Positions 1-26,520 of a stretch of DNA of 26,520 nt are shown here, in pieces. The notes below the pieces were generated by a model. That model had not been told where the DNA came from, made no database searches, and worked only from the letters and a program-made list of their open reading frames with translations. The DNA is from a virus. The position numbers and the translations under genes are program-made. Location of the stretch: the IMG/VR virus record IMGVR_UViG_3300031227_000348, positions 1 through 26,520 of that record. One strand, 5' to 3'. How positions within the stretch are numbered: the stretch's first letter is position 1; each line of letters starts with the position of its first letter.

Positions 1-185
1 TCATTCAGATTAAATATGGAGATAGACTTGATTTATTAGCTAATAAATATTATAATGACGGCTCATTATGATGAATTATTGCAAAGGCAAATTCTTTATC
101 AGGTGATTCATATTATATAAATTTAGATCAAAAGATAAGAATACCAATAGATTATTTAAGTATAATCAAAGAATTAAAAGGTTAA
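1..185 (+). CDS. LysM/gp53-like baseplate protein, 3' end only
   Basis: The window opens inside this gene; the reading frame begins at base 3 and ends at TAA 183-185. The visible ~60 residues contain a YGDRLDLLANKYY stretch, then SLWWIIAKAN and a final KIRIPIDYL. This is the pattern of a LysM-like domain in baseplate/tail proteins (gp53 or gpX type), which use it to hold neighbouring baseplate parts together. Both tryptophans of the conserved WW pair are TGA codons, so under the standard code the gene would look broken. The next gene starts 9 bases downstream with an AGAGG ribosome-binding site. Assignment to gp53 specifically is inference; a LysM-type tail protein is well supported. Confidence 0.75.
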
Positions 186-194
186 GAGGTTAAT

Positions 195-2330
195 ATGGCA
201 CAACTTTGAGTAAAAGAAATTCGACAAGAAATCAAAGATGAATTAAATAGACGCAAGAAATATTTAAGTTATGACTTTGGTAAAGGTCTAAATGATACTG
301 ACTATCAAGAATGAAATACGAAAACACCTTGAATAACAATATATTCAAACGTTAAAGAAAGAAATAATGAGGCGGAGACTAATAGCGATAATTGAAATGA
401 AGTTAAAATTAATGGGAAGGTACAACTTAGACGTGATCTAATGAAGGATTATAATGACGAACTTGCTAAAAAAAATATTTTAAATGGTATTGCATCTACT
501 GACGAAAATCTGCCGAAATCATTTGATGAAATTTATAATAGCAATCCAAATGATGATTTTCCTTATAGACCATTACCAACATTAGAAGGTTTAACGGTCG
601 AAAATATTGATGATTATGGTGCTGTAAGAAAATCGAATTTTAAATTTACCTGTTATACGATGCAACAGTTGGAGGATATGCAGAAGTTATATATGTCTCC
701 GGGCGCCTCAATTATTGCACAATGAGGTTGAAGTTTTACAAAATCACAAGTCGAATTTATTAAATTTACAAAATCAAATAAAGCAGAAGAGTCAAAGGAT
801 GTATTTAAAAATTCGGAAAAAATTAAAGAAAAGATATATGATTCTGACGGAAATTATGGGGCTTTTGTAGGGAAAATTACAAAATTTGATTGAAGTTTAA
901 ATGATGATGGTAGTTTTAGTTGCTCAACAGAAGCAGTATCAAGAGGATATGTTGAATTATTTCAGAACATCAAAGAAAGTACAATAGTTACTATAGATAA
1001 TGATGAACTGACAATAATTGATTTATTAAATAAAATACAAGAAAAGAAGAATAAGTTCGATTTTAATGAAATAAACGTCTCCGGACATTCCGTATGATGA
1101 CATAAGACACTATATTTGTCTATAAAGCTTATATTTGAAATTATAAATTTCTTTTATATTCGAGAAGAAAATGATAAAGCATCTATTTTTAAAAATTTAG
1201 TTGTTACACATAATGAAAGTGAACCAATGCTTTATTATACTGTTCAAATTGGTAACAGAACAATACATCCTGCATTAAGATCGCTGGACAGAAATGTGTT
1301 TATAATACCAACAAACACATTAAAAAAAAATAGGGGTTTAGAACTTGATAACTGATTTTCACAAGGTTGAAATAAAGATACATCCAATGTTGATAATATA
1401 TTAGTCTCTATAAGTACTGTTATAGAAGCGTTTTCAAATGCCACAACTTATAAGAATGGAGTGATGAATATATTAGAAAAACTAAATACTTATTCAAATG
1501 GATTTTGAGACTTGGATTTAGAAATATCTCCCGAAAATTTTGTGCGAATAACTGACAAAAATTATTCGTCGTCTTCAATTCCCGCAAATATTAATGAAAA
1601 TAATATAATTAAAGAGGCTTTCACATTTCCGTCATATGGCGCTTATTCTATGTTACAAACATTAAGTATTTCCTCAGAACTTTCTGATGGAATGAAAAAT
1701 GCGGCTGCTTATGGGGGAGTTGGCTCTCCAAGCTCAAAAACGTCAAGAGGTTTTGGAACTCTTTATGGAAATTTAAGAGATGATTTTAATAAATCTTGAG
1801 GCGGTAAAACTGAATATGTTAGAGATGCCATAAAGAAGCCTTCAGGAAAAATTACAAACATCAACGAGGAAATGGAAAAGTATGTTAATAGTAAAAAGTT
1901 TTTTAAAGAATTGGAAATACCAAGTGATTATTGAACATATATTGAAATGTGTTGAGGTTTAAGTGATGACAAAATAAATAATTCAGGATATACTAGTCCT
2001 ATATTAATTCCTCTAAATTTATCAATAACAATTGACGGAATAGAAGGACTGCAATTTGGAAATATTATTACGATTGATTACTTGCCGGATATATATAGAA
2101 AAAATTGTGCATTTGCAATTACAGGCATTTCACATGATATAAGTAGAGATGGATGAACAACAACGATAGATACTCAATTTAGAATCAAATCTGTAAAAAT
2201 TGACTCAAATGCAAAATATGAAGATATTGAAGTTGAGAATACTGAAATATGAGTTGCACCTTCTGAAAATAGAGAATACAACGATATTATAATACCTGAT
2301 GGAAATCTTACTATACCTGAGGCGGAATAA
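195..2330 (+). CDS. Baseplate hub / tail tip protein (gp27-like role)
   Basis: Read with TGA=Trp this is one uninterrupted 711-residue protein; in the standard code it falls into many short fragments. It has 17 TGA and no TGG tryptophan codons. The segment around bases 860-990 (GKITKFDWSLNDDGSFSCS) and the C-terminal part around 2095-2190 (ISHDISRDGWTTTIDTQFRI) resemble phage baseplate hub proteins, where the second motif is typical of the gp27/gpD beta-barrel fold. The gene lies directly after a LysM-like baseplate gene, and its TAA overlaps the ATG of the next gene (TAATG), so they are translationally coupled. It is probably a late structural protein of the tail tip. The family is inferred from motif style; 'tail/baseplate structural protein' is safer than the exact gp27 label. 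Confidence 0.7.
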
Positions 2331-2860
2331 TGGCATATACAATAGGTAATAAATTTTTATTAAATAACAAAAGGTATGTTGGAATATACAACAATGGTCC
2401 GGATAATAATTATTATACGGGAGGAAATTATATCTTTGGTATTTCAGAACTTTTAACTCCAATTATTACAGAAAATAATGGACATAGAATAGGTGATATA
2501 ATATATGATTCTCTCGAAAGTCAATTTACGAAAAGAGAAATTAATTATGCAATTGATTATTATCCTAAAGTAACTGATAAGATTTTAAAACAGGGATTTA
2601 TTATGAGATATTTTGCTCAACAATGAAATGATTCAAACGCCAGAATTATAGAGATTGATAGCAAACAGTTTGACAAAATTGATAAAGGATTTTATAGAGT
2701 AATTAAATTAAAATGATTAATTGTTGGCAATATTAATATTGTTAGTAAAAATAATTTAAAAGAAGTAAATGACAATGCAAAGATAATGTCTATGATTATT
2801 TTTAGATTAACAAATCCAATAGAGCTATATAATAGTGAATATACTGATATAATTTATTAA
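2330..2860 (+). CDS. Hypothetical protein, probably tail/baseplate associated
   Basis: This 176-residue protein begins on the ATG that overlaps the hub gene's stop and ends at TAA 2858-2860. Two internal TGA codons (QQWND and LKWLI) are read as Trp; there is no TGG. The middle contains GFIMRYFAQQ followed by IIEIDSKQFDKI, a pattern I associate with small structural proteins of T4-like marine phages, but I cannot name a family. No membrane segment or signal peptide is visible. Tight coupling to the hub gene suggests a structural or assembly role. Confidence 0.6.
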
Positions 2861-2909
2861 TTATGATAGAGTAAAGTATATAGAAAATATTATAAAAGAA
2901 GGTTACTTA

Positions 2910-4235
2910 ATGCAGATTATTCACACTACAAAGGAATTAAACACAATTGAGCTAAAAAATGACATCATTATAATACCTATTTTAAATAATAACATATATC
3001 ATGCGAGTGTTAGTGAGCTTTGTCTGTTATATATTTACGAGTTGAAAACTAAAAATGAATATATGTTATCATTTAATCATATTGATACCTCTTCACATTT
3101 AAGATTAGACGATTTAAAAGTGTTAAATAATAATAGAGTGAAATATGTCTATGATAAAAAAGAAATGCTTCAAATATATGAATTTACCAATTTAAGTGAC
3201 ATTTCTCTTATGCAATATCTCAGAATAAATAAGAATATTAACATTGATAGATATTTGACAAAAGCACATCATTATTTTTACAAAAAATTTCCCAAATATA
3301 GTGCTGTTAATATTTTGATTCCAATCTTTAAACATTTTGAAATGTGTAATAATTTAGCGAAAAGATTTGTGTCAATAATTAGTAAACACATTAATGATGA
3401 AGAGTTTAGGTTTTATAATGAACAGGCAGTTATCGCTTTTAGCGAAATTGAAGCTAACGGACTATATATAAATAAAGATAAGTTTATGAAGAGCTTCGGC
3501 TTTGGTCCCGCAAAACATATTGTAAATAATAAGGTTAACACAAAGTATAATTTCAACACTATCACTGGCAGACCGTCAAACTCTTTTGGTGGAGTAAATT
3601 ATGCGGCATTAAATAAAGCTGACGATAGTAGAGCGTGTTTTATTAGTAGATTTGACAAAAAAGGTACGTTAGTTGAATTAGATTATGTTGCTTGTCACTT
3701 ATATTTAATTGCAGATATTATTGAGTATGAATTTCCTGATGGATTGACTGGGCATGAATATATGGCATCACAATATTTCGGAGTAGATAAGCCAACAGAT
3801 GAAATGGTTCAAAAGTCTAAAGCAATTACATTTAAGCAAATGTATGGTCATGTTAGTGCAGAATACAAACATATTGAATTTTACAAGAAGTTGAACGAAT
3901 TCGTAAATTTAATATGGGTAGAGCACTATAAAAACAAAGACGTTATACCGATAATCGAAAGAAAGGTGCCTATAATAGACAACAAACAGAAGTTGTTCAA
4001 TTATTTTGTCCAGAATTATGAAACTAAGCGAAATATCCCGCTAATAATAACAGTTAATGAATTACTCAGAGATTACAAGAGCTGCTTAGTATTGTATACG
4101 TATGATTCGATTCTGATTGATTTTCACATTGAGGATGGGAAGAAACTCGTTAAAAAAGTAAGAGATATTCTGACAGAGAGTGGACGATTCCCAGTGAAAA
4201 TTAAACATGGCAAAGACTATAAAACTATAAATTAA
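2910..4235 (+). CDS. Family A DNA polymerase (Pol I-like), short form
   Basis: This 441-residue protein synthesises DNA in phage replication. Residues 219-224 (TGRPSN) match the TGRxSS motif before the palm. Residues 254-269 (VELDYVACHLYLIADI, catalytic D258) correspond to motif A, and 300-313 (QKSKAITFKQMYG) to the fingers O-helix. Residues 396-403 (YTYDSILI, D399) correspond to motif C, with YDS in place of HDE. Residues 173-192 (VIAFSEIEANGLYINKDKF) resemble the segment that opens the polymerase domain. The N-terminal ~170 residues show no clear 3'-5' exonuclease motifs, and at 441 residues the protein is much shorter than bacterial Pol I. It has one TGG and no TGA. It sits alone among structural and unknown genes rather than with the replication block at 8.9-15 kb. 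Most T4-like phages use a family B polymerase, so this is atypical. Confidence 0.85.
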   Translation: MQIIHTTKELNTIELKNDIIIIPILNNNIYHASVSELCLLYIYELKTKNEYMLSFNHIDTSSHLRLDDLKVLNNNRVKYVYDKKEMLQIYEFTNLSDISLMQYLRINKNINIDRYLTKAHHYFYKKFPKYSAVNILIPIFKHFEMCNNLAKRFVSIISKHINDEEFRFYNEQAVIAFSEIEANGLYINKDKFMKSFGFGPAKHIVNNKVNTKYNFNTITGRPSNSFGGVNYAALNKADDSRACFISRFDKKGTLVELDYVACHLYLIADIIEYEFPDGLTGHEYMASQYFGVDKPTDEMVQKSKAITFKQMYGHVSAEYKHIEFYKKLNEFVNLIWVEHYKNKDVIPIIERKVPIIDNKQKLFNYFVQNYETKRNIPLIITVNELLRDYKSCLVLYTYDSILIDFHIEDGKKLVKKVRDILTESGRFPVKIKHGKDYKTIN

Positions 4236-4309
4236 TAATAAAAATTTTTCAATAATTCAATATTTATTAATATAAACAAGAAAAATACAGTAAGGAAACA
4301 AATAATATT

Positions 4310-6190
4310 ATGAATATATTAAATGAATATATAGATAGTTTGGTTGAGAGGGTTGTAGCAAAAACACATAATGCCTTTGTTGATTGAAATAATACAAAAC
4401 ATATTCTGGCTTTGGAAACAATATTGACTGAGGATGGTGTGCCATTTTATTTGATTAATGAGTTAGTATTAGACTTGCAAACGGAAAAAAAAGAAACGAA
4501 AAAAGATGATAAAAAAGTGGGAACTGAATTTCCAGCGATAAATGTTGATTCTGGGAATCTTGTTTATTATGATTCAGAAGAGACAAGAAAGAAAGCTTAT
4601 GATAAAAATAAAGCAAGAAAGTTAACCTCTACCGAACTTGATAAGGCTAAAACTACTAAGACTAAATCTGCAAATGACATTGCGAATGATAGTGAGAATA
4701 AAACAACAAGTGATAAATCTAATAAAGATAATACCAATTATAAATGAAAAAAAAGAGAGACACCTTCTGATAATAATATAGAGGCGAGTTCTGAAGAAAT
4801 TTTATCAAACAAAATCGTCGGAAAAGAGAAGGGACTAAAGCAAGGTGGTCCGACAAATGACAATGCATATGATAGAGATACCAACGTTAATGAGGAAGAT
4901 TTTCTTAAAAATATGGAAAAAATTAACGTCTCTGTATTGCCGTCTGAGAAGAGATTTAAAATTGATACGAATGAATTTAACGCATTGGTTCCACGAAAGT
5001 ATAGAAAATTTATTGAAAGAGCAATGAACACACGTAAACCGAAAGAAGGTAATATTAAGGCCTCTGAGATGTTTGACTCCGATGCAGGTGCAGGCGCAAT
5101 ACAGTCTCAATTAGGTGAAGTTTTAACAATGGTTGGAGCTACAATGTCAAAAGATGAATTTACGGCGTTAGCAAGGAAAATGAACGAACATGTTAAAACA
5201 AATTTTCCGAATAATAAAGGTGTTATTACTTCAGATTGAATAGAATCGTCCGTAAAATCTGCTGAAACAATTAGAGGTTTGGTCGAAGAAGAGTTTGGAG
5301 AAGGTGCCCTAATTATTGCTGGTGCTTGAGACAATGAAGAAGATTTTAACTTAATTGGTGGAACAAATTATAAAGAGAACAAAGGTTATAGCACCGATGT
5401 TTATTATAAGGTTAGAACAAAAAATAATGAAGACAAATTGTTTGAGGTTTCTTTAAAGAAAAATCTCAATAATGTTTATATGCTTAACAGTGGGTTTGAC
5501 AAGGTGTTTAATGAAGAGCCCGAAAGTTCTACAAATTACAAGAAGAAAAACGGAGAAAGATTGCTCAATTTAATACCTAATGTTAAACAGTATACCGATA
5601 AAGGTGATGAATATATGATTAAAAAACTTAAAATTTCTAAAATCAAATTAGCTACATTAAAAAGTTTATTAAGTAAAGACAGAGACAGTCTTAGTCAAGA
5701 CGATTATAAAGTTCTTAATCAAATAATCTATCAGATAAATAAAGTAAATAAAGATGAAACATTTTCTAACTATCTTACTAATGATGCGACCGAACATAAA
5801 GAGACGCAAATGGCTCTAAGTAAATGAGCCGTTGAAACAGAAGAAAAAAGAAAAAAGGTAGAAAAAATCATACAAACTAATTTTCCTTTCAATTCAATTG
5901 GAACTGGTGAAGAAGTTATGGTTTTGGGCGAAAATAAAATAAATAGAAAAACATTAAAACAAATATTTGGAACATCAGATTTCAAAGAGCTTCATAAAAA
6001 ACTAAACGTAAAATTAAATGACAAAGGTACTCCTATAATTACATACAAGGCTGATGCTAATGGCAAGGAAATACCAATAGCAGATGTTGAGATAAGACAA
6101 AAGCCTAGAGGTGTTGGCTCATTTACATTTTACGTAAAGTTATCACCAAAAATACAAAAACTTATTGCGAAAGCAAATAAAGCAAAATAA
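4310..6190 (+). CDS. Large unknown protein, possible PD-(D/E)XK-like domain
   Basis: With TGA=Trp this is a continuous 626-residue protein (5 TGA, no TGG) ending at TAA 6188-6190. Residues ~60-190 are low-complexity, rich in Lys, Asp, Thr and Asn, and probably disordered. A folded region follows (RFKIDTNEF, KYRKFIERA, AGAGAIQSQLGEVLTMVGA). Around residues 340-395 there is AGAWDNEEDFNLIGG, then STDVYYKVRT (D363), then LFEVSLKKN (E379, S381, K383). The D...E/S-x-K spacing resembles a PD-(D/E)XK nuclease-type core, but this is only a motif resemblance. A structural (virion) function is equally possible, since the TGA-rich codon use matches the tail genes. I do not recognise the family with certainty. 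Confidence 0.6.
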
Positions 6191-6211
6191 CTATAATTAG
6201 GAATAAATAAT

Positions 6212-6616
6212 ATGAATAAAGAATATGTAAAGAATCAGTTGTTATGTACTTTTAGCAAACAAAAATATTTAGATGATACCATAAATAATATTAAAAGCGA
6301 ATATCAATTAATAAACAATAAAATTATTACAATTAATAATGTAGAAAATGAAGATGAATTATTTTGTATATATAATATAATTATTACAAATGGAAATGTT
6401 AATTTTCCAAATACAATATTAATACATAGAAAAAGAAAGACAAACACACTTTATACGATTAATAGCTTAAACAATATGATTTGAGTTTTAAATGACGGGA
6501 ATTTCTCGCATGACTTCATTATACCCTGGGAAAATTATCGAAATACACTTTGAAGAATGAAAGAAGATAAATTAGACATTGTAAAAACACAATTATATAA
6601 AACATTTGAATTATAG
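6212..6616 (+). CDS. Conserved hypothetical phage protein
   Basis: This 134-residue protein starts at ATG 6212 after AGGAATAAATAAT and ends at TAG 6614-6616, including two TGA (MIWVL, TLWRM) and one TGG (IPWEN). The second half holds HRKRKTNTLYTINSLNNMIW and FIIPWENYRNTL, a signature I associate with a small uncharacterised protein of T4-like marine phages. It has no membrane segment and no catalytic motif that I can name. It is spaced 21 bases after the large unknown gene and 10 bases before the next, so the three are probably co-transcribed. Confidence 0.6.
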
Positions 6617-6626
6617 GAGATATATT

Positions 6627-6866
6627 ATGAAGAAATCAGAAATACGAGCAATGATAAGAGAAGAATTAAACACAAGTAAGGAGTACATTGTCTGAGGTAT
6701 TCCAAGAGGAAAAGATGATGAGGAAGTTCTTTACACAAAAGCGAAAAGTGAAGGTGAAGCTAAAAAAATTGCTAAGTATTTGTCAGTAAAATTTGGTGCT
6801 AAAAAGACAAGAGTTCAAATTCTTGATTTGACAACAAAAATTGACTTTACAAAAGCTATCAATTAA
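6627..6866 (+). CDS. Small hypothetical protein with IREEL-type N-terminus
   Basis: This 79-residue protein is preceded by TAGGAGATATATT and ends at TAA 6864-6866. One TGA is read as Trp (YIVWGIPRG). The N-terminus MKKSEIRAMIREEL is an amphipathic helix containing I-R-E, similar in kind to the short leader peptides of nearby genes. The rest (DDEEVLYTKAKSEGEAKKIA, then TRVQILDL) looks like a compact alpha/beta protein found in phages without known function. Confidence 0.6.
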
Positions 6867-6879
6867 AGCGAAAAATATA

Positions 6880-7485
6880 ATGAAGACGATAAAGTTTCAA
6901 AAATTATTGAATGAGGGCATATCTGGTAGTAAATTAATTGTTGTTGATATACAACCAGCGTATGAAAAAGAAGTTAAAAGAATTAAAAGTAAATTCATTA
7001 AAGATTTGATAAATTTTAATGGTAATGTATTATATTTATATAACGGACCTGATATGGGATATCATGATGATGAAGGCGTAATTGAAAATTGAATTAGAGA
7101 AGAGACTGATGATTGAGATGTCGATTTAGAAAATATTGAGTTTGTTGAAAAAGGATATGGGTTCTTTCGTGATGTAATGGATGGAAATTATGATGAGTCT
7201 GATATTATCGAATTGATTGGCTGAATGATTAAAAATGACAAATATGATGTGAGAGATATCGATGAAGACGATTTGAAAAATATAATTGATGATGAAGATT
7301 TAATACATGAAATTCTAAATGAGAGAGTTTTTCTTGCTCTACCTCAATTTGATATTGATATATTAAAGAAATTTAAAGGTGCAAGTATATGTGGAGGCGG
7401 TAAAAATGAATGTTTAGCAGAGGTTCAAATTTTATTAGCGGCAATGAAAATAAAAACGAAAGTAATAAATAAGTATGTATATTAA
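6880..7485 (+). CDS. Cysteine hydrolase (isochorismatase-fold)-like protein
   Basis: I chose ATG 6880 rather than upstream TTG codons; the protein has 201 residues with three TGA Trp codons and no TGG. After a 12-residue leader (MKTIKFQKLLNE) comes KLIVVDIQPAYE, the usual first strand with the Asp of isochorismatase-like hydrolases. GYGFFRDVMDG sits in the position of the Lys/Arg loop, and near the C-terminus ASICGGGKNECLAEVQ carries a candidate nucleophilic Cys, followed by MKIKTKVIN. The order matches the cysteine hydrolase fold, though the middle is acidic and divergent. The substrate is unknown. The leader is nearly identical to that of the ADP-ribosyltransferase-like protein at 7782. It is followed 12 bases later by the FeoA gene; no shared pathway is shown by the sequence. 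Confidence 0.65.
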
Positions 7486-7497
7486 AAGAGAAGTACA

Positions 7498-7773
7498 ATG
7501 AAAAACAATGGACTTGGCAGGGGAAGGCGTTGCCACAGAAAAAACAGACGTGACGCTTATGTAGAGAATGGTGATAATTATCATATAGTTGGTTATTGTT
7601 GTGAGGATTGTGATTTACGCAAAAAGCTAATGAATTACGGGCTTTTTAGAGGCGAGGAATTTAAAGTTATAGGTAAGGCGCCTATGGGTGACCCAATAGA
7701 GATTAAGATAAATGGTTATCGTCTTTTTATTAGGAACAATGAATTGAAGAAATTAATTTTAAAGAAAATTTAG
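7498..7773 (+). CDS. feoA: FeoA-domain protein
   Basis: This 91-residue protein ends at TAG. Residues ~35-90 (YCCEDCDLRKKLMNYGLFRG, then FKVIGKAPMGDPIEIKINGY, then RLFIRNNELKKLIL) follow the FeoA pattern closely: L..LG...G..v.V...AP.GDPI.I...G..L.LR..E. FeoA is a small SH3-like cytoplasmic partner of the ferrous iron transporter FeoB; the same fold forms the C-terminal domain of DtxR-type regulators. The first ~25 residues are Arg-rich (GLGRGRRCHRKNRRD) and extend beyond a minimal FeoA. Four cysteines (12, 34, 35, 38 approximately) could bind metal, which is inference. No feoB is in the window. It sits between a cysteine-hydrolase-like gene and an ADP-ribosyltransferase-like gene, so it looks like host-derived accessory cargo. 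It has no Trp codons. Confidence 0.8.
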   Translation: MKNNGLGRGRRCHRKNRRDAYVENGDNYHIVGYCCEDCDLRKKLMNYGLFRGEEFKVIGKAPMGDPIEIKINGYRLFIRNNELKKLILKKI

Positions 7774-7781
7774 GAAATGAC

Positions 7782-8342
7782 ATGATAAAGACAGTTAAAT
7801 TTCAGAAATTATTAGACGAAGATGTAAAAATATATCATGGAGACAATCATAATACGAAACGTATAGATATCAAAATGATGATGCAACAAAACGCAAATAA
7901 TCAAGAAGGAATAGGTATATATTTTTCGGATGATATTAGCACAGCAGAACATTATGGTAGTAACGTTATTTCAATTGATATTAGTAAAAAAAACTTTGTG
8001 GAAAGTCGTGATCTAGCTAATTTACATATTAGTAAGCAAAAGTTAATATTATTACTAAAAGCAATGACAAAGATTGATAAAGATGAAATGTTCTATTATA
8101 TGTCAGATTACACAACGTTGATAGGACCTGATGATATAACTAATTCTACATATTTAAAGGTAGTGGATATGATACTCGACAATGAAGTACGTAATTTGCA
8201 AATTGAATTGGCTAGAATTATTGGTGTTAAATCTTTTGTGAAATTATGAAACAAAATAATAAAAATTGACGGAACATATCACCGTAATGGCTCGGATATT
8301 TGATATGCAGTTATTAACCCAGAATATAATTTAAACAAATAG
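7782..8342 (+). CDS. ADP-ribosyltransferase-like protein with propeptide-like leader
   Basis: This 186-residue protein starts 8 bases after the feoA stop and includes two TGA Trp codons (KLWNK, DIWYA). After the leader MIKTVKFQKLLDE come VKIYHGDN (the H of a YHG strand), EGIGIYFSDDISTAEHYGSN (the IYF strand and following helix) and VISIDISKKNF. The C-terminus is IWYAVINPEYNL. This is the layout of the H-Y-x ADP-ribosyltransferase superfamily, where YHG and GIYF bind NAD; I cannot assign the third catalytic residue safely. The leader matches that of the 6880 gene and ends in L-D-E, resembling the cleavable head-targeting sequence of T4 internal proteins and of the T4 Alt ADP-ribosyltransferase. 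A role as a protein packaged in the head and injected to modify host targets is inference. Confidence 0.65.
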
Positions 8343-8353
8343 GAGAAAATATA

Positions 8354-8680
8354 ATGAATAATGAAAATTTCAAAAAGTTATTAAGAGAGTACAAGCAGAC
8401 TGTAATTAAGGAAAGTTATAACGAAGGCAAATTAATTAAAGCATTAGCGAGTGATGCAGGTAACACCGTTGATCTTTGACTTGCAGTTGAATTAGATGAA
8501 TTTATGAATGGCGATAAACAAACTCAGTATGATTTAGTCAAAAATAGTTTTGATAATTATATTGAAGATGTTTACGATGATATTGAAGATGATTTACCAG
8601 ATGATATTGATATTGATAAATGATTAAATAAAAACAGAAAAAAAATAATCATTGCTATAATAAAAAAGATAAATAGATAA
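8354..8680 (+). CDS. Acidic hypothetical protein
   Basis: This 108-residue protein follows an AGGAGAAAATATA ribosome-binding site and ends at TAA 8678-8680, with two TGA Trp codons (DLWLA, DKWLN). The start MNNENFKKLLREYKQTVIKE is again a helix with an L-R-E step. The body is strongly acidic (DVYDDIEDDLPDDIDIDKW) and it ends with a basic tail NRKKIIIAIIKKINR. No known family recognised. The LxE-type start suggests it belongs to the same head-cargo-like group as the two preceding tagged genes. Confidence 0.55.
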
Positions 8681-8864
8681 AATACTACTATATAGCGAGT
8701 TATCTTCGAGAAAAAAAATCGCCAAAAATAAAGAAAAAATGATATAAACGCAAATGACGTGATATATATTATCAGTCAAGGTTACTTCAAGCAACCAGTA
8801 ATGGGAAATGCTAAATGGTAAATAAAAAATGACAAAAAAAGAAATGGAAAAAGGAGAATGGAAA
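8681..8864 (+). promoter_or_regulatory. Leader of the SSB gene with small hairpin
   Basis: A 184-base untranslated stretch before the single-stranded DNA-binding protein gene. Bases 8780-8796 can form a hairpin (GGTT paired with AACC, one mismatch, then CT with AG around a three-base loop). The strong AAGGAG at 8851-8856 decides for the ATG at 8865 rather than in-frame ATG 8829 or 8844. T4 gene 32 is autoregulated through a structured leader, so a similar role is conceivable, but no pseudoknot is evident by eye. I see no convincing -35/-10 pair. Confidence 0.3.
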
Positions 8865-9647
8865 ATGGGAATTAATACGGATTTTTTAAAGAAACGATTG
8901 AATCAATTACAATCAAAGAGAAACGCACAAACAAATGTATGGAAACCAACATCGGGAGAAACACGGGTTAGAATAGTGCCTTACAAATTTAATAGAGAAA
9001 ATCCCTTTATTGAATTATATTGGCATTATGGTCTTAATAACAAGAGTTTTGTATCACCTATTTCGTTTGGTGATCCAGATCCAGTTGTAGAATTTGCTGA
9101 TGCATTGAAAGCTACGGGAGAATCTGATGCTTGGAAAAGTGCTAAAGCAATAGAGCCTAAATTAAGAACTTATGTTCCGGTTGTTGTAAGAGGCGAAGAA
9201 GGCGAAGGAGTTAAGTATTGGGGTTTCGGAATTAAAATTTACGAAACATTATTAAAATTAATATCTGACCCAGAATGGGGTGACATTACTCATCCAAATA
9301 CGGGAAGGGATATTGTTGTAGAGTTTAAAACAGCCAAGGAAGCAAAGGCAGACTACCCTCAAACAACTATTAGAGTGAGCCCATCACAAACTAAACTTAC
9401 AAATGATGCTAAACAATTAAAATCACTATTAAATGATCAGTTGGAAATAACTAGCGTATATTCTATACCTTCTTATGACGAACTCAAAAAACAATTAGAA
9501 ACTTATCTAAATGGTCCAACAGATGCAACAGATGCAACAGACGCAACGAAAATGGCAGAAACTCCTGATGAAATGGATGACATTGAAGATTCCACTGATG
9601 ATGATTTAGATTCAGTAATGGAAGATTTTGATAGTCTCATAGATTAA
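8865..9647 (+). CDS. 32: Single-stranded DNA-binding protein, gp32-like
   Basis: This 260-residue protein coats single-stranded DNA during replication and recombination. It starts MGINTDFLKKRLNQLQSK, a basic N-terminus like the self-association region of T4 gp32. The core follows (SGETRVRIVPYKF, PFIELYWHYGL, FVSPISFGDPDPV, YVPVVVRGEEGEG, KYWGFGIKIYETLLKLI). It ends in a strongly acidic tail (DDIEDSTDDDLDSVMEDFD), the interaction tail of gp32 proteins. There is no cysteine, so the zinc site of T4 gp32 is absent. All five Trp codons are TGG and none TGA, in contrast with the structural genes. A 9-base tandem repeat codes for the TDATDATDA linker before the tail. UvsX follows 33 bases downstream. 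An upstream ATG at 8829 would add 12 residues but has a weaker ribosome-binding site. Confidence 0.85.
   Translation: MGINTDFLKKRLNQLQSKRNAQTNVWKPTSGETRVRIVPYKFNRENPFIELYWHYGLNNKSFVSPISFGDPDPVVEFADALKATGESDAWKSAKAIEPKLRTYVPVVVRGEEGEGVKYWGFGIKIYETLLKLISDPEWGDITHPNTGRDIVVEFKTAKEAKADYPQTTIRVSPSQTKLTNDAKQLKSLLNDQLEITSVYSIPSYDELKKQLETYLNGPTDATDATDATKMAETPDEMDDIEDSTDDDLDSVMEDFDSLID
9519..9545 (+). repeat. 9-base tandem repeat x3 inside the SSB gene
   Basis: Three copies of ACAGATGCA (the last with one change, ACAGACGCA) encode the TDATDATDA linker between the SSB core and its acidic tail. In-frame slippage could vary the linker length without breaking the gene. Confidence 0.8.
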
Positions 9648-9680
9648 TCTATAACAAAATAACAGGAGTATAAAAAAAAA

Positions 9681-11195
9681 ATGGGAAATACAGATTTAAG
9701 TTCTTTAACTAAAATATTACATGATACGTTAAACAAGAAACATAAAACGCAAAAGGTTGCATATTTTCTCGATGAAGATATTTATACTCCTACTGATGTG
9801 AGGGACTGGCTAAGCACCGGTTCCTCAGTTTTAGATTTGGCAGTGGCAAATGTTCCTAATGGTGGAATTCCTTATGGTCGTATCACCGAGTTACAAGGTT
9901 TAGAGGGTTCGGGCAAGTCGTTAATTGGTGCACACTTACTGGCATCAAATCAAAAACAAGGTGGGATATCAATTTATATTGATACTGAAACATCCGTATT
10001 CAGACCATTTTTGGAAGTGATTGGGGTTGATTTAAAGAAATTGTTATATGTTCGATTAAGTTTGGTTGAGGACATATTTGAAACAATTGAGAATATGATT
10101 GTAAAAGTTCGAGAATCAAATAAGGATATAAAATTAGCCATTCTAGTTGACTCTCTTGCAGGGGCAACCACAAAGGTTGAACAAGAAAGCGATTATGATA
10201 AAGACGGGTGGAGCACTGCAAAGGCAATTATTACATCTAAGGCAATGAGAAAAATTAATGATATGATTGGAACACAAAATATAGCGTTGATATTTACTCA
10301 GCAATTAAGAGTTAATCTAGGAGTTACATTCGGTGACAAATATTGTGTTGACCCATATACAACAAAAATCAAAGTAAGGTATAATAAACAAGTAGAAGAA
10401 ATAGTAATAGCAGAATTCGCAGAAAGATTTATAGGAATTAATGATTTCATAACACCAGAAATATATGATTTATCAACGCATGATATAGAAATTTATGGAA
10501 AAAATCAAAAAACAGGAAAAGATTGTTACAATTCAATAAAAACTTTTGTTGTCAAGCCCTCTGTTGAAACATATTGGACAGATGGGAAACTTAATGGAAC
10601 AAATAAACATACAATTATTGAAAATAATAATAATATTTGCTTAGAGGATCATAAGGATTTTTCAAAAGTGAATAAAAAAATGGAAGTTGTTGATTTTGAA
10701 ATAGATGATAGTCACAATTATTATGCAAATGGTAGGTTAAATCATAACACCACAAGTGGTGGAAAAGCTCTTGGGTTTCATTCAAGTGTTCGTATCAGAC
10801 TTGACAAATCAACAAAAATATATGACAAACGAAAAGACTGTATTGGAATGAATATCAAGGCGAAAATTATTAAGAATAGATTAGGGCCGCCATTAAGAAT
10901 AGCAGTATTTCAAGTTTATTTTGACAGAGGAATAGACGACTTAAGCTCTTGGCTACAAGCATTAAAAGATAGAGATATAATCACTGTTGCAGGAGCGTGG
11001 TATTCAATAACACTTGAAGATGGTACAGTTAAGAAATTTCAATCAAAAAATTGGGGCGAAATTATGTCCGACAAAGCAATGTATGAATACATATATGGAT
11101 TATTATGTGATGCGTATATTATGAAATATAAACCGAAAGAAGTTATTGACATTGATGAAATTGTAATATCAGATGAAGCAATTGAAGGCGATTAA
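9681..11195 (+). CDS. uvsX: RecA/UvsX recombinase interrupted by a mini-intein
   Basis: The 504-residue precursor yields a recombinase of about 369 residues after splicing. GLEGSGKS (residues 73-80) is the Walker A motif. KLAILVDSLAG (151-161) is the Walker B strand and ALIFTQQLRVNLGVTFGDKY (202-221) corresponds to the L2/DNA-binding region. The extein resumes at TTSGGKALGFHSSVRIRL, matching RecA's TxGGxALxFxxSxR. The intein occupies residues 222-356. The protein drives strand invasion in recombination-dependent replication. All six Trp codons (five in the extein, one in the intein) are TGG. AGGAG lies 13 bases before the start; the 5' nuclease gene begins 3 bases after the stop, implying coupling. 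Confidence 0.9.
   Translation: MGNTDLSSLTKILHDTLNKKHKTQKVAYFLDEDIYTPTDVRDWLSTGSSVLDLAVANVPNGGIPYGRITELQGLEGSGKSLIGAHLLASNQKQGGISIYIDTETSVFRPFLEVIGVDLKKLLYVRLSLVEDIFETIENMIVKVRESNKDIKLAILVDSLAGATTKVEQESDYDKDGWSTAKAIITSKAMRKINDMIGTQNIALIFTQQLRVNLGVTFGDKYCVDPYTTKIKVRYNKQVEEIVIAEFAERFIGINDFITPEIYDLSTHDIEIYGKNQKTGKDCYNSIKTFVVKPSVETYWTDGKLNGTNKHTIIENNNNICLEDHKDFSKVNKKMEVVDFEIDDSHNYYANGRLNHNTTSGGKALGFHSSVRIRLDKSTKIYDKRKDCIGMNIKAKIIKNRLGPPLRIAVFQVYFDRGIDDLSSWLQALKDRDIITVAGAWYSITLEDGTVKKFQSKNWGEIMSDKAMYEYIYGLLCDAYIMKYKPKEVIDIDEIVISDEAIEGD
10344..10748 (+). other. UvsX mini-intein (cis-splicing, 135 residues)
   Basis: The intein begins with Cys (TGT 10344) right after the extein residues FGDKY and ends with the typical GRLNHN (Asn codon 10746-10748), followed by extein Thr. 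Both junctions restore the RecA sequence GVTFGDKY-TTSGGKA. The pre-C-terminal stretch VVDFEIDDSHNYYANG is the usual block F. At 135 residues there is no room for a homing endonuclease, so it is a mini-intein. It sits in the L2 DNA-binding region, a part where most interruptions would be lethal unless removed. Confidence 0.9.
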
Positions 11196-11198
11196 ACA

Positions 11199-12254
11199 GT
11201 GTCAATTAAAAAAAGTTATGCAGATATTTTAAAAGAACTATCTAAAGATAAAAAGCCAGAAAAACTTAACGATAAAGTTCTAATAGTAGATGGTATGAAT
11301 ACCTTTCTTAGAGCTTATGCAGTTTCGCCATCATCTACGGATGATGGCAATCATATCGGAGGCATTTCTGGCTTTCTTTATTCAATTGGCTATGCTATAA
11401 AGCGATTCACGCCAACACGTTGTATTATTGTATTTGATGGTGCAGGAGGATCGAAGCGAAGGAAAAAGTTATTCCCCGAATATAAAGCTCATAGAAATCC
11501 TACCAAAGCGAAGTACAACAGAGCATATGATTTTCAGGATGACGTAAATGATGAGAAAATGAAAGAATTACAGTTACAGCGTTTAATTGATTACTTAGAA
11601 GCATTACCTGTAACATTAATTTGTATTGATAATATCGAGGCTGATGATGCAATTGCATATATAACAACTTTAGATAAAGAAGCGAATTATACTATTATGT
11701 CAGCAGATAAAGACTTTTTGCAATTAGTTAGTGATAAAGTTAAAATTTGGAGTCCAACAAAAAAAGAAGTTTATACGTCACAAAAAGTACTTAATGAGTA
11801 TCAAATACACCCATTAAATTTCGCATTATTTAAGGCGATTAATGGAGACAAAAGTGACAACATTCCTGGTGTAAAGGGATTCGGGCCATCAACTATACAG
11901 AAGTATTTTAAATTTTTACAGAACAATAAACGTTACTGTATAGATGATTTAATTAGTGAGGCACAAAAATATGAAAAATCAAAAACATGTAAGCGAATGG
12001 TTGAGAGCAAAGAAATTTTAGATAGAAATTATGAACTTATGCAGTTGGAAACGTCAATAATATCTGGACAGACAAAACTAGACATAATTTCATTACTAGA
12101 TAATGAAATACCAATATTAAATAAATATCAAATTCATATCTATTCACTAAAGGACAAATTGTTTACTGTAATTAAAAATATTAACACCTGAATATTACTA
12201 TTCAATAAATTAAATTTATTTGCCGTTAAACATAACAAGTTAAAAGAAGAGTAG
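11199..12254 (+). CDS. 5'-3' exonuclease / flap endonuclease (T4 RNase H-like)
   Basis: Starts with GTG at 11199, three bases after the uvsX stop. In table 4 the terminal TGA at 12189 is Trp, and the protein runs on through ILLFNKLNLFAVKHNKLKEE to TAG 12252-12254 (351 residues). Metal-binding acidic residues sit in VLIVDGMN (D31), IIVFDGAGGSKRR (D80), IEADDAIA (E148, D149, D150), SADKDF (D170, D172) and NGDKSDNIPG (D217, D220). The last of these leads into a helix-hairpin-helix (VKGFGPSTIQKYF). The protein removes RNA primers and 5' flaps from Okazaki fragments. One TGA and one TGG codon occur. The C-terminal extension after the TGA is the only part that depends on the altered code. Confidence 0.88.
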
Positions 12255-12286
12255 ATAAAAGAAAAATATAATAATTTTATCTTTTA
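12253..12286 (+). terminator. Weak hairpin after the 5' nuclease gene
   Basis: AGATAAAA (12253-12260) pairs perfectly with TTTTATCT (12275-12282) around a 14-base loop, and TTTTA follows. It begins inside the TAG stop. The stem is mostly A-T, so it could be a weak terminator or chance in AT-rich sequence. Confidence 0.3.
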
Positions 12287-12330
12287 GAGATTTCACGATG
12301 TATATATAGGAAAGGTTATGGAGATAAACA

Positions 12331-12480
12331 ATGAACAAGAAAAATGTTAAAATTAATGAGGACGCATTTCATGCCTTAAAGGTATATTGTGCAGAAAACA
12401 AGATGAAGATTTACGAAGTTGCATCGGCTATTATTAAAGATGGCATTAGCAGAGAACTTAAAAAGAAAATAAAAAAATAA
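12331..12480 (+). CDS. Small ribbon-helix-helix-like protein
   Basis: A 49-residue protein. The start KKNVKINEDAFHALKVYCAE gives a short basic strand followed by a helix, and KIYEVASAIIKDGISREL gives the second helix; this is the length and layout of CopG/Arc-type ribbon-helix-helix DNA-binding proteins. It ends with a basic tail (KKKIKK) at TAA 12478-12480. It stands between the recombination genes and small unknown genes, and could be a transcription regulator; the target is unknown. No Trp codons. Confidence 0.65.
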   Translation: MNKKNVKINEDAFHALKVYCAENKMKIYEVASAIIKDGISRELKKKIKK

Positions 12481-12493
12481 GGAGAGATTGATT

Positions 12494-12877
12494 ATGTCAG
12501 AAATGGAAGCTCACAAAGGCAAGACAGAGAAAATAAACTTTCCTTCCACAGTAAATAGCTCAGCAGAAAAATTATTATTCTTGGCTGATTATTTTGATTG
12601 GAAATTTGAGATTGATGACATTGATTCTGAAACTGATTATGTTTATTTTGGCAATAAAGTGGACATTGAAATTCTTCAAGTTAAAGAAAGGGATGGTAGT
12701 TATAGTTGGTATAGAATATTGGAGAATAACGAATTTGATTCTGATAGTTGTTACGCTTTTGGCAAAATGAACTCCGACAAAACTATCAGTTATGACATAC
12801 AGTATTATAACGGTGCAAATGGTTTTTTTGAAGTTGTTGAAAAGGCGATAAAGCTAGCAAGAGAAGCAGAAAAATAA
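12494..12877 (+). CDS. Hypothetical protein
   Basis: ATG 12494 has GGAGAG at 12481-12486, so I prefer it to TTG 12488. The 127-residue protein is acidic and soluble, with aromatic-rich stretches (FLADYFDWKFEIDDID, DGSYSWYRILEN) and a helix at the end (VVEKAIKLAREAEK). Both Trp codons are TGG. I do not recognise the family. Confidence 0.6.
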   Translation: MSEMEAHKGKTEKINFPSTVNSSAEKLLFLADYFDWKFEIDDIDSETDYVYFGNKVDIEILQVKERDGSYSWYRILENNEFDSDSCYAFGKMNSDKTISYDIQYYNGANGFFEVVEKAIKLAREAEK

Positions 12878-12918
12878 GGGGTTGCATATGATTGATGGAA
12901 TAATGGCACAATGGCGAA

Positions 12919-13035
12919 ATGACAGAAGAAGAGGGAGACTTAGTTAGAGAATACTTGACCAAGAAATACGGTATGCGTTGGTTTGAAAACGATTATCACG
13001 ATTGAGAATATATTGCAGAAATTGCTAAATCATAA
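12919..13035 (+). CDS. Small hypothetical protein (38 residues)
   Basis: MTEEEGDLVREYLTKKYGMR starts the frame, which then contains TGG (RWFEN) and TGA (HDWEY) before TAA 13033-13035. It only stays open because TGA is sense. The ribosome-binding site is poor. An overlapping 19-codon frame (12888-12947) has the better AAGGGG but a less protein-like sequence. The composition (YGMRWFENDYHDW) looks protein-like, so I keep it with modest confidence. Confidence 0.45.
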
Positions 13036-13046
13036 AAGGAGATTTT

Positions 13047-13289
13047 ATGAGATTTATTGGTGAAGGAAATTTTAATGTTGTGATTGATCGTTTAGACGAA
13101 CTATTAGAAGCATTCGAGTGTAGGACGAAGAAACAAATAACAGAAGTGAGATTGCTTGCTCATTTAGTCGTAAGCTATGAAGAGAAAGAATTTCCAATGG
13201 GTTTGCCAGATATTGATATTATGAAACGTATCCGAAAAATCAGAATTGAAAAAAGTATAACAGGGGACTTATGGACATTTATGATTTAG
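13047..13289 (+). CDS. Hypothetical protein
   Basis: An 80-residue protein behind a strong AAAGGAG site, ending at TAG. It has a helical first half (VVIDRLDELLEAFECRTKKQ) and a basic end (MKRIRKIRIEKS). The single Trp is TGG. The next gene begins 19 bases before its stop in another frame, so translation is probably coupled. No family recognised. Confidence 0.55.
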   Translation: MRFIGEGNFNVVIDRLDELLEAFECRTKKQITEVRLLAHLVVSYEEKEFPMGLPDIDIMKRIRKIRIEKSITGDLWTFMI

Positions 13290-13483
13290 ACAAACTCAAT
13301 ATGTGTTGGTATTTAGGTACAAAAAATGCAGAAATAGACGAGAGTAATTGTAAGTTTTTTGATATGATTCTCAAAGTTATTGGTGATCATGGGGATGTTA
13401 AAAATCCAGCAATATCTATGTTACTGGACGAAATGTGCGAAATGGCAAAGGAGATGGCGCTTGAGTGCTTGAAAGAATCTTAA
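13271..13483 (+). CDS. Hypothetical protein
   Basis: A 70-residue acidic protein starting inside the end of the preceding gene (ATG 13271, preceded by AGGGGACTT). Contains DLDKLNMCWYLGTKNAEID and a C-terminal helix with repeated Met and Glu (LLDEMCEMAKEMALECLKES). The only Trp is TGG. No family recognised. Confidence 0.55.
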   Translation: MDIYDLDKLNMCWYLGTKNAEIDESNCKFFDMILKVIGDHGDVKNPAISMLLDEMCEMAKEMALECLKES

Positions 13484-13554
13484 AATAATCCTAACTTGGA
13501 CGCCCTTAATCTATACTTATTTAATAGCAAGAATAATATAGAGAGGTTATAAAT

Positions 13555-14994
13555 ATGTCAGATACGTTAAACCAATTTGGATACTCGTTTCAATCAAAAT
13601 TAATAGCATCATTATTAATGAGTAAAACATTTTTGGAGCAAGTTAGTGATATTATTAAAGTTGAATATTTTGATTCAGAATCTAATCAATGAATTGTCGG
13701 AAAACAGTTAGAGTATTTTGAAAAATATAGAGACACAATGAGTCTGGATGTGTTAAAGACCGAGGTTAAAAAAGTAATAACCGGAGTCGACAAAGTTCAA
13801 ATTGTATCATCTATTAAGGATGTTTTGAAAAATTTAAAATCAACAGATTTACAATATATTCAAGATGAAGCAATAAAATTTTTCAAAAATCAAGAAATGA
13901 AAAATGCCATATTGGCATCGGTTGATTTATTAAAAGCGGGAAGTTATGATGATATATACGATTTGTTCACAGAGGTAATGAAAAAGGGTGAAATTAAAGA
14001 TGTTGGTTCTGCATACAAAAAAGATTTTGAGGAAAGATATAACGAAGCATTAAGAAAATGTATTATTACACCTTGGAATGTTATTAATGAGTTAACAGAT
14101 GGTGGGATTGGAACTGGCGAATTAGGTTGTATTATTGGTGGTCCGGGTACCGGGAAAAGTTGGTTGCTTGCAAATATTGGATTACACGCTTTATCATTGG
14201 GAAAAAAAGTATTGCATTATACGCTTGAGTTAAGTGAAGCTTATGTTGGTCTTAGATATGATGCAATATTAACGGGACTACAAACTCAAGATTTAAAATA
14301 TCATAAAGACGAAACAATCAAGAGAGTAGAACAATTAAAGGGCGATTTAACGATTAAGTTTTTTCCAACCTCTACAGCAAGCGTTCACACATTATATGCT
14401 CATATCAAAAAACATGAAATGTTAAGATTTAAACCAGACTTAATTATAGTCGATTACGGTGATTTATTAACAACAAAAGTGTTAAAAGGGCAGGATAATG
14501 ATTATCATATTGGTGGTAATATTTTTACAGAACTAAGAGGGTTGGCTGGTATATTTGAAGTTCCAATTTGAACCGCAAGTCAAGTTAATCGTGGCGGAGC
14601 CGAATCAGAAATTGTTCAAGGACATCAAGTTGCTGATAGTTATAAGAAAATTATGATTTCTGATTTTATTATATCATTATCGAGAACGGTCGAGGATAAG
14701 GTATCTGGGACAGGGAGAATACATATCATTAAGAATAGATTTGGACCTGACGGATTGACTTATGGTAGCTCTATTAATGCAGCCAATGGTAACTTTACGA
14801 TACATGACAAGGCCACAGCAGCCGGCAGAAAAGAAACAGAGAAGGCATTCAACAAAGATGGATTAAAAAGAGAATATTATAGACAAAAATTCAATGAATT
14901 AAACGGTGGCAAAGATGATAAGACTATCGAATCAGTTGAAATTAAAGATGATGAAAAAGATAATGATAAGAAAAAAAATGAAGCAAAAAGTTAG
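13555..14994 (+). CDS. Replicative DNA helicase, DnaB/gp41-like
   Basis: The true start is ATG 13555; the standard code would hide both the first ~60 residues and the C-terminal part because of TGA at 13690 and 14569. The 479-residue protein has IIGGPGTGKSW (Walker A, about residues 195-202) and LIIVDYGDLL (Walker B, about D300). Next comes PIWTASQVNRGGAES, the glutamine/arginine sensor segment of DnaB-type helicases, in which the Trp is a TGA. The C-terminus is charged and low-complexity. It unwinds DNA at the fork and is expected to act with a primase, which I do not see in the window. There are two TGA and two TGG. Genes called gp41 in other phages often carry split inteins; this one has none. 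Confidence 0.88.
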
Positions 14995-15037
14995 TATTCA
15001 TCCATATTTATATAAAATACTTAGGAGATTTTTATAA

Positions 15038-16450
15038 ATGAAAACAAGCGATAGAAGACAAATTGCATCTGATATTTTTTGTGAATATAGAGAACTATTC
15101 ACAGAATCAGGTATGCAAAATATTAAACAAATAGCGAAAGAGTATAAGAAAGCAGAAATGTGATTTCACATGGATCTTGATGGTATTGCAACTGCAATTG
15201 GTATGAAAGAATATCTAAAAAAATATGGCATTAAAGTAATAGGAGCTTATCCAATACAATATGGTGATAAAGAGTTTACAACACACAAAATGACACCCGG
15301 TATATTACATGTGTTAGTTGATTTTGCTCATTCAAAGCCAGACATAAGAATACATACTGATCATCACGATAATCAAACAGGTGTTGCAAAAAATGCCTCA
15401 AAATACTTTGTAAAGTCACCGTCAAATGCAACTGCAATCTCTGATAAAGTTTCGCCAAGTAAAATATTTACATCAACAGATTCTAAGGTTATTGATATGG
15501 TTGATTCTGCTGATTATGCCGTAAATGATATAACGCCAGAAAATGTAATGAATTCAGTATTCAAGTTAAGTAAAAAATTAAGTGTAGAAAGAAACAGTAT
15601 CTTTTTTGGTTTGGTTGTTAATAAAATATTATTATCGTTCAAAAACAAAAAGAATTTTCTATCTAATATAGTAATGAACTCAAGCCCATCACTAAAGAAT
15701 ATTTATGTTAATATGAAAAGTGAAGTCAATAAATTAGGCTTTGATATAAGTCAAATGAAAGCCGCAAGCGAAGACTATGTCAATAAATCAGCATCAAAAA
15801 AAGAAACTGACTCATTATATACAGAAGGAACAACAATAATGGTTAAAGGATTAACTGCAAGCGCAATGAAGCCCGGCTCTTATGATAGATATACTCCATT
15901 TAAGTTATATCCAGATGGTGATTTTATTTGTATAGCTTGATCAATGGGACTTGTACAAGTTGCTAAAAATCCATTCAAGAAGGCTGCAAATCCTTATCAT
16001 TTAGGTACAGTTGCTTTTGGAGTACTTCAAAAATTCAAGTCAACACTTGATGTTGAAATTAGTTTGGCTGATGTAAAGAGAAACTTTGAAATGAATATTA
16101 CAAAGGGCAAAACAATATATGCACCAAACAATACGATGAATTTTCAATTTGTTGATTTTGTTAATTTATTTAGTGATAAAATTAACATAAAGATGGATTC
16201 GGGATTTGGAAAGGCATTGCAAAGTATATCAACGAAAAATTATAAAAATTTATCGAACAAGCAAAGGGACGTACTAGATAAAGTAAAAATTTCTGTCTGA
16301 GATATTGTAAAGAAATCATCGGGCGGGCATAAAGATATAACAAATATATCTGGATTAAATTTTTACCCTCATGATATGTCGAAACTAACAACTGACATTT
16401 GGCACGCCTTGGGTAAAGAAATGAGAGATAAACATTTAAAAGAAGGTTAG
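15038..16450 (+). CDS. DHH-family phosphoesterase (RecJ/NrnA-like)
   Basis: With TGA=Trp this is a continuous 470-residue protein (TGA at MWFHM, AWSMG, VWDIV; one TGG, IWHA). FHMDLDGIATAIGMKEYL (D46, D48, G49) is the DxDGxxS/A motif that opens the DHH fold. VLVDFAH (D95) and IHTDHHDNQTG (D108, H109, H110) supply the other metal ligands. GLVQVAKNPF and the region after it fit the DHHA1-type substrate-binding part only loosely. The family includes single-strand exonucleases and nanoRNases. Its place behind the helicase suggests a replication or nucleotide-turnover role. An AGGAG site precedes ATG 15038, and the next gene follows 4 bases after the TAG. Confidence 0.8.
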
Positions 16451-16454
16451 CAAA

Positions 16455-17099
16455 GTGAAAGAAGAAAAATTAAGGGAAATAATTAAAAAAGAAGTTAAAA
16501 GCATGTTAAAGGAAAGCTCTTTAAGTAGAGTTTGGTGGCATAATCATGAACATGACTGTGGAGCTATAACGGCATATCGAGCGGCAAAAGATTGCGGTAA
16601 TGGCGAGAAATATACTCACAATGACAATAAAAAAAGAAACAAATCCTTACTAGCAAAATTGCAGAGCAAAGGATATGGTGTTACAAAGTTAGTTGGCAAA
16701 AGTAATGAAGGCGGAAAAATAGCAACAGAAATGTCATTTTTTGTGGTTGATTTAGAAGATTTCGGCACACTTGAGAAGGATTTAAAGAAATTTGGCGAAG
16801 CATTTGAGCAAGATTCGATATTATTTATTCCTAGAAAAGCGATAGAAAATGAAGCACAAGCATATTTGGTTGAAACAACTCACTGTTCAAATGCTTGGGT
16901 TGGATATGGTAAGAAAATGATATGGGAAAAAGGCAAAATAGGTATTGCAAGCAAAATTTACACATCTTATGTTGGTGGTAGACCATTTATATTTGAGACG
17001 GTTGAGAGTGATTTAATTAAACCTCCTGGAAATGGTTATGGCTGATGGGCATTACATACTATAGCGAAAAAAAATTGGCAAGATATAGCGGACGATTAA
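16455..17099 (+). CDS. Conserved hypothetical phage protein
   Basis: This 214-residue protein starts with GTG four bases after the DHH gene. The leader MKEEKLREIIKKEVKSMLKE is a helix ending in L-K-E. The body contains WWHNHEHDCGAITAYRAAKD, then NKSLLAKLQSKGYGVTKLVG, SFFVVDLEDFGTLEKDLKKF and EFEQDSILFIPR-like sequence (FEQDSILFIPRK). I associate this pattern with a widespread phage protein of unknown function. Six Trp codons are TGG and one TGA, with TGA TGG side by side at 17043-17048. Under the standard code the last 17 residues would be lost. No catalytic motif assigned. Confidence 0.65.
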
Positions 17100-17133
17100 T
17101 ATAATCATCATATAAAAAATAAGAGGTTTTAGA

Positions 17134-17685
17134 ATGAAAGTTTACAAAGGTATGTTATTACCAAAATACTATGACAATTGAAAAGTATATCATGGCAAAA
17201 CGAAACGATATTTTTACACTCCAGTAAAAAAACTATTCGGCAATGTTTGATTAACTATATATTATAAAAAGAATACACAATTTTATCGTAGAAAAGCAAT
17301 AGAATTTTTAATGAATTACGTTTCGATTGCAATTAATGAAGTAACAAGACTAGGTGACAAAACTTATTTAGAAGAAAAAAATATATCAATATTAAATGGC
17401 AGGAATACGTTATGAATTAATTGCTATTCAAAACAAGATAATACGTATATTGGCAATCCATACAAAGTAATGAAACTAATTGAAGATAAGGGTATTACAG
17501 AGTTTTACGGAGATGGATTGAATGATTTTGCAATAGTAGGATACAATCGCAAAGACAACAAATTATATCACTGACACAATTCTAATTTAATGGAAATAAA
17601 AACAACTGTAAGCCCAACAATCGAAAATATACAAATAATAGCAAAACAAATCAACGCAGAAATAGTGCGACAAAAAAGTAAATAG
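17134..17685 (+). CDS. Hypothetical protein
   Basis: A 183-residue protein hidden from standard-code gene finding by four TGA codons (DNWKV, NVWLT, TLWIN, YHWHN); there is no TGG. It is preceded by AAGAGG and ends at TAG just before the AGGAG of nrdJ. The first part is basic and rich in Tyr (YHGKTKRYFYTPVKKLFGN, then TIYYKKNTQFYRRKAIEFL). No family recognised. Its TGA-only use matches nrdJ behind it rather than the gene before it. Confidence 0.6.
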
Positions 17686-17694
17686 GAGAACTAT

Positions 17695-18564
17695 ATGTTT
17701 ATGAATGACTTTCAAAAAGAAATTTGAGTACAAAATTATAAATTACCTTCGGAAAAAAAAATACAAGATACATGATTAAGAATAGCAAAAGCAACCGCAG
17801 AGGTTGAATCTGACAAGAAATATTGAGAAAATAGATTTTATAATTTATTAGAGGACTTTAAATTTGTCCCAGGAGGACGAATTAATGCTAACATTGGCAT
17901 TCCAGATAGAAAAGGAACGACATTATTTAATTGTTATGTTCATAATCCAAAAGACATTAACTTTCCAGACCCAGATTCAATTGAAGGAATTATGGAAATG
18001 GTAAAGCGTCAAGCTCTCACGTTAAAATCAGAAGGTGGATATGGAATGAACTTTAGCTGAATTAGACCAGCAGGAACGTATATTAACGGCATAGGTGCAA
18101 GGACACCAGGCGTATTAAAGTTTATGGAAATGTGAGACAAATCATCTGAAATTATTACTATGGGAACTACAAAACGTTTTGGCAAAAAGGAAAAAAATGA
18201 AAAAGTCAAGATAAGAAAAGGTGCCCAAATGGGAGTTTTGAATTGTTTCTCGGAAAGTACTGAAATATTAACGAGCATGGGATGAATGGATATAATTGAT
18301 ATTATTAATGAAACGTTAGATGGCAAAAAAATACTAGCATTGGATAAAAACGGAAACCCTCACGAAATATATAATCCAATTATAAAAGAACCAGAACAAT
18401 TATACGAAATTGAAACAGAAAACGGCGCAATTGTACAGGTTACTGCTGATCATAAATTTGAAGTTTATAATATTAATACAAAAAAAACCTATCTAAAAGC
18501 AATTAATAATATTGATATCAATACAGAAATGATTACAACGATAGAAATTCAGGATGAAAAATAA
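17695..18564 (+). CDS. nrdJ: Ribonucleotide reductase class II, piece 1 + split N-intein
   Basis: This 289-residue polypeptide joins NrdJ residues 1-183 to a 106-residue N-intein and stops at TAA 18562-18564. The extein shows YWENRFYNLLEDFKFVPGGR, then FNCYVHN (C80, first redox cysteine), GGYGMNFSWIRPAGTYINGI, TPGVLKFMEMWDKSSEIIT and KIRKGAQMGVLN. Here the reductase sequence breaks, to resume in the next piece with [10 protein letters not shown]. All six Trp codons are TGA, and several fall at classic Trp sites of the family, fixing UGA=Trp. NrdJ makes deoxyribonucleotides from ribonucleotides using adenosylcobalamin. AGGAG before the ATG shows independent initiation. The peptide alone cannot be active. 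Confidence 0.93.
18244..18561 (+). other. Split intein 1, N-terminal half (106 residues)
   Basis: It begins at Cys (TGT 18244) after GAQMGVLN and carries block A (CFSESTEILTSMGWMDI) and block B with the TxxH motif (GAIVQVTADHKFEVYN). It ends with a stop instead of continuing to a C-terminal half. By residue count it has 20 acidic and 9 basic residues (net about -11), the opposite of its partner at 19605-19739 (net about +7). Charge complementarity of this kind is how natural split inteins find each other. Confidence 0.9.
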
Positions 18565-18628
18565 AAATTATTACAAAAAAATGTAGCATCCAGATATTTA
18601 TATGTAAAGACGAAAGGAGATTTACAAT

Positions 18629-19654
18629 ATGGAAGAAATTAAAATGTTGCAGTATAACCTATTACTTGATAGGAAAATATCAAAAAATAATCATAATGAA
18701 TATGTTGTGTGCCCAACTTGTAAGAAAAATATTACTTTTAACGGATGTACTTCACATTCAAAAATACATTCAGACATATTAATTGCAAAGAAAGCATTTA
18801 TAAAAAACAAATATTTATTTCAAAATTATTGTTTTTGTGGAAATGAAATATTTGTTCCCGAAAATATTAAAGATGCTAGACGAAAACATACTCATTTTTG
18901 TTCATCAGAATGTTATAATATAGCAAAAAATAAAGTTAAAAATTATTACAAAAAACAGCAAATGAAAAAAAAGTGTATAATTTGTGGTAAAGCATTCAAT
19001 GCTAATCATAAAGACACTAAAACATGTTCATATAATTGTTGAATAAAATTATTATCAATAAAAACAAAAAATGTATGAAATAATAGAACTGATATTGAAA
19101 TTTCAGAAAAAATTTCTTCCGGATCATTGGGTAAAAAAGGATGCAAAGCGTGAAACAAAGGTCTTACAGGAAATGACTATATGAAACATTACATAGATGA
19201 GAATGGAAACAATAGTTTTTATGAAGCATTATCAAAAAATGACAAATGGTTTAGAAAAACAAGTATTGAAAAAAAATTTGAAGATTTATTGGAAAAATTA
19301 AATGCAAATTATCAATATAGTTTCTTTACACAGAATTCGCAATTTGATTTTTTAATTTCAACAAATAATTTCGTTTATATAATAGAGTTAGATGGAGATT
19401 ATTGACATAAATCAAGAAGATTATTTCCAAACGAAACTGACAGGGAAATGAAAAGATTAGAGGATAATCTTAAATCGAATAAAATAAAAAATATAATTAA
19501 TACTAAAAAAAACTGAATTGTATTGAGAATTTGAGAATACGATATAAATAACAACTTTGGTATTATTGAAGAATGAGTTAAAAAATTACTAAAAGAGGAA
19601 AAAAATGACGAAACAATATACGAAATTAAAAAGAATTACTCCAATTGAAGTTAA
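18629..19654 (+). CDS. Vsr-like homing endonuclease inside split intein 1
   Basis: A 341-residue protein with its own GAAAGGAG site, readable only with eight TGA as Trp (one TGG). The N-terminal half has three Cys-rich zinc-finger-like motifs (CPTCKK...HSKIH; YCFCGN...HFCSSEC; CIICGK...CSYNC). Next is a NUMOD-like SGSLGKKGCKAWNKG at ~165-177. From ~210 a Vsr/PD-(D/E)XK-like nuclease domain has FDFLI (D240), VYIIELDGDYWHKS (E253, D255, H260), a D271 helix and IVLRIWEYDI. It matches the endonuclease family described for fractured genes with split inteins (Dassa and co-workers, 2009). It would cut nrdJ alleles that lack the insertion. Its 3' end overlaps the start of the C-intein reading frame by 50 bases. 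Confidence 0.88.
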
Positions 19655-19739
19655 TAAATCATATGACTTTGCGGTTAAAGATAGTCACAGAATAATTGCC
19701 AGGAAAAAGAATACAAATATTGGCATTTATACATCAAAT
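19605..19739 (+). other. Split intein 1, C-terminal half (45 residues)
   Basis: It contains [16 protein letters not shown] (block F) and ends GIYTSN before extein Cys (TGT 19740). The penultimate residue is Ser, not the usual His, as in the DnaE split inteins, whose C-halves end in ASN. It is basic (10 Lys/Arg against 3 acidic), complementary to its acidic partner. Confidence 0.88.
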
Positions 19740-21407
19740 TGTTGACATCCCGATATCGAAGAATTTATTATAGCAAAACAAACGCAGGGAAGATTAACAA
19801 AATTTAATTTATCAGTAGGAATTACAAAGGGTTTTATGAACGCTGTTCAAAATAATGAAATGTGAGAATTAAAATTTCCAGATACTCAATTTGAAAAATA
19901 TAAATCTGAGTGAAATGGTGATTTAGAAGAGTGAGAAGTAAAAGGCTATCCAGTGAATGTTCACAAGAAAATTAAAGCCACAAAATTATGAGATATAATC
20001 ATGTTCTCTACATATAATAGAAATGAACCAGGAGTATTATTTTTAGACTTGGCAAATAAATTAAATACAATACCGAAAAGTGAAACATTACAAACCTCGA
20101 ATCCCTGCGTTACTGGAGATACTATAATTAGTACAGATAAGGGCGACATTACAATAGAAGAATTAATCAAGAATGGTATTAATAATTACAAAGCTTTGAC
20201 ATACAATACAAAAACCAATAAAACAGAATGAGAAAATATTGTTTGGGGAGATAAGACTAGAGATAACGCAGATATTATTCAAATTGAACTTGAAAATGGT
20301 AAAATTTTGAAACTTACGCCAGACCACAAGGTGTGAACTGAGAATAGAGGATATGTAAAGGCATCAAATTTGACAATACATGATGAATTAGTTACAAATA
20401 AAATGTCTCAAGAATATATTAAAAGAATGGAAGCAATTAAAAAAATAAAAATAAAAAAAATAAGTATAATTGAAAACGAAAATGTTTATGATATTACTAC
20501 AACTAAAAATCACAATTTTTTTGCAAACAACTTATGTGTTCATAATTGCGGGGAGGTGATTATGTCAACTGGCGTATGTAATTTAGGTTCATTAAATCTC
20601 GTAAAATTTATAAAAAAGAACAAATATACAAACGATATATATTTTGATTGAGAAATGTTTAGTGAAAATGTTGAAACTGCTGTAAGATTTCTTGATAATA
20701 TTAATGATATATCAACAACACCTTTGCCAGAATATGACAGATCTTTAAAAGATAAGAGGCGAATTGGTCTAGGAGTTATGGGACTTGGTTCGATACTACT
20801 GATGTTGAGATATCGTTATGGTTCAGAAAAAGCAAAAGAGTTTTGTGAAAAATTATGAAATTTAAAATCATCAACTGAAATTTTAACTTCGGCGAAACTT
20901 GGAAGAGAAAAAGGTTCATTTAATCTATTTAATAAAGATGATTATTTTAATACATATTGGTGAAATAATTTACAAATTAGTGAAGAAACAAAAAAGAAAA
21001 TTAAAGATGTTGCTTGTATGAGAAATAGTCATAGATCGGCGAATGCTCCCACGGGAAATTGTGTTAGGAAAAACACAAAAATTCAAACAAAAGATGATAT
21101 AAAATCAATTGCTCAAATCTTTAAGGAAAACAAAATTGACATATTAAAAGAAGAAAAAAATCAATTTTTTCTTCCAATAAAAACAATAGAGGTTAAAACT
21201 TTGAATGGATATAAAAAAATTATTGGACTTTATATAAATAATAATAATAAAGTATATTCCATTAAAACAAACAATAATAATAAAATTGAAGGAACAAACG
21301 AACATAAAGTCTTAGTTAAAATTGATAATAAAACAGCAAAATGAATTGAATTACAAAATTTAAAAGTAGGAGATAAAATTTTATTAGAAAAGGGACGCTC
21401 ACATTAA
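19605..21407 (+). CDS. nrdJ: NrdJ piece 2: C-intein 1, extein, cis-intein 2, extein, N-intein 3
   Basis: A 600-residue polypeptide with its own GAGG site. Residues 1-45 are C-intein 1. Residues 46-167 are NrdJ ([46 protein letters not shown]) and 168-314 an internal intein. Residues 315-485 are NrdJ again: [18 protein letters not shown] with the catalytic Cys and Glu of NPCGE and the second redox Cys, then GLGVMGLGS and [11 protein letters not shown]. Residues 486-600 are N-intein 3, ending at TAA 21405-21407. Eleven Trp codons are TGA and two TGG. The piece must splice at both ends and in the middle to contribute to an active enzyme, so the three reductase cysteines come from two different translation products. 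Confidence 0.92.
20106..20546 (+). other. Contiguous mini-intein 2 in NrdJ (147 residues)
   Basis: It begins at Cys (TGC 20106) after TLQTSNP and ends LCVHN before extein Cys (TGC 20547). Blocks are visible: [20 protein letters not shown] (A), [20 protein letters not shown] (B, with TPDH) and [17 protein letters not shown] (F). It has no endonuclease. Removal restores NPCGEV, so the insertion lies exactly in front of the catalytic cysteine. One TGG and two TGA codons occur in it. Confidence 0.92.
21060..21404 (+). other. Split intein 3, N-terminal half (115 residues)
   Basis: It begins at Cys (TGT 21060) after ANAPTGN and ends at a TAA. Block A is [20 protein letters not shown], and block B-like sequence is [14 protein letters not shown]. 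It is basic (24 Lys/Arg against 13 acidic, net about +11), whereas its partner at 22458-22598 is acidic, the reverse of split intein 1. Confidence 0.88.
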
Positions 21408-21446
21408 TATTTATACACATAAAAAAATTAAAGGTAGGTGCTTTGA

Positions 21447-22457
21447 GTGAAAAAGAAAAGAGGAAAGTACAGAAGTTATAAAATGAGAATATATGAGGAA
21501 AACTCAAAAGAAGTTGCCGATAAATTATGACAAGATTATTTGTCAAAAATATCTCAAAATTTAAATGGTTTTATAAAAAGATATGGTGAAGAATTGGGCA
21601 AAAAAAAATATAATTCATTTATTGAGAAGTCTAAACATACAAAGGCTAAATACATTAAGAAATATGGTGAAATTTTGGGTAGTAAAAAATGAAACGCTTA
21701 CATTCAAAAGAAAAAAGAAACATCTAAAAGAAGTATTGAATATTGATTAAAAAAATATGATGACGATTATGAATTGGCAAAAATTGCTCAATCAAATCAT
21801 CAAAAAAGAGATATAGACTTCTTTATTAAAAAATATGATAAAGAACTTGGTGAACAAAAATATAATCATAAGATAGAAAAACAAAGAAAATCAATAAATG
21901 AGCATTACAAGCTTCCCGGCGCCAAAAAAGCTCATGCGGTATCTATAAAAAAAATGATAAAGAAATATGGTAAAGAACTTGGTGAACAAAAATATAAAGA
22001 ATATTTATTAAAAACATAACCAAGTATAATTTGAAAGCGATCATCTGTTTCAAATGTTTCGCAAAAATTTTGTAAAATGCTTGAAAATAATATTAATAAA
22101 GAAACAAAACAATATATAAAATATGCAACAAAAAATGATGAATGATGGATTTATGACTCTAATAACAAAAGATATTTTTTTTATGATTTCACAATAATTA
22201 AACATGATAATAAAAAGATAATAGAATTTAATGGAGATTTTTGACATGCAAATCCAAATATTTATACCGAAAATTGAAACCATAAAGTATTAAACACAAC
22301 GGCAAAAAATTTATGAAAAAAAGATGAATATAAGCATAATTTAGCTCGAAAAAATGGTTTTGATATATTAATTATATGAGAAAAAGAATGAAGAGATAAT
22401 AAAGAAGACGTTATTAAAAAAAGTATGAATTTTATAAATAATATTAAGGAGAAATAA
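21447..22457 (+). pseudogene. Vsr-like homing endonuclease inside split intein 3, cut by in-frame TAA
   Basis: One reading frame runs from GTG 21447 to TAA 22455-22457, broken only by TAA 22017-22019. The part before (190 residues) holds about five repeats of the type IKKYGEELGEQKY (near 21570, 21655, 21745, 21820 and 21955), a DNA-binding array style known in phage endonucleases. The part after holds the nuclease domain: KKIIEFNGDFWHANP, then NLARKNGFDILIIWEKEWRD, the same Vsr-like core as the 18629 gene. Ten TGA and one TGG are used. A fresh start at ATG 22077 could still express the nuclease domain alone, but without a ribosome-binding site. I read this as recent decay by a nonsense mutation; a sequencing error is the alternative. 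The final stop abuts the ATG of nrdJ piece 3 (TAAATG). Confidence 0.75.
21839..21997 (+). repeat. Two 27-base direct repeats in the second endonuclease
   Basis: Bases 21839-21865 and 21971-21997 are identical, 132 bases (44 codons) apart, and encode the same KELGEQKY unit. They reflect the tandem protein repeat and would favour recombination or slippage in this decaying gene. Confidence 0.85.
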
Positions 22458-22598
22458 ATGGAAATTATAAATATTGAAAATTTAGATCTAATTGAAGAAG
22501 AAATTCAATCAATTAAATTAATTAAAGATGATACATACGATATAGAAGTTGAGGATGTTCATCATTACATTTTAAGTAATGGAATTATATCACATAAT
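22458..22598 (+). other. Split intein 3, C-terminal half (47 residues)
   Basis: It contains DDTYDIEVEDVHHYILSNG (block F) and ends GIISHN before extein Thr (ACA 22599). It is acidic: 12 Asp/Glu against 2 Lys, net about -10, complementary to basic N-intein 3 and opposite in sign to C-intein 1. Confidence 0.9.
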
Positions 22599-23735
22599 AC
22601 AGGAATTTATGCTGGCATAGTATCTGGTGGTATCGAACCTGTATTTATGAAGCAATATACACGTTGATCAATTGTTGTGGATAATGATAAAAGAAAATTG
22701 CTAGAGAAAGGTATAAAATTTCCTGATACATCATTACAAGAATGATTTGAAACTGATGTTTTTAAATTTAGTAAACGTGGTGATGAACAGATTTTAAGAG
22801 CAACGATTGATGATACAAATTATGAAATTGATAAAAATAGAGGATTGATAAAGGCAACTGATGTAATTGATTATGGTTATAAATGACTAAAGGATAACTT
22901 ATCAGAGGAAGAGTTTGAAGCATTGGATGAATATACTTTAGGAACTACAACGACATTAACGGTAGATGAACATATTGATATTTTAAATATCGTAAGTCAC
23001 TATACTGATATGAACTCTAGCAAAACGGTAAATTTGCCAAATGATTACCCATATAATGATTTCAAAAAATTATATATGAATGGATGAGAAAATAACATAA
23101 AAGGCTTGACGACATATAGAGCAGGTACTATGACTGCTGTATTAGAAGAAAAGAAAGAAATTGTAAAATATCAAACTGAATTGGAGAAAATGTTTATAGC
23201 TGCCAATGGTAATGTTATTGAAGAAAATGTAAAAATTCCAACGGAATACTTTTCCAAAGGATATGTTATAAAAGATAGAAATAAGAAAAAATGATATTTT
23301 AATGTTGCTTTCGCTGATAGTTCATGTAAGAAACCATTTGCTTTATTTATTACAACAAATGGAAGAACAAGAGGCGAAGTTGCTGATAATGTTATAGAAA
23401 CCATGGAAGTTCTGCTTAGGAAAAATAAAATCAGTGAAATTTTAATTGATAGACAAAAAGAAAAATGTGCAAATGAGAGCAATATAAACAAAGTTGCAAG
23501 GTCTATCAGTATGGCACTAAGACATAATATATCTATAGTTGATATTGTTAACGTATTGGATACTTGCCATGATGGGTTTGCCACTGTATTGTTTGCAACT
23601 AAGAAAATTTTAAGCAAATTTATACAAGATGGAGCAAAAATAAAAGGAGAAAAATGCCCTAATTGCGATAGGCGGACTTTGATTTACCAAGAGGGCTGTG
23701 TGATGTGCAGTAATTGTTCGTGAACTAAATGTTAA
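22458..23735 (+). CDS. nrdJ: NrdJ piece 3: C-intein 3 + C-terminal reductase
   Basis: A 425-residue polypeptide with AAGGAG before ATG 22458. Residues 1-47 are C-intein 3. Residues 48-425 start TGIYAGIVSGGIEPVFMKQY, which continues the SAPTGT-type motif broken in piece 2 (APTGN-TGIYAG). They include NLPNDYPYNDFKKLYMNGW and GLTTYRAGTMTAVLEE, and end with a zinc ribbon (CPNCDRR...GCVMCSNCSWTKC), as usual for class II reductases. All six Trp codons are TGA; the one near the C-terminus would remove the last three residues in the standard code. The three exteins add up to about 854 residues. The stop overlaps the start of a 39-residue frame. Confidence 0.93.
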
Positions 23736-23848
23736 ATTTATCAATTAATACACTTTTTACGCCATGTGGTGAATTTTTGTATTATATTGACGAGAAAGAA
23801 CATACTCTTGATTTTTGAACAGTAAATGAAATAATAGAAGAGAGATAA
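23729..23848 (+). CDS. Small hypothetical protein (39 residues)
   Basis: ATG 23729 overlaps the nrdJ stop (ATGTTAA), suggesting re-initiation. It reads MLNLSINTLFTPCGEFLYYI, then DEKEHTLDFW (TGA) and a helix end, stopping at TAA 23846-23848. No family recognised. It depends on TGA being sense. Confidence 0.45.
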
Positions 23849-23902
23849 ATAAGAATGTCAATTCTTGCCGAACTTTAACAATATTGACAGTAATTATTCT
23901 TC

Positions 23903-23930
23903 TTGACAAATTATCAGAAATAATTATAGT
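23903..23930 (+). promoter_or_regulatory. Sigma70-type promoter candidate
   Basis: TTGACA at 23903-23908 and TATAGT at 23925-23930 with a 16-base spacer, in a 109-base gap before a run of small genes. A second TTGACA lies at 23884-23889. A small hairpin (AAGAAT/ATTCTT, 23851-23866) stands upstream but has no T run. Confidence 0.55.
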
Positions 23931-23957
23931 TGTGTATAAAGTAATGGAGAAGACAAA

Positions 23958-24065
23958 ATGATAATAGTTTTTGCAGGATTTTTAATAGGATTGTTAATAA
24001 TTGGACTTATAGTTACATTGAAAGCAATGTTTTTTAACAAACGATATACAAAAAGAAGGAGATAA
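23958..24065 (+). CDS. Small single-pass membrane protein (35 residues)
   Basis: Starts MIIVFAGFLIGLLIIGLIVT, one hydrophobic helix, followed by a basic end (KRYTKRRR) that would stay in the cytoplasm. Preceded by GGAGAAG; the stop at 24063-24065 is one base before the next ATG. Function unknown; too small and too simple to call a holin or spanin. Confidence 0.6.
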   Translation: MIIVFAGFLIGLLIIGLIVTLKAMFFNKRYTKRRR

Positions 24066-24066
24066 T

Positions 24067-24456
24067 ATGGAGTTTAGAGACTTTTACGAGGCATATTGGT
24101 GGTTATATGAACATCCAATATTTCAATACGAATATGATATTACAATAATAAATGAAAATGTGATGAATTCATTTTTTGACCAAGCCCTTGATGTTGACGT
24201 TGTAAAGGTAAATCCTGTAAATCATACTATAGAAGATAATGAATCTCTCAACACAAAAACGCAAGTTTGGATTGAAGTAGGCGGCGAGTATGAGCAGAAA
24301 TATCATTGTTGTCAAATGCACGTTTGGTATTTAGATACCGGAGGTGATACATACGAAGAGGCAATATTAAATCTTGCAAATTTAGTATGGAAATATTACG
24401 GAAACACTGACGAACTTATAGTTAGTCCGTATGATGAGGAAGATGATGATGAATAA
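24067..24456 (+). CDS. Hypothetical acidic protein
   Basis: A 129-residue soluble protein behind AAGGAG. It starts MEFRDFYEAYWWLYEHPIFQ, has TQVWIEVGGEYEQKYHCCQM in the middle and ends in the acidic YDEEDDDE. All five Trp codons are TGG and none TGA, the opposite of nrdJ just upstream. No family recognised. Confidence 0.6.
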   Translation: MEFRDFYEAYWWLYEHPIFQYEYDITIINENVMNSFFDQALDVDVVKVNPVNHTIEDNESLNTKTQVWIEVGGEYEQKYHCCQMHVWYLDTGGDTYEEAILNLANLVWKYYGNTDELIVSPYDEEDDDE

Positions 24457-24682
24457 TTTTATAATATATGGCATATTGGTTGCTCTTGTTCTTGGGTTTA
24501 TATTTGGAGTTCTTTTGTTGATACAAAATATTAAATTTTTAAAAAAATTAACACCAAAACTTTATCAGCCTGAAATTGATATTAGAAATAGAATACTTGC
24601 TCTGGGATGTAGTTTATTAGGATCGATATTGTTAATAGCGTTGTATACATACACTCTTATATTTTTTACTAAGGCGACATAA
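24449..24682 (+). CDS. Two-helix membrane protein
   Basis: I chose ATG 24449, which has GAGGAAG 6-8 bases upstream and overlaps the preceding stop; in-frame ATGs at 24431-24446 are alternatives. The 77-residue protein has hydrophobic helices at about 4-25 (IIYGILVALVLGFIFGVLLL) and 52-74 (LALGCSLLGSILLIALYTYT) with a basic loop (KFLKKLTPK). The size and two helices would fit a holin-like or other small phage membrane protein, but there is no lysin gene nearby to support that. Confidence 0.55.
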   Translation: MNNFIIYGILVALVLGFIFGVLLLIQNIKFLKKLTPKLYQPEIDIRNRILALGCSLLGSILLIALYTYTLIFFTKAT

Positions 24683-25462
24683 ATGGAAGAAAATATAATT
24701 TACAATGAAGATTGTAAAGAAACATTTGATAGAATTTCAGACAAAGCTATTGATGGCATAATTACATCGCCTCCATACAATATTAATACGGAGAGAAGTG
24801 ATTGTTATTATAACAATGGTTACTCTGAGCTCGATAAGTTAAGCGAGGATGATTATTTAAAAATTAGAGTTAATGAGTTCAAAGAGTTTTCAAGAATAAT
24901 AAAAGACAGAGGTGTAATTTGTTATAACATATCTTATGCGAAAGAAAACCCAATTTTACCAACTCTATTAGTTTCAAGAATTCATGAAGAGACCGATCTA
25001 ACTGTTGCTGATATTATTTGTTGGAAGAAAAATACGGCAATGCCATTTCAAACATCTCCGACCAAATTAAGCAGAATTACAGAGTTAATATACATTTTTG
25101 TTAAGAAAGAAAATTTACATAAATTCAAAACAAACAAGAAGATAAGTAAGATAAACAAAAGAACTGGACAAAAATTTTATAAAAATTATACAAATTACAT
25201 TGAAGCTAAAAATAATGATGGTTATAAATGTAATTTGAAAGCATCATATTCACAAGATTTAGTGAATCAACTTATAAATATTTATTTCGCAAAGGGAAGT
25301 TTAATATACGATCCTTTTACTGGTATTGGAACTACACAATTAAGTTGTATTAAAAATGATTGCAATTACATTGGTAGTGAGTTATTAAAAGAGCATTATG
25401 ATAATGCGATTGAAAGAATGAAAAAAATAAAAAATGATAATGGAGAGCAATATGCAGATTAA
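24683..25462 (+). CDS. DNA methyltransferase (adenine-N6 or cytosine-N4), beta-type
   Basis: A 259-residue protein whose ATG directly follows the previous TAA. ITSPPYNINTE (28-33 TSPPYN) is the catalytic motif IV of amino-methyltransferases, and LIYDPFTGIGTTQLSC (DPFTGIGTT at 210-218) is the S-adenosylmethionine motif I. Motif IV before motif I is the beta-class order. The central region (KKISKINKRTGQKFYKNYTN) is the basic target-recognition part. No restriction endonuclease gene is visible beside it, so it is an orphan modifier that could protect phage DNA from host restriction. One TGG and no TGA. Confidence 0.88.
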   Translation: MEENIIYNEDCKETFDRISDKAIDGIITSPPYNINTERSDCYYNNGYSELDKLSEDDYLKIRVNEFKEFSRIIKDRGVICYNISYAKENPILPTLLVSRIHEETDLTVADIICWKKNTAMPFQTSPTKLSRITELIYIFVKKENLHKFKTNKKISKINKRTGQKFYKNYTNYIEAKNNDGYKCNLKASYSQDLVNQLINIYFAKGSLIYDPFTGIGTTQLSCIKNDCNYIGSELLKEHYDNAIERMKKIKNDNGEQYAD

Positions 25463-25497
25463 CTTACAAAAAAAAGCCTAGTTGAAGATACGTTTTG

Positions 25498-25641
25498 TTG
25501 ATTTATCGAGGCGGAATTAGACTGGGCGGGCAACCGAAACCAATAAATGGCGAGACATTTTTTGATTGAGAATTAATATGAGAATTACCAAACAGAAGAA
25601 AAACAAAACTTGGAGGTTATCAAGATGATAATAAACATTAA
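25498..25641 (+). CDS. Possible small protein in a GC-richer patch
   Basis: After the methyltransferase there is no ordinary gene until 25625. One frame stays open to TAA 25639-25641 and reads LIYRGGIRLGGQPKPINGET, then FFDWELIWELPNRRKTKLGG, with two TGA as Trp. Only TTG starts (25495, 25498) exist and there is no ribosome-binding site. Bases ~25505-25545 are unusually GC-rich for this window. It may be a real gene with a rare start, the tail of a decayed gene, or part of a structured RNA. Confidence 0.35.
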
Positions 25642-25861
25642 TGGAGAGAGACGAATCAATTATGATAATGTAATTGATGAACAAATTGTAGAAAGAAATA
25701 ACGGCTCAATCAAGGTAAAGTTTACCTTTGTAAATAGCAGTTTTACCGTACTACTTATGAGTGAAGAGCAATATGACGAATTTAAAATAAGAACGGCTAA
25801 TCCAACGCAAAATACAGTTATTGATGTAACTTGCTCGATTGTGCAATTACTGCGTAGCTAA
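25625..25861 (+). CDS. Small hypothetical protein (78 residues)
   Basis: GGAGG at 25612-25616 supports ATG 25625 rather than TTG 25610. The protein looks like a compact beta-rich domain (VERNNGSIKVKFTFVNSSFT, VLLMSEEQYDEFKIR) and has no Trp. No family recognised. Confidence 0.55.
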   Translation: MIININGERRINYDNVIDEQIVERNNGSIKVKFTFVNSSFTVLLMSEEQYDEFKIRTANPTQNTVIDVTCSIVQLLRS

Positions 25862-25879
25862 AAATAAATAAAAATAATT

Positions 25880-25907
25880 TGACAAATTTACACTATCCTA
25901 TATTGTT
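25880..25907 (+). promoter_or_regulatory. Promoter candidate before the 25937 gene
   Basis: TTGACA at 25880-25885, then TATTGT at 25902-25907 with a 16-base spacer, 30 bases before an ATG with CGGAGGA. The -35 is perfect, the -10 weak. Confidence 0.45.
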
Positions 25908-25936
25908 AGTTCTGAAAAGTAAAAACGGAGGATTAC

Positions 25937-26308
25937 ATGATTAATGAAAATTATGGTTTGAATGCAACGGTACAATTGAGTGAGGATAAGGATGCGAACG
26001 ACAAAAATCTTATTTTGATTGTATTTAAGGCAGAAGATGAGATTAATAATGACAAGAATTTTGAGGAGCATTCTTATTTAAGTAGAGGTGTTGATGAGAA
26101 TGTAATTTTCTCTCATGTCGTGAATTTCGACCCGGAAACAACTCTTTACAAAGAGCCGGGTAAAAAGACTTATGTTGTTATACTTAACACTCACATGTAT
26201 GTTGGAGAAGATGACGTAAAACATTGCTTTGAAGTTTATGCAAAGGCAATGGAAAATATGGAAAATTGGGTAGAAATCCCAGAACACGATAAAGACAATT
26301 TGCTGTAA
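25937..26308 (+). CDS. Hypothetical protein
   Basis: A 123-residue acidic protein behind GGAGGA, ending at TAA and followed by a terminator, so it is probably a single-gene transcript from the promoter at 25880. Contains NLILIVFKAEDEINND, TYVVILNTHMYVGEDDVKHC and a helical end. The single Trp is TGG. No family recognised. Confidence 0.6.
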   Translation: MINENYGLNATVQLSEDKDANDKNLILIVFKAEDEINNDKNFEEHSYLSRGVDENVIFSHVVNFDPETTLYKEPGKKTYVVILNTHMYVGEDDVKHCFEVYAKAMENMENWVEIPEHDKDNLL

Positions 26309-26324
26309 TTAATAATTACCCCTC

Positions 26325-26365
26325 AAAGCACGAACATTCACCCCTTGGTTCGTGCTTTATTTTTT
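26325..26365 (+). terminator. Rho-independent terminator
   Basis: AAAGCACGAAC (26325-26335) pairs perfectly over 11 bases with GTTCGTGCTTT (26348-26358), with a 12-base loop, followed by ATTTTTT. It lies 17 bases after the 25937 gene's stop. It is the clearest terminator in the window. Confidence 0.92.
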
Positions 26366-26389
26366 ATTAGAGATTTTTGCAGAAAAAAT

Positions 26390-26420
26390 TTGGCAAAAAG
26401 CACTCTACTATTATTATAGT
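26390..26420 (+). promoter_or_regulatory. Weak promoter candidate after the terminator
   Basis: TTGGCA at 26390-26395 and TATAGT at 26415-26420; the 19-base spacer is long. The -10 hexamer is identical to that at 23925, and it lies between a terminator and the last gene start, where a promoter is needed. Confidence 0.4.
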
Positions 26421-26442
26421 AATGTAAATAAAAGGAGATAAA

Positions 26443-26520
26443 ATGACAGAACAAAATTTGCAAGATGTCGTGGACAGACTTGGCGAAATAATTAAAGATA
26501 CAATATGGGAAAATCATGTA
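26443..26520 (+). CDS. Hypothetical protein, 5' end only
   Basis: ATG 26443 with AAAGGAG upstream opens a frame running off the window (26 codons seen): MTEQNLQDVVDRLGEIIKDT followed by IWENHV, with TGG for Trp. Too little is present to assign it. Confidence 0.55.
   Translation, partial: MTEQNLQDVVDRLGEIIKDTIWENHV

Follow-up and report, generated by a model that had tools for sequence, protein, structure and literature searches.

Probable head-targeting leader peptides, expanded and lineage-specific in form, on predicted cargo proteins of an uncultured T4-like phage

The internal proteins IPI, IPII and IPIII of phage T4 carry a 10-residue capsid-targeting sequence that is processed by gp21 (PMC9026906), and the annotation of IPII shows removal of its 10-residue leader (GenBank X04567). 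T4 Alt, an ADP-ribosyltransferase, is likewise packaged and injected (PMC9026906). The ejection proteins of phiKZ and SPN3US are cut by gp175 and gp245, respectively, at the site motif S/A-x-E (PMC9026906, PMC10052503). Finally, gene context and MuF fusions have led to the prediction that ADP-ribosyltransferase and Nudix proteins are carried in myovirus heads (PMC9503650).

Here we analysed a window of 26,520 nucleotides, a 26.5 kb fragment in IMG/VR (positions 1-26520) whose source is an uncultured T4-like phage. Five of its genes begin with short amphipathic leaders ahead of unrelated bodies (Table 1), as an earlier note on this DNA had claimed. Like the T4 internal proteins, these are unrelated small proteins with a short N-terminal leader and a glutamate-ended site with hydrophobic P3; a gp21-type protease is encoded in the head module (here that of a relative), and the cargo slot is variable. 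In contrast to T4, the leader sequences are different, two classes occur in one genome, TGA is read as Trp, and approximately 23 leader genes are found in approximately 111 kb of a relative compared to a handful in T4. The mechanism is known from T4; what differs here is the several lineage-specific tag forms and the many more proteins.

The other described systems resemble the locus in part. As in T4 Alt (MELITELFDE), an ADP-ribosyltransferase-like body follows a leader of the same pattern in the gene at 7782 (MIKTVKFQKLLDE), but this body is short, its ART-PolyVal match is weak, and its sequence is not Alt-like. In the T4 gp24 propeptide (MAKINELLRE/STTT, the slash marking the site), LLRE/S is nearly identical to the window leader ends and to the capsid site of a relative (LIKE/STTT), although gp24 is a shell vertex protein and not an internal protein. 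Many head proteins with glutamate-ended propeptides and a divergent gp21 are features in common with phiKZ and SPN3US, whereas the motif there is S/A-x-E, which, going by the papers' descriptions, sets them apart. The predictions of PMC9503650 concern the same enzyme classes and myovirus heads; they are based on neighbourhood and fusions, and a leader criterion was not found in the sections consulted. The leader strings were not found in the open-licence papers searched, and they may have been described elsewhere.

TGA is read as Trp in the window phage and its relatives. Coding coverage of the window is 0.95 with table 4 versus 0.68 with table 11, and Trp is in the majority at 39 of 59 TGA-aligned positions (standard-code homologues, positions with at least three homologues, window phage and relatives together). 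Under this code, all five leader ORFs are intact. The lineage is represented here by the window and four contigs, G001, G002, G031 and G033. ARAGORN found a tRNA gene in none of these five sequences, so the host may itself read TGA as Trp.

Four of the leader genes (6627, 6880, 7782 and 8354) are located in one slot flanked by a gene for a 134-aa protein (6212) and gp32. The fifth (16455) is located downstream of a gp41-type helicase gene and a DHH-like gene. No head genes were found within the window. Elsewhere in the window, UvsX (9681-11195) has an intein-like insertion (504 aa versus 368 aa in G001), several intein or homing-endonuclease segments split the ribonucleotide reductase gene (17695-23735), and a conserved 183-aa protein (17134-17685) matches the Thoeris inhibitor Tad6 with an E-value of 2e-4, below the cut-off. 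PADLOC detected no defence family.

Table 1. Leaders, leader-bearing genes and one leaderless neighbour in the window
Feature	Coordinates	Strand	N-terminal sequence	Remarks
Leader of 6627, long class	6627..6683	+	MKKSEIRAMIREELNTSKE	Thirteen genes of a close relative start alike (MKKSE[ILV]R.. or a variant)
Leader of 6880, short class	6880..6915	+	MKTIKFQKLLNE, then G	Beyond-chance pairing with 7782; homologue L035:1240 has MIKLKSILTE, then Q, at the same place
Leader of 7782, short class	7782..7820	+	MIKTVKFQKLLDE, then D	Nine residues in common with the 6880 leader, five by different codons
Leader of 8354	8354..8413	+	MNNENFKKLLREYKQTVIKE, then S	Likely cleavage after residue 20; second site kept in three orthologues
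Leader of 16455, long class (GTG start)	16455..16514	+	MKEEKLREIIKKEVKSMLKE, then SSLSR	E20 and SSL[SA]R conserved across four further phages with differing leaders (alignment A4)
Leader gene, function unassigned, 79 aa (TGA=W)	6627..6866	+		Orthologues in G001 (84% identity) and L048 (46%)
Leader gene, alpha/beta protein, 201 aa	6880..7485	+		33% identity over full length to L035:1240-1854
91-aa gene inside the slot, without leader, outside the tagged set	7498..7773	+	MKNNGLGRGRRCHRK	
Leader gene, ADP-ribosyltransferase-like, 186 aa	7782..8342	+		Weak PF18760 match
Leader gene, function unassigned, 108 aa	8354..8680	+		Orthologues in G001 (54% identity) and G002 (48%), same slot before gp32
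Leader gene, S-adenosylmethionine-lyase-like, 214 aa	16455..17099	+		PF23780 match

The likeness of the leaders was assessed by comparing the first 20 residues of all pairs of the 28 N-termini in the window (BLOSUM62). The 6880/7782 pair scored 50, a value that neither 2000 composition shuffles (at most 44) nor 2000 sets of internal windows (at most 48) attained. These two leaders share their nine identical residues across 11 positions, and since the codons differ at five of the nine, the likeness exists at the protein level, indicating selection on the peptide and not a recent DNA copy. Pairs among 6627, 8354 and 16455 were individually weaker and only moderately unusual in the same test, in which a gene at 195 in the baseplate region also proved similar to the start of 6627. 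The pattern MKxxKFQKLLxE gave a single match in an unrelated contig, where no ORF starts; we regard it as chance.

Two leader classes can be told apart by sequence: the short class reads xKFQKLLxE and the long class KSE[ILV]RxMI[KR]EE..LxE. The earlier note had listed 6627 and 16455 as weaker cases; they instead represent the second, longer class (KSE[ILV]R..), which is the commonest in the relatives. The KSE-class leaders have codons 3-5 (AAATCAGAA) in common beyond what codon usage would lead one to expect, and a tandem arrangement is frequent. This codon sharing may reflect recent copying or an extra RNA constraint.

An (L/I)xE-type site ends the leader in four of the five window genes (LLNE, LLDE, VIKE and MLKE). 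The 6627 leader contains MIREE without a clear second site, and a clear second LxE is missing in several KSE-class leaders (6627, and 23325 and 36558 of G033). The residue following the 7782 leader is D, not a small residue. The L-x-E ends originally proposed stand for 6880 and 7782 but need correction for 8354. In its G002 orthologue (L012:7755), the LLRE site at residue 12 is replaced by LLKK, and a second site about 10 residues downstream is conserved across the three orthologues (VIKE/S, MLSE/G and LLVE/S). With the first LxE lost and the second kept, a site after LLRE is probably wrong, and we ruled out a leader ending there because that site is not conserved. Cleavage of the 8354 product would probably occur at VIKE/S, after residue 20.

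These ends were compared with the capsid protein. In capsid-protein ORFs of relatives, NQA[KR]xLxxE is mostly followed by A or S, and the E falls at residue 57-64 in 43 of the 47 matched (the remaining four are short at the N-terminus). This is close to residue 65, the known cleavage position of T4 gp23. The site in the G033 capsid protein is NQARELIKE followed by STTT. The leader ends resemble it: VIKE/SYN (8354), MLKE/SSL (16455), LLNE/G (6880), and LLFE/G and MINE/G in G033. Scaffold N-termini in the capsid-gene relatives read (M)xDLLKE, then A.

A search with the helicase led to two relatives: G001, a syntenic table 4 contig of 70.8 kb (79% identical), and G002, of 39.6 kb (73%). The content of the slot varies among relatives. 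In G001 it holds the 6627 and 8354 orthologues together with what is left of the 6880 gene, a stretch of 41 codons. This remnant (L002:3376-3498) is C-terminal, 71% identical and directly follows the 6627 orthologue, a case of gene decay. In G002 the slot holds the 8354 orthologue and a protein behind MYKFSFKALLKE that is acetyltransferase-like on our reading of its sequence.

The head module was reached through the sheath first and then by extending exact matches outwards from the capsid gene, which yielded G031 and G033; the latter shares its sample of origin with G001 and overlaps G031. G033 encodes terminase, portal, prohead protease, scaffold and capsid proteins, with leader genes interleaved. 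The protease and capsid genes were identified by search, the other three by sequence likeness and gene order. The protease matches PF03420 (E 6.4e-26) and contains two in-frame TGA codons (gp21-type). Its gene lies on the reverse strand of G033 (IMGVR_UViG_3300023256_000014), at 22130-22753 when counted along the reversed contig. The prohead protease that the targeting reading calls for is thus present in a close relative: the head module is that of the relative (helicase 79% identical) and lies outside the contig of the window itself. The first contigs scanned gave no PF03420 match, which we do not read as absence because they are without a head module. In G033, an intein domain interrupts the gene of a leader-bearing AAA/zeta-toxin-like kinase (L277:15743-16897, minus strand). 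In Microcystis phage Mel-JY01 (L279), the isolate closest to the window lineage, the genes at 60276, 60923 and 62056 follow one another past the helicase region and encode leader proteins related to each other (..ISDRVWH[LV]T); the one that was scanned had no Pfam match. Mel-JY01 has further leader genes at 52405 and 96164, and Alishewanella phage Slicko01 has one at 50313; the predicted leader ends in these isolates are LLQE, ILGE and ALSE.

Leaders do occur on many other genes of the lineage, and they cluster near the head genes. In G033, G031 and G001 together, a leader is present on 19 of the 69 genes of the head-neck-sheath stretch and on 4 of the other 91 (Fisher p 5e-5). Of 160 true starts in the same contigs, 23 fit the leader patterns, compared to 2 of 587 internal-Met pseudo-starts; the enriched patterns were written partly after inspection of the relatives. 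The short motif alone is marginal (13 of 69 in the head stretch versus 7 of 91 in the rest, p 0.052), so that the clustering argument depends mainly on the KSE class, the pattern of 6627.

T4 itself served as a control. The anchored motif matched 10 of 258 T4 ORFs, five of which are head proteins (IPII, IPIII, Alt, gp24 and gp2; p 7e-5); it missed IPI and gp22. No match was found to ModA, ModB or NudE, of which ModA and ModB are non-packaged ADP-ribosyltransferases. T4 gene 61.1 (AF158101 18966-19130) starts with MKTFKEFIKE, then D, resembling the internal-protein leaders, and this start predicts an additional T4 internal protein.

Among the cargo bodies, the product of 16455 gave the clearest assignment. 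It matches PF23780 with an E-value of 5.8e-11 (42.9 bits, over the curated cut-off of 28), and is S-adenosylmethionine-lyase-like by this match. Homologues were found in 26 phage records. The homologues from G001 and from phages of Alishewanella, Microcystis and Campylobacter have leaders that vary in sequence and length, each closing with an E directly before SSL[SA]R; the junction in a Lak phage homologue is NELNE, then KSLNR. We regard 16455 as the best single case: the conserved junction is strong evidence but not conclusive, because the E could belong to the body.

The 7782 protein had been labelled ADP-ribosyltransferase-like. It does match PF18760 (ART-PolyVal; E 6e-4), but weakly (20.9 bits, under the curated cut-off of 31.2) and over residues 16-62 only; its AlphaFold model (pLDDT 33) was unusable. 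In G004, an independent gene with the leader MITLKSLLCE matches PF18760 with an E-value of 1.6e-6. The hydrolase-like label of 6880 was confirmed by neither profile nor fold search: Pfam, PHROG and PDB sequence searches gave no match, and for its AlphaFold model (pLDDT 62) no significant PDB fold match was found. As a single query, the protein (P0002) had no relatives in IMG/VR or among GenBank phages; its one full-length homologue, in L035, was found solely by local tblastn across leader loci. D23, K91 and C178 are identical in this homologue, and the body is possibly an isochorismatase-like hydrolase with a D-K-C triad.

The same bodies occur behind other leaders. The 6880 body sits behind MIKLKSILTE in L035, and the 6627 body behind MISLKSLLKEE in L048, within a row of leader genes. 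This row (L048:4731-6980) has six consecutive leader-like starts: MIKLNNLNE, MIKLKQLLTE, MILLRDIMAE, MIRLSDIF, MISLKSLLKE and MIRLTKILKE. A pattern search of IMG/VR for MIKLKxLLxE yielded at least 92 sites in at least 80 viral loci, nearly every one of them at the start of an ORF and ahead of unrelated bodies; as the set was picked by pattern, it shows breadth and not an unbiased rate. When the listed proteins were aligned, only the leader was kept. Among 23 such contigs tested, 16 contained PF03420 and 14 contained gp23. Domains behind leaders include ADP-ribosyltransferase, NUDIX plus cell-wall hydrolase, tRNA nucleotidyltransferase and zeta-toxin/kinase.

Taken together, the sequence data support a T4-type head-targeting leader system that is expanded here and lineage-specific in form, and from it we infer packaging, cleavage and injection. 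The T4-type reading of the earlier note passed the tests run, the T4 control among them. As a whole, the explanation that the window leaders are T4-type capsid-targeting propeptides has a strong likelihood. Of its parts, that the leaders act as head-targeting tags is very probable, that they are cut by a gp21 homologue is likely, and that the leader-bearing enzymes are injected is favoured with less assurance. The amphipathic N-terminal helix would bind the prohead core during head assembly, and a gp21-type protease, whose gene is seen in the relative, would cut after the terminal [L/I/V]xE, just as it would be expected to cut its own capsid protein at LIKE/S. The freed bodies would remain inside the capsid; of these, the S-adenosylmethionine-lyase-like and ADP-ribosyltransferase-like enzymes at least would enter the host with the DNA, where injected enzymes could weaken restriction or further host defences and reprogramme the cell. 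Other phage lineages would place their own type of leader, MIKLKxLLxE for example, on cargo sets that overlap.

The injection step could be questioned, since the leader proteins might enter the prohead as structural or core components similar to T4 gp67 and gp68, to be cut up or left behind and not injected as effectors. Many leader genes are indeed small, lack a recognisable domain and lie between the genes for portal and capsid, the position of 67, 68 and 21 in T4, and the gene at the gp67/68 position of the relatives itself bears a long leader. We nevertheless consider this unlikely, because several cargoes are enzymes without an obvious structural role (S-adenosylmethionine-lyase-like, ADP-ribosyltransferase-like, NUDIX, tRNA nucleotidyltransferase and zeta-toxin/kinase) and T4 Alt provides a precedent for packaging and injection.

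Two further readings deny the head role itself, and we give each of them only a slight chance. The shared starts might be a by-product of gene shuffling, in which cassettes are inserted behind a copied 5' segment comprising the ribosome-binding site, the start and the first codons. The common codons of the KSE class (AAATCAGAA) and its frequent tandems would fit, as would the variable slot and the 6880 remnant retained in G001; yet 6880 and 7782 have the peptide in common with different codons, the same kinds of cargo follow different leaders in L035 and L048, the E/S junction of the S-adenosylmethionine-lyase-like family is constant while its leader varies, and the motif picks out head proteins in T4. 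Alternatively, the leaders might dock at a site other than the head, such as tail or baseplate, membrane or replication complex. The slot in the window lies between baseplate-type and gp32/UvsX genes without adjoining head genes, and one leader gene is directly 5' of the tail sheath gene. However, the T4 alt gene is also distant from the head genes, leaders are concentrated around the terminase, portal, protease and capsid genes, and their ends match the conserved capsid-protein site.

We retain the T4-type targeting reading for the window. Whether it extends further is a more tentative matter, to which we assign somewhat less than an even chance: a general head-loading signal across aquatic T4-like phages, whose lineage forms (MIKLKxLLxE, KSE[ILV]RxMI[KR]EE..LxE and xKFQKLLxE) are swapped onto moving cargo, could allow dozens of injected proteins per phage to be predicted from the genome alone, including S-adenosylmethionine-lyase-like and ADP-ribosyltransferase-like ones. 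If the targeting reading is true, a short N-terminal sequence would mark those uncharacterised proteins of environmental T4-like phages that are delivered at entry, prior to phage gene expression, and would predict an injected S-adenosylmethionine-lyase-like protein as well as the extra T4 internal protein. It would also separate packaged from merely expressed enzymes, as with Alt versus ModA and ModB in T4.

Follow-up and report, generated by a model that had tools for sequence, protein, structure and literature searches.

Many unrelated viruses, among them the phage described here, carry a gene for FeoA without one for the importer FeoB, often in a form with clustered cysteines; this pattern points to viral adjustment of how much iron an infected cell receives. 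FeoB is the main bacterial importer of Fe2+, and what its small partner FeoA does is still under debate. The DNA analysed (the window) is an incomplete IMG/VR fragment of 26,520 bases from a myovirus-like phage, and it encodes a baseplate wedge protein, a DNA polymerase, gp32, UvsX, an exonuclease and the DnaB helicase.

A stand-alone feoA gene in a phage

The feoA gene occupies 7498–7773 (plus strand), starts with ATG and encodes 91 amino acids; its frame is open under genetic codes 11 and 4 alike, with no internal TGA. The sole Pfam match of the protein is FeoA (PF04023; E = 2e-14, residues 22–87), which scores 53.9 bits where the gathering cutoff is 23. FeoA proteins made up 11 of its 12 PDB sequence matches, led by Clostridium acetobutylicum FeoA (2k4y; 1e-11), the remaining one being a chance match (E = 0.5), and the NCBIfam equivalog PRK09555 matched at 2e-10, under its cutoff. 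A preliminary description of this DNA had recognized FeoA by an APMGDPIEI core, which is present at residues 61–69. Within it, the APMGDPI motif (residues 61–67; 7678–7698, plus strand) holds the invariant FeoA columns A61, P62, G64, D65, P66 and I67; together with G48 and R79, all eight invariant columns of a 25-sequence FeoA alignment are intact, GDP motif included. The product certainly belongs to the FeoA family, as that description had held. It was also right to place the gene in a phage: feoA is a cellular homologue set among phage genes (for baseplate, gp32, UvsX, exonuclease and helicase), which is one mark of an auxiliary metabolic gene.

An AlphaFold model (m805e61a5d085), built on 25 FeoA sequences with a pLDDT of 79.6, predicts the SH3-like beta-barrel with clamp helices of FeoA. 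Solved FeoAs ranked first in a Foldseek search with this model, and VIA-align gave a Z of 12.6 against 7r7b (rmsd 1.5 over 72 residues), compared with 11.6 for the best DtxR-type domain, at 9–17% identity for domains of that type; a eukaryotic SH3 protein reached 5.9. A closer kinship to other SH3-like domains, which would have overturned the preliminary reading, is ruled out, with FeoA first by PDB sequence, Foldseek and VIA-align Z. FeoA and DtxR-type domains are hardly separable by fold alone; they are separated by sequence and by free-standing architecture. A regulator of the DtxR/IdeR type was rejected, as the protein has no N-terminal HTH and its 91 residues comprise one FeoA domain, with 21 residues preceding the Pfam match.

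Orphan feoA recurs in phages

IMG/VR scans revealed orphan feoA in about ten other groups of phage sequences, T4-like phages included, in records of up to 372 kb. PHROGs annotation placed several of these genes in phage surroundings. In the T4-like record L117 (L017 type), DnaB, primase, PhoH, FeoA and NrdA are encoded in that order, which puts feoA between phoH and the gene for a class I ribonucleotide reductase. It directly follows phage DNA polymerase B in L180 and adjoins an RNA ligase gene in L161 (372 kb) and L181 (172 kb); L173 (141 kb) also encodes RNA ligase, L118 (the L002 record) an endolysin and a head protease, and L170 PhoH, an endolysin and a protease. L116 (the L019 record), which encodes a phage-type kinase as well as a phage-auxiliary bilin reductase, is probably a phage; upstream of its feoA, at 1385–6998, are the bilin reductase gene (PHROGs) and, by our reading of the sequence, heme oxygenase-like and curli-type-like genes. 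For L167, L171 and L174–L179, phage status comes from the IMG/VR call only. Matches to feoA in INPHARED 'phage' entries were unannotated or plain bacterial, and the eight examined were UNVERIFIED scaffolds; they were not counted as phage evidence. Three of these eight unannotated entries, L150, L151 and L157 (MT835564, OR846594 and MT835957), have feoA beside feoB and are probably bacterial contamination.

The window gene is a feoA rather than a complete Feo system, because no feoB lies beside it. The preliminary description had noted as much, and both an FeoB_C profile search and a scan for G1/G2 motifs of the window were negative. The profile gave no above-cutoff match in nine records, eight of which carry feoA, the window included, with a model of only moderate sensitivity, which passed its cutoff in 7 of 14 control genomes, and viral records that are fragments; scanning the window and related loci for the motifs likewise revealed no FeoB. 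Among 22 further feoA records, FeoB_C was detected in one, L168, a bacterial-looking feoAB that we excluded as a phage feoA and that serves as a positive control. Thus 29 of 30 feoA-bearing viral records have no detectable FeoB, the exception being this bacterial-looking one. Beside the nearest cellular FeoAs, feoB is immediately downstream in all nine cases (L023–L031).

The best pairwise matches of the window FeoA were Cloacimonadota FeoAs, which took the top seven of 80 places at 43–53% identity. A tree that included L019, the other long phage branch, grouped the window protein with Cloacimonadota; when L019 and four long cellular branches were left out, it moved to Clostridia. With 73 columns and long branches, the AU test rejects neither placement (p = 0.46 and 0.45). 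This phylogeny with cellular FeoA, where the preliminary description had called for one against host FeoA, yields two placements rather than a single donor.

Clustered cysteines in phage FeoA

Residues 1–18 (MKNNGLGRGRRCHRKNRR; 7498–7551, plus strand) form an Arg-rich extension that lies upstream of the FeoA domain in the alignment and is disordered in the AlphaFold model (pLDDT 44–49); in VIA-align, residue 1 of 7r7b aligns with model residue 18. The preliminary description of an extra Arg- and Cys-rich N-terminus thus holds for an extension that is real, unusual and rich in arginine, but not for its cysteines. Cys12 is the only one there, and Cys34, Cys35 and Cys38 belong to the FeoA domain, where C34-C35-E-D-C38 (7597–7611, plus strand) lies between beta-1 and the clamp helix, at the start of alpha-1.

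Of 20 phage FeoAs, 9 have at least three cysteines in a stretch of 15 residues, as has none of 121 cellular ones sampled across several phyla; the p-value of 2e-4 is indicative only, as the rule was set post hoc, the two sets were assembled in different ways and automatic clustering was rough. Total cysteine count was rejected as a discriminator, since 4 of the 121 cellular proteins have at least three scattered cysteines; clustering alone separates the two sets. The phage proteins with clusters fall into four sequence families: the window (CCEDC), the L017 type (CKGCHSC), L019 (CNKCKNC) with L167 (CPSCTKC) and L173 (CCGC...C), and L180 (CQPKCKKGCC). The position of the cluster varies, being C-terminal in L017, L167, L173 and L180, N-terminal in L019 and in a loop in the window protein. 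That loop is not a unique site, because the cellular FeoA L213 has two cysteines in its equivalent.

Such clusters raise the alternative that the FeoA fold with its cysteines is a small protein that binds Fe2+, Zn2+ or an Fe-S cluster and serves to buffer metal or to hand it on, whether FeoB takes part or not. Their occurrence at differing positions in four phage families, against 0 of 121 cellular FeoAs, would fit such a role, as would the zinc in the solved structure of Stenotrophomonas maltophilia FeoA (3mhx). Many phage FeoAs, including L002, L161 and L181, however, have no cluster, which is therefore not essential to the trait, and the motif was chosen post hoc; we consider this alternative rather unlikely.

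A proposed action on host FeoB

In Bacteroides fragilis, FeoA binds the GTPase domain of FeoB and stabilizes its GTP form, with F23, I27, M30, I59 and L61 as clamp residues (PMC8980893). Using a constant offset of 17, derived from the aligned ranges of the PDB sequence match and VIA-align, we mapped these to L40, L44, Y47, L76 and I78 in the window FeoA, all hydrophobic or aromatic, with one tyrosine. Because FeoA binds this domain of FeoB and the clamp residues map to such positions, a sound inference is that phage FeoA acts on host FeoB; the preliminary description, too, had suggested modulation of host iron import. Binding to the GTPase domain of the host protein, with Fe2+ import raised or retuned in the course of infection, we regard as an evenly balanced proposition. 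The phage would have taken feoA from a cellular feoAB operon and kept it alone. FeoA would be produced in the host cytoplasm during infection, where its hydrophobic clamp would bind the GTPase domain of host FeoB; the GTP-bound importer would be stabilized or retuned, and Fe2+ import would presumably go up during phage assembly. The clustered cysteines next to the clamp probably serve in metal binding or in tuning the contact with FeoB. In favour of the account we count, besides the clamp, the family, fold and intact invariant columns, the feoB beside the nearest cellular FeoAs, the recurrence of orphan feoA in unrelated phages, nearly all without detectable FeoB, and the class I ribonucleotide reductase gene next to feoA in L117. 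We count against this account the tyrosine at one clamp position, the absence of feoA from close relatives and the fragmentary state of the records. Class I ribonucleotide reductases usually need iron. The enzyme of the window phage explains no iron need, because it belongs to the B12-dependent class II, and its iron demand is not supported as a reason for feoA in this phage.

Phage FeoA could also act as a competitor or inhibitor, taking up the place on FeoB but failing to activate it, so that Fe2+ influx is lowered or capped; this would shield phage DNA from iron-driven oxidation or keep other phages from using FeoB. FeoA slows GTP hydrolysis by FeoB in a B. fragilis fusion (PMC8980893), so extra FeoA could lock FeoB, and the phage protein departs from cellular FeoA in its N-terminus and cysteine cluster. 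Yet its clamp and GDP motif look intact and no feature marks it as a blocker, and we hold inhibition to be unlikely.

Extending the reading in which host FeoB is engaged to raise or retune import, phages may time and again have acquired feoA by itself and time and again have added a cysteine cluster to it, giving a phage-specific class of FeoA that would control host FeoB and carry a metal sensor or sink of its own; this extension is doubtful. If phages use FeoA as a remote control for FeoB, their versions are natural test cases for FeoA function, and ferrous iron would join the host resources steered by viruses, above all in anoxic waters with available Fe2+.

feoA lies in a variable cargo slot

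A sister phage, L010, is collinear with the window at 70–78% DNA identity over aligned blocks, and L004–L007 are near-identical to it. Of the 34 TGA codons aligned between the two, 17 lie opposite TGA and 9 opposite TGG; three further TGA codons in the sister lie opposite TGG in the window, giving 12 TGA/TGG exchanges in total, and no aligned TGA is opposite a glycine codon. Judged by these alignments, the window phage reads TGA as tryptophan (for example, at 6627–6863 and 8354–8677). No tRNA was found in the window fragment. The T4-type major capsid protein Gp23 had no match in ten records, nor in the control. A gp32-like single-strand DNA-binding protein, a phage core gene, is encoded at 8829–9647 (plus strand; PF08804, 45.8 bits against a cutoff of 26.8). 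Elsewhere, the class II ribonucleotide reductase (17695–23735) is split by two or more inteins, and a Vsr-like endonuclease gene lies between its pieces. The UvsX/RecA-like recombinase (9681–11195) has an insertion of about 117 codons (residues 240–356), probably an intein, that is missing in relatives, and an adenine DNA methyltransferase (24683–25462) shows a distant likeness to CcrM (45 bits, below cutoff).

The interval from gene E to gene I is a variable cargo slot, because L010 has neither feoA nor the gene that follows it, and L113, a more distant relative (SSB 68%) and the third phage compared, encodes an acetyltransferase-like (GNAT) protein at this site. The preliminary description had overlooked this slot, the recurrence of orphan feoA in phages and the reading of TGA as tryptophan. 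Gene E, the conserved left border (6212–6616, plus strand; 134 amino acids, with TGA as tryptophan), is syntenic in L010 (69% identity), L113 (64%), L114 and L115. Gene I, the right border (8354–8680, plus strand; 108 amino acids, TGA as tryptophan, N-terminal tag MNNENFKKLLRE), is 54% identical in L010 and 48% in L113. Between them, gene F (6627–6866, plus strand; 79 amino acids, N-terminal tag MKKSEIRAMIREE) is 84% identical in the sister, which keeps only the last 41 codons of gene G (6880–7485, plus strand; 201 amino acids, TGA as tryptophan, tag MKTIKFQKLLNE). The block that follows, feoA with an ADP-ribosyltransferase-like gene (7486–8339, plus strand), is missing from the sister at the same junction: window 7360–7508 aligns with L010 7004–7151, and window 8340–8650 with L010 7127–7437. 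The gene G remnant, at L010 7004–7126, has no usual start codon, and a search for a relative of gene G found none. The assignment of the ADP-ribosyltransferase-like gene (7782–8342, plus strand; 186 amino acids, TGA as tryptophan, tag MIKTVKFQKLLDE) is weak, at 20.9 bits for PF18760 against 31.2, and it scored 22.3 bits against the anti-CRISPR AcrIF11 family, below the cutoff of 50; its structure model (pLDDT 36) was left out of the evidence. A homologue with 42% identity in L119 (2974–3534) has a different N-terminal tag, MRIIA, common to the adjoining genes of that phage.

An N-terminal tag resembling MxxxxFxxLLxE is common to slot genes in the window (6627–8680, in the genes starting at 6627, 6880, 7782 and 8354), in L010 (6765–7808) and in L113 (7280–7744). 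FeoA is the sole slot gene without it and is therefore probably made inside the cell rather than injected.

As it is absent from close relatives, feoA is dispensable. Its third-position GC of 0.32, the highest among its neighbours (0.14–0.28), weakly favours a later arrival, and gain here and loss in the sister fit the data equally. This composition and the absence from sisters are what one would expect if feoA were a recently acquired passenger that is not under selection. We consider this very improbable, given an intact frame, a purine-rich stretch upstream of the start codon, invariant FeoA residues retained at only about 45% identity, and recurrence in many phages. The company that feoA keeps bears on another alternative, in which the SH3-like fold has been re-used as a takeover factor that binds an unrelated host protein and has no role in iron. 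The slot holds proteins that are likely to be host-directed (the ADP-ribosyltransferase-like neighbour, and GNAT in L113), and the window FeoA has an unusual letter make-up and a long branch; but one would not expect such re-use to preserve the GDP motif and clamp, and it is an iron-linked family that recurs in unrelated phages, so that we find re-use of this kind quite unlikely.

Comparison with known systems

Phage auxiliary metabolic genes such as phoH and nrd are likewise host-derived and lie in a variable region beside phage replication genes. Unlike them, phage feoA is absent from the sources searched: we found no report in open papers, no PHROGs family matching the window FeoA and no BFVD match at E = 0.001. 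As far as could be checked, recurrent orphan phage feoA is new. The slot also resembles the internal-protein cargo of T4, which bears a capsid targeting sequence (PMC3012670), in that its genes share a short N-terminal tag and vary between relatives; the likeness of the tag to T4 capsid targeting sequences may serve as a lead, and FeoA differs from such cargo in having no tag. The C-terminal SH3-like (FeoA-type) domain of DtxR, IdeR and MntR regulators has the same fold (Z up to 11.6) but is attached to a DNA-binding domain and shares 9–17% identity, whereas the window gene is free-standing. The closest counterpart is the FeoA of the Feo system (PF04023; 2k4y, 7r7b and 6e55), which the window protein matches in domain, predicted fold, GDP motif and hydrophobic clamp positions, and from which it differs in being phage-borne, with no adjacent feoB, a basic extension of 18 residues and the Cys34/35/38 cluster.

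Follow-up and report, generated by a model that had tools for sequence, protein, structure and literature searches.

A phage class II ribonucleotide reductase encoded in three pieces, probably joined by two split inteins and one contiguous intein

Fractured genes, in which split inteins are accompanied by Vsr-type endonucleases, are said to have been found in metagenomes by Dassa et al. in 2009. The phage locus that we describe here shares with those loci a break within a split intein, a free-standing Vsr-related endonuclease gene between the intein halves, a ribonucleotide reductase as host (one of several among theirs) and the phage setting. Ours appears to go beyond them in combining two fractures and a contiguous intein in one gene with three precursors. 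AceL NrdHF (PMC7891396) is likewise a fractured, phage-like reductase gene with an endonuclease between the halves, but it differs from ours in encoding a beta subunit and in having one fracture, a class 3 intein and a GIY-YIG endonuclease. The nrdA gene of Campylobacter phage IBB_35 (PMC3322345) is another phage reductase gene with two inteins; we rejected Campylobacter nrdA as a multi-polypeptide precedent, because CP220, a related phage, has its nrdA matches within one unfractured open frame of 905 aa. Several inteins or introns also occur in genes of recoded crAss-like phages (PMC7886860), where the fragments involve group I introns or in-frame inteins, whereas ours involve two split inteins.

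One reductase in three reading frames

The DNA analyzed is IMG/VR record IMGVR_UViG_3300031227_000348, positions 1 to 26,520 (all 26,520 nucleotides are the window), in which the locus occupies 17695-23735 on the plus strand. Read with UGA as Trp, it encodes polypeptides of 289 aa (17695-18564), 600 aa (19605-21407) and 425 aa (22458-23735). Each has its own start codon, in addition to the separate stop and ribosome-binding site proposed in an earlier note made from the sequence alone; the purine-rich sites are taggagaactat, aaaagaggaaaaaa and ttaaggagaaataa, respectively. The phage had also been called UGA-recoded, and in-frame TGA does fall at Trp positions in codons aligned with a sister phage, L007 (39.6-kb contig). 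TGA codons stood opposite TGA in 52 cases, TGG in 22 and Gly in 0, which rules out UGA as Gly (code 25). Neither the window nor the related stretches that were searched yielded a tRNA gene.

Polypeptide 1 consists of the N-extein segment e1 (17695..18243; 183 aa, with the FNC cysteine, Cys80) and IN1, the N-half of split intein S1 (18244..18564; 106 aa, with Cys1, block B TADH and a TAA stop). Polypeptide 2 begins with IC1, the C-half of S1 (19605..19739; 45 aa, ending YTSN before Cys+1), followed by extein segment e2 (19740..20105; 122 aa, CWHPDIEEF to TSNP), the mini-intein S2 (20106..20546), extein segment e3 (20547..21059; 171 aa, with the catalytic Cys306 first and APTGN last) and IN3, the N-half of split intein S3 (21060..21407; 115 aa, with block B TNEH and a TAA stop). 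Polypeptide 3 comprises IC3, the C-half of S3 (22458..22598; 47 aa, ending ISHN before Thr+1), and the C-terminal extein segment e4 (22599..23735; 378 aa), which has a TSCPD-like region and a C-terminal Cys motif.

The spliced exteins total exactly 854 aa, the length that had been estimated, and the profile search proposed at the same time supports consecutive parts of one class II NrdJ: the concatenated protein scored 436.5 bits against TIGR02504 NrdJ_Z (curated cut-off 399.95, E 1.6e-130), with residues 21-654 covering positions 20-601 of the 606 in the model. It also matches the solved B12-dependent reductase 1xje (E 7e-59) and contains the catalytic motifs FNC (78-80), NPCGE (304-308) and VCNLGS (at 315). 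These matches support a class II, adenosylcobalamin-dependent ribonucleotide reductase as the product of the locus, and the assembled protein would be expected to be an active enzyme. The junctions re-derived as GVLN/CWHPDIEEF, NP/CGEV and APTGN/TGIYAG, just as claimed. The uninterrupted NrdJ of LR756502 agrees at all three (GAQMVTMSCWHPDIEEY, TNPCGEQ and QPTGNSSVFA), and no extein residue is missing there relative to intein-free relatives. Neither the record nor the sister contig has a second intact nrdJ, which is a provisional absence because both are fragments.

Inteins, endonuclease genes and the fate of the pieces

In profile searches, the intein N-terminal model matched S1 (E 5e-9), S2 (E 1.6e-17) and S3 (E 2e-8); the C-terminal model matched S2 and S3, and IC1 fell below its threshold. 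All three inteins keep the catalytic residues, namely Cys1, block B TxxH, a terminal Asn and Cys, Cys and Thr, respectively, at +1. S1 ends in YTSN instead of the usual HN, with Ser replacing the penultimate His, and L007 has the same ending. Thus, S1 and S3 have the residues of class 1 split inteins, S1 without the penultimate His. The middle intein is contiguous, as had been proposed, forming one 147-aa insert within polypeptide 2. Its closest solved relative is NrdJ-1 (PDB 8ubs; E 1.3e-24), which resides in the same kind of host protein; NrdJ-1 is split, whereas S2 is not. Because S2 immediately precedes the thiyl-radical Cys of NPCGE, a working active site would require its removal.

Both outer inteins are split, with stops separating the halves and an endonuclease gene between them, as the earlier note had it, except that the second endonuclease gene is interrupted. 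HEG1 (18629..19654), a Vsr-type homing endonuclease gene, extends at its 3' end 50 nt into the frame of polypeptide 2. In profile searches, its residues 209-304 matched TIGR00632 vsr below the cut-off (E 2.9e-5); its N-terminal part is Cys-rich and zinc-finger-like. It is 70% identical to its L007 counterpart, with a dN/dS of 0.19, and is presumably active as an endonuclease. HEG2 (21438..22457; open frames 21438-22019 and 22077-22457) matched PF18741, also below the cut-off (E 2.7e-4), and is broken at 22017 by a TAA in frame; at that point L007 has a Ser codon within a single 337-aa frame.

We consider it probable, at roughly 86%, that one class II NrdJ is made from three precursors (e1-IN1, IC1-e2-[S2]-e3-IN3 and IC3-e4) by trans-splicing of S1 and S3 and cis-splicing of S2. 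IN1 with IC1, and IN3 with IC3, would fold into active inteins that ligate the exteins in trans; S2 would splice in cis, regaining the catalytic NPCGE motif, and the end product would be an 854-residue NrdJ. The need for two trans- and one cis-splicing events, as originally proposed, is supported by the profile scores, by junctions that agree exactly with those of intein-free relatives and by conservation of the arrangement in the sister phage.

L007 shares both fractures and the reading frames at about 25% protein divergence (e1 is 83% identical). All extein and intein pieces that could be scored evolve under purifying selection, with dN/dS values of 0.01-0.26: 0.09 for IN1, 0.17 for IC1, 0.13 for IN3, 0.014 for IC3, 0.08 for e1 and 0.12-0.26 for the other scored extein parts, the extein values resting on synonymous divergence near or above 1. 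A sister with both fractures under such selection argues against both decay and assembly error. Decay, in which a reductase pseudogene is being eroded by selfish endonucleases, would fit the nonsense codon in HEG2, the frame disruption just past the S2 Cys in the relative L028 and the degeneration suggested for Campylobacter phage nrdA (PMC3653736). It is nonetheless quite improbable, because the extein segments are all in frame and constrained (dN/dS 0.08-0.26), no catalytic residue has been lost and the profile match scores above the curated cut-off. As for false frame breaks from assembly or sequencing, the HEG2 TAA differs from the sister by a single codon, which such an error could produce; the fractures themselves recur in the independent, diverged L007 contig, and matching ones occur in L026, L027 and L028, so that an artefactual origin of the fractures is largely refuted and an artefact overall has almost no probability.

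The pieces could instead stay separate, with the polypeptides assembling non-covalently into a working reductase and the intein halves as inert tails. Aeh1 NrdA offers a precedent (Friedrich 2007, as described in PMC10448857): like our locus, it is a phage reductase broken by homing endonuclease insertion (mobE), and there two unjoined, unspliced peptides function together, whereas here intein halves lie at the breaks. L007 also has an additional break within e2, in whose flanking tails a complete intein was not seen; the tail at this break gave no informative match apart from the reductase itself. An unspliced enzyme is nevertheless unlikely. Aeh1-type genes lack a functional splicing element, and here splicing residues are retained at all junctions, including both fractures, with the intein halves under strong purifying selection. 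Furthermore, S2 abuts the thiyl-radical Cys and would have to be removed, and the breaks fall exactly on conserved active-site codons rather than in a tolerated loop.

Joining at the RNA level, with the breaks as self-splicing introns that carry endonuclease genes, has parallels in phage reductase genes elsewhere that are interrupted by introns (PMC3653736) and in nrdJ of the relative L030, which has a group I intron (8615-8843, 70 bits, Rfam). The same search that detected this intron found none above the Rfam threshold in the window, nor any in L007's contig (L020). The breaks are thus not RNA introns of a recognizable kind, and we rejected group I introns as their origin. Each piece has a start and a ribosome-binding site, and the break flanks encode intein halves. 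We regard RNA-level joining as extremely unlikely.

Mobility, occurrence and predicted pairing of the split inteins

Relatives form a graded series, from empty sites through contiguous and split inteins to genes with two or more fractures, and among the split inteins the endonuclease is fused, separate or absent. A split intein at the S3 site also occurs in L021, L022, L026-L028, L030, L031, L034, L035, L037 and LR756500; the fractures of L026, L027 and L028 are identical, on three contigs labeled from different metagenomes. In L005 and L031, whose DNA is about 92% identical, a 1689-bp unit (IN3-HEG-IC3), cleanly inserted in PTGNS between the codons for Asn and Ser, is present in one and absent from the other. 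Such an exact insertion indicates that split intein and endonuclease travel together, and S3-type units are therefore mobile in these relatives. By extension, the S1 and S3 insertions would be mobile units, each made up of a split intein and a homing endonuclease gene, and would have entered at conserved active-site codons; a frame break around the endonuclease gene would have left the host gene in pieces. The signal in an S3 intein tree was too low to test co-inheritance.

The combination had been called at least unusual. It is not unique, since L007 carries the same one and L030 is doubly fractured at a different pair of sites. IN1 had no match among 50,697 phage records. Alignment scans with e1+IN1, HEG1 and IC1 returned the sister contig or distant matches only, and a genome-contig scan with IC1+e2 returned contiguous or uninterrupted genes only; the S1 split intein is thus known from two records. 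Polypeptide 2 alone, scanned against viral contigs, matched nothing, probably because Trp codons in the patterns were affected by recoding.

The halves of the two split inteins are oppositely charged and of opposite polarity: net charges are -11 (IN1) and +7 (IC1) for S1, and +11 (IN3) and -10 (IC3) for S3. Shuffling gave p values of 0.008 and 0.002 for this segregation. Capture between oppositely charged halves is a published mechanism of split-intein association (PMC11766414, PMC12707363). Together with the low identity of IC1 and IC3 (12/38), the opposite polarity suggests that S1 and S3 may be orthogonal. It would likely discriminate against mispairing and against circularization of precursor 2, with IN1 pairing specifically with IC1 and IN3 with IC3. 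Note that the S3 polarity did not evolve to match S1, because it is also present in relatives without the second fracture (L022, +12/-12; L031, +11/-10); nor is opposite polarity a general requirement, as it was not seen in the doubly fractured L030. We tentatively propose, at somewhat less than even odds, a natural orthogonal three-segment trans-splicing system in which polarity fixes the order of the segments and blocks circularization of the middle one, newcomers being filtered for compatibility so that fractures can accumulate successively.

A possible natural counterpart of engineered assembly

Annotation is likely to overlook such genes or call them pseudogenes, above all in recoded phages. 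The relatives supply many steps on the path from an empty site to a multiply fractured gene, among them an intein half with its endonuclease still fused to it and a pair of alleles whose site is empty in one and occupied in the other, so that how split inteins and broken genes arise becomes directly testable. Fractured genes as such are reportedly familiar since Dassa et al. 2009; what appears to be new, judging from the gene anatomy, is a natural assembly of three segments by two split inteins. Nature thus appears to use the three-part protein stitching that engineers construct deliberately. If our reading is correct, the locus and its relatives are a natural counterpart of engineered three-segment assembly, and the two intein pairs of opposite polarity are candidate tools. 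The proposed scheme resembles engineered tandem trans-splicing (PMC12707363), in which three segments are joined through two orthogonal split inteins with charge-guided pairing; that system is a laboratory design, whereas the locus described here is natural.

Three polypeptides of one predicted reductase

Three frames that are open under code 4 (17695-18564, 19605-21407 and 22458-23735, all on the + strand), each with its own ribosome-binding site and stop, carry consecutive parts of the class II ribonucleotide reductase NrdJ. The split inteins S1 and S3 interrupt the gene between these frames and contain endonuclease genes, also on the + strand. HEG1 (18629-19654) is a code 4 open frame, and HEG2 is in two open parts (21438-22019 and 22077-22457). 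The in-frame TAA in HEG2, at 22017, could be real or an error; its counterpart in the sister contig L007 is a Ser codon within a single 337-aa frame. In the alignment with L007, TGA codons lie opposite TGA in 52 cases, TGG in 22 and Gly in none, so UGA encodes Trp. No tRNA genes were found in the window, a complete virus record of 26,520 bases, or in the related stretches searched; viral records here are fragments.

Removal of the inteins leaves extein segments e1 to e4, of 183, 122, 171 and 378 aa. The resulting 854-aa product exceeds the curated cut-off of the adenosylcobalamin-dependent reductase family NrdJ_Z (436.5 bits), matches the solved B12-dependent enzyme 1xje (E 7e-59) and has the motifs FNC (78-80), NPCGE (304-308) and VCNLGS (315). 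In the 642-kb phage LR756502 (L004), whose NrdJ is uninterrupted, the three junction sites read GAQMVTMSCWHPDIEEY, TNPCGEQ and QPTGNSSVFA. The joined exteins thus neither lack nor gain a residue at any junction.

All three inteins have Cys1, the block B TxxH motif and a terminal Asn. S1 (split, 106 + 45 aa) matches the intein N-terminal model (E 5e-9) and not the C-terminal model, and its penultimate His is replaced by Ser. Both models are matched by S2 (contiguous, 147 aa; N-terminal E 1.6e-17), to which the NrdJ-1 intein (PDB 8ubs) is nearest, and by S3 (split, 115 + 47 aa; N-terminal E 2e-8). The +1 residues are Cys after S1 and S2 and Thr after S3. The N-half of S1 (IN1) had no match among 50,697 phage records. 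An S3-type N-half matched one 462-kb phage record, whose own nrdJ is fractured at S3 and has an endonuclease gene separating the intein halves.

Predicted pairing of the intein halves

IN1 lies at the end of precursor 1, IC1 and IN3 lie at the start and end of precursor 2, and IC3 lies at the start of precursor 3. As predicted from sequence, cognate pairing would most likely yield e1-e2-e3-e4. If IN1 paired with IC3 instead, the middle segment would be left out, and if IN3 paired with IC1, that segment would form circles or polymers. Net charges are −11 (IN1), +7 (IC1), +11 (IN3) and −10 (IC3) in the window, and −12, +7, +11 and −12 in L007; shuffling makes such segregation within pairs unlikely (p 0.008 and 0.002). 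Split-intein association has been described as electrostatic capture between an anionic N-half and a cationic C-half (PMC11766414), or as capture in which the sign carried by each half varies from intein to intein (PMC12707363); therefore, like-charged non-cognate halves should avoid each other. Because relatives that lack the S1 fracture share the S3 polarity, and the relative L030 lacks the opposite-polarity pattern, we interpret this polarity as at most compatibility filtering and not a rule.

Conservation, mobility and arrangement in relatives

L007 (IMGVR_UViG_3300035698_007205, 39.6 kb) has both window fractures at the same places, and most neighboring genes match those of the window, typically at 60-80% identity. 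Nei-Gojobori dN/dS between the two was 0.08 (e1), 0.16 (second part of e2), 0.26 (e3) and 0.12 (e4) for the exteins; the short first part of e2 was left out because its synonymous sites were saturated. Values for the intein halves were 0.09 (IN1), 0.17 (IC1), 0.13 (IN3) and 0.014 (IC3), and thus constraint on the halves is similar to that on the enzyme. The endonuclease genes gave 0.19 (HEG1) and 0.21 (HEG2). An additional break within e2 of L007 (16379-17642) contains a small frame of its own as well as an endonuclease gene; since the flanking tails form no recognizable intein, the gene here may be in pieces whose products associate non-covalently. The replicative DnaB helicase gene of L007 is fractured by a further split intein (11039-11650; ASQAQR/CHILSD..., ...YSHN/SSAESE), whose halves are separated by a short endonuclease remnant; the window copy is intact.

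The phage LR756501 (L005) and the contig L031 are ~92% identical in DNA around nrdJ. At S3, LR756501 runs uninterrupted from ...caaccaactggtaac into agttcc..., and L031 has an extra 1,689 bp there, comprising IN3-endonuclease-IC3 and placed precisely between the matching codons. Because this insertion is exact, the split intein and the endonuclease gene act together as a single mobile unit. Separately, RecA of the window (9681-11195) has a contiguous 135-aa intein (about 10344-10748; CVDPYTT...RLNHN/TTSGGKA), which appears to be missing in the close relatives L006 and L007.

Arrangements among relatives are graded. LR756502 nrdJ has no insertion, and LR756501 (735 kb) has a contiguous S2. S3 is split with an endonuclease in L022 and in L031, where the e1 and S2 inteins are contiguous, and split without one in L034, L035 and L037. 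L021 (6460-10014) has a contiguous S2 and a split S3 whose N-half is fused in frame to the endonuclease (one 1184-aa frame, which shares 14 nt with the C-half frame); this arrangement may be an intermediate step in fracture. The large S2 intein of L037 ends ...NGCSVAR/CGE (~9030), without the usual terminal Asn. In L030, S1 is contiguous and both S2 and S3 are split; a group I intron (8615-8843) lies just downstream of the split S2 junction, with a second split intein nearby. Read from its sequence, this nrdJ combines predicted RNA and protein splicing. Three contigs in which UGA encodes Trp (L026-L028) have a broken S2, a split S3 and an extra split intein in e4 (NSSK/TVN). NrdJ of L028 (5391-13013) is in four pieces, with the S2 frame disrupted just after the catalytic Cys, a pattern repeated in L026 and, over the part that its contig covers, in L027. 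In the enzyme tree, the window falls in one fully supported group with L007 and L028. The NrdJ of L006, a contig syntenic with the window, is a different one whose sole intein is a contiguous S2. This NrdJ (14271-16958) is only 27-41% identical and in the same place, among neighboring genes about 60-80% identical, and the comparison suggests that the whole nrdJ gene was replaced.

Comparison with known systems

The limited set of literature searched gave no account of a single gene whose parts are joined by two natural split inteins. Single fractures of phage reductase or polymerase genes have been described (PMC7891396; PMC6892783), as have individual phage genes with multiple contiguous inteins or introns (PMC3322345; PMC7886860). 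Genes fractured by split inteins and accompanied by endonucleases were already known (Dassa 2009, as cited in PMC3653736).
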